From: Rubrobacter taiwanensis
Lineage (GTDB): Bacteria; Actinomycetota; Rubrobacteria; Rubrobacterales; Rubrobacteraceae
Direction of reading: 5' to 3'
Assembly: GCF_004337705.1 (NCBI RefSeq)
Contig: NZ_SKBU01000002.1
Location: 1 to 43,301, forward strand
DNA length: 43,301 nucleotides
Shown: positions 1 to 43,301 of the stretch, piece after piece
How positions within the stretch are numbered: position 1 is the stretch's first letter
Layout: the number at the start of each line of letters is the position of its first letter
Translations under genes and position numbers: made by a program
The notes under the pieces: generated by a model
Seen by the model: only the letters and a program-made list of their open reading frames with translations
Database searches by the model: none
Told to the model about the DNA's origin: nothing

Positions 1-142
1 GGACAGATCGGTCTGGTATGCTCTTCTCATCATGCTCGGTAGGGTACCGAGTCACTGCCTCAAGACCACTTTTCGGACGGTTTCTTACGAGTCGTCCGCG
101 AAGCGCACCGCCGAGGCAATAGGAGACATCCTCCGCGACTAG
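1..142 (+). CDS. Possible C-terminal end of a tyrosine integrase (partial, perhaps decayed)
   Basis: A reading frame is open from base 2 to the TAG at 140-142, giving 46 residues that end in KRTAEAIGDILRD. That helical tail resembles the last helix of actinobacterial phage-type tyrosine integrases. The part before it does not show a clean catalytic H/Y box, so the gene may be decayed, or the match may be chance. Context supports an integrase: it points toward the 3' end of a tRNA gene 100 bases away, is followed by twin short direct repeats and ends at a strong terminator. The start lies outside the window. Confidence 0.3.
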   Translation, partial: DRSVWYALLIMLGRVPSHCLKTTFRTVSYESSAKRTAEAIGDILRD

Positions 143-148
143 CTCCCG

Positions 149-168
149 GTGGTATCAGAGTGGTATCA
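149..168. repeat. Two GTGGTATCA direct repeats, 11-bp period
   Basis: GTGGTATCA occurs at 149-157 and again at 160-168, exactly one helical turn apart, between the possible integrase end and the tRNA. Short phased direct repeats beside an integrase gene often are arm-type binding sites for the recombinase. That role is inferred from position only. Confidence 0.4.
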
Positions 169-173
169 AAAGA

Positions 174-200
174 GCCCCGGTTCGGCTCCGGGGCCTTTTG
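174..200. terminator. Bidirectional intrinsic terminator
   Basis: GCCCCGG (174-180) pairs with CCGGGGC (188-194) around a 7-base loop, followed by CTTTTG on the plus side. On the minus side the stem is followed by CTTTTGATA. It can end both the rightward frame at 1-142 and the leftward tRNA transcript. Confidence 0.75.
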
Positions 201-240
201 CTCTTTCGCGTTTTACCTGCAAATCGTGGGAAAAATAAAG

Positions 241-313
241 AGCCGACGAGCGGACTCGAACCGCTGACCTGCTCATTACGAGTGAGCTGCTCTACCAACT
301 GAGCTACGTCGGC
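241..313 (-). tRNA. tRNA-Thr (CGT anticodon)
   Basis: The reverse complement folds into a full cloverleaf. The acceptor stem is GCCGACG/CGTCGGC with discriminator T. The D arm is GCTC-AGTTGGTA-GAGC. The anticodon stem GCTCA/TGAGC carries the loop CTCGTAA with anticodon CGT. The T arm is AGCGG-TTCGAGT-CCGCT. The anticodon reads ACG, so this is a threonine tRNA. CCA is not encoded. The 3' end faces the possible integrase remnant, the usual arrangement at tRNA attachment sites. Confidence 0.95.
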
Positions 314-329
314 CCGGATTCGGGGGCAG

Positions 330-358
330 AGTATACCGCAGAACGGGCCGCGTTTCTA
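330..358 (-). promoter_or_regulatory. Promoter of tRNA-Thr
   Basis: On the minus strand TATACT (335-330) lies 17 bases downstream of TTAGAA (358-353), 17 bases before the tRNA 5' end. The -10 is good and the -35 moderate. Confidence 0.5.
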
Positions 359-368
359 ACCCGAAATA

Positions 369-401
369 CCCTATGGGGGCCGGACTGCGGCCCCCATAGG
401 G
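369..401 (-). terminator. Terminator hairpin after glyoxalase gene
   Basis: A perfect 13-bp inverted repeat, CCCTATGGGGGCC (369-381) and GGCCCCCATAGGG (389-401), lies just beyond the glyoxalase stop at 411. The T run on the minus side is weak (TATTTC), so termination is likely but may be incomplete. Confidence 0.6.
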
Positions 402-410
402 CGTTTGCGG

Positions 411-830
411 CTACTGGTAGATGTCCCCCACCTTCATGGTCCCGCGCTCGATAAGCTCGACCCGGTAGCCGTCGGGATCGGCGACGAAGGCGATTCTGTA
501 GTCGTGCCCTTCGACGGTCATGGTCTTGGGCTCCAGGGTGACCTCCACGCCTTGCTCCTTGAGCCGGGCCACGGTCCCTTCGAGATCGTCCACGATGAAG
601 GCGATGTGGGAGTAGCCGTCACCCACCTCGTACGGTTCCGTCCGGCCGTGGTTGTGGGTCAGCTCCAGCATAGGCTCCTCGGGGCTCTTCTCCATGGCGA
701 AGAAGTAGTTGGTGGCGTCGGAGAAGTGCATCTCCCCGACCAGCTTCATCCCCAGCTTGTCTACGTAGAACTCCTTGCTGCGTTCGGGATCCAGGATCCG
801 GTAACAGGTGTGTATGTATCTGGGGGTCAA
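411..830 (-). CDS. gloA: Lactoylglutathione lyase (glyoxalase I)
   Basis: This 139-residue protein is a single-chain glyoxalase I of the VOC fold. It isomerises the hemithioacetal of methylglyoxal and a thiol to the lactoyl-thioester in the cytoplasm. Expected metal ligands are in place: H7 (YIHTCYR), E56 (MLELTHN), H75 (YSHIAF) and E125 (RVELIER). The start is TTG at 830, chosen because GAGGAGGT lies about six bases upstream and the protein begins exactly where the family does. It is the last gene of a probable operon with glycerol dehydrogenase and an IclR regulator, which suggests detoxification of methylglyoxal formed during glycerol/dihydroxyacetone metabolism. The natural thiol in an actinobacterium may be other than glutathione. 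Confidence 0.9.
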   Translation of the reverse strand: MTPRYIHTCYRILDPERSKEFYVDKLGMKLVGEMHFSDATNYFFAMEKSPEEPMLELTHNHGRTEPYEVGDGYSHIAFIVDDLEGTVARLKEQGVEVTLEPKTMTVEGHDYRIAFVADPDGYRVELIERGTMKVGDIYQ

Positions 831-885
831 CCTTACCTCCTCTGTAGCTCTTTCTCCACGGTCTCAGAATGATACAGCCCTGCTC

Positions 886-2028
886 TTACCGCGCTACCTG
901 GGGCAGGTTGGCCTCCCCTTTCAGTTCGGCGCGCCGGCGGCGCCCAAAAGCATCGGCGGCCAGCATGGCGTCCACGACCATCTCGGGATAGACCTCGAAG
1001 GGCTCGTTGTGGATGGTCTCACCTTCGGCACACGCGGCCTCGGCGACCCGCTTCAGATCCTCCCGGTCGATGCCCTCAAGCCCGATATCCTCTAATGCTA
1101 CCGGGAGCCCCACTTCCAGGCAGAAGTCCACAACCTCTTCGATCACCTCCGCGGGCCGCTCCTCGAGCATGAGCATCGAGACGACCCCGAATGCCACCTT
1201 CTCGCCGTGCCAGTAGTGGTGCGTCTCTTCCAGAACCGTGAGCCCGTTGTGGATCGAGTGCGCCGCGGCGAGCCCCCCGGATTCGAATCCGAGGCCCGAG
1301 AGCAGCGTGTTGGCCTCCACCACCTTCTCCACCGCCGGGGTGACTGCATCCCGCTCTACCGCGAGCCGGGCCGCAACGCCGTGCTCCAGCAGGGTGTCGT
1401 AGCAGAGCCGGGCGAGGGTGAGGGCGGCCAGCGTCGGAGCCCCACCGGCCATGGCCTGCCTGCGGGTGCGGGCGGAGGCCTCGGCCTCGAAGTGCGTGGC
1501 GAGCCCGTCCCCGATGCCGGCGACCAGAAAGCGGACCGGAGCCCGGGCTATGACCTCCGTGTCCACCAGTACCGCGTCGGGATTGCGTTCGAAGAAGCGG
1601 TACTCCTTGAAGGTCCCGTCCTCCTCGTAGACGACCGAGAGGGCGCTCGTGGGAGCGTCGGTCGAGGCTATGGTGGGCACTATGACGAGCGAGAGCCCCG
1701 CCGGGTTGGCCACCGCCTTGGCCGTGTCCATGGTCTTCCCGCCTCCCACGCCCACGATCGCATCGGCCCCGCCCTCCGAGGCGATCTGCGAGACGCGCTC
1801 TATCTCTTCCGGGGAACACTCGCCCCGGAACTCGACGTGTGTTGCACCGGATACGCCGTCCAGCGCACCGCCCAGGATCTCCGGCACGACGGGATCGCTC
1901 AGGATCAGAGGCTTTTCACAGCCGAGCCGGCCCAGCACCTCCTCCAACCTGCCCATGACGCCCCGTCCCTGAACGTACTTCCCGGGCGCGGCGAAGACCG
2001 CAGCCAGGGGTTCCCCTTCAGATCTCAT
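886..2028 (-). CDS. gldA: Glycerol dehydrogenase (iron/zinc-type alcohol dehydrogenase family)
   Basis: This 380-residue NAD-dependent dehydrogenase oxidises glycerol to dihydroxyacetone. The N-terminal nucleotide-binding half has the GVGGGKTMDTAKA loop (about 93-105). The C-terminal helical half carries the three metal ligands of GldA: D174 (GIGDGLATHFEA), H257 (AAAHSIHNGL) and H274 (YWHGEKVAFG). Those positions match the Geobacillus enzyme within a residue. A strong ribosome site, GAGAGGAGG, precedes the ATG. It lies 21 bases after the IclR regulator and 55 bases before glyoxalase I, so the three are probably co-transcribed. A related glycerol-1-phosphate dehydrogenase is the main alternative, but the metal-site spacing favours GldA. 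Confidence 0.88.
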   Translation of the reverse strand: MRSEGEPLAAVFAAPGKYVQGRGVMGRLEEVLGRLGCEKPLILSDPVVPEILGGALDGVSGATHVEFRGECSPEEIERVSQIASEGGADAIVGVGGGKTMDTAKAVANPAGLSLVIVPTIASTDAPTSALSVVYEEDGTFKEYRFFERNPDAVLVDTEVIARAPVRFLVAGIGDGLATHFEAEASARTRRQAMAGGAPTLAALTLARLCYDTLLEHGVAARLAVERDAVTPAVEKVVEANTLLSGLGFESGGLAAAHSIHNGLTVLEETHHYWHGEKVAFGVVSMLMLEERPAEVIEEVVDFCLEVGLPVALEDIGLEGIDREDLKRVAEAACAEGETIHNEPFEVYPEMVVDAMLAADAFGRRRRAELKGEANLPQVAR

Positions 2029-2049
2029 ACAGCCTCCTCTCTCAGGCTC

Positions 2050-2838
2050 CTAAAGGCGACGAGCGGCCTCTCCCGCGGCCCACCGCACCAGATCCCGCAG
2101 GGCCCCGGCCTCCTCCACGAAGCGCCGGGCGGAGGTCGAGACCCCGATGGCCCCGGCCACCGATCCGTCCTCCAGCTCTATGGGGGCCGCCACGCAGCAG
2201 AGGTTCTCCGAGAACTCCTCGATGTCCGTTGCGAAACCGATCTCCCTCACCCGCCTCAGGTGCTCCTCCAGCCGCTTCGGTTCTACTATGGTGCGCGGCG
2301 TAAAGGCCTCAAGAGGATACTCGGCCAGGTACTCCGTCAGCGCCTCCCGGCCGGCCCCGGCGATGAGAACCTTGCCGAGCGCCAGCGCGTGCGAGGCCCC
2401 GTGGAAGCCCTGGACTATCCCCACCGGCGGGCTCCTGGGCGGTGTCTCCAGGTGAGCCACCGTAACGGCGCCGTCGGCGAGTATCCCCAGATACGCGTGC
2501 CGCATCGAGCGCTCTGCAAGCTCGCGCACCACCAACTCAACACCGGAGATATCCGCCCGCGGGAAGGCCCTCTCGTACAGCAGCGGGATCTTGGGGCCCA
2601 GACGGTATCCCCGGCGGGCCCCGGCCCGCTCTATGTATCCCCCCTCCAGCAGCACATTCAGTATGTAGTAGCAGTTGGAGAGGCTCACACCCAGCTCCCC
2701 GGCGAGCTGCCGGGCCGTGACCCCCTCCCGCTCGCTGATGATCTCCAGCGCCCTGAACACCCGCCGGGCGCTCCTGAACTTGCTCCGCCGGTCCCCACCG
2801 GTCCGCGCCAGATCCCGCCGAACGCTCTCCTCCATCAT
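2050..2838 (-). CDS. IclR-family transcriptional regulator
   Basis: The 262-residue protein has an N-terminal winged helix-turn-helix (about residues 25-85, with ALEIISEREGVTARQLAGELGVSLSNCYYILNVL) and a C-terminal IclR effector-binding domain ending in the GAIGVS-type strand. The reading frame also runs up to a GTG at 2880, but only the ATG at 2838 has a ribosome site (GAGAGGGG), so the shorter form is given. It is the first gene of the leftward operon with gldA and gloA, and is divergent from the rightward amidohydrolase/ADH operon. It could control either side. A glycerol- or C3-related effector is only a guess. Confidence 0.88.
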   Translation of the reverse strand: MMEESVRRDLARTGGDRRSKFRSARRVFRALEIISEREGVTARQLAGELGVSLSNCYYILNVLLEGGYIERAGARRGYRLGPKIPLLYERAFPRADISGVELVVRELAERSMRHAYLGILADGAVTVAHLETPPRSPPVGIVQGFHGASHALALGKVLIAGAGREALTEYLAEYPLEAFTPRTIVEPKRLEEHLRRVREIGFATDIEEFSENLCCVAAPIELEDGSVAGAIGVSTSARRFVEEAGALRDLVRWAAGEAARRL

Positions 2839-2911
2839 CGCCCCTGCCCCTCTCGATACGAATGCCCAGAGCAGCCTCACCTATCATGTTATACGGCCCG
2901 AGAACGGCAAG

Positions 2912-2926
2912 AGGAACGTTTTTCCT
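2912..2926. promoter_or_regulatory. AGGAA-N5-TTCCT palindrome, candidate IclR operator
   Basis: The region between the divergent IclR gene and the rightward operon contains AGGAA (2912-2916), a 5-base spacer and TTCCT (2922-2926). Size and symmetry fit the 13-15 bp operators of IclR proteins, and it sits among AT-rich bases close to candidate -10 boxes for both directions (GTATAAC at 2893-2887 on the minus strand, TATAAT at 2978 on the plus strand). Binding is inferred. Confidence 0.35.
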
Positions 2927-2977
2927 ATATTGTTGTAAAAGTTTCTGCTTTTAGCCTCCCGATCAGGTAGTGCCGGA

Positions 2978-2983
2978 TATAAT
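2978..2983 (+). promoter_or_regulatory. Perfect -10 box (TATAAT) for the amidohydrolase-DUF59-ADH operon
   Basis: TATAAT is followed by a run of seven Ts. No recognisable -35 lies 16-18 bases upstream (CCTCCC at 2955-2960), which suggests dependence on an activator. The leader to the TTG start at 3103 would be about 110 bases. It holds a Shine-Dalgarno-like AAGGAG at 3014 with no convincing gene behind it. Confidence 0.45.
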
Positions 2984-3102
2984 TTTTTTCAGTCATAGGG
3001 AGGTCTTCGGGAAGGAGATACAAAAGGGGGTGAATATAGCGGGAAGAGGCTTCGGGCAGCAAACAAAGAGGCATTCCGGGCAGGACAGGGAAAGGACACA
3101 GG

Positions 3103-4146
3103 TTGTACGAGAAAGACGGCGAGAAGTACTTCGTGGTCGACGGGCACGTCCACTACTGGGACGCCAGCCCGGAGAACACGGCGAACAAGTACGGCGAGGG
3201 GTTCATAAAGTGCTTCTACGACTACCACAAGAACCTCTCTCCCGAAGAGTACATATGGCCCTTTGAGAAGTACCGCAAGTACTCCGCAGAGGAGATGATG
3301 CACGACCTCTTCGAGGTCGGGTATGTGGACGTGGCGATCTTCCAGTCCACCTATCTCTCGGACTTCTACCACAACGGCTTCAACACCGCCGAGCGCAACT
3401 CCATCCTCAAGGAGCGGCACCCGGACAAGTTCATCGTCAACGGCTCCTTCGAGCCCCGGCTCGGCGAGGCGGGGCTGGAGAACTTCGAGAGGCAGGCTCG
3501 GGAGCAGGGCTGGCAGGGCGTCAAGCTCTACACCGCCGAGTGGCACGAAGACTCCAAGGGCTGGAAGCTCGATGACTACTGGTCGCTCAAGCATCTGGAG
3601 AAGTGTGCGGAGCTCGGCATAAAGAACATCCACGTCCATAAAGGGCCGACGATCTGGCCCCTCAATAGGGATTCGTTCGACGTGGCGGATGTAGATCGGG
3701 TGGCCTCGATGTACCCCGAGCTCAACTTCATCGTCGAGCACGTGGGGCTGCCGCGGCTGGAGGATTTCTGCTGGATCGGCACGCAGGAGCCCAACGTCTA
3801 CGGCGGGCTGGCGGTGGCCATGCCCTTCATCTACGCTAAGCCGCGCTACTTCGCTCAAGTTCTCGGCGAGCTTTTGTACTGGCTCGGGGAGGACCGGCTG
3901 CTCTTCGCCAGCGACTATGCGCTGTGGCACCCGAAGTGGATCGTGGAGATGTTCGTGGACTTTGAGTACCCCGGAGACGCGGAGTTCGACGACTACGCCG
4001 AGGTCACGCCGGACATAAAGCGCAAGATCCTCGGCCTCAACGCCGCCAGGCTCTACGACATCGAGGTGCCCGAGGAGCTGCAGCTCATCACCGCCGACCA
4101 GGGCACCGGCTTCGACGTCGAAGAGAAGCCGGCCACCGAGAGATGA
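3103..4146 (+). CDS. Amidohydrolase-2 family metal-dependent hydrolase
   Basis: This 347-residue TIM-barrel protein belongs to the amidohydrolase-2 (COG2159) group. Metal-site residues are visible: H15 and H17 (DGHVHYWD), K141, H177/H179 (NIHVHKG), H213 (VEHVGLP) and D271 (FASDYALWHP). It starts at TTG with AAAGGA seven bases upstream. Its stop overlaps the DUF59 start (ATGA), and DUF59 overlaps the dehydrogenase, so the three are translationally coupled. An amidohydrolase of this type followed by a DUF59 protein and an alcohol dehydrogenase accompanies propane/acetone-type diiron monooxygenase genes in Rhodococcus, Gordonia and Mycobacterium. No monooxygenase is present here. The substrate is not known. 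Confidence 0.82.
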   Translation: MYEKDGEKYFVVDGHVHYWDASPENTANKYGEGFIKCFYDYHKNLSPEEYIWPFEKYRKYSAEEMMHDLFEVGYVDVAIFQSTYLSDFYHNGFNTAERNSILKERHPDKFIVNGSFEPRLGEAGLENFERQAREQGWQGVKLYTAEWHEDSKGWKLDDYWSLKHLEKCAELGIKNIHVHKGPTIWPLNRDSFDVADVDRVASMYPELNFIVEHVGLPRLEDFCWIGTQEPNVYGGLAVAMPFIYAKPRYFAQVLGELLYWLGEDRLLFASDYALWHPKWIVEMFVDFEYPGDAEFDDYAEVTPDIKRKILGLNAARLYDIEVPEELQLITADQGTGFDVEEKPATER

Positions 4147-4835
4147 TCGAACGCGAGAAGGTTCTGGACGCCCTCTCGGGCGTCCGGGACCCCGAGCTGG
4201 ACGAACCGATCACGGACCTGAGGTTCGTCGCGGGCGTGGAGATCTCCGGCGACGAGGTGGAGGTGCGGCTCCGGCTGCCGACCTACTTCTGCGCTCCCAA
4301 CTTCGCCTACCTGATGGCGGCGGACGCGAAGGCGGCCGCGCTCTCCGTACCGGGCGTCCGGGAGGCGCGGGTGCGGCTGGAGGATCACTTCACATCAGAA
4401 GAGATCAACGCCGGAATAGCCCGAAACAGCGACTTTGAAGAGACCTTCACCGGTCTTGCGGACGGCGAGCTGGACGAGCTGCGCGAGCTCTTCCGGCGCA
4501 AGGCGTTCGTCGCGCGCGGGGAGCGGCTCTTCAGGGAGCTTATGCGCGAGGGACACTCGCCGGAGGACCTGGCCGCGCTGCGCGTAGGGGACCTGCCGGA
4601 GAGTGAGACCGCGCAGAAATACCTCGAGCGGCGGGCGGAGCTAGGTCTCGACGTCTCGCCCGAATCCCCGCTGGTAGTGGACCCCGAAGGCAACAGAGTC
4701 CCCGAGGAGGCCGTGGTGGCGCACCTGCGCTTCGCCCGCATGACGCGCGTCAGCATCGAGGGCAACGCGTCCCTGTGCCGGGGGCTCCTGAGAACCCGCT
4801 ACGGCCTAGCAGGAAAGGAGGAAGCACTGCTGTGA
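4143..4835 (+). CDS. DUF59 (MIP18/PaaD-like) iron-sulfur or metal-cluster assembly protein
   Basis: The first ~90 residues are a DUF59 domain: VLDALSGVRDPELDEPITDL, then a short beta-rich core containing TYFCAPNF, whose C53 is the likely cluster- or metal-handling cysteine, and the closing PGVREARVRLEDHF. Residues 95-230 are a charged, helical extension without a recognised fold that is shared by the copies found in propane-monooxygenase clusters (from memory of those loci). The 230-residue length is therefore long for DUF59 proteins but normal for this context. It may help insert metal into the oxidoreductase partners. Overlaps of 4 bases on both sides (ATGA at the start, GTGA at the end) tie its translation to its neighbours. 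Confidence 0.78.
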   Translation: MIEREKVLDALSGVRDPELDEPITDLRFVAGVEISGDEVEVRLRLPTYFCAPNFAYLMAADAKAAALSVPGVREARVRLEDHFTSEEINAGIARNSDFEETFTGLADGELDELRELFRRKAFVARGERLFRELMREGHSPEDLAALRVGDLPESETAQKYLERRAELGLDVSPESPLVVDPEGNRVPEEAVVAHLRFARMTRVSIEGNASLCRGLLRTRYGLAGKEEALL

Positions 4836-5893
4836 AAGCGGCGCGTTTGCACCGGTACGACGCGAGCATCCCCTCGGACAGCCTTAGGGTGGAAGAGGTG
4901 GAGGAGCCGAAGATCGAAGGCCCCTTCGACGTCATCGTGCGGGTCGGGGCCGCGGGGCTCTGCCGCACCGACATACACATCATCGAGGGGCAGTGGCAGC
5001 CCATCCAGGACCCCGAGGGCACCCTGCTGCCCTACATTTTAGGCCACGAGAACGCCGGCTGGGTGGAGGAGGTGGGCTCCGGCGTAACGCACGTGGCGCC
5101 CGGGGACACCGTGATCCTGCACCCGCTGATGACCTGCGGGCTGTGCCGGGCGTGCCGGGCCGGAGACGACATGCACTGCGAGAACGGGGAGTTCCCGGGC
5201 ATCTCGCGCGACGGAGGATTCGCCGAGCTTCTGAAGACCAACGCCCGGGCGGTGGTGAAGCTGGACCCGATCCTGAAACCGAAAGACATCGCGGCTCTGG
5301 CCGATGCGGGCCTGACCGCCTACCACGCCGTAAGGAAGAGCGTCCCCCACCTCTACGCGGGGACGAAGGCCGTGGTTATCGGAGCCGGGGGACTCGGGCA
5401 CATCGGCATCCAGTGCCTCAAAGCCCTCACCCCGGCGGAGATCATCGTCGTAGATCCCAACGAGAAGGCGCTGGAGCTGGCCAGAGAGCTCGGAGCGGAT
5501 GAGACGGTGAAGGTCGAGCCCGGATACGTGGACACGGTGCTGGAGATGACCGACGGCAAGGGAGCCGAGGTCGTCTTCGACTACGTGGGTGAGCGGGGAG
5601 CGGAGGACGACGCCTGGAAGATGACGCGCCAGGGCGGATCTCACTACGTCATCGGCTACGGGGGCACGGTGGAGGTGCCGACCATAGATATAATCTCGAC
5701 CGAGCGCTCCGTCGTGGGGAACCTGGTCGGCACCTACAACGACCTGGCCGAGCTGATGAACCTGACGGCGCGCGGGCTGGTGACGCTGCACACCTCGACC
5801 TACCCGCTGGATGCTGTGAACGATGCCATCCAGGACCTTAACTCGGGCAACCTCCAGGGCCGCGGGATCCTGATCCCCCAGGAAGCGGCCTGA
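4832..5893 (+). CDS. Zinc-dependent NAD alcohol dehydrogenase (MDR family)
   Basis: Counting from GTG at 4832 (AAAGGAGG 11 bases upstream; the start overlaps the DUF59 stop as GTGA) the protein has 353 residues. Catalytic-zinc residues are C44 (GLCRTDIH) and H72-E73 (LGHEN). The structural zinc cysteines are C102, C105, C108 and C116. The Rossmann loop is GAGGLG (184-189), with D208 at the end of beta-2 favouring NAD over NADP. It is the third gene of the triad and in related loci is the enzyme that oxidises the alcohol product, for example 2-propanol to acetone. The physiological alcohol here is inferred, not shown. Confidence 0.88.
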   Translation: MKAARLHRYDASIPSDSLRVEEVEEPKIEGPFDVIVRVGAAGLCRTDIHIIEGQWQPIQDPEGTLLPYILGHENAGWVEEVGSGVTHVAPGDTVILHPLMTCGLCRACRAGDDMHCENGEFPGISRDGGFAELLKTNARAVVKLDPILKPKDIAALADAGLTAYHAVRKSVPHLYAGTKAVVIGAGGLGHIGIQCLKALTPAEIIVVDPNEKALELARELGADETVKVEPGYVDTVLEMTDGKGAEVVFDYVGERGAEDDAWKMTRQGGSHYVIGYGGTVEVPTIDIISTERSVVGNLVGTYNDLAELMNLTARGLVTLHTSTYPLDAVNDAIQDLNSGNLQGRGILIPQEAA

Positions 5894-5908
5894 GAAACGC
5901 TCCTCCCG

Positions 5909-5942
5909 AGAGCCGGGGGGTTTCGCGCTCCCCGGCTCTTTT
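5909..5942 (+). terminator. Intrinsic terminator of the ADH operon
   Basis: AGAGCCGGGG (5909-5918) pairs with CCCCGGCTCT (5930-5939) and is followed by TTTT. It directly follows the ADH stop codon. Confidence 0.88.
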
Positions 5943-5975
5943 GATCCCCCGGGACTCGTCCGGAGCCCGAAAATG

Positions 5976-5981
5976 TATACT
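5976..5981 (+). promoter_or_regulatory. Candidate -10 box (TATACT) for the binding-protein gene
   Basis: TATACT lies 34 bases before the proposed TTG start at 6016, downstream of the ADH terminator. No good -35 is seen at the usual distance. Confidence 0.4.
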
Positions 5982-6015
5982 TGTTGCCGGAGCGGGCTCT
6001 CTGGAAGGGAGGGAT

Positions 6016-6945
6016 TTGTCCGGAAGCGGAGTTCGAGCCCTCGTGGCTGCGGCCGCACTGATACTGCTGGCCCCGGCATGCGGAACCGCCGGGAGCGGGG
6101 AGCTCTCGGAAGTCCGGCTCGCCGTCGGGTCGAAGGAGTTTACCGAACAGCTCCTGCTGGGCCAGATCACGATCCTGGCGCTCGAGAACGCCGGGGCCGA
6201 GGTAGCAGATCAGACCGGCATAACGGGCTCGGTCGCGGTGCGCGAGGCGCTGCTCATCGGCGAGATAGACATGTACTGGGAGTACACGGGGACGGGCTGG
6301 ACCGTCCACCTGGGCGAGACCGAGCCGCCGGACACTCCCGAGGAGCAGTACGAGGCGGTGGCCGAGCGCGACCTGGAAGAGAACGGCATCCGGTGGCTCC
6401 CGCCCGCACCGGCCAACAGCACCTACGCCTTCGCCGTGCGCAGCGAGGCCGCCGAAGAGCTGGGCGTCGAGAAGGTCTCGGACTTCGGACGCCTGATCCA
6501 GGAAGACCCCCAGGCGGCCAGCCTCTGCATAGGGACCGAGTTCGCCACCCGCGACGACGGGCTGCCCGGAGTCGAGCAGGCCTACGGTTTCGAGTGGCCG
6601 GAGCAGGCGATCACCCGGATGGACGAGGGCCAGATCTACCAGGCCGTCGACCGGGGCAACCCCTGCAACTTCGGCGAGGTCCTCGCGACCGACGGGCGCA
6701 TCGCGGCGCTCGGCCTCACGATCATCGAGGACGACCGGAACTTCTTCCCCGTCTACAACCCCTCGCTGAACGTGCGGCAGGAGGCGCTGCAGGAGCACCC
6801 GGCGATAGAGGAGATCTTCGCCCCCATCTCCGAGGCGCTCACCACCGAGACGCTGCAGGACCTGAACGCCAGGATAGACGTGGAGGGCGAACTGCCCGAG
6901 ACCGTCGCCGAGGACTGGCTGCGGGAGAACGGCTTCATAGAGTGA
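6016..6945 (+). CDS. Glycine betaine/osmoprotectant ABC transporter substrate-binding lipoprotein (OpuAC type)
   Basis: The 309-residue protein begins with a hydrophobic signal ending LAPAC, so C22 should be lipidated and the protein held on the outer face of the membrane. The mature part has the OpuAC/ProX fold signature: VGSKEFTEQLLLGQI near the N-terminus and MYWEYTGTGW about 60 residues later, the aromatic region that forms the cage for a quaternary amine. The start is TTG at 6016 behind GGAAGGGAGG. An upstream ATG in frame at 5941 would put a hydrophilic tail before the signal and lies inside the previous terminator. No permease or ATPase gene adjoins it, so its transporter partners must be elsewhere. 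Confidence 0.85.
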   Translation: MSGSGVRALVAAAALILLAPACGTAGSGELSEVRLAVGSKEFTEQLLLGQITILALENAGAEVADQTGITGSVAVREALLIGEIDMYWEYTGTGWTVHLGETEPPDTPEEQYEAVAERDLEENGIRWLPPAPANSTYAFAVRSEAAEELGVEKVSDFGRLIQEDPQAASLCIGTEFATRDDGLPGVEQAYGFEWPEQAITRMDEGQIYQAVDRGNPCNFGEVLATDGRIAALGLTIIEDDRNFFPVYNPSLNVRQEALQEHPAIEEIFAPISEALTTETLQDLNARIDVEGELPETVAEDWLRENGFIE

Positions 6946-6964
6946 GAGCTACCCGGCGGGGCGC

Positions 6965-7150
6965 TTAGGCCCGGCCCCGCCGGATCCTCTGCAGCAGGCC
7001 CTGGTTGGCGGCCACGCTGCCGCCGCGGTAGAGCGTCATCTGCACGATCCGGAGCTCGCGCTCCGAGAGCTCCTCTCCCCGCTCGTGCTTCCGGAGCGCT
7101 TCATCCACCCGGCGGCGCATGCCCTCTCTGTCCGGCGGCCTGCTCTTCAT
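6965..7150 (-). CDS. Small basic helical protein, function unknown (61 aa)
   Basis: This 61-residue reading frame starts at ATG 7150, overlapping the SRAP stop codon by four bases (ATGA), so it is probably translated by coupling to the gene before it. The protein is highly charged (MKSRPPDREGMRRRVDEA at the start) and predicted mainly helical, with RELRIVQMTLYRGG in the middle. A helix-turn-helix-like or nucleic-acid-binding role is possible but there is no diagnostic motif. I do not recognise a family. Coupling to a DNA-damage protein is the only functional hint. Confidence 0.6.
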   Translation of the reverse strand: MKSRPPDREGMRRRVDEALRKHERGEELSERELRIVQMTLYRGGSVAANQGLLQRIRRGRA

Positions 7151-7806
7151 GCTTCCAGAGGCTCGATCACGGAGGGCTCGTCGTTGCGGGGGTTGTTGAC
7201 GCGCCTGCCGACCGGGTAAGCCACCAGCCCGTCCCCGGAGTACGGCCGCAGCAGCGACCGCAAAAGATCCGGGTCTTCCGCCTCCAGCCACACCCCGTAG
7301 TCCTCAGGCTCCAGGATGACCGGCATCCGGTCGTGAACCTCGCCCACCACGGCGTTCGGCCCGGTAGTGATAAGCGCGCACGACTCCACGGGACCGTCCG
7401 GTCCCTCCCACCGCTCCCAGAGCCCGGCGAAAGCGAAGGGCTCGCCGCTCCGCAGCCGGAAGTAGTACGGCTGCTTGCCGCCGTTGAGCTTCTTCCACTC
7501 GTAGAAGCCGTCCGCGACCATCAGGCACCGCCGCCGCCTGAAAGCCTCCCGGTAGGCGGGCTTCTCGGCTACGGTCTCGGCGCGGGCGTTGATCATGCGG
7601 TAGCCGATCTCGGGGTCCTTCGCCCAGAACGGGATGAGGCCCCACCGCAGCAGCTCCATCCGGCGCTCGCCGCCGGCGAGCCGCACGGCGGGCACGCTCT
7701 GGGTCGGCGCGATGTTGTACCGGGGCGGAAGCTCCGGGACGCCGCTCACCCCGAAGGCCCGCGCCAGGGTCTCCCGCTCCGTCGCCAAAGTGTACCGGCC
7801 ACACAT
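7147..7806 (-). CDS. SRAP-domain protein (YedK/HMCES), abasic-site DNA-protein crosslinker
   Basis: The 219-residue protein is a full SRAP domain. Met1 is removed to expose C2 (MCGRYTL), which forms a thiazolidine link with abasic sites in single-stranded DNA. Other active-site residues fit the E. coli YedK pattern within two positions: N73 (INARAET), E103 (GFYEW) and H158 (VHDRMP). It protects stalled forks from mutagenic repair of abasic sites. A -10-like TATAAC ends nine bases before the ATG and there is no Shine-Dalgarno, so the mRNA is likely leaderless or nearly so. A 61-residue protein is coupled downstream. Confidence 0.93.
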   Translation of the reverse strand: MCGRYTLATERETLARAFGVSGVPELPPRYNIAPTQSVPAVRLAGGERRMELLRWGLIPFWAKDPEIGYRMINARAETVAEKPAYREAFRRRRCLMVADGFYEWKKLNGGKQPYYFRLRSGEPFAFAGLWERWEGPDGPVESCALITTGPNAVVGEVHDRMPVILEPEDYGVWLEAEDPDLLRSLLRPYSGDGLVAYPVGRRVNNPRNDEPSVIEPLEA

Positions 7807-7815
7807 GGTGGCTCA

Positions 7816-7821
7816 GTTATA
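7816..7821 (-). promoter_or_regulatory. -10 box (TATAAC) of the SRAP gene, giving a very short leader
   Basis: TATAAC on the minus strand (7821-7816) is nine bases from the ATG, so transcription would start within a few bases of the start codon. The region between has no ribosome site. The -35 is weak. Confidence 0.45.
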
Positions 7822-7843
7822 CCAGAGTCCGCCCCGTTCTCCA

Positions 7844-8803
7844 CTACCCTTTTGAGGCGAGGCCCGGAATCCCGGCCGCGCTCTCCGCCGCCCGCACGGC
7901 GCGCAGTATGGACTCCTGCACCACCTGGGCCGCCCGGGCTCCGACCACGTCGGTGAGCGCCTCCACCTCGCCCGTGGCAGCGGCGAAGATGGCGTCCCCG
8001 TCGTAGGTGGTGTGGGCCGGATATACGGCGCGCGAGACCCCGCTCTGCGCCATCTGGGCCACCTTGTTGGCCTGTGCCTTGGTGAGCCGGGCGTTCGTCG
8101 CCACGACCCCGATGGTCGTGTTCTCGGCCGCCCGGATGCGCCCCGCCGCCCGAGCGAGCAGCTCCACGCTGTCCGCGAGCGAGCCGTCCTCCCGGCGCGG
8201 ACCGGCCAGGATCTCGCCCGATCCAGGCTCCCGCACGTCGCCCAGCGCGTTGACCACGACGAGCGCTGCCACCACGAGCCCGTCCTCCAGCCGCACCGCC
8301 GCGCTCCCCACCCCGCCCTTCATCGCCCGCTCGGGACCGAGCATCTTGCCCACGGTGGCTCCCGTGCCGGCTCCCGCGTTCCCCTGCGCGAAGTCGTATC
8401 TCCGGGCGGAAGATGCGGCCTCGTAGCCCATCCCGGCGTCGGGACGGGCGCGGGGAGAGCCGATGCCGAGGTCGAAGATCACGGCCGCGGGCACTATCGG
8501 GACGCGGGCGACGCCGACGTCCACGCCCCGGCCCCGCTCCTCCAGATAGCGCATCACGCCGTCCGCGGCGGCGAGCCCGAAGGCGCTGCCCCCGGTGAGC
8601 AAGATGCCGTGCACCTCCTCGATGCGGTTGAGGGGGTCCAGCAGCGCCGACTCCCGCGTGCCCGTGGCCGCACCGCGTGCGATATCCGCCCCGCTGACGG
8701 CGGGCACGTCGAAGATCACGGCCGTGCAGCCCGTCAGGCCCTCCGGGTCGCCCGCGTGTCCCACCCGCACGCCGGGCACGGCGCAGAGGTTGTCCAGGGC
8801 CAC
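7844..8803 (-). CDS. P1/S58-family peptidase (DmpA-like, Ntn-type self-processing)
   Basis: This 319-residue protein belongs to the P1 (S58, DmpA/beta-peptidyl aminopeptidase) family. Signature stretches are the N-terminal VPGVRVGHAGD, the GILLTGGSAFGLAAADGVMRYLEE segment and the ENTTIGVVATNA segment. In this family the last of these holds the internal cleavage site, where a Ser or Thr becomes the new N-terminal nucleophile; here a Thr of NTT is the candidate. It would be made as a precursor that splits into alpha and beta chains. It starts at GTG with GGAGAG eight bases upstream, three bases after the RicT gene, so the two are co-transcribed. The natural substrate is unknown. Confidence 0.85.
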   Translation of the reverse strand: MALDNLCAVPGVRVGHAGDPEGLTGCTAVIFDVPAVSGADIARGAATGTRESALLDPLNRIEEVHGILLTGGSAFGLAAADGVMRYLEERGRGVDVGVARVPIVPAAVIFDLGIGSPRARPDAGMGYEAASSARRYDFAQGNAGAGTGATVGKMLGPERAMKGGVGSAAVRLEDGLVVAALVVVNALGDVREPGSGEILAGPRREDGSLADSVELLARAAGRIRAAENTTIGVVATNARLTKAQANKVAQMAQSGVSRAVYPAHTTYDGDAIFAAATGEVEALTDVVGARAAQVVQESILRAVRAAESAAGIPGLASKG

Positions 8804-8806
8804 GGG

Positions 8807-9649
8807 CTACTCTCCTTCCGGCTCTTCCCGGTCCTCCCGGTCGGCGGGCTGCACTCCGGGGTTCTCACGCGCCAGCCGGTCTAGCGGGATGAGCTGCCGG
8901 TCGGAGCGCTTCTCGCCAAACTGCACGAAGACCGCGTCCTGCACCACGGCGTAATCCACGACCTGCCCCTCCTGCCCCTGGTAGGTGACGGTCGAGTTCT
9001 TGAACGGGGCGCGCTCCTTGAACTCCTTGTAGACCTCGTGCTCGTAGCGCATGCAGCACTTGACCTCGCCGCAGACGCCGTAGATCTTGTCGCTCGGCGT
9101 GATGCCCTGCTGCTTGGCGTGCCTGACCCCCACTGGCTGGCTGCGGCACCCGCTCCAGATGCTGCAGCAGAGCGGCAGCCCGCAGGTGTCGCACCCGCTG
9201 GCGCACCCGGAGCGCTCGATGAACGAGAACTGCTTGAGCGTCACCCGGAGGTTGAAGGTCTCCCTGAGGCGCCGGATGATCTGGCTCAGGTCCACCCGGC
9301 TCTCGGCCGCGTACTTGACCTCGGCGTGCGAGCGGTCCAGCGAGACGTCGCACCCGATGAACTCCACGCCCCGGATCTGGTAGTCGCGGACGAGCTTCTG
9401 AGCCTCCTTGCGGATCTCGCGCCCGTACTCCCGCAGCTCCCGCTCCAGCCGGAAGTCCTCCTCGGTCGCTATGCGCACGACGCGCAGCGGCTTCGTGTGG
9501 GGCTCCCGGCGCCGCGGGACGGAGGTGACCTGCCCGATGTACTCGGACCCGTCCACCTCGACCACCGCCTTGTACCCGACCCACAGCTTTAGGTCGCGGG
9601 CGTCGAAGAGCCTCGGCACCCGCTGGCCCGGAATCCGGATGTCTACCAA
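8807..9649 (-). CDS. ricT: PSP1-domain protein RicT (YaaT)
   Basis: This 280-residue PSP1 protein is homologous to Bacillus YaaT/RicT, part of the Fe-S-containing Ric (Y) complex that steers RNase Y mRNA processing. Cysteines that hold the cluster cluster in two places: C149, C153, C156, C161, C162 and C168, then C193, C198 and C199. It lies directly after holB, the same order (tmk-holB-yaaT) as in Firmicutes. The TTG at 9649 has no ribosome site. An ATT at 9688 in the same frame has GGAGGT six bases upstream and would add 13 residues, so the true start is unsettled. RicA and RicF are not in the window. Confidence 0.9.
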   Translation of the reverse strand: MVDIRIPGQRVPRLFDARDLKLWVGYKAVVEVDGSEYIGQVTSVPRRREPHTKPLRVVRIATEEDFRLERELREYGREIRKEAQKLVRDYQIRGVEFIGCDVSLDRSHAEVKYAAESRVDLSQIIRRLRETFNLRVTLKQFSFIERSGCASGCDTCGLPLCCSIWSGCRSQPVGVRHAKQQGITPSDKIYGVCGEVKCCMRYEHEVYKEFKERAPFKNSTVTYQGQEGQVVDYAVVQDAVFVQFGEKRSDRQLIPLDRLARENPGVQPADREDREEPEGE

Positions 9650-10719
9650 GCGGGGGAGGATGCGCGCGTCTGTCGCAGTATCCGTAATAGCGCCACCTCC
9701 AGAACAGCCTCTAACGTCACATTATACGTTAACTGCCCCCGGCACTCCGCCGCAACCCGCGCAGCCCCGGCCCAGTCCGCGCCCGGATAGCGCTCCACCG
9801 CCTGCTCCAGCTCCTCCCGCCGGTCGGTGTTGGCGATCAGCTCCGGCACCCCGGCGGCCACCGCGGCCAGATCCCGGTACACCAGCGCCAGGAGCTCCAG
9901 CGCCTCAGCTGCCGCCCGGTCCCGGCCCGCGCGCCGCGCCCTCCGCGCGCCCTCCTTCACCCGGCGGCCGCTCTCCTCCCATTCCCCGGCGCGCGCCAGA
10001 AACGCGGCCTCCTCCGCCGCCCCGACCTCCTCGGCGCGCGCGGCGATCCGCTCCACTGCCTCGTGCAGCCCCTCGAAGTCCTCCGGGAAGCTCAGCCCGG
10101 CCTCGAAGACCGCCTCCCGCATCTCCCGGAACCCGGGCTCCTCGGCGTACCGCAAAGCAAGCCCCACGCTCCCCCGCCCCAAAGCGGCCCACAATCCGGC
10201 CCGCTCGACGCCGCGCCGCTTGAGCAACTCCTCCACCTCCGGTACCGGGACCGGGCTGAAGCGCAGCGAGCGCGCCCGCGAGGCGATCGTCTCCAGCACG
10301 CTCTCGCGCGAGATTGCGAGCAGGAGGAAGACGGATTCGCCCTCCGGCTGCTCCAGGGTTTTCAGGAGCGCGTTGGCGGCCTGGACGTTGAGGGTGTCCG
10401 CCCGCAGGATGAAGACCCGCCGCACTCCTTCCAGGGGCCTGCTCGCCGCGAGCCGCACCACCTCCCGCGCCTGCCCGATGGTGGTGAACGCCCCTTCCGG
10501 CTCCACCTCGACGACGTCCGGGTGCAGCCCCGCGAGCGCCCGGCGGGACGGCTCTCCCTTCGAGACCAGAACCGCCGCGAACCGCCGGGCCACGGTGCGC
10601 TTCCCGACGCCTTCCGGACCGTGGAAGAGGTAGGCGTGGGAGAGACCCCCGCCCGCCAGTGAGCTCTCCAGCGAGCGGATGATATCCCGGTGCCCCACTA
10701 TGTCCCCGAAGACGCTCAA
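9643..10719 (-). CDS. holB: DNA polymerase III delta' subunit
   Basis: The 358-residue clamp-loader subunit opens with the conserved FGDIVGH and a P-loop (GPEGVGKRT, about 34-42). It continues with VFILRADTLNVQAANALLKTLEQP and the SRARS box (in place of SRC) near residue 160. The zinc-binding cysteine module usual between the P-loop and the Walker B region is missing. The frame stays open through the whole of tmk, but that part has no similarity to anything. The real start is TTG at 10719, overlapping the tmk stop as TTGA, with GAGGAGG just two bases away. Its 3' end overlaps ricT by seven bases. Confidence 0.9.
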   Translation of the reverse strand: MSVFGDIVGHRDIIRSLESSLAGGGLSHAYLFHGPEGVGKRTVARRFAAVLVSKGEPSRRALAGLHPDVVEVEPEGAFTTIGQAREVVRLAASRPLEGVRRVFILRADTLNVQAANALLKTLEQPEGESVFLLLAISRESVLETIASRARSLRFSPVPVPEVEELLKRRGVERAGLWAALGRGSVGLALRYAEEPGFREMREAVFEAGLSFPEDFEGLHEAVERIAARAEEVGAAEEAAFLARAGEWEESGRRVKEGARRARRAGRDRAAAEALELLALVYRDLAAVAAGVPELIANTDRREELEQAVERYPGADWAGAARVAAECRGQLTYNVTLEAVLEVALLRILRQTRASSPAW

Positions 10720-11327
10720 CCCCTCCTCAGCCCCGATATCTCCCGGTGCACCAGCGCGGCCAGCTCCTCCGGCGGCCGCTCCGCGTCCAACACCCGGAAG
10801 CGGTCCGGCTCCCGCTTCACCAGCTCCTCGAACCCGGCCTCCACACGCCGCATGAACTCGCTTCCTCCCGCCTCCAGCCGGTCCAGCCGCCGCCGCGTAC
10901 GCCGGGCGCGCGCGGCGGCGGAGAGCTTCAGGTAGAAAGTGACGTCCGGCCGCAGATCCCCGACGGCGAAGCCGTTGAGCCGCCGCACGAGCTCGACCCC
11001 CAGACCCCGGCCGTACCCCTGGTAGGCGAGGCTGGAGTCCAGGTAGCGCTCGCAGATCACACCCCGCCCCGAGCGAAGGTGCGGGATTATGTCCCGCCGG
11101 GTATGGTCGGCGCGTGCCGCAGCGTACAGGTACGCTTCCGTGAGGGAGTCCATCTCCAGCTCCGGGTCGAGCAGTAGCTCCCGGATGCGCTCCGCCGCCG
11201 GACTCCCGCCGGGCTCCCGGGTGAAGTGAAACTCCGGCAGCAGCCTCTTGAGGTTCCCTACCAGGGTGGACTTGCCGGAGAAGTCCAGCCCCTCGACGGT
11301 CACGAAGATTCCCCGGGAAGCTGCCAA
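10716..11327 (-). CDS. tmk: Thymidylate kinase
   Basis: This 203-residue kinase phosphorylates dTMP to dTDP. The P-loop GLDFSGKST (13-21) has F in place of the usual G. REPGGS, the CERYLDSSLAYQG motif (ERY for DRY) and the basic lid RARRTRRRLDR are all present. The start is TTG at 11327. No clear ribosome site precedes it, and a GTG eight codons on is the alternative. The gene begins three bases after the stop of the C26 amidotransferase, and its end overlaps holB, giving the classic tmk-holB-ricT order. Confidence 0.93.
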   Translation of the reverse strand: MAASRGIFVTVEGLDFSGKSTLVGNLKRLLPEFHFTREPGGSPAAERIRELLLDPELEMDSLTEAYLYAAARADHTRRDIIPHLRSGRGVICERYLDSSLAYQGYGRGLGVELVRRLNGFAVGDLRPDVTFYLKLSAAARARRTRRRLDRLEAGGSEFMRRVEAGFEELVKREPDRFRVLDAERPPEELAALVHREISGLRRG

Positions 11328-11330
11328 CTG

Positions 11331-12098
11331 CTAGGCGGCGGGCCGCCGCCTCTTCCTGCGCTCTTCGGCGGCCTCGACCAGAGCCCGGAAGAGCCCGAGC
11401 TGTCGCTCGTGGCGGGCGTGCATAGCCTCCGCATGCCACTGCACCCCGAGGATCCAGTGCGCAGACATCCCCCCGGTCTCAACGGCCTCTATCACGCCGT
11501 CCGAAGACCGGGCCACCACCCGCAACCCGGCGGCCAGATCCTTGATGGCCTGATGGTGGTACGAGTTCACCGGCACCCTGCCGGCCCCCGTGACGCCCGC
11601 GAGCACAGAGCCCTCCTCCACGCGTACGGAGTGCGTGGGGTGCCAGCGCGGGGCCGTCTGCTGGTGCCGGAGATACGCCCCTTCGTACTGGGTGGCGATG
11701 TCCTGATACAGCGTACCGCCCAGCTTGACGTTTATGAGCTGCATTCCCCGGCAGATGCCGAAGACCGGGATGCCAAGCTCCAGCGCCCTATCCATCAGCG
11801 CCAGCTCGAAGAAGTCCCGCTCGGGGATGATGGTCTCTATCTCCACCACCGGCTCCTCGCCGTAGTGGGCGGGGTCTATGTCGCTGCCCCCGCCGAGGAC
11901 TATGCCGTCCAGCCTGGAAGCCATCTCCTCGATGACCGCCTCGTCTACCACGGGCGGCAGGACCATCGGGATGCCGCCGGCCCTCGCGACCCCGTGCACG
12001 TAGTCCATGTCGGTCCGGGCGAACCCGTTCGTGGGGCCCGTGCCCACGGCCTCCCGGTCCACCTTCAGCGTAGCCGTCACACCTATAACGGGCGTCAA
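11331..12098 (-). CDS. Gamma-glutamyl-gamma-aminobutyrate hydrolase family (peptidase C26)
   Basis: The 255-residue class-I glutamine-amidotransferase-like protein has the nucleophile elbow GICRGMQ (C116) and the QWHAEAM motif with the catalytic His and Glu. The sequence GGGSDIDPAHYGEE is characteristic of the PuuD group, which hydrolyses gamma-glutamyl amides such as gamma-Glu-GABA from putrescine catabolism. No other polyamine gene is nearby, so the exact substrate is open. It starts at TTG behind GAGGAGCTGAGCGAGAG and is followed three bases later by tmk. Confidence 0.85.
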   Translation of the reverse strand: MTPVIGVTATLKVDREAVGTGPTNGFARTDMDYVHGVARAGGIPMVLPPVVDEAVIEEMASRLDGIVLGGGSDIDPAHYGEEPVVEIETIIPERDFFELALMDRALELGIPVFGICRGMQLINVKLGGTLYQDIATQYEGAYLRHQQTAPRWHPTHSVRVEEGSVLAGVTGAGRVPVNSYHHQAIKDLAAGLRVVARSSDGVIEAVETGGMSAHWILGVQWHAEAMHARHERQLGLFRALVEAAEERRKRRRPAA

Positions 12099-12119
12099 CT
12101 CTCGCTCAGCTCCTCCAGC

Positions 12120-12317
12120 TCAGAATATGGCCGCGTAACAACTGAGGAGGGAGATGGCCAGCATGATCCCGTAGCCGGCCCAGCGCGTCCCGCCGGGCGC
12201 GGAATGCTCCCCCGGCGCCTCGCTCAGGAGCTCGAGCTCTATCCGCTCTTCGACGTTGTGGACCTCTCCAGATCTCTCCGCTTCGAGGGACCCGATGGTT
12301 CTCCAGCCTCCTCCCGC
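12120..12317 (-). other. Open frame with a membrane-helix-like tail but no normal start codon
   Basis: Between topA and the C26 gene one minus-strand frame is open for 66 codons (TAA at 12318-12320 to TGA at 12122-12120). Its last 35 residues read like a small membrane protein: an acidic stretch (VHNVEERIELELLSEAPGE) followed by WAGYGIMLAISLLSCYAAIF. No ATG, GTG or TTG exists upstream of the internal ATG at 12164; a CTG, ATC or ATA start would be needed. The first half overlaps the topA 3' end. It may be a real small single-span protein or chance. Confidence 0.25.
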
Positions 12318-14344
12318 TTACCGTCCTTACGCTCCTGCCGCTTGGGACAGTCCAGGTTTATGCAGGTTATCCAGGGCCGGCGGCCGCCGATTACCTTTAT
12401 CTCCGGCGCGCCGCACGCCTCGCACCGCCGCCCCAACGGAATGATATCGCCCCGGGGCGGCAGCGAGAAGGTCACCCGGCACTCGGGATACCCCTCGCAC
12501 CCGGCGAAACGCTTGCCGCTCTTGCGGTTGCGCCGGATCACCAGGTTCTTGCCGCACTGCGGGCAGGGCCCCAGGACCTGGTCCTCCCGGATGCCGCTCC
12601 AGACGATGCCGGCGAACGCCTCCTTGGAGCCCTCCAGATGCTTGTAGACCCGCCGCAGGATCTCCCGCGAATCGTCTACCACGGAGTCCTTGCTGACCTT
12701 CCCCTCAGAGATGTCATCCATGCTCTTCTCCAGCCGGGCGGTCATCTCGTGCGTGGCGATCTCCGAGGCGTAGTCCTTAAGCGCCTTCGCCACCGCCATC
12801 CCGGTCTCGGTCGGCACGAGCGGGTCGCCGTGCACGTACCCCCGGTCGTAGAGGTTCTGGATGATCGCGGGCCGCGTGGCCTTCGTCCCGAGCCCCAGAT
12901 CCTCCATGAGCTGGATGAGCCGGCCCTGGCCGTACCGGCCCGGCGGCTGCGTCTCCTTGTCCAGCAGGCGGGACTCCACCACCTCGAGCTCCTGCCCCTC
13001 GCTGAGGCGCGGCAGCTCCTCGTCCGGCTTGCGCCCGTACGGGTAGACGGCCAGAAACCCCGGCTCCACGACCACCGTCCCGCCGGCGCTCAGCGGCTCC
13101 CCGCCGCTCTCCAGCTTGACCGTGGTGCGCTTAGTCTCCGCCGGACCGGACAGAGTAGCCAGAAAGCGCCGCACCACGAGCTCGTAGATCTTCCACTGGT
13201 CGTCCCGGAGCGCCTTCCTCAAGGCCGAACCCGTGGGGTAGATCGGCGGGTGGTCTGTGGTCTGCCTCTTGCCCCGCGTGGGCGAGAGCCTCTTCGCCTT
13301 GAGCAGCCGCCCGGCATACTCTCCCACACCCTCCACGCGCGTCAGGTTCCCGAGCACCTCCCGCAGGTCCAGCGACTCGGGATAGACGGTGTTGTCGGTT
13401 CTCGGGTACGAGATGTAGCCGTCCATGTACAGATCCTCGGCTATCCGCGCCGCCCGCGAAGGGCTTACCCCGATGTTCGCCGCAGCGGCCAGAAACGCCG
13501 TCGTGGAGAAGGGGGTGGGCGGCTGGCGCTTGCTGGACCGCTCCCGGACCTCCACCACCCGCGCGGTGGCGGCCAGGTTCTTAAGCGCGGCCTCGGCCCG
13601 ATCCTTCTCCTTGAACCGCCCCGCAGCATGGCGGGCCGTGAACACCTCGCCGGCGCGCAGGCCCGCCTCTACCTCCCAGTAGGGCTCGGGCCTGAAGCGC
13701 CGGCGCTCCAGCTCCCGCTCGGCGATCAGAACCAGCGTCGGCGACTGCACCCTCCCCACGGAGAGGAAGGAGCTTCCGTACCGCCTGGTCGCCCGCGAGA
13801 CCCACCGGGTGAGGGTCGCTCCCCAGATGAGGTCTATGTCCTGCCGCGCCTCGCCCGCGGCCGCAAGCTCCCGGGAGACCTCGGCGAGCTCGTCGAACGC
13901 CCGCGTGACCTCGCCCCTGGTCAGCGCCGAGAAACGGGCGCGCTTGACGTGGTCCATCAGCTTCGGGTTGGCCTCAAACGCCAGTGAAAGCGCATCCACC
14001 CCGATGAGCTCGCCCTCCCGGTCGTAGTCGGTGGCGATGATGACCTCATCGGCCTTCTTGGCCAGCGACTTGATCGCCTGCGCCACACCTTTCTCGGTAA
14101 CCGTCTTGCGGACCTCGGCGTCTATCAGCTCGGCAGGCTCCACCTTCTGCCAGTTGGAGTACTCCTCCGGGAACTCCAGCGTCAGCACATGCCCCTTGAG
14201 CCCGACCGACACGCACTCATCCCCCCTCCACTCAAAGGTGTGGTGGGGTATGCTGCGGTATTTGCCCTCCCTGACCTCGCCCTCGGCTAGGAAACCGGCG
14301 ATCTTCTTCGCCGTGTTCGCCTTCTCACTAATAATTAGTCGCAT
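12239..14344 (-). CDS. topA: DNA topoisomerase I (type IA), archaeal-like
   Basis: This 701-residue type IA topoisomerase relaxes negative supercoils. Toprim residues are E7 (IISEKAN) and the D106-x-D108-x-E110 triad (ATDYDREGE). Catalytic Y313 lies in GYISYPRTDNT. The C-terminus has two four-cysteine zinc ribbons, CPQCGKN...CEGYPEC and CEACGAP...CINLDC. The N-terminus MRLIISEKANTAKKIA and the IPHHTFEWRGDE region resemble archaeal topoisomerase I/III more than the usual bacterial TopA, which opens MKLVIVESPAKAKTI. ATG at 14344 is the start; the 32 extra codons open upstream are non-homologous and cross the promoter. There is no Shine-Dalgarno, so the mRNA is probably leaderless. Confidence 0.93.
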   Translation of the reverse strand: MRLIISEKANTAKKIAGFLAEGEVREGKYRSIPHHTFEWRGDECVSVGLKGHVLTLEFPEEYSNWQKVEPAELIDAEVRKTVTEKGVAQAIKSLAKKADEVIIATDYDREGELIGVDALSLAFEANPKLMDHVKRARFSALTRGEVTRAFDELAEVSRELAAAGEARQDIDLIWGATLTRWVSRATRRYGSSFLSVGRVQSPTLVLIAERELERRRFRPEPYWEVEAGLRAGEVFTARHAAGRFKEKDRAEAALKNLAATARVVEVRERSSKRQPPTPFSTTAFLAAAANIGVSPSRAARIAEDLYMDGYISYPRTDNTVYPESLDLREVLGNLTRVEGVGEYAGRLLKAKRLSPTRGKRQTTDHPPIYPTGSALRKALRDDQWKIYELVVRRFLATLSGPAETKRTTVKLESGGEPLSAGGTVVVEPGFLAVYPYGRKPDEELPRLSEGQELEVVESRLLDKETQPPGRYGQGRLIQLMEDLGLGTKATRPAIIQNLYDRGYVHGDPLVPTETGMAVAKALKDYASEIATHEMTARLEKSMDDISEGKVSKDSVVDDSREILRRVYKHLEGSKEAFAGIVWSGIREDQVLGPCPQCGKNLVIRRNRKSGKRFAGCEGYPECRVTFSLPPRGDIIPLGRRCEACGAPEIKVIGGRRPWITCINLDCPKRQERKDGKREEAGEPSGPSKRRDLERSTTSKSG

Positions 14345-14354
14345 ATTGTTAAAC

Positions 14355-14360
14355 TTTATA
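14355..14360 (-). promoter_or_regulatory. topA -10 box (TATAAA), leaderless-type spacing
   Basis: TATAAA (14360-14355, minus) ends ten bases before the topA ATG. That places the transcription start about four bases from the start codon. The surrounding 40 bases are AT-rich against a GC-rich background. The -35 is not recognisable. Confidence 0.5.
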
Positions 14361-14387
14361 ACACATTGGACGATCCGGCCATGCCTT

Positions 14388-15356
14388 TCACGAGTTTTTC
14401 TGCCCGACCCAGATCCGCAGAGCGCAGAGCCCCAACACACCGAGCAGGACGGCGAACCACAGGGTCACGAGCCGGATGATGAGCGTCAGGGCACCCGCGA
14501 CGCCGGCCGCCAGCCCGGAGATGGTGTGCAGGAGGCCGGCTATGCCGGCCTCCGCAGCTCCCAGCCCCCCGGGCAGCATGCTCAGCGACCCGGCGATGGA
14601 GGCCACCGCGAAGATGAATGTCATCTCCAGAAACGGGATCTGGAGCCCCAGCGCCACCGCGCACAGATAGACGGCCAGGATCTCAAAGCCCCACCCCGCG
14701 AAGGAGATGAACGAGGCCACGGCCAGCGGGGCCGGGGCCAGGAGCCGGTTCGAGGAGCCGTGAAACTCACCCACGTGCGGGGCGAGCCGCCTCAAGAGCG
14801 GCAGGTTCCTCAAGAGGCGCTCCGCCGCCAGCGAGAGCCGCCGCGAGCGCAGCACGGCCACGCCGGCCGCGGTGAGGCCCGCGAAGGCGAGCAGGAGTCC
14901 CGGACCGAACTGGAACGCCAGAGCGCCCATTAGACCCCAGGCGATCATGCCCGTCCCGTCCGTCGCCCGCTCGGCGAAGACGGCCGGGGCGGTGCGGGCC
15001 ACGGGAGCTCCCACCGTCTGCCGCAGGAAGACGCTCTTGAGCACCTCCCCGAGCTTGCCGGGCGAGATCGTCATCGAGAGCCCGGCGGCGAAGATGGCGA
15101 GATCCACCCTGCGGTCGGGAGCGGGGACCTTCAGCATGCGCAGGTAGTAGCGCCAGCGCGCGTAGCGCACGAGGTACGAGAGGGTCACGAGCCCCAGGAT
15201 GAGCGGTATAAGCCCCCAGTCGAGGGCGGCCAGTGCGCTCCGGAGCTCGTCCACGCCGGAGAGGACTGCCAGAACGAGGTAGACCCCCGCCCCCAGTGCG
15301 AGCGCCAGCAGGAAATTCCGGCGCAGGCTCTCCAGGACGCCGCTACCGGACGACAT
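14388..15356 (-). CDS. Flippase-like integral membrane protein (UPF0104 / LPG-synthase TM domain)
   Basis: The 322-residue protein is a polytopic membrane protein with about eight hydrophobic segments, starting at LLALALGAGVYLVLAVL. Family signatures are SMTISPGKLGEVLKSVFL, the FAERATDG segment and SLSMLPGGLGAAEAGIAGL near the C-terminus. It matches the membrane domain of lysylphosphatidylglycerol synthase (MprF) without the catalytic domain, a group thought to flip lipids or lipid-linked sugars. Its start overlaps the end of the decaprenyl-phosphate phosphoribosyltransferase-like gene by 14 bases, which suggests it handles that enzyme's lipid product. The substrate is an inference. Confidence 0.83.
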   Translation of the reverse strand: MSSGSGVLESLRRNFLLALALGAGVYLVLAVLSGVDELRSALAALDWGLIPLILGLVTLSYLVRYARWRYYLRMLKVPAPDRRVDLAIFAAGLSMTISPGKLGEVLKSVFLRQTVGAPVARTAPAVFAERATDGTGMIAWGLMGALAFQFGPGLLLAFAGLTAAGVAVLRSRRLSLAAERLLRNLPLLRRLAPHVGEFHGSSNRLLAPAPLAVASFISFAGWGFEILAVYLCAVALGLQIPFLEMTFIFAVASIAGSLSMLPGGLGAAEAGIAGLLHTISGLAAGVAGALTLIIRLVTLWFAVLLGVLGLCALRIWVGQKNS

Positions 15357-16257
15357 ACAGGATCACCATCACCACCGCCAGCCAGAGCAGGAGCGTCACC
15401 TGCAGAGGCCTGTCCTTCAGGAGCAGCACGTCCGGGTTGTCCCCTCCGTCCCGGTGTACCAGCAGCATGTAGCGGAAGACGCCGTAGATCACGAACGGGA
15501 TGCTGACCATCATCCACACGCCCTCGTAAGCGAAGAACGTGTAGAGCGAGTAGGCCATGATCGTGGCCGCCAGCACCACCGTCATCATCTCGTCCAGCAT
15601 GGGGACCGAGTAGTCGGCGAGGTTCCTGCGCGTGCTCTGCGCCCCCTCTCCGAGCGAGGCCAGCTCGTAGCGGCGCTTGGAGAAGCCCAGGAAGAGCGCC
15701 AGCAGGCCCGTGCAGGCGATGAGCCACGGCGAGATCGGGGCCATCACCGCCGCCGCGCCCGCCAGTGCCCGCAGCACGAACCCGAAGGCTATGGCCATGA
15801 CGTCCAGGATCGCGAAGTGCTTGAGCCAGAGAGCGTAGGCGACCTGCAAGAGGAGGTACGCACCACCGGCCGCCCCCACACCCCAGCTCACGGAGAACCC
15901 GAGGGCCAGACCCCCGGCCGCCAGCAGCCCGGCGTAGGCAAGGGCGGCCCGCACGGAGATCTCGCCACTGGCCACGGGGCGGTGGCGCTTGCGGGGATGC
16001 TTGCGGTCCTCCTCCACGTCCAGCGCGTCGTTGGCGGCATAGACGGCGCCCGAGAGCGCGCAGAACGCCGCGAACGCCAGCAGCGCCGCCAGCAGCGAGG
16101 AGAGCTGCAGCGCCTGCTCGGCGAAGATGACCCCGGCGAGCACGAACCCGTTCTTGGTCCACTGTTTGGGACGCGCCAGCTTCAGGTATGCGCGTAGCGG
16201 GCTCCGTGGATGACCGGCCTCCATGAGCGGGAGTTTTACCACAAACCGGGGCGGCAT
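15343..16257 (-). CDS. Decaprenyl-phosphate phosphoribosyltransferase-like UbiA-family protein
   Basis: This 304-residue UbiA-superfamily membrane enzyme has the motif NDALDVEEDRKHP followed by RHRPVASG, and a second cytoplasmic loop containing GFSKRRYEL. This pattern is that of Rv3806c, which attaches 5-phosphoribose to decaprenyl phosphate on the way to decaprenyl-phospho-arabinose, the arabinan donor. Nine hydrophobic segments are apparent. The ATG at 16257 is kept because GAGGGGGTGAG lies directly before it. An ATG 11 codons on has no ribosome site. The gene is coupled to a flippase-like protein. An epimerase pair (DprE1/E2) is not in the window. A different prenyl-glycosyl transfer is possible. 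Confidence 0.75.
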   Translation of the reverse strand: MPPRFVVKLPLMEAGHPRSPLRAYLKLARPKQWTKNGFVLAGVIFAEQALQLSSLLAALLAFAAFCALSGAVYAANDALDVEEDRKHPRKRHRPVASGEISVRAALAYAGLLAAGGLALGFSVSWGVGAAGGAYLLLQVAYALWLKHFAILDVMAIAFGFVLRALAGAAAVMAPISPWLIACTGLLALFLGFSKRRYELASLGEGAQSTRRNLADYSVPMLDEMMTVVLAATIMAYSLYTFFAYEGVWMMVSIPFVIYGVFRYMLLVHRDGGDNPDVLLLKDRPLQVTLLLWLAVVMVILYVVR

Positions 16258-16453
16258 CTCACCCCCTCGAATAAAATCTCCGTCTGAGCCGCGACATCGA
16301 GGCCTCCGGACAGATCCGGGGCGTCCCGCCGGAGAAGGCAGAGCCGTCGGGATGACGCACCGGGCGACCGGCGCCGTCGGCGCATCGAGGAGCCGGAGGT
16401 CATAGCGTGGCGCTGCATCCGGGCGGCGGAGGGACGCGGCGGCCGGCGGGTCT
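16258..16453. other. 196-bp GC-rich gap with no recognised gene
   Basis: This is the largest gap in the minus-strand block, between the tatC stop and the UbiA-type start. Short inverted matches exist (for example TCCGGACAGATCCGG near 16306), but I cannot match a known riboswitch or small RNA on either strand, and the open frames look like chance. A promoter for the UbiA-type operon may lie near the AT-rich AATAAAATC at 16269-16277. Confidence 0.4.
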
Positions 16454-17245
16454 TTAGGCCCGCTCTTCGTCGCCGGGGAAGCGCTCCGGCAGCGGCCCCT
16501 CGGTCACCGGGTTCACGTACCGGGCGATCAGGATGCTCACCTCGTAGAGCAGGGTGAGCGGGATCATCATCATGATCATGCTGAACGGCTCCGCCGGGGT
16601 GAGCACCGCGGCCACCACGGCGTTAACTATTATGGCGTGGCGGCGGAACCTGCGGAGCGTCGGGGCGGTTATAAGACCGAGCTTCGCGCCCACGTAGGTG
16701 GCAGCCGGAACCTCGAAGGCTATCCCGAAGGCCAGCAGGAAACGCATGACGAAGGAGAGGTAGGCGTCCCCCGTGATTATCGGCTGAAAGCGGTCTCCGC
16801 CCCACCCGATCAGGAAATTCATCGCGAACGGCAGGACGAAGTAGTAGGCGAAGGCCGCCCCGGCCAGAAAGAGCAGGGAGGCCAGGGTCACCAGCGTGTA
16901 GGTAAAGGCGCGGCCCACCTCGCCCACCGCCGGGACCACGAAGGCCCACGCCTGGTACAGCGCCCACGGCAGCGTCAGCATCAGCCCAACGTAGAGCGTG
17001 ATCTTGATGTCGGTCATGATGGCGCCCGTGACGCCGGTGAAGTTCAGCTGGCCGCCGAGACGCTCCGCGGGAGCCAGCAGCCAGTTGAAGACCGGCACCC
17101 TGAAGAACCAGGCCACAACGACCACCGCGACGAACGCGATCCCGACCCGGATGATCCTGGACCGCAGCTCGTCCAGGTGCTCGACTATCGTCATTCGCGC
17201 TTCGTCGTCGCGCGAAGCCGAAGGCAGTCTCAGACGGCCGGCCAT
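16454..17245 (-). CDS. tatC: Sec-independent translocase subunit TatC
   Basis: The 263-residue membrane protein has six hydrophobic segments and TatC landmarks: HLDELRSRI before helix 1, the P-rich loop after helix 2 (LPWALYQAWAFVVPAVGEVGRA), FEVPAATY in the third loop and TPAEPFSM near the last helices. With TatA it moves folded proteins across the membrane and reads the twin-arginine signal. It follows tatA by 13 bases. The first ATG lacks a ribosome site, and an ATG 17 codons on (MTIVEHLDELR) is an equally good start by homology. Confidence 0.95.
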   Translation of the reverse strand: MAGRLRLPSASRDDEARMTIVEHLDELRSRIIRVGIAFVAVVVVAWFFRVPVFNWLLAPAERLGGQLNFTGVTGAIMTDIKITLYVGLMLTLPWALYQAWAFVVPAVGEVGRAFTYTLVTLASLLFLAGAAFAYYFVLPFAMNFLIGWGGDRFQPIITGDAYLSFVMRFLLAFGIAFEVPAATYVGAKLGLITAPTLRRFRRHAIIVNAVVAAVLTPAEPFSMIMMMIPLTLLYEVSILIARYVNPVTEGPLPERFPGDEERA

Positions 17246-17258
17246 CTGGCGGTGAGGC

Positions 17259-17507
17259 TTACAGGTTCCGCTCGGTGCGGGCGCGCTCCTCTTCCTCGGA
17301 GCCGACCTCCTGGCGCTCGTTCAGCTCCCGCCGCTCCTTCTCCTCGTCCGACTCGTCGTAGGCGCCGGAAGAAGACTTCTTGAACTCCCGCACGCCGCTT
17401 CCGAGCCCGCGGGCGAGCTCCGGGATGCGCCGGGCCCCGAAGAGAAGGAGGATGATGACCAGCAGAATCAGTAGCTCAGGTCCCCCGATATTACCCACGA
17501 ACGGCAC
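17259..17507 (-). CDS. tatA: Sec-independent translocase subunit TatA
   Basis: This 82-residue protein has a single N-terminal membrane helix (PELLILLVIILLLFGARRIPELARGLG) followed by the amphipathic helix GSGVREFKK and an acidic tail, the TatA/E layout. It starts at GTG with AGGAGG six bases upstream and leads directly into tatC. A perfect TATAAT lies about 38 bases upstream. A second TatA-like gene occurs at 37769. Confidence 0.93.
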   Translation of the reverse strand: MPFVGNIGGPELLILLVIILLLFGARRIPELARGLGSGVREFKKSSSGAYDESDEEKERRELNERQEVGSEEEERARTERNL

Positions 17508-17545
17508 TGGAATCCTCCTGACGCGATCTCTGCACGACCTTCATG

Positions 17546-17551
17546 ATTATA
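17546..17551 (-). promoter_or_regulatory. -10 box (TATAAT) of tatAC
   Basis: TATAAT on the minus strand (17551-17546) lies in the 76-bp gap upstream of tatA. The -35 region (GAGCCC) is a poor match. A GC-rich hairpin TCCGG-N-CCGGA at about 17558-17579 could serve as a weak terminator for the STAS gene before it. Confidence 0.45.
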
Positions 17552-17583
17552 TCCTACGGTCCGGGGCCGGGCTCCGGATCATC

Positions 17584-17982
17584 TCAGCAGCCCTCCGCGA
17601 CCGCCTCTTCCTTGGTTCCGTAGACGTCCAGCGTGCTCTCCAGCCCCGTCATCCTTATGATGCGTGCGGCCGGACCGCCGTCCCGCAGCACGATGCGCAG
17701 CTCCATCCCGGCCGCCTTGAGCTCCCGGTAGCGCCCGATCAGCACGCCCAGGCCGCTGGAATCTATGAACTCGACCCGCGTGAGGTCCACCACCACGCAC
17801 CTTACCGGCGCATCCGCCGGAGGCGTGGCCTCAATGATCGCGGTCCGGAGCCTCGGAGCCGAACTCAGGTCTATCTCTCCCGTGACGGTCACCACCGGCA
17901 CGCCGCGAACCTCGGTAACGAGCGCGGCGAACTCCGAAACGCCCCGGTAGCTCTCGCCCCCGCCGGGCCCCGCGAGGCCCAT
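17584..17982 (-). CDS. STAS-domain anti-anti-sigma-factor-like protein
   Basis: This 132-residue SpoIIAA/RsbV-type protein has VVTVTGEIDLSSAPRL and the phosphorylation loop VEFIDSSGLGVLIGRY, where S75 or S76 is the expected target of a partner kinase. Such proteins bind anti-sigma factors when unphosphorylated. No kinase or sigma factor adjoins it. It starts with ATG overlapping the TGA of the TPR gene (TGATG), with GGGGAGGG eight bases upstream, so it is coupled to that gene. Confidence 0.9.
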   Translation of the reverse strand: MGLAGPGGGESYRGVSEFAALVTEVRGVPVVTVTGEIDLSSAPRLRTAIIEATPPADAPVRCVVVDLTRVEFIDSSGLGVLIGRYRELKAAGMELRIVLRDGGPAARIIRMTGLESTLDVYGTKEEAVAEGC

Positions 17983-18614
17983 CAGGGCCGGCCCTCCCCG
18001 CCGGAGCGCAGCAGGTCGGAGATCTGCTGCCGTATCTGCTCGGCCTGCTCGCCCTCGGGTTCGAGCTCCAGATACCTGTTCCAGTGCTCGATCGCCCGGC
18101 TCTCCTCGCCCGCGGCGCTGTAGGCGTCGCCCGCCGCCAGGTGAGCCTGGGCGTTCCCGGGCTCCATCTCGGCAGCGGCCGCGTAGGCGTCGCCCGCCCG
18201 CCGGTTGAGCTCGTCGGCCCGGTCCGGGTTGTTCGCGGCCTGCTGCTGGTAGACCTGGCCCAGGATCAGAGGGATGTCCGGGTCGTCGGGAGCCACCTCG
18301 CGCCCCTCCTCCAGCGTGGCCACGGCCTGGTCCAGATCTCCCGTCTGGATGTAGAGGAAGGCCAGGCGCTTGATAAGCTCGGGATTCTCGGGATTCTCCT
18401 GCAGCTGGGACCGGGTCTGCTCGATCTGCTCCTGCGGCGTGGGCCCTGCGGTCTCCTGCTGCTGGGGCGAGCCGCCGCCGAAGAGCTCGAAGATGTTGTA
18501 GGCCGGGAAGGTGCTGCCGATCCCCATCACCACGAAGGAGCCGACGAAGACCACGGCCAGCCCGATGGCTATGAGCCTCGTCCAGAAGCTCACCCTGCGG
18601 CGATCTATCATCAT
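17982..18614 (-). CDS. Membrane-anchored TPR protein
   Basis: The 210-residue protein has a short basic N-terminus, one membrane helix (about 14-36, LIAIGLAVVFVGSFVVMGIG), a Q/P-rich linker and three or so tetratricopeptide repeats (about 85-195; PELIKRLAFLYIQTGDLDQA, AQAHLAAGDAYSAAGEESRA). The repeats should face the outside or periplasmic side. The open frame continues 73 codons upstream into the next gene, but those residues are a shadow. ATG at 18614 begins the recognisable protein. It likely acts as a scaffold; nothing in the sequence gives a partner. Confidence 0.78.
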   Translation of the reverse strand: MMIDRRRVSFWTRLIAIGLAVVFVGSFVVMGIGSTFPAYNIFELFGGGSPQQQETAGPTPQEQIEQTRSQLQENPENPELIKRLAFLYIQTGDLDQAVATLEEGREVAPDDPDIPLILGQVYQQQAANNPDRADELNRRAGDAYAAAAEMEPGNAQAHLAAGDAYSAAGEESRAIEHWNRYLELEPEGEQAEQIRQQISDLLRSGGEGRP

Positions 18615-18654
18615 GGCACGAAGAAAACCTCTGCTTCTTCTCCCGGATACTCTC

Positions 18655-19890
18655 CTAGCGGGAGTATAACAGACGACCCCCCACGACCGTCGCCACGACC
18701 CCACCGTCCGCCGCAGCCTCCAGCACCTCCCGCGATGGCTCCCCGCCGCCTCCCGCCTCGACGACCGCGAGGTCCGCCCATTTACCCGGTGTGATGGAGC
18801 CGATCTCATCCTGCATCCTGAGCGCCTCCGCACCGCCGAGCGTGGCCAGCCGCAGCCCCGTCTCCCCGCCGAAGCCGTGCTTCTGGACGGCCGTCAGGGT
18901 CTCCTCGAAGAGATTCATGCTCGGGCTGCTCCAGAGACCGTCGGTCCCCATCCCAACCGGGATGCGGCGCTCCAGCATCCGGGGAACCGGCGAGACGCCG
19001 CACCCCAGATACTCGTTCGAGCGCGGGCAGTGCGCCGCCGCCGTCCCCGTGCGGGCCAGAATCTCCAGATCCTCATCCGAGACGCCGGTGGCCAGATGCG
19101 CCGCTATCGTGCCCGGCCCCAGCAGCTCTATCCGCTCGGCATACTTCACCGGCGAGACGCCGGCCCCGCCCCACTCGTTGCGGGCGAAGATGTTGGCCAG
19201 ACCGCCAGTGCCCTTCTGCACGAACTCCACCTCTTCCGGGCTCTCCGAGAGGTGGATGGCGAGCCTCTCGCCCGCTTCGCGCGAGCGCCGGGCCGCCAGC
19301 CGGGAGGACTCCGGGTCCACCGTGTACGGCGAATGTACGCTGACCTCCACACTCACCCGCTCCGGTAATCCCCTCTTCAGCTCTCGAGTGCGGTTGAAGA
19401 TGTACTCCACCGCCTCCTCCGGCGGGCCGATCTCGTGCGGGAAGAACTCCGCGAAGACTACCCCGGCAAGGCCGGACTCCGCAAGCGGCTTCAGGCATTC
19501 CCCGTAGGGCGAGGACTCGGCGATGTATGTGGTCCCGGTCTCCAGCGCCTCCCGGGCGCTGTTGCGGGCGGCCTCCTCGGTCCACGCCTCTTTCTCCGGC
19601 AGGCGCTCTATGAGCACCGAGAGCCAGCCGGCGAAGCTCCCGCCCGGCGGCTCGTCGCCGCGGCGGAACCCCAGGTGAGCGTGGGCGTTGATGCCGCCGG
19701 GTATGATGGTACAGCCGCGAAACTCCCGCACCTCGACCCCCGCGTTGGCGCGGCTGATCTCCTCCACCGGGCCGACCCCGGCGATGCGCCCGTCGCGGTC
19801 CACGACGACCGCTCCGCGCTCGACGGGCGGCGTCCCGACGGGGAGTACCAAGTCGGCGGCGTAGATGACAGGGAACTCCGGGGGCTGCAC
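18655..19890 (-). CDS. mqnX: Aminofutalosine deaminase (amidohydrolase family, menaquinone pathway)
   Basis: This 411-residue amidohydrolase has metal ligands H70 and H72 (NAHAHLGF), further histidines in AIHLSESPEE and AAHLATG, and the terminal aspartate in GMGTDGLWSSP. It resembles adenosine/SAH-type deaminases. Its location immediately after mqnC, mqnA and mqnE identifies the likely reaction as deamination of aminodeoxyfutalosine to futalosine, the MqnX step. A futalosine hydrolase (MqnB) would then be needed and is not in this window. The start is GTG at 19890, one base after the mqnC stop. Without the context it could be called an SAH or guanine deaminase. Confidence 0.82.
   Translation of the reverse strand: MQPPEFPVIYAADLVLPVGTPPVERGAVVVDRDGRIAGVGPVEEISRANAGVEVREFRGCTIIPGGINAHAHLGFRRGDEPPGGSFAGWLSVLIERLPEKEAWTEEAARNSAREALETGTTYIAESSPYGECLKPLAESGLAGVVFAEFFPHEIGPPEEAVEYIFNRTRELKRGLPERVSVEVSVHSPYTVDPESSRLAARRSREAGERLAIHLSESPEEVEFVQKGTGGLANIFARNEWGGAGVSPVKYAERIELLGPGTIAAHLATGVSDEDLEILARTGTAAAHCPRSNEYLGCGVSPVPRMLERRIPVGMGTDGLWSSPSMNLFEETLTAVQKHGFGGETGLRLATLGGAEALRMQDEIGSITPGKWADLAVVEAGGGGEPSREVLEAAADGGVVATVVGGRLLYSR
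18663..18668 (-). promoter_or_regulatory. Candidate -10 box (TATACT) for the TPR-STAS pair
   Basis: TATACT (18668-18663) lies in the last codons of the deaminase gene and overlaps the inverted repeat ATACTC (18647-18652)/GAGTAT (18662-18667). It would give a leader of about 40 bases. The -35 is weak. Confidence 0.35.
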
Positions 19891-19891
19891 C

Positions 19892-21013
19892 CTAGAAGTC
19901 CTCCGGAGAGATGCCGGGCTCGAAGCTCCTGTCGTAGAGCGTGGAGCGCTTGGCAGGCCGGAAGCCGCTGCGCTCGATGATGCTCCGCAGCTCGGCCTCG
20001 GTGGTGTGGTACTCCGCCCCCGCCTCCTTCACCACGTTCTCCTCGATCATGATCGAACCCATGTCGTTGCACCCGGCGTGCAAGGCTATCGAGGCCGTCT
20101 TCATCGGCTGGGTCACCCACGAGGCCTGGATGTTGGGGATGTTGTCCAGGACGATGCGGGCGATGGCGGTGGTCTTCAGGTAGTCCAGCGAGGAGGCCTT
20201 CTTGAAGTCCGGGTGCTTCTTGAGGTAGGTGGTGTTGTCCGGCTGGAAGACCCAGTCTATGAAAGCGGTGAAGCCGCCGGTGCGCGCCTGCAGCTTCCGG
20301 ACGTTCAGTAGGTGCTCGATGCGTTCCTCGTAGCTCTCGTCTATCCCGAACATCATCGTGGCCGTGGACTTCATCCCCAGAGAGTGCCAGGTCTCCATGA
20401 CCTCCATCCACGCCTGGGTGGAGTTCTTGGCCGGCGAGATGCGCCTGCGGGTCTCGTCGGTGAGGATCTCGGCCCCGCCGCCCGGGATGCTCATAAGCCC
20501 GGCCGCCTTGAGCTCCCGCAGCACCTCTTCGAGGCTCAACCCGCTCTTGTCCACCAGGTGCCAGATCTCGGCCGGCGAGAGCGCGTGGACGTGTACCTGC
20601 GGGAACTCGCGCCGGATGGCCCGGATGAGGTCGGTTGTGTACTCCATCCCGATGTCCGGATGCAACCCTCCCTGCATCAGGATGCCGGTCCCGCCGAGAT
20701 CCACGGTCTCCTGAATCTTCTGCAGGACCTGCTCGATCGAGAGGGTGTACCCGTCGCCCTTCTGCTCCTGCCGCTTGGTGCGGTAGAAGGCGCAGAACGA
20801 GCATGCGACCCAGCAGACGTTCGTGTAGTTGATGTTCCGGTCCACGATGTAGGTGACGATGTCGTTCGGGTGCAGCTCGCGGCGGATCGCGTCCGCTTCT
20901 GTGGCCAGATCTATGAAGTTCCGGTCGAAGAGCCGGGCGAGCTCCCGCTTCGCCTCGGCGTCCTCCAGCCCGGCGTCCAGTATCCCGTCCTCCAAGAGCG
21001 CGCTGTTGGCCAT
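19892..21013 (-). CDS. mqnC: Cyclic dehypoxanthinyl futalosine synthase
   Basis: This 373-residue radical-SAM enzyme cyclises dehypoxanthine futalosine in menaquinone synthesis. The 4Fe-4S cysteines are C67, C71 and C74 (NVCWVACSFCAF). SIPGGGAEILTDETR, shared with MqnE and CofH-type enzymes, follows in the barrel. The start is ATG one base after the mqnA stop, with GAGGAGGGTGAT upstream. It is the companion of mqnE in the same operon. Confidence 0.95.
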   Translation of the reverse strand: MANSALLEDGILDAGLEDAEAKRELARLFDRNFIDLATEADAIRRELHPNDIVTYIVDRNINYTNVCWVACSFCAFYRTKRQEQKGDGYTLSIEQVLQKIQETVDLGGTGILMQGGLHPDIGMEYTTDLIRAIRREFPQVHVHALSPAEIWHLVDKSGLSLEEVLRELKAAGLMSIPGGGAEILTDETRRRISPAKNSTQAWMEVMETWHSLGMKSTATMMFGIDESYEERIEHLLNVRKLQARTGGFTAFIDWVFQPDNTTYLKKHPDFKKASSLDYLKTTAIARIVLDNIPNIQASWVTQPMKTASIALHAGCNDMGSIMIEENVVKEAGAEYHTTEAELRSIIERSGFRPAKRSTLYDRSFEPGISPEDF

Positions 21014-21014
21014 G

Positions 21015-21806
21015 CTATGCGATCACCCTCCTCAAAGTCCCGGGAGCAAGCCTCCCGAGCTCGCCCAGATAGCGGTTGAGCCCCCTCCACTGCAAGGCTC
21101 CGACCCGGTAGCCGATGCACCTCCCATAGTACTCTCTCAACTCGTCTTTGGTGGCCGGGGCGCCGCGGCGCAGAGCTTCGGCCGCGGCCTCCTTTACGTT
21201 GCGCTCCGTCCAGCTCACGGCGCGGGCCACGCGGTCGGCGAACCACCCGAACTCCGCCGGGTCCCGGCGCGAGACCCAGACGGCGTAGACCATCGGCAGC
21301 CCGGAGTACCGGCTCCACAGCTCCCCGAGGTCGTGGATGGCGGCGCCCGGCACCCCGCGCGCCCGCAGCGCCGTATCCCCTATGAAGAGCGCCGCGTCGT
21401 ACTCCGGGAGGACCTGCTCCGGTCCGCCGGAGACCTCATCGTACTCCGGCCGCACCCCGTAGATCCGCTCCAGCAGAACCTTCGTGAGCCCCTGGCTCGT
21501 GGCCGACTCGCTGGTGAGCGCTACGCGCCGCACCTCCTCCAGAGGACGGTTCGCCGCGAGCAGCACGCTCATCACCGGTCCGTGCGAGGCTATGCCGTAG
21601 CCCGGCACGACCTGCAGCCGCCGGCGGTTCTGCGCCCAGCTCATGCTGGAGACGAGCCCGATCTCAAGCTCCCCGGAGTGCAGCGCGGCGTTCACCCGGG
21701 CGGGCGGCCCGCTCACCAGCTCGATTCCCTCGAGCCCCCCGGTAGCCTCAAGCCCCAGCCGCAGCGGCAGGCAGTTCAGATACCCGATAAATCCGACCCG
21801 CACCAT
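21015..21806 (-). CDS. mqnA: Chorismate dehydratase
   Basis: The 263-residue protein has the periplasmic-binding-protein-like fold of MqnA, which dehydrates chorismate to 3-enolpyruvyl-benzoate, the first futalosine-pathway step. Family marks are VGFIGYLNCLPLRLGLE at the N-terminus, the GLVSSMSWAQNR segment and the central TSESATSQGLTKVLL. It has no signal peptide, as expected of a cytoplasmic enzyme. Three bases separate it from the mqnE stop. Confidence 0.93.
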   Translation of the reverse strand: MVRVGFIGYLNCLPLRLGLEATGGLEGIELVSGPPARVNAALHSGELEIGLVSSMSWAQNRRRLQVVPGYGIASHGPVMSVLLAANRPLEEVRRVALTSESATSQGLTKVLLERIYGVRPEYDEVSGGPEQVLPEYDAALFIGDTALRARGVPGAAIHDLGELWSRYSGLPMVYAVWVSRRDPAEFGWFADRVARAVSWTERNVKEAAAEALRRGAPATKDELREYYGRCIGYRVGALQWRGLNRYLGELGRLAPGTLRRVIA

Positions 21807-21809
21807 CGC

Positions 21810-22910
21810 CTAGTAAGCTCTCACGACGTTGTACAGGGTGTCGCGCTCGAACGGGTCGCGCCCGGCCTCCCGGATCATGTCCGCGAACCGCTCCTTGGTC
21901 ATCGCCCCCTGCACGTGCCTGCCCCCGGCGGCGTCTATGATCTCCTCGTCGACCACGATGGTGCCGTCCAGATCGTCCGCGCCGTAGGAGAGCGCGACCT
22001 GGGCCACCTCAACCGTCTCCGTGACCCAGTACGCCTTGATGTGCGGGATGTTATCCAGCATCAGGCGGCTGATGGCGATGTGCTTGAGGTCGTTCGCCCC
22101 GGTGGAGATCGGGATGTGCTTCAGGCGCGTGTTCTCCGGATGGAAGGCCAGCGGGATGAAGGTCATGAACCCGCCGGTGCGGTCCTGCACCTCGCGCAGC
22201 CGCAGCATGTGGTCCACCTTGTCCTCGGGCGTCTCGATGTGGCCGTAGAGCATGGTGGCGTTGGTCTTCATCCCGAGGTTGTGGGCGGTCTCGTGAATCT
22301 CCAACCACCGCTCCCCGGTGCACTTGGTGCGGCAGATCTTGCGCCGCGTCTCCCAGTTGAAGATCTCGGCCCCGCCGCCCGGCAGGCTTCCGAGACCGGC
22401 CTCGCGCATCCGCTCCAGCACCCACTCCACGCTCTCGCCGGTAAGGTGCGTGAAGTGGTCTATCTCCACGCCCGTCCAGGCCTTGATGTGGATGTGCGGA
22501 TACGCCTCATGCACGGCCCGGATGAAGTTCAGATACTCCTCGAAGCCCCAGTCCGGGTGAATGCCCCCGACGATGTGAAACTCGGTCACGCCGGTCAGGT
22601 CGACCCCTTCCAGCTCGCGTACCACCCTCTGCGCCGGGATCTCGTAGCCGCGCTCATCCCCTTTCGAGACCCGGAAGGCGCAAAAGCGGCACTTGTAGAC
22701 GCAGATGTTCGTGGGGTAGAGACGGTAGTTGTGGATGAAGTACGCCCGGTTGCCGTTTATGCGCTCCCGCACCAAGTTGGCGAGCTGCCCTATACGGGTA
22801 ACCTCGTTCGACTCGAACAGCCTTATCCCGTCCTCAAAAGAGAGGCGCTCTCCGGCGATCACCTTCTCCCGGATCTCCGCGAGATCCCCTCCCACGCGAG
22901 TGTCAAGCAT
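21810..22910 (-). CDS. mqnE: Aminofutalosine synthase
   Basis: This 366-residue radical-SAM enzyme joins 3-enolpyruvyl-benzoate to the adenosyl radical to make aminofutalosine. The cluster cysteines are C70, C74 and C77 (NICVYKCRFCAF), followed by GIHPDWGFEEYL and SLPGGGAEIFNWETR. ATG at 22910 is preferred because AAGGTGG lies nine bases away. A TTG three codons earlier touches that ribosome site. It overlaps the polyprenyl synthase end by eight bases. Confidence 0.94.
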   Translation of the reverse strand: MLDTRVGGDLAEIREKVIAGERLSFEDGIRLFESNEVTRIGQLANLVRERINGNRAYFIHNYRLYPTNICVYKCRFCAFRVSKGDERGYEIPAQRVVRELEGVDLTGVTEFHIVGGIHPDWGFEEYLNFIRAVHEAYPHIHIKAWTGVEIDHFTHLTGESVEWVLERMREAGLGSLPGGGAEIFNWETRRKICRTKCTGERWLEIHETAHNLGMKTNATMLYGHIETPEDKVDHMLRLREVQDRTGGFMTFIPLAFHPENTRLKHIPISTGANDLKHIAISRLMLDNIPHIKAYWVTETVEVAQVALSYGADDLDGTIVVDEEIIDAAGGRHVQGAMTKERFADMIREAGRDPFERDTLYNVVRAY

Positions 22911-23883
22911 CTCTTCCAACCACCTTACTAGCGATAGCCTCCAGAATCCTGCGCTCCGGCGTGTCCGGCAGCTCCGTCAGCCCGCTTATCGCGCTCTCCA
23001 CCTCATCCCGCGCCCGGCTCTCCGTTCGCTCTATGGCGCTCGTCGCCCGTACGGCGGCTATGGCCGCCGCAAGGTCCTCGGGCGCGGGATCCGGGTCCAG
23101 CAGCACCCGGCGGATAGCCTCTCCGTCTCCCTCCTGCAACGCGAAGATTATGGGGAGGGTGACGGTTCCCTCGGCGAGGTCGGACCCCACGTCCTTGCCC
23201 ATCCGGCCCGGCTTGCCGACCAGATCTATGACGTCGTCGGTCATCTGGAACGCCACGCCGAGACTCTGCCCGTAGGTGGCTAAAGAGTCCACCTGCCGCA
23301 GCGAGAGACCGCCGAGCGTGCCGCCGGCCACGCAGGCGGCCCGGAAGAGCCCGGCGGTCTTCATCCGGATGTGCTCCATGTAGGCGTCCACATCCAGCAA
23401 CTCGCCCGAAGCCCGAAACTGCTTGAGCTCCCCGGAGGCCAGCTCCGCCGCAGCCTCCGCCATGACCCGCACCAGCCGCGGATCCCCGACCGCCGCCAGC
23501 TCCCCGAAGGCCTCGGCGAAGAGGAAGTCGCCCACGGCAACCGCCGTCTCCCGACCGTAGCCGGCCACGGTGGTGGGCCGCCCCCGGCGGCTGGCCGCCC
23601 GGTCTACGATGTCGTCGTGGATGAGGGTGGCGGTGTGCAGTACCTCCACCGCCGCCGCAGCCCTCACCAGAACGGACTCCTCGGGCACCCCCATCCGCGC
23701 ACTGAGCACCACGAGCAGCGGCCTCAGGCGCTTGCCCCCGGCGCTCAACGCCTCGAAGACCGGCTCCCGGAGCCGGTCCGGCGCACGCCGGGAGACCTCC
23801 AGCAACCGGGCCTCGACACCGCCTATCGTCTCGGCCGTGCCGTTGGAGAGCGCCGGATGCAGGCTAAGCACGTTTCGTAGCAT
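22903..23883 (-). CDS. Long-chain polyprenyl diphosphate synthase (HepT/IspB type)
   Basis: This 326-residue trans-prenyltransferase makes the menaquinone side chain. It has GGKRLRP, the first aspartate motif LIHDDIVDRA, a product-length region and the second motif QMTDDVIDLVG. It is intact in every usual motif. The frame is open to 23940, but the first 19 residues overlap the ubiE coding sequence and look fortuitous. ATG at 23883 (MLRNVLSLHP) still overlaps ubiE by 20 bases, and the exact start is uncertain. Its place next to ubiE and in one operon with a small HepS-like protein recalls the two-part heptaprenyl synthase of Bacillus (hepS-menG-hepT). Confidence 0.9.
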   Translation of the reverse strand: MLRNVLSLHPALSNGTAETIGGVEARLLEVSRRAPDRLREPVFEALSAGGKRLRPLLVVLSARMGVPEESVLVRAAAAVEVLHTATLIHDDIVDRAASRRGRPTTVAGYGRETAVAVGDFLFAEAFGELAAVGDPRLVRVMAEAAAELASGELKQFRASGELLDVDAYMEHIRMKTAGLFRAACVAGGTLGGLSLRQVDSLATYGQSLGVAFQMTDDVIDLVGKPGRMGKDVGSDLAEGTVTLPIIFALQEGDGEAIRRVLLDPDPAPEDLAAAIAAVRATSAIERTESRARDEVESAISGLTELPDTPERRILEAIASKVVGRDA

Positions 23884-24586
23884 GGTGGAGCGTGATGATG
23901 CCGCCGGCAAGCCTCTCCCATCTAACGCTTTGTAGTCCATTGCGCCTCATTATCGCAGCTAGCCCTTCAGGAGACACGAACTCTTTCACCGACTCCGGCA
24001 GATACGAGTAGGCCCGCGCATCTCCGGAGATCACGGCCCCCAGCCGGGGCACTATCTTATCGAACCAGATTCCGTAGAACCGGGCAAACAACGGGTCCTC
24101 GGGCTCGGCGATCTCGAGACACACCACCCGCCCCCCATTCCGCACCACCCGCGCCATCTCGGCGAAGAGCGCTTCCAGATCGGGAATGTTGCGCGCGCCG
24201 TAGGCGATGGTGGCGGCGTCGAAGCCGCCGGAAGGAACGCCCTCCAGACGGGTCGCATCACCCAGCCGGTACTCGATCTGCCCCACAGGACGCTCCCTCG
24301 CCGCCGCCAGCATGTTCTCCGAGAAGTCCACCCCGAGCACATACCCCCCGGGACCGACCCGCCGGGCGAGCTCGCGCGTCAGGCTGCCGGTGCCGCAGGC
24401 CAGATCTATCACCCGGCCCCCGGGGCCCAGCCAGGTCAGATCCACGGCCCTCCGGTTCCAGAGCCGGTACAGCCCCGCGGTCATGACGGCGTTCAGAAGC
24501 TCGTAGCGCCCCGAGATGCGGTCGAACATCTCCCGGACCATCCGCGCCCGCTCCCGCCCGCCGGGCAGCCCGCTATCTCCTCTCAC
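23864..24586 (-). CDS. ubiE: Demethylmenaquinone methyltransferase
   Basis: The 240-residue class-I SAM methyltransferase carries UbiE/MenG signatures: MFDRISGRYELLNAVMTAG, the SAM loop VIDLACGTGSLT, DFSENML and the AYGARNIPD box, then FYGIWFDKIVPRLG. It adds the last methyl group to demethylmenaquinone. The start is set at GTG 24586, overlapping the ubiX end by 14 bases. ATG at 24541 behind GGGAG is a reasonable alternative that would drop 15 residues. Confidence 0.92.
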   Translation of the reverse strand: MRGDSGLPGGRERARMVREMFDRISGRYELLNAVMTAGLYRLWNRRAVDLTWLGPGGRVIDLACGTGSLTRELARRVGPGGYVLGVDFSENMLAAARERPVGQIEYRLGDATRLEGVPSGGFDAATIAYGARNIPDLEALFAEMARVVRNGGRVVCLEIAEPEDPLFARFYGIWFDKIVPRLGAVISGDARAYSYLPESVKEFVSPEGLAAIMRRNGLQSVRWERLAGGIITLHHATKRA

Positions 24587-25160
24587 GGCGCTTATGCCCC
24601 CACCTCTCCGTGACGTCGTGCTCGATACCCATTGCATCCAGCACCTTCCCGACCACGAAGTCCACGAGATCTTCCACGCTCTGCGGGTGGTTGTAGAAAC
24701 CCGGAGCAGCCGAGATCACGATCCCACCGGCCTCCGTCACCGTCAGCATGTTCTCAAGATGGATGCGACTGTAGGGCATCTCGCGCTCAAGGAGCACCAG
24801 CCGCCGGCGCTCCTTGAGCGCCACGTCGGCCACCCGGTGCAGCAGGTTGGTGCCCGCCCCGGTGGCTATCCTGGCCAGCGTGGAGACGCTCGCCGGAGCT
24901 ATCACGGTGGCGTCCGGCACACTCGTCCCGCTGGCCGGCGGCGCAAACAGGTCGTCGGGAGCGTACCGCCGCGCCCCGTAGCGTTCGGCGAGCCCCTTCG
25001 AGCTCATCCCCCCGAGCTCGTAGGCGAGCACCTTCTCGCCCATCTCCGAGGCACAAATCTCTACCTCTACTTCAAGTTGCGTGAGCGCCTCCACAAGCCG
25101 CACGGTGTACGGAGCACCACTGGCCCCCGTGATACCGACGAAAGCCGTCCGCACCGTCAC
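24573..25160 (-). CDS. ubiX: Flavin prenyltransferase UbiX-type (prenyl-FMN for UbiD)
   Basis: This 195-residue flavoprotein has FVGITGASGAPY at the N-terminus, the PASVSTLARIATG segment and REMPYSRIHLENMLTVTEAGG. It prenylates FMN to give the cofactor that UbiD-type decarboxylases need; ubiD lies two genes upstream. The start is GTG at 25160, overlapping the ubiA stop as GTGA. The 75 residues open upstream are the ubiA antiframe and not part of it. Confidence 0.93.
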   Translation of the reverse strand: MTVRTAFVGITGASGAPYTVRLVEALTQLEVEVEICASEMGEKVLAYELGGMSSKGLAERYGARRYAPDDLFAPPASGTSVPDATVIAPASVSTLARIATGAGTNLLHRVADVALKERRRLVLLEREMPYSRIHLENMLTVTEAGGIVISAAPGFYNHPQSVEDLVDFVVGKVLDAMGIEHDVTERWGHKRRERR

Positions 25161-26026
25161 GAGCCCACCACCCGGTCGAGCAGAACGGCGGCCAGAAAGA
25201 CGACGCTCACGACCGCGTTGACGTTGAAGAAAGCGGCATTCAACCGCTCCGGGTCGTCCTCCCGCACGATCAGGTGCTCGTAGACGAGCAAAGCCCCAAT
25301 GGCCGCAAGCCCGAGGAAGTAGACCATACCCAGCCCCGCCGCAAACCCGAAGGCGGCGAAGAGGAGGACCGCAAGCCCGTGCCACACCCGCGCCACACCC
25401 AGCGCAGGCCGGCCGCCGAACCTCGCCGGCAAAGAGTGAACCTTGTGCTTAACGTCAAACTCCCGGTCCAGGAGGGCGTAGATCACATCGAACCCGGAGA
25501 TCCAGAGCGCGGTCCCGGCCCAGATCAGCGCCGGGGTCCAGGATATCTCGCCCGTGACCGCGACCCAGGCCGCTCCGGGAGCCAGCCCGTTGACGATGCC
25601 CAAGGCTAGATGGCAGAGCCACGTGAAACGTTTGGTATAGGGATAGAGAACGAACCCCAGCACGACGAGGGGCCAGAGGACCCGGGTGATCGGTTCGAGC
25701 GCGAGGGTGGCGACGACCAGCAGTCCGATGGAGGCACCGGTGAAGATCCAGGCCTCCCGCGGGCTCACGAGTCCCCGGGGGATGGCGCGGTCTCTGGTGC
25801 GGGGGTTTGCGGCATCCAGCTTCGCGTCTATGATGCGGTTCAGGGTCATGCCGGCGGTGCGGGCGCCGAACATTGCGACCGTGATCCAGAAGAAGTTCCA
25901 CCAGGTAAACGGCACGGGGGCGGCCAGCATGCCGGCGTAGGCGAACGGCAGGGCGAAGACGGTGTGCTCCCACCGGATCATCTCCAGCAGGACGCGTATC
26001 TTGTTCGGCTTCGCCGCGGAGTGCAT
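25157..26026 (-). CDS. ubiA: UbiA-family polyprenyltransferase (menaquinone side-chain attachment, MqnP-like)
   Basis: This 289-residue membrane protein has both aspartate motifs of aromatic prenyltransferases, NRIIDAKLDAANPRTRDRA and DVIYALLDREFDVKHKVHS, and about eight hydrophobic segments. In the futalosine pathway this enzyme joins the polyprenyl chain to the dihydroxynaphthoate nucleus (often named MqnP). The ATG at 26026 is preferred to a TTG one codon earlier because GGGGTGA then has a four-base spacing. It follows ubiD by 15 bases and is coupled to ubiX. Confidence 0.92.
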   Translation of the reverse strand: MHSAAKPNKIRVLLEMIRWEHTVFALPFAYAGMLAAPVPFTWWNFFWITVAMFGARTAGMTLNRIIDAKLDAANPRTRDRAIPRGLVSPREAWIFTGASIGLLVVATLALEPITRVLWPLVVLGFVLYPYTKRFTWLCHLALGIVNGLAPGAAWVAVTGEISWTPALIWAGTALWISGFDVIYALLDREFDVKHKVHSLPARFGGRPALGVARVWHGLAVLLFAAFGFAAGLGMVYFLGLAAIGALLVYEHLIVREDDPERLNAAFFNVNAVVSVVFLAAVLLDRVVGS

Positions 26027-26041
26027 CAAGTCACCCCGCGC

Positions 26042-27505
26042 TCAGTCGAGCGGGATGCCATACCTCTCCCACTTCTGGTCCACGAGGGCTTTTATCTCCT
26101 CGCTCATAACTATCTTGTCCGGCCATTCGCGTTCGAAGCCCTCTTCGGGCCACTTGCGGGTGGCGTCCACGATCATCTTTGAGCCGTAGGAGAAGGCGCG
26201 GCTGGAGTGGTCGAGCACGTCTATCGGGCCGGGCAGCATGCGGATGTCCCGCTCGGGGTCTATGTTGTTCAGGGTCGCCCACCAGGCCTCTTTCACGTCC
26301 TCAACGTTGACGTCGGCATCGAGCACCACGATCATCTTCGCCAGCGACATAAGCCCCTGTCCGAGCATCCCGGCCCCCACCTTGAAGGCGTGGCCGGGGT
26401 ACTGCTTGTCTATGGAGACGAAGACCAGGTTGTGGAAGATGCCCTCCGGCGGCATATGGTAGTTGACTATCTCGGGCATGACGAGCCTGCTCAGCGGCAC
26501 GAAGATGCGCTCTGTGGCGTAACCCATCCAGGCGTCCTCCATCGGCGGGCGACCGACGATGGTGGAGGGGTAGAGGGCGTCCTGCCGCATGGTAACCGCC
26601 GTGACGTGCATCGCCGGGTAGTGGTCGGCGAGCGAGTAGAAGCCGGTGTGATCGCCGAACGGCCCCTCCAGCCGCAGCGGCTCCTCCGGGTCGGCGTAGC
26701 CCTCTATGACTATCTCGGACTCCGCCGGAACCTCCAGATCGTGCGTCAGGCACTTAACGAGCCTGACCGGCTTTCTGCGGATGAAGCCGGAGAACATGAA
26801 CTCTGAGATACCGGGCGGCAGCGGGGCCGAGGCCGAGTAGATGGTGGCCGGATCGCCGCCGAGCGTGACCGCCACCGGGAGCTTCACGCCCATTCTTTTG
26901 GCCTTCTCGAAGTGCGCCGCGCCGGTCTTGTGCCGCTGCCAGTGCAGGCCCACCGTCCTGCGGTCGAAGCGCTGGACGCGGTACATCCCGGCGTTGCGCT
27001 CGCCGGTCTCTGGGTCGCGGGTGTGGACCATCGTGAGCGTGATGAACGGCCCGCCGTCCTGCGGCCAGCAGGTCTGCACCGGGAGCCGTTCCAGGTCCAC
27101 CTCATCGTCTTGGTAGACGATCTGCTGGCAGGGCGCTCTCTTGGTGGTGCGCGGCGGGAACTTAGAGACCTCGCGCAACCTGGGCAGCAGACCGAGCTTG
27201 GCCATGAAGCCCTCGCCCGGTCCTTTGGTGAGCTCCAGCAGCTCCTCGATGCGGCGGCCGATCTCGTTCAGGTCCTCCACCCCGAGCGCCCAGGACATCC
27301 GCCGCCTGGAGCCGAAGATGTTGATGAGCAGCGGCAGGTCACCGTTCTGGACGTTGTGGAAGAGGAGCGCCGGACCCTCGCGTTTCATCACGCGGTCGGC
27401 GATCTCCGTGATCTCGAACTTCGCGCTCACCGGCTCGTGCACGTCCACGAGCTCGCCCTTCTTGCGGAGGAATTCCACGAACTCCTGCAGGTTTTCGGTT
27501 ATCAC
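26042..27505 (-). CDS. ubiD: UbiD-family decarboxylase (menaquinone branch)
   Basis: This 487-residue prenyl-FMN-dependent decarboxylase shows the family marks GMYRVQRFDRRTVGLHWQRH, TLGGDPATIYSASAPLP and EGPFGDHTGFYS. In futalosine-pathway organisms this gene product (MqnL) removes the carboxyl of 1,4-dihydroxy-6-naphthoate-derived intermediates. The frame stays open 178 codons upstream, but that part is the antiframe of the genes before it. GTG at 27505 overlaps the preceding stop as GTGA and matches the family N-terminus [12 protein letters not shown]. Confidence 0.93.
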   Translation of the reverse strand: MITENLQEFVEFLRKKGELVDVHEPVSAKFEITEIADRVMKREGPALLFHNVQNGDLPLLINIFGSRRRMSWALGVEDLNEIGRRIEELLELTKGPGEGFMAKLGLLPRLREVSKFPPRTTKRAPCQQIVYQDDEVDLERLPVQTCWPQDGGPFITLTMVHTRDPETGERNAGMYRVQRFDRRTVGLHWQRHKTGAAHFEKAKRMGVKLPVAVTLGGDPATIYSASAPLPPGISEFMFSGFIRRKPVRLVKCLTHDLEVPAESEIVIEGYADPEEPLRLEGPFGDHTGFYSLADHYPAMHVTAVTMRQDALYPSTIVGRPPMEDAWMGYATERIFVPLSRLVMPEIVNYHMPPEGIFHNLVFVSIDKQYPGHAFKVGAGMLGQGLMSLAKMIVVLDADVNVEDVKEAWWATLNNIDPERDIRMLPGPIDVLDHSSRAFSYGSKMIVDATRKWPEEGFEREWPDKIVMSEEIKALVDQKWERYGIPLD

Positions 27506-27918
27506 GGGTGGCTCAACTCCCTCACGGCTCTCAGAATCCGCTCTTCGGAATGCTCTGCCCCCTCTTCCGTAAGTATCTCCAGCAGGGCCGCCAGATGTGG
27601 CACCCACACCTCGATGGAGACGCGGCGTCCGGCCGAGATCTCTCCCGCTCCGTCCTGGATCATGCGGGCGGCCGCCGCCACGAGCGCGGGCTCGTTCAGG
27701 CCGGCAACGATCTCCACCGCCCCCGCGTAGGCGTTGTCCCCGAGCAGTATGTCGTCGTCGGAGGCCGGTCCGCTCGCGTAGTGCGCGTCGAACCCCTGCT
27801 GCAGGTAGTCTAGCGCCTCGGCCACCACCCGCACGCGGGCGTCCTCCGCGAAGGGGGCGGCCCGCAGGAAGAGTTCGCCGAGCGGGAGATCGGGTGTGCG
27901 GCTCACCGCCGGCTTCAA
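27502..27918 (-). CDS. Small protein resembling part of a polyprenyl synthase (HepS-like candidate)
   Basis: The 138-residue reading frame is not a family I can name with certainty. Residues 50-100 (about [18 protein letters not shown]... [19 protein letters not shown]) align by eye with the V-GD-FA-A...EP-LV...A helices of the polyprenyl synthase at 22903-23883 (AVAVGDFLFAEAF...DPRLVRVMAEAAAELASGEL) and with HepS, the small non-catalytic subunit of Bacillus heptaprenyl diphosphate synthase. It lacks DDxxD, so it would not be catalytic. TTG at 27918 overlaps the hemL stop (TTGA) with GGGAG close upstream, and its stop overlaps ubiD. Position before ubiE and the prenyl synthase matches hepS-menG-hepT order. 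The role is inferred. Confidence 0.6.
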
Positions 27919-29228
27919 TCCGCTCCCGCCTTCCCGAACCACTCCCGGGCCGCCTCGACGGTGCGGTCCACATCCTCCTCCGTGTGCGCGCTGGAGAGGA
28001 ATCCGGCCTCGTACGGGCTGGGTGCGAGATACACGCCACTCTTTAGCATGTGCCAGAAGAAGCTCGTGAAGCGATCCGCATCCGAGGCGGTGGCCGTAGC
28101 GAAGTCCACCACCGGCCCCTCATTGAAGAAGAGCCCCAGCATCGAGCCCACGCGGTTGATGGTCACGGGGATGCCGCTCCCCTCCGCAGCCTCCCGCATC
28201 CCGCGCTCCCACCGCGCGCCCAGAGCCTCCAGGCGCTCGTAGAAACCCGGAGCGGCGGTCTCGCGCAGCGTGGCGAGCCCGGCGGTCATGGCGAGCGGGT
28301 TGCCGGAGAGCGTTCCCGCCTGGTAGACGGGACCGTCCGGAGCGATGTACTCCAGGATCTCGCGCTTGCCGCCGAAGGCCCCCACCGGCAGGCCGCCGCC
28401 GATCACCTTCCCCAGCGTGGTCAGGTCCGGCGCGACCCCGTAGCGCTCCTGAGCACCACCGCGGGCCACCCGGAAGCCGGTCATGACTTCGTCGAAGATC
28501 AAGACCGCCCCGTACTCGCGCGTGACCTCGCGCAAAGCCTCCAGGTATCCGGCGCGCGGCGGCACGCAGCCCATGTTCCCGGCCACGGGCTCTACTATAA
28601 CGGCCGCAATCTCCTCCCCCTCGCGCTCGAAGAGGGTCCGCACGATGTCCGGGTCGTTGTACGGCAGCACGATTGTGTCCCGGGCGGCGCCCCGCGTCAC
28701 GCCGGGGCTGTCCGGCAGCCCGAGCGTTGCAACCCCGGAGCCCGCGGCGACCAGCAACGAGTCCCCGTGCCCGTGGTAGCACCCCTCGAACTTGACCAGC
28801 TTCTCCCGGCCGGTGTATCCGCGCGCAACCCGGATGGCGCTCATCGTGGCCTCGGTGCCGGAGTTGACCATCCGCACCAGCTCCACGGAGGGCACGGCCT
28901 CGCACACCAGCTCGGCCAGCTCTATCTCCAGCTCCGTCGGAGCCCCGAAGGTGGTCCCGTTGCGGGCGGCCTCCTCCAGCGCCCCGACCACCCTCGGATG
29001 GGCGTGGCCGAGGATTAGGGGCCCGTAGCTCATCACGTAGTCTACGTAGGAGTTGCCCTCCACGTCGAAGATGCGGGAACCCTCGCCGCGGCGCACGAAG
29101 ATCGGGTCCCCGCCGACCGACCGGAAGGCCCGCACCGGGCTGTTCACCCCGCCCGGGATGCTGCGCCGGGCTCGCTCCATAAGCCGCTCGGATAGCCGGG
29201 ATACGGTTCTGGGATCTCTCTGACTCAC
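27915..29228 (-). CDS. hemL: Glutamate-1-semialdehyde 2,1-aminomutase
   Basis: This 437-residue PLP enzyme converts glutamate-1-semialdehyde to 5-aminolevulinate. It has the [15 protein letters not shown] cofactor region, [19 protein letters not shown] and the lysine loop [20 protein letters not shown] at 29228 (GGGAGAAGC upstream) is chosen over an ATG at 29282 that would overlap a candidate -10. It follows hemB after about 100 bases and is coupled at its end to the small HepS-like gene. Confidence 0.95.
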
Positions 29229-29280
29229 GCTTCTCCCGTAAGCTCGGTTGCAAGGCTGCCCTGCAGACTCGGCCGTTACC

Positions 29281-29286
29281 ATACTA
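29281..29286 (-). promoter_or_regulatory. Candidate -10 box (TAGTAT) before hemL
   Basis: TAGTAT (29286-29281, minus) lies about 50 bases before the hemL GTG in the only real gap between hemB and hemL. The -35 (CCGATT) is weak. It may allow separate control of the hemL-ubiD-mqn part. Confidence 0.3.
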
Positions 29287-29329
29287 AACGGTACGGCCTC
29301 ACGAATCGGTGATACAGCTTACCGGATCT

Positions 29330-30310
29330 CTACTCCGCCAGCCACTCCGCTACCTGCGGCGCGAAGTAGCTGATGATGATATCTGCCCCGGCGCGTCTGA
29401 TGCTCGTGAGCGCCTCCAGAACCACGCTCCGCTCGTCCAGCCAGCCCTGACGGGCGGCGGCCTTGATCATGGCGTATTCCCCGCTCACGTTGTAAGCGGC
29501 GAGCGGCAGGTCGGTCTCCTGCCGGACCCTGTGTATGATGTCCAGATACGGCAGCGCGGGCTTGACCATCACAATGTCCGCATTCTCCTCGATGTCCAGC
29601 CGCACCTCGCGCAGGGCCTCGCGGGCGTTGGCCGGGTCCATCTGGTAGCTGCGCCGGTCTCCGAACCGCGGGGCGCTCTCGGCCGCCTCCCGGAACGGGC
29701 CGTAGAAGGCCGAAGCGTACTTGGCGGAGTAGGCCATGATCGGGGTGTTCTCGAAGCCCTCACGGTCCAGCTCGCTCCTTATGGCCGCGATCCGACCGTC
29801 CATCATGTCCGAAGGAGCCACGATATCCGCTCCGGCTTCGGCGTGAGAAGCGGCGGTGCGGGCCAGGAGCTCCAGCGTCACGTCGTTCATCACCTCTCCG
29901 GTCTCGCCCTCCACAACCCCGCAGTGGCCGTGGCTCGTGTACTCGCAGAGGCACACGTCCGTGATGACGATGAGCTCCGGCACGGCGTCCTTGATGGCCC
30001 GGACCGCGAGCTGGACTATGCCCTCCGGATCGTAGGCCCCGCTGGCCGTCTCGTCTTTGTGGTCCGGGATGCCGAAGAGCAGCACCGCCGGCACGCCGAG
30101 CGCCCGCACCCGCTTGGCCTCGCCCACGGCGTTGTTGATGGAGAGCTGATAGACGCCGGGCATGGAGTCCACGGGTCTGCGAACGTCCTCCCCGGCGGCG
30201 ACGAAGATCGGGTACACGAAGCCTTCAGGGGAGAGTCCGGTCTCGCGCACCAGCGCCCGCAGACCGGGCGTGCGCCGGGTGCGCCGGAGCCGCTGCTGGG
30301 GAAATGCCAA
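29330..30310 (-). CDS. hemB: Porphobilinogen synthase (delta-aminolevulinic acid dehydratase)
   Basis: This 326-residue enzyme condenses two 5-aminolevulinates. The zinc-site cysteines are present ([14 protein letters not shown]), as are the two Schiff-base lysines in [15 protein letters not shown] and [14 protein letters not shown] at 30310 is chosen as start because GAGGTGAT, a near-perfect ribosome site, lies four bases before it. The GTG three codons upstream is inside that site. It is separated from the fused cobA-hemD gene by two hairpins. Confidence 0.95.
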
Positions 30311-30367
30311 CTGAATCACCTCTCAGGAATCTCGAAGTCTCGCCGTATTGTACCGCCGAATGCCGGC

Positions 30368-30414
30368 GGACCGGATGACAACCCGTCCGGTCCGAAGGCC
30401 GCAGCGGCCTTCGG
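30368..30414. other. Two tandem hairpins between cobA-hemD and hemB
   Basis: GGACCGG (30368-30374) pairs with CCGGTCC (30387-30393), and CCGAAGGCC (30392-30400) pairs with GGCCTTCGG (30406-30414). No T run follows, so an ordinary terminator is not indicated. The hairpins share two bases, so both cannot form in full. They may be an mRNA processing or attenuation site inside the heme operon. Confidence 0.5.
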
Positions 30415-30416
30415 AA

Positions 30417-31937
30417 TCAGATCGTCCGGGCCGCCGTCAGCAGCTCCCGGACCGCATCCACCAGCCCCGGGATGGTGTACTCTCCGGCCTCGGCGTCCAC
30501 CCTCATACCGTGTCTGCGGGCGGTTCCGGCGGTTACGGGCCCGATACACGCGACGCGGGTGTTCTCAAGCAGCCGGCCCGCGCTGCCGCCCACAGCGCGC
30601 ACGAAGTTCTCCACGGTGGAGCTCGCGGTGAACGTCACGCAGTCCACCGCGCCCTTCTCCAGCAGCTCCACGAGCCGCTCCGAGCCTCCGGCGGCGGGGA
30701 CGGCCTCGTAGGCCGGCGGGACGACGACCTCGGCCCCGGCCTCCCGCAGTCGCTCCGGGAGCACCTCGCGCGCCACCTTCGCCCGCGGGATGAGGACCCG
30801 CCGGCCGGAGAGCGAGGAGCCGCCGACCTCCTCCAGCAGCGCTTCGGCCCGGTACTCCTCCGGCACCACATCCACCCGCAGGCCGCGCTCCTCTATGCGC
30901 CGGGAGGTAGCGGGACCGATGGCGGCGATCTTCGCTTCTTTGGGGATCGACCGCAAGTCGAGGCCGTGATGATTCAAGCGCTCGCAGAATGCGTCCACGC
31001 CGTTGACGCTGGTGAAGATCAGCCAGTCGAAGCTCTCCAGCTCCCGGATCGCCTCATCCAGCGGCCCGAAGTCCCGCGGGGGCCGGATCTCGATCGTGGG
31101 GAACTCGATCACCTCCGCACCCAGGGCGCTCAGCCGCCGCGAGAGCTCCCCCGCCTGCGCGCGGGCACGCGTGACCACGATGCGCCGTCCGAAGAGGGGC
31201 CGCTCCTCGAACCAGTTCAGCTCCTCGCGCAGGGAGACCACCTCGCCCACCACGGTGATAGCGGGCGGTTTGAGCTCCGCCTCCCGCGCGCGCTCCGCGA
31301 TGTCCTCCAGCGTCCCGGTCACCGTGCGCTGGTCCGGGCGGGTGCCCCACCGGATGCAGGCGACCGGCGTGTCCGGGCTGCGGCCGCCGGTGATGAGCGC
31401 CTCTGAGATCTCCCGCAGCCGCCCGACGCCCATGAAGAGCACCAGGGTGTCCGCTCCCCGGGCCAGGCGGTCCCAGTCCACGTCGGAGTGCTCTTTGGTG
31501 GGGTCTTCGTGGCCGGTGACGAACGCCACGCTCGCCGCCAGCCGGCGGTGCGTGACCGGGATGCCCGCGTAGGCCGGAACGGCATACCCGCTGGAGACCC
31601 CGGGCACGATCTCGAACGGGAGTCCTGCCGCCCTGAGCGCCAGCGCCTCCTCTCCTCCGCGGCCGAAGATGAAGGGATCGCCGCCCTTCAGCCGCACCAC
31701 CTCCCGGCCCGCGCGCCCCAGCTCCACCAGCAGGGCGTTGATCTCCTCCTGGGACATGGAGGGATTGCCGGGGCGCTTTCCGACATAGATCTTCTCTGCA
31801 TCCGGCCGGGCGTGCTGCAGCAGGCTCTCCGGAGCCAGCCGGTCGTAGACGATGGCGTCGGCCTTTCTGATGCACTCCAGACCCCGGAGCGTGAAGAGCC
31901 CGGGGTCCCCCGGACCGGAACCGACAAGGTAGATCAC
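30417..31937 (-). CDS. Fused uroporphyrinogen-III methyltransferase / uroporphyrinogen-III synthase
   Basis: The 506-residue protein joins two enzymes. Residues 1-240 are a CobA/SUMT domain (YLVGSGPGDPGLFTLRG, VVRLKGGDPFIFGRG, PGVSSGYAVPAYAGIPVTHR) that makes precorrin-2 with two SAM. Residues 250-506 are a HemD domain (RRIVVTRARAQAGELS, IFTSVNGVDAF, FTASSTVENF), which closes the tetrapyrrole ring. Together they give one protein that both makes uroporphyrinogen III and diverts it to siroheme/cobalamin. GTG at 31937 overlaps the hemC stop (GTGA). The extra 103 codons open upstream are non-homologous. Confidence 0.94.
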   Translation of the reverse strand: MIYLVGSGPGDPGLFTLRGLECIRKADAIVYDRLAPESLLQHARPDAEKIYVGKRPGNPSMSQEEINALLVELGRAGREVVRLKGGDPFIFGRGGEEALALRAAGLPFEIVPGVSSGYAVPAYAGIPVTHRRLAASVAFVTGHEDPTKEHSDVDWDRLARGADTLVLFMGVGRLREISEALITGGRSPDTPVACIRWGTRPDQRTVTGTLEDIAERAREAELKPPAITVVGEVVSLREELNWFEERPLFGRRIVVTRARAQAGELSRRLSALGAEVIEFPTIEIRPPRDFGPLDEAIRELESFDWLIFTSVNGVDAFCERLNHHGLDLRSIPKEAKIAAIGPATSRRIEERGLRVDVVPEEYRAEALLEEVGGSSLSGRRVLIPRAKVAREVLPERLREAGAEVVVPPAYEAVPAAGGSERLVELLEKGAVDCVTFTASSTVENFVRAVGGSAGRLLENTRVACIGPVTAGTARRHGMRVDAEAGEYTIPGLVDAVRELLTAARTI

Positions 31938-32851
31938 CGCCTCACCCCCCGGATCTCCTCCAGGATCTCCCCGGCCCCCCGCTCCAGCAGCTCCTGCGCG
32001 AGCCGCACCCCCGTCTCCTCCGGCCGCTCCCCGCGCAGCTCTCCCCGGTAGAGCGCGCCGCCGTCCGGAGAGGCGGCCACCCCCTGCAGCACGACCCCGG
32101 CGCCCTCCGTCCGCGCCAGCACGCCCACGGGCACCCGGCAGCCGCCCTCCAGTGCCCGCAGGAAGGCCCGTTCGGCCCTCGCCGCCCGCTCCGATGGTTC
32201 GTGGTTCAGTGCCTCCCGCAACGGCTCCCGCAGCGGCGAGTCCCATCGGACGGCCACGCCCAGAGACCCCTGTCCCGCCGCGGGGAGCACGATCCCAAAC
32301 GGGATGGGCCGGTACCGGACCCTCAACCCAAGACGCTCCAGACCGGCACGGGCCAGGATCAGGGCGTCGGCATACCCCTCGCGTACCTTGCGGACGCGGG
32401 TGTCCACGTTCCCCCGGATCTCCACCGTCCGGAGGTCGGGGCGGTAGTGGAGGAGCTGCGCCCGCCGCCGCAGGCTGGAGGTGGCGATCACGGCCCCTTC
32501 CGGCAGTCCGTCCAGCCCCCGGCCGTCCGGTGAGACGAGCACGTCCGAGGGGTCGCCGCGCTCGGTGACCGCGACTATCTCGATTCCTTCCGGCAGCCCG
32601 GTCGGCACGTCCTTAAGGGAATGCACCGCCAAGTCTATCCCACCGGCCAGCAGAGCTTCGTCCAGCTGCCGGGTGAAGACGTCGCGCCGGTCTATGACCG
32701 CGAGCGGCGTCTCGGGCAACCGCTCGTCGGTGGTGCGTATGGTGCTGATCTCTACCGGAATCCCGGCCCTCCGCAGCCGCTCCGCCACGGACTCCGCCTG
32801 AACCAGCGCCAGCCGGGAGCCCCGGGTTCCCAGGAGGACCGCGGGCTTCAT
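31934..32851 (-). CDS. hemC: Hydroxymethylbilane synthase (porphobilinogen deaminase)
   Basis: This 305-residue enzyme links four porphobilinogens. GTRGSRLAL at the N-terminus, D81 in HSLKDVPTGLPEG (catalytic) and the dipyrromethane-cofactor cysteine C238 (LEGGCRVPVG) are present. It overlaps hemA by four bases (ATGA) at its start and the fused cobA-hemD gene at its end. Confidence 0.96.
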   Translation of the reverse strand: MKPAVLLGTRGSRLALVQAESVAERLRRAGIPVEISTIRTTDERLPETPLAVIDRRDVFTRQLDEALLAGGIDLAVHSLKDVPTGLPEGIEIVAVTERGDPSDVLVSPDGRGLDGLPEGAVIATSSLRRRAQLLHYRPDLRTVEIRGNVDTRVRKVREGYADALILARAGLERLGLRVRYRPIPFGIVLPAAGQGSLGVAVRWDSPLREPLREALNHEPSERAARAERAFLRALEGGCRVPVGVLARTEGAGVVLQGVAASPDGGALYRGELRGERPEETGVRLAQELLERGAGEILEEIRGVRR

Positions 32852-34140
32852 CGCCGCCCGCGGCGGGCGAGGGTGATGTCCACCCCCTCGATGCCCTCCA
32901 ATCCGAACAGCCGCCGTCTCACCCGCTCATCCTCCAGCGGGCTCTGCGCCGCAGCCTTCAAATCGGCTATGGGACCGTGCAGCAGCTTGTTCACCAGGGA
33001 GCGGCTGAGCTGCTCCACGACCCTGCGCTCCTCCTCGCTGAGGTCCAACCGCTTCAGAAAGCGCGAGAGCTCGTGCTGCCGGACGCGTTCGGCTTCGCTC
33101 CGGCTCTCCCTGATCACCGGCACCACGTGCCGGGTGGAGAGCCAGCTGGTGTACTCGAGCACCGCAGGCCCGATGATCTTCTCCGCCGCTCCTACCGCCG
33201 CCTCGCGCTCGGCGGAGTTGTGCTCCGCCACGTCCCTCAGGTCGTCTATGTCGTAGAGGTAGGCCCTCGGCAGGTTCTGCACCGCGGGCTCTATGTCCCG
33301 CGGCACGGCGATGTCCACGAAAAACAGTGGTTCCTCACGGCGCTCCAGCGCTCTTGCCACCATGTCGGCCCTTACCACCCACTCTCCCGAGCCGGTGGAG
33401 CTTACCACCACGTCGGCCTCTCTTATATGATCCTCCAGTCCCTCGAGCCCGACAGATCGCCCCCCGAGCCTCTCGGCCAGCTCGCGCGCTCTGGCGGGCG
33501 TGCGGTTGGCTATCCTCACCTCACCCACGCCCCCGGAGCGGAGGTTGCGGATCACGAGCTCGCTCATCTCCCCCGCCCCCACAACCAGCGCCCGGCGGCC
33601 CTCCAGCGAACCGAAGACCTCCGCAGCCAGCCTGACCGCCACATAGGGCACCGAAACCGCGCCGTCCCCTATTCCGGTCTCGGACCGAATCCGCTTGCCG
33701 ATCCTCATGGCGGAGTGAAAGAGCCTGTTCAGGACCGCACCCGCGGCCTCCTCCTCGGTCGCCGCCCGGTACGCCTCTCGCACCTGCTCCAGAATCTGCG
33801 ACTCCCCCACCACCATCGAGTCCAGGGAACCCGCAACCCGGAAGAGGTGCCGCACGGCGTCGGCGTCGGTCATCCAGTAGAGGCTCTTATCTAGCGCCTC
33901 GAACTCCACGCCCCGCTCGGAGGAGACCTCCCGCACTATCCTCTCCCGGACCCTCTCGTCCTCGACGACGGCGTAGAGCTCGGTGCGGTTGCAGGTGGAG
34001 AGCAGGACCGCCTCCTCGACCAGCCCACTCTCCCTGAGCCTTCGGATGAACTGCCGGCCGAGACAGGGAGGAAAGGAGATCCTCTCCCTGAGCTCCACCG
34101 GCGCCGAGCGATGACTCACTCCTGCAACTGCGACAAGCAC
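32848..34140 (-). CDS. hemA: Glutamyl-tRNA reductase
   Basis: This 430-residue enzyme reduces glutamyl-tRNA to glutamate-1-semialdehyde, the first step of the C5 heme pathway. The catalytic cysteine is C50 (STCNRTELYAV). The NADPH loop is VVGAGEMSELVIRNL and the C-terminal dimer helices follow. The start is GTG at 34140 with AAGGAG about ten bases upstream, inside the end of the precorrin-2 dehydrogenase gene (25-base overlap). With hemL downstream the organism clearly uses the C5 route. Confidence 0.96.
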   Translation of the reverse strand: MLVAVAGVSHRSAPVELRERISFPPCLGRQFIRRLRESGLVEEAVLLSTCNRTELYAVVEDERVRERIVREVSSERGVEFEALDKSLYWMTDADAVRHLFRVAGSLDSMVVGESQILEQVREAYRAATEEEAAGAVLNRLFHSAMRIGKRIRSETGIGDGAVSVPYVAVRLAAEVFGSLEGRRALVVGAGEMSELVIRNLRSGGVGEVRIANRTPARARELAERLGGRSVGLEGLEDHIREADVVVSSTGSGEWVVRADMVARALERREEPLFFVDIAVPRDIEPAVQNLPRAYLYDIDDLRDVAEHNSAEREAAVGAAEKIIGPAVLEYTSWLSTRHVVPVIRESRSEAERVRQHELSRFLKRLDLSEEERRVVEQLSRSLVNKLLHGPIADLKAAAQSPLEDERVRRRLFGLEGIEGVDITLARRGRR

Positions 34141-34667
34141 CTGTCTACCACTCCTTCCAGCTCAGACTCGGCTCTGCGCCCGCTCTTCCTGGCCTCGGAG
34201 AGCTCCCCGACCAGCCCGGTCCACTCCGGCCCGAACCTCTCCTCCAGCTCCCGCCGTACCCGACGGGCCAGCGCGGGCGAAGCTCCCCCGGTGGAGATAG
34301 CCACCTGCAGCGCTCCCCGCCGCAGAACCGAGGGAACGGCGAAGTCTCCCTCGCCGGGAGCATCGGCCACGTTGGCCGGAATCCTCCGATCCCGTGCCTC
34401 CTCCGCGACGGCCGCGTTCACCGCGCGCTTGTTCGTGGCGGCGAACACGAGGGACGCCCCATCCAGATCCCCCCGCCGGTACGGCCGCTCCACCACCTCG
34501 TGCGCCAGCCCCGCCAGCTCCGGCAGGACCTCCGGCGCGACCACAACCACCCGCGCCCCGGACTCCGCAAGCCGCCGCGCCTTGCGGAGCGCCACCTTCC
34601 CGCCGCCCACCACCACACAGCGCCGGCCTTCGAGATCCATGAACAACGGATAGAGGGGTGCGGCCAT
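34116..34667 (-). CDS. Precorrin-2 dehydrogenase / sirohydrochlorin ferrochelatase
   Basis: The 183-residue protein corresponds to the N-terminal half of CysG or yeast Met8. It has YPLFMDLEGRRCVVVGGGKVALRKARRL for NAD binding, FAATNKRAVNAAVAEEARDRRIPANVAD, and STGGASPALARRVRRELEE. It oxidises precorrin-2 and probably inserts iron to make siroheme, complementing the CobA domain two genes downstream. ATG at 34667 (GAGAAGGGTT upstream) is preferred to a start 15 codons earlier that has no homology. It is the first gene of the long heme/menaquinone block. TATGCT and TATGTT hexamers at about 34705-34730 may be its promoter. Confidence 0.9.
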   Translation of the reverse strand: MAAPLYPLFMDLEGRRCVVVGGGKVALRKARRLAESGARVVVVAPEVLPELAGLAHEVVERPYRRGDLDGASLVFAATNKRAVNAAVAEEARDRRIPANVADAPGEGDFAVPSVLRRGALQVAISTGGASPALARRVRRELEERFGPEWTGLVGELSEARKSGRRAESELEGVVDRCLSQLQE

Positions 34668-34795
34668 AACCCTTCTCTCAAGACCTCCCGGTAACAGCAC
34701 TGAGTCTAACATAACGGACCGTGAAGCATAACCGGAACTATTACTGATGACGTCCCAAGTGTCTCATCTTCGTCCGCGCCGTGCCGTGTCCGCCT

Positions 34796-35248
34796 TTACA
34801 ACGGCTCCTTGGTCTTCTCGACGAGCCGGACGCCGCCTATGGCCATCCCCCGGTCGACGGCCTTACACATGTCGTAGATGGTGAGAGCCGCCGCGCTCAC
34901 GGCGGCCAGAGCTTCCATCTCTACTCCGGTGCGGTCCCGGGCTCTGGCGGTGGCCCTGATCCCGACCCGGTCCTCCCCGAGCTCGAAGTCCACATCCACC
35001 GAGGTCAGGTTCACACCGTGACAGAGCGGGACGAGCTCGGGTGTGCGCTTGGCGGCCATCACCCCGGCTATGCGAGCGGTGTTGAGGGCGTCTCCCTTCG
35101 GCAGTGCCCGCTCCCGCAGCAGCCGGACGGTCTCCGGGGAGAGGGTTACGTACCCTTCGGCGGTCGCGGTACGCCGCACCACGCTCTTCTCCCCCACGTC
35201 CACCATCCGGGCCGCGCCTTCGGAGTCCAGATGCGAGAAGTCTTTCAT
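34796..35248 (-). CDS. moaC: Cyclic pyranopterin monophosphate synthase
   Basis: This 150-residue enzyme completes cPMP in molybdenum-cofactor synthesis. SHLDSEGAARMVDVGEK opens it, and the active-site residues K51 (LPKGDA), H77 (PLCHGVNL), D126 and K129 (DMCKAVD) match E. coli MoaC within two positions. ATG at 35248 with GGAGGT upstream overlaps the stop of the preceding nuclease-like gene (ATGA). The longer open frame to 35884 is a shadow. No other moa gene is close. Confidence 0.95.
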   Translation of the reverse strand: MKDFSHLDSEGAARMVDVGEKSVVRRTATAEGYVTLSPETVRLLRERALPKGDALNTARIAGVMAAKRTPELVPLCHGVNLTSVDVDFELGEDRVGIRATARARDRTGVEMEALAAVSAAALTIYDMCKAVDRGMAIGGVRLVEKTKEPL

Positions 35249-35949
35249 GGCAGCACCTCCAGTCGGGATCTCACCAGAAGGTGGTCGCTCCGGCCGCGCT
35301 CCACGCCGCACCCCAGCGCGCGGAAACGGCCCCGGAAGAGTATGTGGTCTATCCTTCGCCCGCCGTGCGTGGGACCGGGGTCTCCGGCGGACACCAGCCC
35401 GGTCGCACGCAGGAAGTCCGAGAAGAAGAGGTCTTCCGGGACGGCGTTGAAGTCTCCGGCCAGGATGGCATCCTCCAGATCCAGCGCCCCCTCCAGCGGA
35501 GTATAGCACCGGCGGCGCAGCCCGGGTTCGTACGGCAGATGCGTGTTCGCTACCTGCATCGCGCGCCCTCGCCAGGCCACGCACGCCACCTGAACGGCGC
35601 GCGGCTCCAGAGCGTCCGTCCAGCCGCGTGTCCCGGCCCGCCGCAGATTCATCCCCCGCCGCAGACACCAGGGCTCCGGCAACAGACCCCCGCGGGAGTT
35701 CAGGTGCACCACCCGGCGCTCCAGAAAGCGGGCTCCCTCCGGTATCACGAGCACCAGGAACTGAACCCCATGCTTCACCGGGGTCAGGAAGACCCGGCGT
35801 CCGAGAGAACTGCACATTCCCAGCGCCCGGGCGGGACTCACCTCCTGGAGGCAGAGCAGGGCCTCCGGCTCCCGCATCAGGCACTTCAGAAGAGGGTCCC
35901 GGCCCGCGCGTTCCCGGTAGGTATTGTAGGTCACGGCGGTCAGCTCCAT
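35245..35949 (-). CDS. Endonuclease/exonuclease/phosphatase (EEP) family protein
   Basis: The 234-residue protein keeps EEP fold motifs: YNTYRE near the start, LCLQEVS (metal-binding Glu), VANTHLPYEP, LAGDFNAVPED and the final GRSDHLLV (catalytic His). It could hydrolyse a nucleic acid, a phosphoinositide-like or a nucleotide substrate; sequence alone does not decide. No signal peptide is visible, so it is cytoplasmic. ATG at 35949 has no Shine-Dalgarno. A TAACCT -10-like box seven bases upstream would make the mRNA leaderless. The 76 extra codons upstream run into a divergent gene and are not real. Confidence 0.8.
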   Translation of the reverse strand: MELTAVTYNTYRERAGRDPLLKCLMREPEALLCLQEVSPARALGMCSSLGRRVFLTPVKHGVQFLVLVIPEGARFLERRVVHLNSRGGLLPEPWCLRRGMNLRRAGTRGWTDALEPRAVQVACVAWRGRAMQVANTHLPYEPGLRRRCYTPLEGALDLEDAILAGDFNAVPEDLFFSDFLRATGLVSAGDPGPTHGGRRIDHILFRGRFRALGCGVERGRSDHLLVRSRLEVLP

Positions 35950-36046
35950 GGCGGGGAGGTTACACCGCGGCGGGAATCGGCGCCAGAGGACTATGCTAAA
36001 CTGGAACGGTCGTGATTCGAAGCGTCGGAAGAGGAGACTCCGCAAC

Positions 36047-36340
36047 TTGAGCAGCGGTTCGGTGAAGTTTCTGCTCGGTCTCGCCATCGGGGCCACGACG
36101 GGCTTTACCGCAGGGTACTTCACGGCCACCCCGACCGCCCGCACCGCCGGCAGCGCCGCGCTCGGCGGCCTCGGCACCTCCCTCCGCCTGGCGGGCCGCG
36201 CCGCGCACCGGGCGTCGGGCGAGCTGGGGACGGCGCTGGAGGCCGTCTACACGCGCGTCCGGGGGCGCGAGAAGTACCTGGAGCACCAGATCGAGGAGCT
36301 CAGAGAGCAGATCACGCGCCTGGAGCAGAAGGTAGAGTAG
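36047..36340 (+). CDS. Small membrane-anchored protein with C-terminal coiled coil, unknown function
   Basis: The 97-residue protein has a short N-terminus, a glycine-rich hydrophobic segment (FLLGLAIGATTGFTAGYFTA, DUF-like glycine zipper), a small-residue linker and a coiled coil at the end (YLEHQIEELREQITRLEQKVE). This is the layout of YtxH-type envelope proteins, though I cannot assign it. TTG at 36047 has GAGGAG ten bases upstream. An ATG at 35993 in the same frame would add 18 basic residues and has a poorly spaced AGAGGA. Confidence 0.62.
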   Translation: MSSGSVKFLLGLAIGATTGFTAGYFTATPTARTAGSAALGGLGTSLRLAGRAAHRASGELGTALEAVYTRVRGREKYLEHQIEELREQITRLEQKVE

Positions 36341-36343
36341 CTC

Positions 36344-36670
36344 CTACGGCTCCACTATCCTCCGCAGCCAGCCGAACAGGCCGCCCTCGCCCCGCTGCCG
36401 GGTCGCACGCTTGTAGTCCTCCAGATCGTCCGGATGCACGGGAGCCCCCGCCTCGCTCAGCATGGCGCGGGCGTCCTGGATCCGGCTCTCGGGCACGCTC
36501 CGGTCGAAGATGGCCTCCACTAGATAGTCGTCGTTCCAGCGGATGCGGTAGATCCTGAGCCCCGCCAGCTCCCGCTGCGTGAACCTGCGGTCGAGCTCGC
36601 TCGCCGCGTATCTGGCCTCCCCCTCGGTGGCGAACTCGTAGCCCAGTACCGCTCCTCTGCGGTCGCTCAT
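36344..36670 (-). CDS. Hypothetical protein, 108 aa
   Basis: The reading frame starts with ATG at 36670, overlapping the TGA of the metalloprotease gene (TGATG), with GGAGGAGG upstream. The protein is a soluble alpha/beta type (EARYAASELDRRF, LRIYRIRWNDDYLVEAIFD) with a basic tail ending GLFGWLRRIVEP. I do not recognise the family. Coupling to a DUF2342 metalloprotease suggests a shared role. Confidence 0.65.
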   Translation of the reverse strand: MSDRRGAVLGYEFATEGEARYAASELDRRFTQRELAGLRIYRIRWNDDYLVEAIFDRSVPESRIQDARAMLSEAGAPVHPDDLEDYKRATRQRGEGGLFGWLRRIVEP

Positions 36671-37683
36671 CACGCCTCCTCCATACGCAGCATCCAGAGC
36701 GCCGGGTCGTGTATCTCGCGCAGGGTGGGCAGATTCGCGGGCCGCTCCCAGACCCGGTTTACGCCCTCCATCCCCTGCCGCCGGGCAACGGCCTCCACGA
36801 ACTCTTCGCCCAGCCGGTACTGCTCCAGCTTAAGATCCAGGCCGGTGAGCCGGAAGATCGCGCTCTCCAGCGGCGGCCGGCGCATCCGGCTCAGGCGTAT
36901 CTTGCGCTGGATCTCACCGTAGCGCGGCACCAGCGCACTCCCCACGCCGTGCATCACGTAGTCGGAGTAGCCCTCCACGAGAGCCATCGCGGCCTGCAAC
37001 CTCTCGAAGCTCTCCCGCTGGCCGCGGCTCATCACCAGCTCCAGCGCCCGTCCCCCCCTGCGGCCGTTCTCCACCAGGCGCCTCAGAAACTCCCGCGCCC
37101 CCACCCGCTCCGCGAGCGGCGCAAGGAGCTCCTGCAGCATCTCCCCCAGATGTTCCCGCAGCCACGGATGCGCCTCGAACTGGAAGGCGTGCGTCATCTC
37201 GTGCAGCACGATCCAGAGCCGCAGAGCGTCCAGCGGAACCCCCAGCCGCCGCGCCGTGGCCCGGATGTTACCGTCCAGAAAGAGAATGTCGCCCGGGCCC
37301 TCGCGGGGCACTACGAGCGGTCCCGCATCGTACTGCCCGAGCACCCGCGATGAGAGAAACCCCAGCAGCACGCCCACTTGAGCCGTGATCGTCATGGACC
37401 CCGCCGCCCGGGTAAGGCCGCCGGACTCCCGCTCCGCCCGGCGCAGTACCGGCTCCAGCACGCGGGCGAAGACGTGCAGGTTCAGGTCTATCCACTCCGC
37501 CCGGCCGACGACGCGGACGCTGCGCCGCTCTTCCGGCAGCCGCATCCCGGTAAACTCGGCGACGGGCCCGGCGGCCCGGTCGACCGCACGGCGGTAATCG
37601 AAGCGGGGAACCACCGGCGCGGGCTCCGTGCGGGATGCCAGCGTTACAGCGATCGTCCGGGCCGCGCTCCAGATGATGATCAT
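36670..37683 (-). CDS. DUF2342 zinc-dependent metalloprotease-like protein
   Basis: This 337-residue protein carries a zincin motif HEMTHAFQFEAHPWLR (H161-E162-x-x-H165) and the downstream VEGYSDYVMHG region that provides the third ligand. It belongs to the actinobacterial DUF2342 family, some members of which are tagged as associated with coenzyme F420 genes; no F420 gene is visible here. No signal peptide is present. ATG at 37683 has GAGGT eight bases upstream and a TATACT box about 25 bases further up. Confidence 0.83.
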   Translation of the reverse strand: MIIIWSAARTIAVTLASRTEPAPVVPRFDYRRAVDRAAGPVAEFTGMRLPEERRSVRVVGRAEWIDLNLHVFARVLEPVLRRAERESGGLTRAAGSMTITAQVGVLLGFLSSRVLGQYDAGPLVVPREGPGDILFLDGNIRATARRLGVPLDALRLWIVLHEMTHAFQFEAHPWLREHLGEMLQELLAPLAERVGAREFLRRLVENGRRGGRALELVMSRGQRESFERLQAAMALVEGYSDYVMHGVGSALVPRYGEIQRKIRLSRMRRPPLESAIFRLTGLDLKLEQYRLGEEFVEAVARRQGMEGVNRVWERPANLPTLREIHDPALWMLRMEEA

Positions 37684-37708
37684 GGCAGATACCTCACTTC
37701 AGGCTCTA

Positions 37709-37714
37709 AGTATA
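37709..37714 (-). promoter_or_regulatory. -10 box (TATACT) of the metalloprotease gene
   Basis: TATACT (37714-37709, minus) with a poor -35. Its upstream part overlaps the TTGTAA -35 of the rightward tatA-like promoter, read here as TTACAA, so the divergent promoters share sequence. Confidence 0.45.
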
Positions 37715-37733
37715 TACGTCCCGGCCCGCTTTC

Positions 37734-37762
37734 TTGTAACCGTACCCCGCACAGAGTATATT
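37734..37762 (+). promoter_or_regulatory. Promoter of the second TatA gene, start site at the ATG
   Basis: TTGTAA (37734-37739), a 17-base spacer and TATATT (37757-37762). The ATG begins at 37769, seven bases after the -10, so the transcript should begin at the A of the start codon. Confidence 0.7.
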
Positions 37763-37768
37763 TAGTCC

Positions 37769-37981
37769 ATGTTCGGCATCGGTCCTACGGAGCTGGTTAT
37801 CATCGGGCTTCTCTTCCTGTTGATCTTCGGCCCCCAGAAACTCCCGGAGATCGCCCGGGATATAGGCAAGTTCGTCAACGAAGCCCGCAGGTCCGTGGAC
37901 GAGTTCAAGCAGGAGCTTAACGTGCTCGACGAGGAAGAGCAGGAGAAGAAGCGCCCCCGCCGCACCCGCACCCGTAACTGA
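37769..37981 (+). CDS. Second TatA/TatB-like translocase subunit
   Basis: The 70-residue protein has the TatA layout: MFGIGPTELVIIGLLFLLIFGPQKLPEIARDIGKF gives one membrane helix, the conserved FGP turn and an amphipathic helix, then an acidic/basic tail. FGP-x-x-LP suits TatA or TatB. It has no Shine-Dalgarno and a -10 just before the ATG. It lies apart from tatAC but directly upstream of a gene with a Tat-like signal, so it may serve that substrate. Confidence 0.9.
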   Translation: MFGIGPTELVIIGLLFLLIFGPQKLPEIARDIGKFVNEARRSVDEFKQELNVLDEEEQEKKRPRRTRTRN

Positions 37982-38092
37982 GGGCGCGCCCTTTTTCCCG
38001 ATCCTACCCCCTCCGGGTCTAAAGTTTTCCATCGTTTTGGGCGATAATATAAGGGCAGCCGCACACGAAAAAGATTGTCTGGAGGGAGGGGA

Positions 38093-38719
38093 ATGCATTC
38101 CGAAGAATCCCCTGTCAGGCCTTTGAGCCGCAAAGACTTCCTGAAGCTGGGGGCCGCCGGCGTAGCCGGAGCCATACTGTTCGCCGGCGCGGGCCGGGCG
38201 CTGGCCCGGCCGCGAGGGTCCTCGCTCATGGAGGAGTTCCGGGCGGCCGCCCGGCAGTACAACGTGCCCGTGGAGCTGCTTATGGCGATGGGCTGGGTCA
38301 ACACCCGCTGGGAGATGCCGCCGCCGCACGTCTCGGAGTACGAGCCCGGCAACCTGCACGGCACGGGCATCTACGGCATCATGGCGCTGGTACAGAATCC
38401 GTCCGCCGACACGCTGGGGGAAGCCTCGCGGCTTACCGGCATCCCGGAAGAGACGCTCAAGCGCGACCGGGCGGCGAACATCATGGGCGGGGCGGCGCTT
38501 CTGGCCCGGGCGCGGGCCGCAAAACACACCCCGGAGCCCACGCCGCAGGCCCGGGCGCTCTCGGCGGTCGAGGGCGGTCCGGCCTACGACGCGATCGCCG
38601 GGGTCGGGGGCGGCGAGCTCTACCGGCAGCAGGTGGCGGACGCGCTCAGGAGCGGGGTGTCGGCCACGACCCTTGCGGGTGAGAGGCTCACCCTGCCGTC
38701 GCAGGCGGGTGTTCTCTGA
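38093..38719 (+). CDS. Tat-signal-bearing lysozyme/SLT-like protein
   Basis: This 208-residue protein starts with ATG at 38093 (GGAGGGAGGGGA upstream). Residues 10-40 form a Tat-like signal, SRKDFLKLGAAGVAGAILFAGAGRALA, with RK where two arginines are usual. The rest resembles a lysozyme-like transglycosylase domain: EFRAAARQYNVPVELLMAMGWVNTRWE, GTGIYGIMALVQNPSADTLGEASRLTG and RAANIMGGAALLARA, in the order of SLT domains, with E in NTRWE as the candidate acid. It precedes a cell-wall amidase whose ATG overlaps its stop (TGATG). A GATAAT box at 38043-38048 may be its promoter. Confidence 0.68.
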   Translation: MHSEESPVRPLSRKDFLKLGAAGVAGAILFAGAGRALARPRGSSLMEEFRAAARQYNVPVELLMAMGWVNTRWEMPPPHVSEYEPGNLHGTGIYGIMALVQNPSADTLGEASRLTGIPEETLKRDRAANIMGGAALLARARAAKHTPEPTPQARALSAVEGGPAYDAIAGVGGGELYRQQVADALRSGVSATTLAGERLTLPSQAGVL

Positions 38720-39645
38720 TGCCCCGGCCGGACTACCAGCAGGCGCGGTGGTATGGGGCCCACTCGGGCAACTACTCAACGGCCAACCGCCCCTCCTCAA
38801 ACCCCATAAACAGGATCGTGCTCCACATAACCGAAGGGTCGTGGTCCTCGGCCATAAACTGGTTCAACGACTCAAGGGCCCAGGTCTCGGCCCACTATGT
38901 TGTGCGCTCTTCCGACGGGTTTATCGGCCAGTGCGTGGAGGAGAAGGACATAGCCTGGCACGCCGGCAACTGGCCGGTGAACCAGACCTCAATCGGCATA
39001 GAGCACGAGGGGTTCGGCAACGACCCCAAGTGGATGACCAGCGCCTTATACGACTCTTCGGCTCGGCTTTCGGCGTATCTGTGCCGCAAGTACAACGTTC
39101 CCATAAGGCATGCCCAGAGCGCTTCTGAGCAGGGGTTTCTGCTGCACCGGCAGGTGACCTCGACGGCCTGTCCCGGGCGCTACTTCGACATCGCCCACTA
39201 CCTGAACCGCGTGCGCAGCTACACTCAGCACCGGCAGGTGGTGGACAACGCCAACTCCAACCGCTTCAGGGCCTCCGGCGCGTGGGGTACGAGCTCCTAC
39301 AGCTCGCAGCGCTACGGCAGCGACTACCGCTTCGCCAACCCGTCCAGCAACAACGACCCGGCGATGTTCAAGATCCGGATCCCCCGCCGGGGCCGGTACA
39401 GGATCTTCGCCTGGTGGCCGGCCCTCCCCGGTTACAACCCCAGAACCCCGATAGCGATCCAGACCGCCTCCGGCTGGCAGAGGGTCTTCGTGAACCAGCG
39501 CCAGAACGGAGGCCGCTGGAACCTGCTCGGGACCTTCGAGATGGCGGCCGGGGACGGGTGGTGGATCAGGATCCAGCGCAGCAGTCCGCAGCCGAACGGG
39601 GGATACGTCATAGCCGACGCGGTAAGGGTCGTAGAGGTCGTCTAG
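38719..39645 (+). CDS. N-acetylmuramoyl-L-alanine amidase with C-terminal golvesin-like domain
   Basis: The 308-residue protein has an Amidase_2/PGRP zinc amidase domain (about 28-165): H36 (IVLHITEGS), Y60, H143 (LLHRQVTS) and C151 (TACPGRYFD) as ligands or active-site residues. Residues 185-305 are a beta-sandwich resembling the golvesin C-terminal/Xly-type carbohydrate-binding domain (YSSQRYGSDY, FAWWPALPGY, YVIADAVRVVEV). It would cut peptidoglycan stem peptides from muramic acid. No signal peptide is present, which is odd for a cell-wall enzyme. It is coupled to a preceding gene that does have one. Confidence 0.88.
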   Translation: MPRPDYQQARWYGAHSGNYSTANRPSSNPINRIVLHITEGSWSSAINWFNDSRAQVSAHYVVRSSDGFIGQCVEEKDIAWHAGNWPVNQTSIGIEHEGFGNDPKWMTSALYDSSARLSAYLCRKYNVPIRHAQSASEQGFLLHRQVTSTACPGRYFDIAHYLNRVRSYTQHRQVVDNANSNRFRASGAWGTSSYSSQRYGSDYRFANPSSNNDPAMFKIRIPRRGRYRIFAWWPALPGYNPRTPIAIQTASGWQRVFVNQRQNGGRWNLLGTFEMAAGDGWWIRIQRSSPQPNGGYVIADAVRVVEVV

Positions 39646-39649
39646 CCCC

Positions 39650-40564
39650 TCATTCGCCGGCGTCCGGGGCTACGTAGAGGTCCCGTCCCAGCGGGTTGTC
39701 GTGGTGGCTCCAGCCGCCGGGCCTCACGTTTCTGGTGCTCTCCAGATACATGGCGGCGCGCGCGTCCATGTTGTCTATAAAGTGCACCAGGATGGCCTCC
39801 AGCGTCCTGGGCCGCTTGGGAGAGCCGTACTCCACCTCTCCCTGATGCGAGAGCATGATGTGCGAGATGTGGTCCGCCAGCTCCTCCGGGAAATCCGGGA
39901 TGCGCTCGATATAAGAGCGGACGATCCTCTCCCCCAGCACCACGTGGCCCAGCAGCCGCCCCTCGGTCGTGTATCCGAAGCCGCCGTGCCAGGAGAGCTC
40001 CCGAACCTTGCCCACGTCGTGGAAGATGGCGCCGAAGATCAGGAGGTCCCGGTCCACGGGGTAGACCTCCACCAGCGCCTTCGCCACCCGCAGGCAGCTC
40101 ACCGCGTGCTCCAGCAGACCGCCGATGCAGGCGTGGTGCAGCGCCTTGGCCGCCGGGGCGCTGCAGAAGTCCTCCCAGAACCCCTCGTCTGAGACCATCG
40201 CCTCGAAGAGGCGCCGCAGGGGCCCCTTCTCCAGCTCCCTGCCGGCCAACTCGACCTCGGCGCGCAGAGCCTGACGGTCCTGTGAGGTGACCGGCAGGTA
40301 GTCCCCCGCGTCTAGTTCGCCGGGCGGCAGGACCTTCATCTTCTCGATCTTGACCTGCAGCATTCCCCGGTACTCGTGGGTGTGTCCCTCGATGTAGACG
40401 TACTCCGGCCGCGCCAGCCCCCCGGCGAGCTCCGGGGGCAGATTCCACATCCGGGAGTCCACAGATCCGGTGCGGTCCACCAGCTTCAGGGAGAGGTACG
40501 GCGCGCCGCGGCTGTCGCGGCGCGCCGCGCAGTCCACAGCGAGGAAGGTGCTCCGCAGGTTCAT
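39650..40564 (-). CDS. YhaM-type 3'-5' exoribonuclease (OB fold plus HD domain)
   Basis: At least 304 residues. The N-terminal OB domain (STFLAVDCAARRDSRGAPYLSLKLVDRTGSVDSRMW) binds RNA. The HD phosphohydrolase domain has HHACIGGLLEHAVS, IFGAIFHDVGKVREL, MLSHQGEVEYG and FIDNMDARA. The family degrades short RNA from the 3' end with metal. Homology continues upstream of the ATG at 40564: KVWVRDLRPG is the usual YhaM N-terminus. The frame is open from TAG at 40648-40646 with no ATG, GTG or TTG before 40564, only a CTG (40636) and an ATT (40633), just behind AAAGAGAG. The true start is therefore probably near 40633. Confidence 0.88.
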   Translation of the reverse strand: MNLRSTFLAVDCAARRDSRGAPYLSLKLVDRTGSVDSRMWNLPPELAGGLARPEYVYIEGHTHEYRGMLQVKIEKMKVLPPGELDAGDYLPVTSQDRQALRAEVELAGRELEKGPLRRLFEAMVSDEGFWEDFCSAPAAKALHHACIGGLLEHAVSCLRVAKALVEVYPVDRDLLIFGAIFHDVGKVRELSWHGGFGYTTEGRLLGHVVLGERIVRSYIERIPDFPEELADHISHIMLSHQGEVEYGSPKRPRTLEAILVHFIDNMDARAAMYLESTRNVRPGGWSHHDNPLGRDLYVAPDAGE

Positions 40565-40645
40565 CCCCGGCCGCAGATCCCTGACCCAGACCTTCTCCGC
40601 GGACGGCCCCGGTTGTCTGAAGGACTCCGGAATCAGACTCTCTTT

Positions 40646-41488
40646 CTAGCCCTTCACCGCTCCGGCGGTCAGACCGGAGACTATGCGGCGCTGGAAGAAG
40701 AGCACCAGGATCACCAGCGGGATCGTGACCACGACCGCCGCCGCCGCCTGGGCTCCGTAGTTCACCGTGTAGACGGTGGCGAAGTTCGGGATGGCGACCG
40801 TGACCGGCATGGTCCGCTCGGTGAACGAGAAGGTGTTGGCGAAGAGGAACTCGTTCCACGCGAAGATGAAGGTCAGGATCGCCGTGGTGAAGACCCCCGG
40901 CGCGGCCAGCGGCACGATCACCTTCCTGAACGCCTGGATGGTGGTGGCGCCGTCCACCTTGGCCGCCTCTTCCAGATCCTTAGGCAGCTCCTTGAAGAAC
41001 GCCACCAAAAGCCAGATCGTCAGCGGCAGCGAGAAGACCGTGTTCGGGATAATCATGGCCCAGTAGGTATCGTTCAGGTTCACCGCGCTCCACATCAAAA
41101 ACAGCGGCGCTATGATCGCCACCGGCGGGAAGAACGCGATGGCCAGGATCAGGGTCAGGAAGAGGCTGCTGAACCGGAACCTGAGCCGGGCTATGGCGTA
41201 CGCCGCGATCGAGCCCAGAAAGAGGCAGATCACGGTCGTCGTGCCCGCGATCACCGTGCTGTTCAGCAGCGCCCGCTGGAAGGTCGCATCGGCGAAGATG
41301 GTCGCGTACGAATCGGTGGTGAACGTCTGCGGCAGGATGGTCGGTGGCGAGGCGTAGAGCTCGGCCCGCGTCACGATGCTCATCTTGAAGACCCACAAGA
41401 GCGGGAACATCGCCACCAGCACGAAGACCGCGATGAACAGATAGAAGAGGATGCTCCCCCAAATGTTTCTGGATGTGCCGTCTTTCAT
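40646..41488 (-). CDS. Sugar ABC transporter permease (MalG family)
   Basis: This 280-residue inner-membrane protein has six hydrophobic segments and the EAA loop EEAAKVDGATTIQAFRKVIVPLAAPG, the contact with the ATPase. It is the second permease of a carbohydrate importer. It starts four bases after the first permease, with GGAGG about nine bases upstream. The ATPase is not in the window; such importers often share one. Confidence 0.93.
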   Translation of the reverse strand: MKDGTSRNIWGSILFYLFIAVFVLVAMFPLLWVFKMSIVTRAELYASPPTILPQTFTTDSYATIFADATFQRALLNSTVIAGTTTVICLFLGSIAAYAIARLRFRFSSLFLTLILAIAFFPPVAIIAPLFLMWSAVNLNDTYWAMIIPNTVFSLPLTIWLLVAFFKELPKDLEEAAKVDGATTIQAFRKVIVPLAAPGVFTTAILTFIFAWNEFLFANTFSFTERTMPVTVAIPNFATVYTVNYGAQAAAAVVVTIPLVILVLFFQRRIVSGLTAGAVKG

Positions 41489-41492
41489 CCTC

Positions 41493-42464
41493 CTAACCCT
41501 CCGTCGAAGTCTTCATGCCGAGCACCTTGATGAAGAAGATGGCTATGGCGAACGCGCTGAAGAAGACGAACACCGCCGCCGCGTTGCCGATCGGGAAGTT
41601 CAGCTGGCTCACCCGCACGGCCTTGTAGACGTAGGTGGAGAGGGATTCCAGCTGCCGGTCGCTCATGACCCAGAAGAGGTCGTAGACCCGGTAGGCGTCG
41701 AGCGTCCTGAACAAGAGCGCCACCAGTATGGCCGGCTTCAGAAGCGGCAGCGTGATGAGCAGGAAGCGCTGGACGGCGTTGGCTCCGTCCACCCGGGCAG
41801 CCTCGTACACGTCACCGGGTATTACCTGCAGCCCCGCCAGAAGCAGCAGCGCCATGAACGGCGTCGTCTTCCACACATCGACCAGGATCGCCGCGATGAG
41901 CGTCAGCGTCTGGTCCGTCAGGATGGGCTGGCTGATGATCCCTAAAGTATTTGCAACGTAGTTCACTATGCCGACCTGGTCCTGGAACATCAGCCGCCAC
42001 ATGGCCGCCGAGATCACGGTCGGGAAGGCCCACGGAACCAGGATCGCAGCCCGCACCAGCCCCCGGCCCCTGAAGGCCCGGTTGATGGCCAGCGCTATCG
42101 CCAGCCCGATGAAGAACTCCAGCGACACGCTCACCACGGTGAAGATGACCGTGTTGTAGAAGCCTTCCCGGAAGGAGGGATCGGCCACCATGCTTACGTA
42201 GTTCTGGACCCCCACGAACTCGCCCGGCTGGTTGGGCAGAACCCGCTGGAAGCTCAGGTAGACGGAGTACGCTATCGGGTAGAAAGCGACCAGCACGATG
42301 ACCAGCAGCGCCGGAACGACGAGATAGTACGCAGCCCGGCGCTCCGGGTTGCCGAACTCCTCCTTTATTATCCCGCGGAGCCCCTCCCGCCGGCTCTTCT
42401 TCGGTAGCTCTCGCCGCGGGCCTTCAGGCTGAGATTGCCGCCCCCGCGCCTGCGCCTGAGTCAT
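41493..42464 (-). CDS. Sugar ABC transporter permease (MalF family)
   Basis: This 323-residue membrane protein has a basic N-terminal tail of about 45 residues and six hydrophobic segments. The EAA loop is YEAARVDGANAVQRFLLITLPLLKP. It pairs with the MalG-type permease downstream and with the binding protein upstream. Confidence 0.93.
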   Translation of the reverse strand: MTQAQARGRQSQPEGPRRELPKKSRREGLRGIIKEEFGNPERRAAYYLVVPALLVIVLVAFYPIAYSVYLSFQRVLPNQPGEFVGVQNYVSMVADPSFREGFYNTVIFTVVSVSLEFFIGLAIALAINRAFRGRGLVRAAILVPWAFPTVISAAMWRLMFQDQVGIVNYVANTLGIISQPILTDQTLTLIAAILVDVWKTTPFMALLLLAGLQVIPGDVYEAARVDGANAVQRFLLITLPLLKPAILVALLFRTLDAYRVYDLFWVMSDRQLESLSTYVYKAVRVSQLNFPIGNAAAVFVFFSAFAIAIFFIKVLGMKTSTEG

Positions 42465-42504
42465 CTCCCTTCACCAGCCTCTCTACATCGCTCCGGACTC
42501 CGCC

Positions 42505-43301
42505 CTATCCCCCGCCCTGCTCTATGATGCGCTCCAGCTCGCTCTGGCTGGTCTGCGCCGCCTCCTCGGGCGACTTGGCCCCCCTGAGAGAGGCGTTGAA
42601 CTCAGCGGCCAGAACCAGCGACATGTCCGAGTAGTAGGGCGAGACCGGCCGCGAACGCACGTTCTGAATCGCCTCCCGCCCCAGAGCTATCACCGGCACG
42701 TTGTCCAGAATCTCCTGATCGTCGTACAGCTCGGTCCTGGTGGGCAGGAACGAGCCCTCGAGCGCCCGGAACTTCTGCTGCTCGGGAGCCGTCGCGAACT
42801 GGATGAACTCCCAGGCGGCGTCCGGGTTCGGGGAGGCGGCGTTGATGAACATGTTCCAGCCGCCGAGACAGGAGAAGCTCTCCTGCCCCTCGGCGGTCGG
42901 GAGCGGCGCTATGCCGATCTGATCCTGAGTAACGTTGAAGTCCCCGCCCTCGGCAGCGAGTGCGTAAACGTAGGGCCAGTTGCGCATGAAGACCGCATCC
43001 CCGTTCAGAAACGCCGTGTGAGCGTCCATCTCCTGGTAGGTGCTCACCGCCTCAGGCGAAACACCCTCCTCCACCATGCTCCGCTCGGTAGTAAGCCCCG
43101 CTATGGCTTCCTGGCTGCCTATTGTGACCACGCTCGGGTCTTCGGGGTCCAGCGCATCTCCGCCGTGGGTCCAGATGTACTCAAGCCCGTTTACAACCCC
43201 GCCCTCGTACTCAGCTCCCTGGAAGACAAACCCAAAGCGGGTGCCGCTCTGCTCGGCGACCTGCCGGGCTACCTCCTGTAGCTCGTCCCAGGTTGTGGGC
43301 G
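42505..43301 (-). CDS. Sugar ABC transporter extracellular binding protein (family 1), partial
   Basis: The frame is open from its stop at 42505 to the window end (264 codons), so the N-terminus and lipoprotein signal are missing. PTTWDELQEVARQVAEQ, GGVVNGLEYIWTHGGDALD, AFLNGDAVFMRNWPYVYAL and GGWNMFINAASPNPDAAWEFIQF identify a family-1 carbohydrate-binding protein. The FMRNWPY pattern is common in trehalose/maltose-type systems (ThuE, LpqY). The substrate is therefore probably an alpha-glucoside, not proven. It is upstream of the two permeases in one operon. Confidence 0.9.
   Translation of the reverse strand, partial: PTTWDELQEVARQVAEQSGTRFGFVFQGAEYEGGVVNGLEYIWTHGGDALDPEDPSVVTIGSQEAIAGLTTERSMVEEGVSPEAVSTYQEMDAHTAFLNGDAVFMRNWPYVYALAAEGGDFNVTQDQIGIAPLPTAEGQESFSCLGGWNMFINAASPNPDAAWEFIQFATAPEQQKFRALEGSFLPTRTELYDDQEILDNVPVIALGREAIQNVRSRPVSPYYSDMSLVLAAEFNASLRGAKSPEEAAQTSQSELERIIEQGGG

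Follow-up and report, generated by a model that had tools for sequence, protein, structure and literature searches.

How does a cell-wall amidase leave the cell if it has no signal peptide of its own? The question is raised by a locus of Rubrobacter taiwanensis in a DNA stretch of 43,301 nucleotides (here called the window), one contig of a 3.0 Mb genome. Three genes follow each other on its plus strand. The first encodes a TatA/B-family membrane protein of 70 aa (37769..37981). The second encodes P2 (38093..38719), a protein of 208 aa with a Tat-type signal of the RK variant and a pseudo-lytic-transglycosylase domain. The third encodes P3 (38719..39645), a signal-less N-acetylmuramoyl-L-alanine amidase of 308 aa with an Amidase_2 and a Golvesin_C domain. 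P2 and P3 are coupled by a TGATG stop/start overlap (38717..38721, plus strand). A sequence-only reading had described the same series, namely a TatA-like gene, a protein with a Tat-like RK-variant signal (SRKDFLK) and an amidase, and all three genes proved to be real, with the start of the middle one moved to 38093.

P3 matches the Pfam families Amidase_2 (111 bits) and Golvesin_C (129 bits), and it presumably belongs to an amidase family different from that of AmiA and AmiC of E. coli. We take H36, H143 and the C or D at position 151 to be the Amidase_2 zinc ligands. The two histidines are present in 59 of 59 rows, and position 151 (C151 in the window) is C or D in all 58 rows that have a letter there. 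The P3 frame is open for just 12 codons upstream of its ATG and offers no other start codon, thus leaving no room for a hidden upstream signal peptide, and no hydrophobic stretch was found by hydropathy in the N-terminal region. A missed signal peptide, which would have undermined the earlier description of the amidase as signal-less, can be ruled out on these grounds.

For the pairing of the two genes we used all 59 strong P2 matches in the Rubrobacteraceae, leaving out weak matches that cover the signal peptide only. P3 follows P2 in 58 of the 59 copies. The remaining one (L129:4001-5200, excluded from the pair counts) is a decayed pair at a conserved TatA/B locus, with stops, frame changes and amidase remnants. 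P2 and P3 form a single fused open frame in 38 of the 58 pairs and are separate in 20. Overlaps similar to that in the window (TGATG, TAATG, TAGTG or ATGA) occur in 17 of the 20 split pairs; as for the others, P3 of L113 starts one base past the stop, and the two genes lie 41 bases apart in L099 and 50 in L131. GGAG, GAGG or AGGA is found within 20 bases upstream of the P3 start in 17 of the 20, the window being among the three without. There is no start codon above the junction start in the P3 open frame of 18 split pairs (the exceptions are L097 and L112). A signal-like stretch near the P3 N-terminus was found by hydropathy in none of the 20 (N-terminal 12-residue hydropathy, maximum 1.09). 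Since the fused relatives carry both parts as one signal-bearing unit, P2 probably carries P3 out of the cell. No direction is claimed for the splitting: ten copies from outside the family are fused, the basal branching of the family is unresolved, and the fitted rates favour the opposite.

It is possible to read the missing signal differently, with P3 as a cytoplasmic amidase, in AmpD-like recycling or another role, whose activity was moved inside the cell by the splitting. P3 does show a weak similarity to AmpD (NCBIfam, 38.6 bits), and the same genome encodes a signal-less paralog without P2. However, the AmpD score is far under the cut-off of 143, and the Golvesin_C tail is also present in a Paenibacillus xanthan lyase. 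Moreover, a P2 gene precedes every one of the 20 split copies (19 of them with a scorable signal), and the fused relatives bear a signal. A cytoplasmic P3 therefore seems unlikely.

The split could also be only apparent, if a programmed frameshift joined the P2 and P3 frames into a single polypeptide. In fact, among 19 listed split pairs, 18 have the P3 frame at +2 relative to that of P2. However, this offset arises because the junctions are TGATG or ATGA overlaps, L113 has an offset of +1, and the gapped pairs L099 and L131 do not fit either. The Shine-Dalgarno-like bases before 17 of the 20 P3 starts also speak against a frameshift, and no conserved slippery heptamer was seen by eye in the junctions listed. 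We therefore do not favour this explanation and give it very little credence. The same low probability applies to gene decay as an explanation, with the split copy left without function. Decayed copies do exist (L129, and L140, which lacks the P2 N-terminus), but the window retains the presumed zinc ligands and two intact reading frames, and the split state is common to whole clades, for example L095/L098 and L106/L108/L111/L112.

The best start of P2 is the ATG at 38093, which is preceded by GGAGGGAGGGG; the listed open reading frame begins at a TTG at 38075. The core of the Tat-type signal, from SRKDFLK to ALA, comprises P2 residues 12-38 (38126..38206, plus strand) and is assigned from its motif and from a moderate h-region as in the relatives. 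The signal, SRKDFLKLGAAGVAGAILFAGAGRALA, has an h-region hydropathy of 2.09, which is within the range of Tat-type relatives. It matches R-x-x-F-L-K and fails the strict RR pattern, as do four other split partners.

The mature part of P2 had been suggested to have an SLT-like fold. Against Pfam, P2 of the window gives no match of note; 27 of 50 family members of P2 match Pfam SLT at E<=0.1. A structure model of P2 (mean pLDDT 73.5) aligns to MltF, Slt, MltC and MltE at Z 11-13, and the first 28 rows are all lytic transglycosylases; for MltF, the Z-score is 12.8 over 122 residues (rmsd 3.3). Foldseek returned an E-value of 9e-4 with the same model, yet TM-scores of just 0.36-0.37 for the two best rows. 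With this reservation about the Foldseek TM-scores, the suggested fold is confirmed.

A profile alignment places GYQESLW of MltF opposite GYVNTRWE of P2. The Glu at this position in MltF is presumably the catalytic residue of lytic transglycosylases; P2 of the window has N70 instead, and the 50 rows of our alignment A1 have N (47) or S (3). Eight rows of the copy table lie beyond this alignment: L145 and L146 have Glu, L135, L144 and L181 have Asn, and L140, L182 and L183 are not resolved by the pattern. L145 and L146 come from family genomes; both are distant and fused, and on the tree they cluster with the copies found outside the family. Of the outside copies, three keep Glu and others have Q or V. 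Across the distant fused relatives, Glu is kept in five copies (L145, L146, L212, L213 and L214) and is Q or V in others (compared copies L147, L217, L219, L220 and L215), a repeated loss of the active-site residue. Although L145 and L146 keep the residue, its absence from all 50 rows of the alignment makes an active transglycosylase unlikely, and P2 of the window probably does not cut glycan. Lacking the catalytic Glu, P2 is probably a carrier or a wall-binding domain.

If P3 is carried out in a folded state, the type of signal on P2 should matter. Our criterion for a Tat-type signal was the motif R-x-x-F-[LIV]-[KR] ahead of the mature P2 domain. Hydropathy agrees with this call: the most hydrophobic 12-residue mean in the family P2 signals is 1.41-2.38 for the Tat-type and 2.49-3.21 for the others. 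The split partners comprise 19 Tat-type signals, no other and one that could not be scored; the fused family pairs comprise 24 Tat-type, 13 other and one unscorable signal (Fisher p 0.002 for family copies and the motif call). Counting TatP-like RR patterns as Tat shifts one fused copy (25 vs 12, Fisher p 0.005). A Pagel-type test of split state against signal type gave p 0.016, and simulations on the trees gave p 0.03-0.26 depending on the rate; L140 and L183 (at a contig end) were excluded from trees and tests. The rows are related, with just 4-6 changes between the split and fused states on the trees and two well-supported independent pairs. Sec moves unfolded single chains, so split pairs with Tat-type signals only are what hitch-hiking predicts. 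This bias is suggestive of hitch-hiking by a folded P3 and is not proof of it. Two P2-P3 fusions lie close together at four loci; at L107, L124 and L128 one fusion is Tat-type and the other Sec-type, and at L120 both are Tat-type.

Fused SLT-like-Amidase_2 proteins are also found in other Actinomycetota. We inspected 10 of 14 such copies, nine of them from one genus with genomes of 6-10 Mb; the remaining four appear as single frames of 678-684 aa. The ten inspected copies have the same two domains as P2-P3 in the same order, but all are single polypeptides and the F-L-K-type Tat motif is absent from all of them; another difference is the Glu kept by three. A TatP-like RR pattern occurs in four of the ten, and the hydropathy values of the ten overlap those of Tat-type signals. 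We therefore dropped them as evidence for Sec-type signals. Tests that count them as non-Tat (Fisher 1e-4, Pagel p 0.005) rest on labels assigned by eye and are to be discounted.

The window also contains other Tat genes. The genome has a single match to TatC (16559-17182, minus strand), with a TatA gene adjoining; together (16454-17507) they represent the general Tat translocase. A third TatA-like gene of the genome lies on a different contig. The protein encoded at 37769 is assigned to the TatA/B family by Pfam TatA_B_E (47.7 bits) and by conserved synteny. In NCBIfam it scores 49.0 bits with tatB and 48.2 bits with tatAE, reaching neither cut-off (56.5 and 53.9, respectively), and it reads as TatB-like or as a second TatA. 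Of 36 family genomes, 32 have relatives with at least 65 bits. A Zincin_2 gene adjoins this gene in 29 of the 30 loci that we inspected. By contrast, the amidase pair adjoins it in only 7 of the 30, one of these pairs being decayed and another (L132) having a Sec-type signal. An HD-domain gene follows without an intervening P2 or P3 in 20 loci, and no HD gene was seen in three. The proposal of a private TatA that supports the export of the amidase must therefore be abandoned: the gene belongs to a conserved synteny block and reads as a general Tat component, a neighbour of the pair and not a dedicated part of it. A promoter-like TTGTAA-17-TATATT is located at 37734-37769, ending 6 bases upstream of the TatA/B ATG. 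No Shine-Dalgarno-like bases were seen by eye before this ATG, and the transcript is possibly leaderless. A promoter and terminator scan between the TatA/B gene and P2 found neither.

Taken together, these data lead us to a model in which P2 and P3 would be the two halves of a wall amidase. Many relatives make both halves as one chain with a signal; here the chains are separate and translationally coupled. P3 would fold in the cytoplasm and then bind P2, and the P2 signal peptide would take the complex through the ordinary Tat translocase, that is, TatC/TatA at 16454-17507, perhaps together with the protein encoded at 37769. Outside the cell, P3 would cut peptidoglycan, and P2, with its Glu-less lytic-transglycosylase fold, and Golvesin_C would hold the glycan. 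From the gene sequences, we consider it somewhat probable that folded P3 leaves the cell with P2 via the general Tat translocase. The hitch-hiking part of the sequence-only reading is strengthened by the 38 fused pairs among 58, the recurrent gene order and coupling, the absence of signals from all 20 split P3 and the Tat-type signals of all 19 scorable split partners; the supporting TatA is the part that did not hold. The pair does consist of a Tat-signal partner and a signal-less cargo, with the RK variant placing the signal outside the strict RR pattern. A model of a natural fused protein (pTM 0.63) showed no firm interface between P2 and P3.

The closest analogue comes from another actinobacterium. 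According to one report, the tyrosinase operon of Streptomyces is bicistronic, with the Tat-signal helper MelC1 encoded first and the signal-less enzyme MelC2, its hitch-hiker, second (PMC2758597). P2 and P3 have the same arrangement. They differ from the copper enzyme and its activator in being a lysozyme-fold partner and an amidase and in often being fused. Joint export with P2 is the most likely route for the split amidase and would match that of MelC2 with MelC1. HybOC, PaoABC and other redox hitch-hikers of E. coli likewise have signal-less subunits that are taken along by a Tat-signal partner (PMC4273604, PMC10924467); P3 resembles them in this respect, but is a cell-wall hydrolase and not a redox enzyme. 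The cell-wall amidases AmiA and AmiC of E. coli are also exported via Tat, and each bears its own Tat signal, unlike P3 (PMC6085387). In the open-access literature searched, we found no wall amidase described as a hitch-hiker. If the model is correct, Tat hitch-hiking would extend beyond redox enzymes to a cell-wall hydrolase, and the split and fused variants within one family would offer a ready way to learn under which conditions export needs Tat instead of Sec. For an amidase cargo, a reporter assay already exists in E. coli.

A second amidase in the genome (G000:C11:51081-51989, corresponding to L134:6076-6993) is 78% identical to P3. It has no P2 beside it and no signal, and a stop codon lies immediately upstream of its GTG start. 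It adjoins a gene for a polysaccharide pyruvyl transferase; the further neighbours look glycan- or sulfotransferase-like by eye only. This paralog may use P2 in trans, stay in the cell, or leave it otherwise, and its existence cuts both ways for the hitch-hiking reading. From sequence, one could extend the model to a former lytic transglycosylase, now without its Glu, that serves as a dedicated Tat carrier for folded amidases, both P3 and, in trans, the paralog; we regard this extension as doubtful.

Amidases without a partner also bear on the question of whether P3 might exit by a route independent of P2, such as lysis, a holin or non-classical export. P3 matches PHROG endolysins, and P3-like amidases without P2 or an obvious signal occur elsewhere, one of them near an integrase. 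However, the pair in the window sits among conserved chromosomal genes, its pairing with P2 is constant, and a Sec-type P2 is found in no split pair. We consider an independent exit improbable and retain export with P2 as our preferred reading. The partnerless, signal-less P3-like amidases, judged by eye, are L148-L150 and L184. Near each of the amidases of L148:3196-4705, L149 and L150 (G013, G022) lies a gene with a match to a peptidase PHROG; Pfam classes the one in L149 as papain-like. It is possible that amidase and peptidase form a separate two-gene module. As to whether these solo amidases are phage lysins, the scanned neighbours of L148-L150 match the peptidase PHROG and, for L148, also an integrase.
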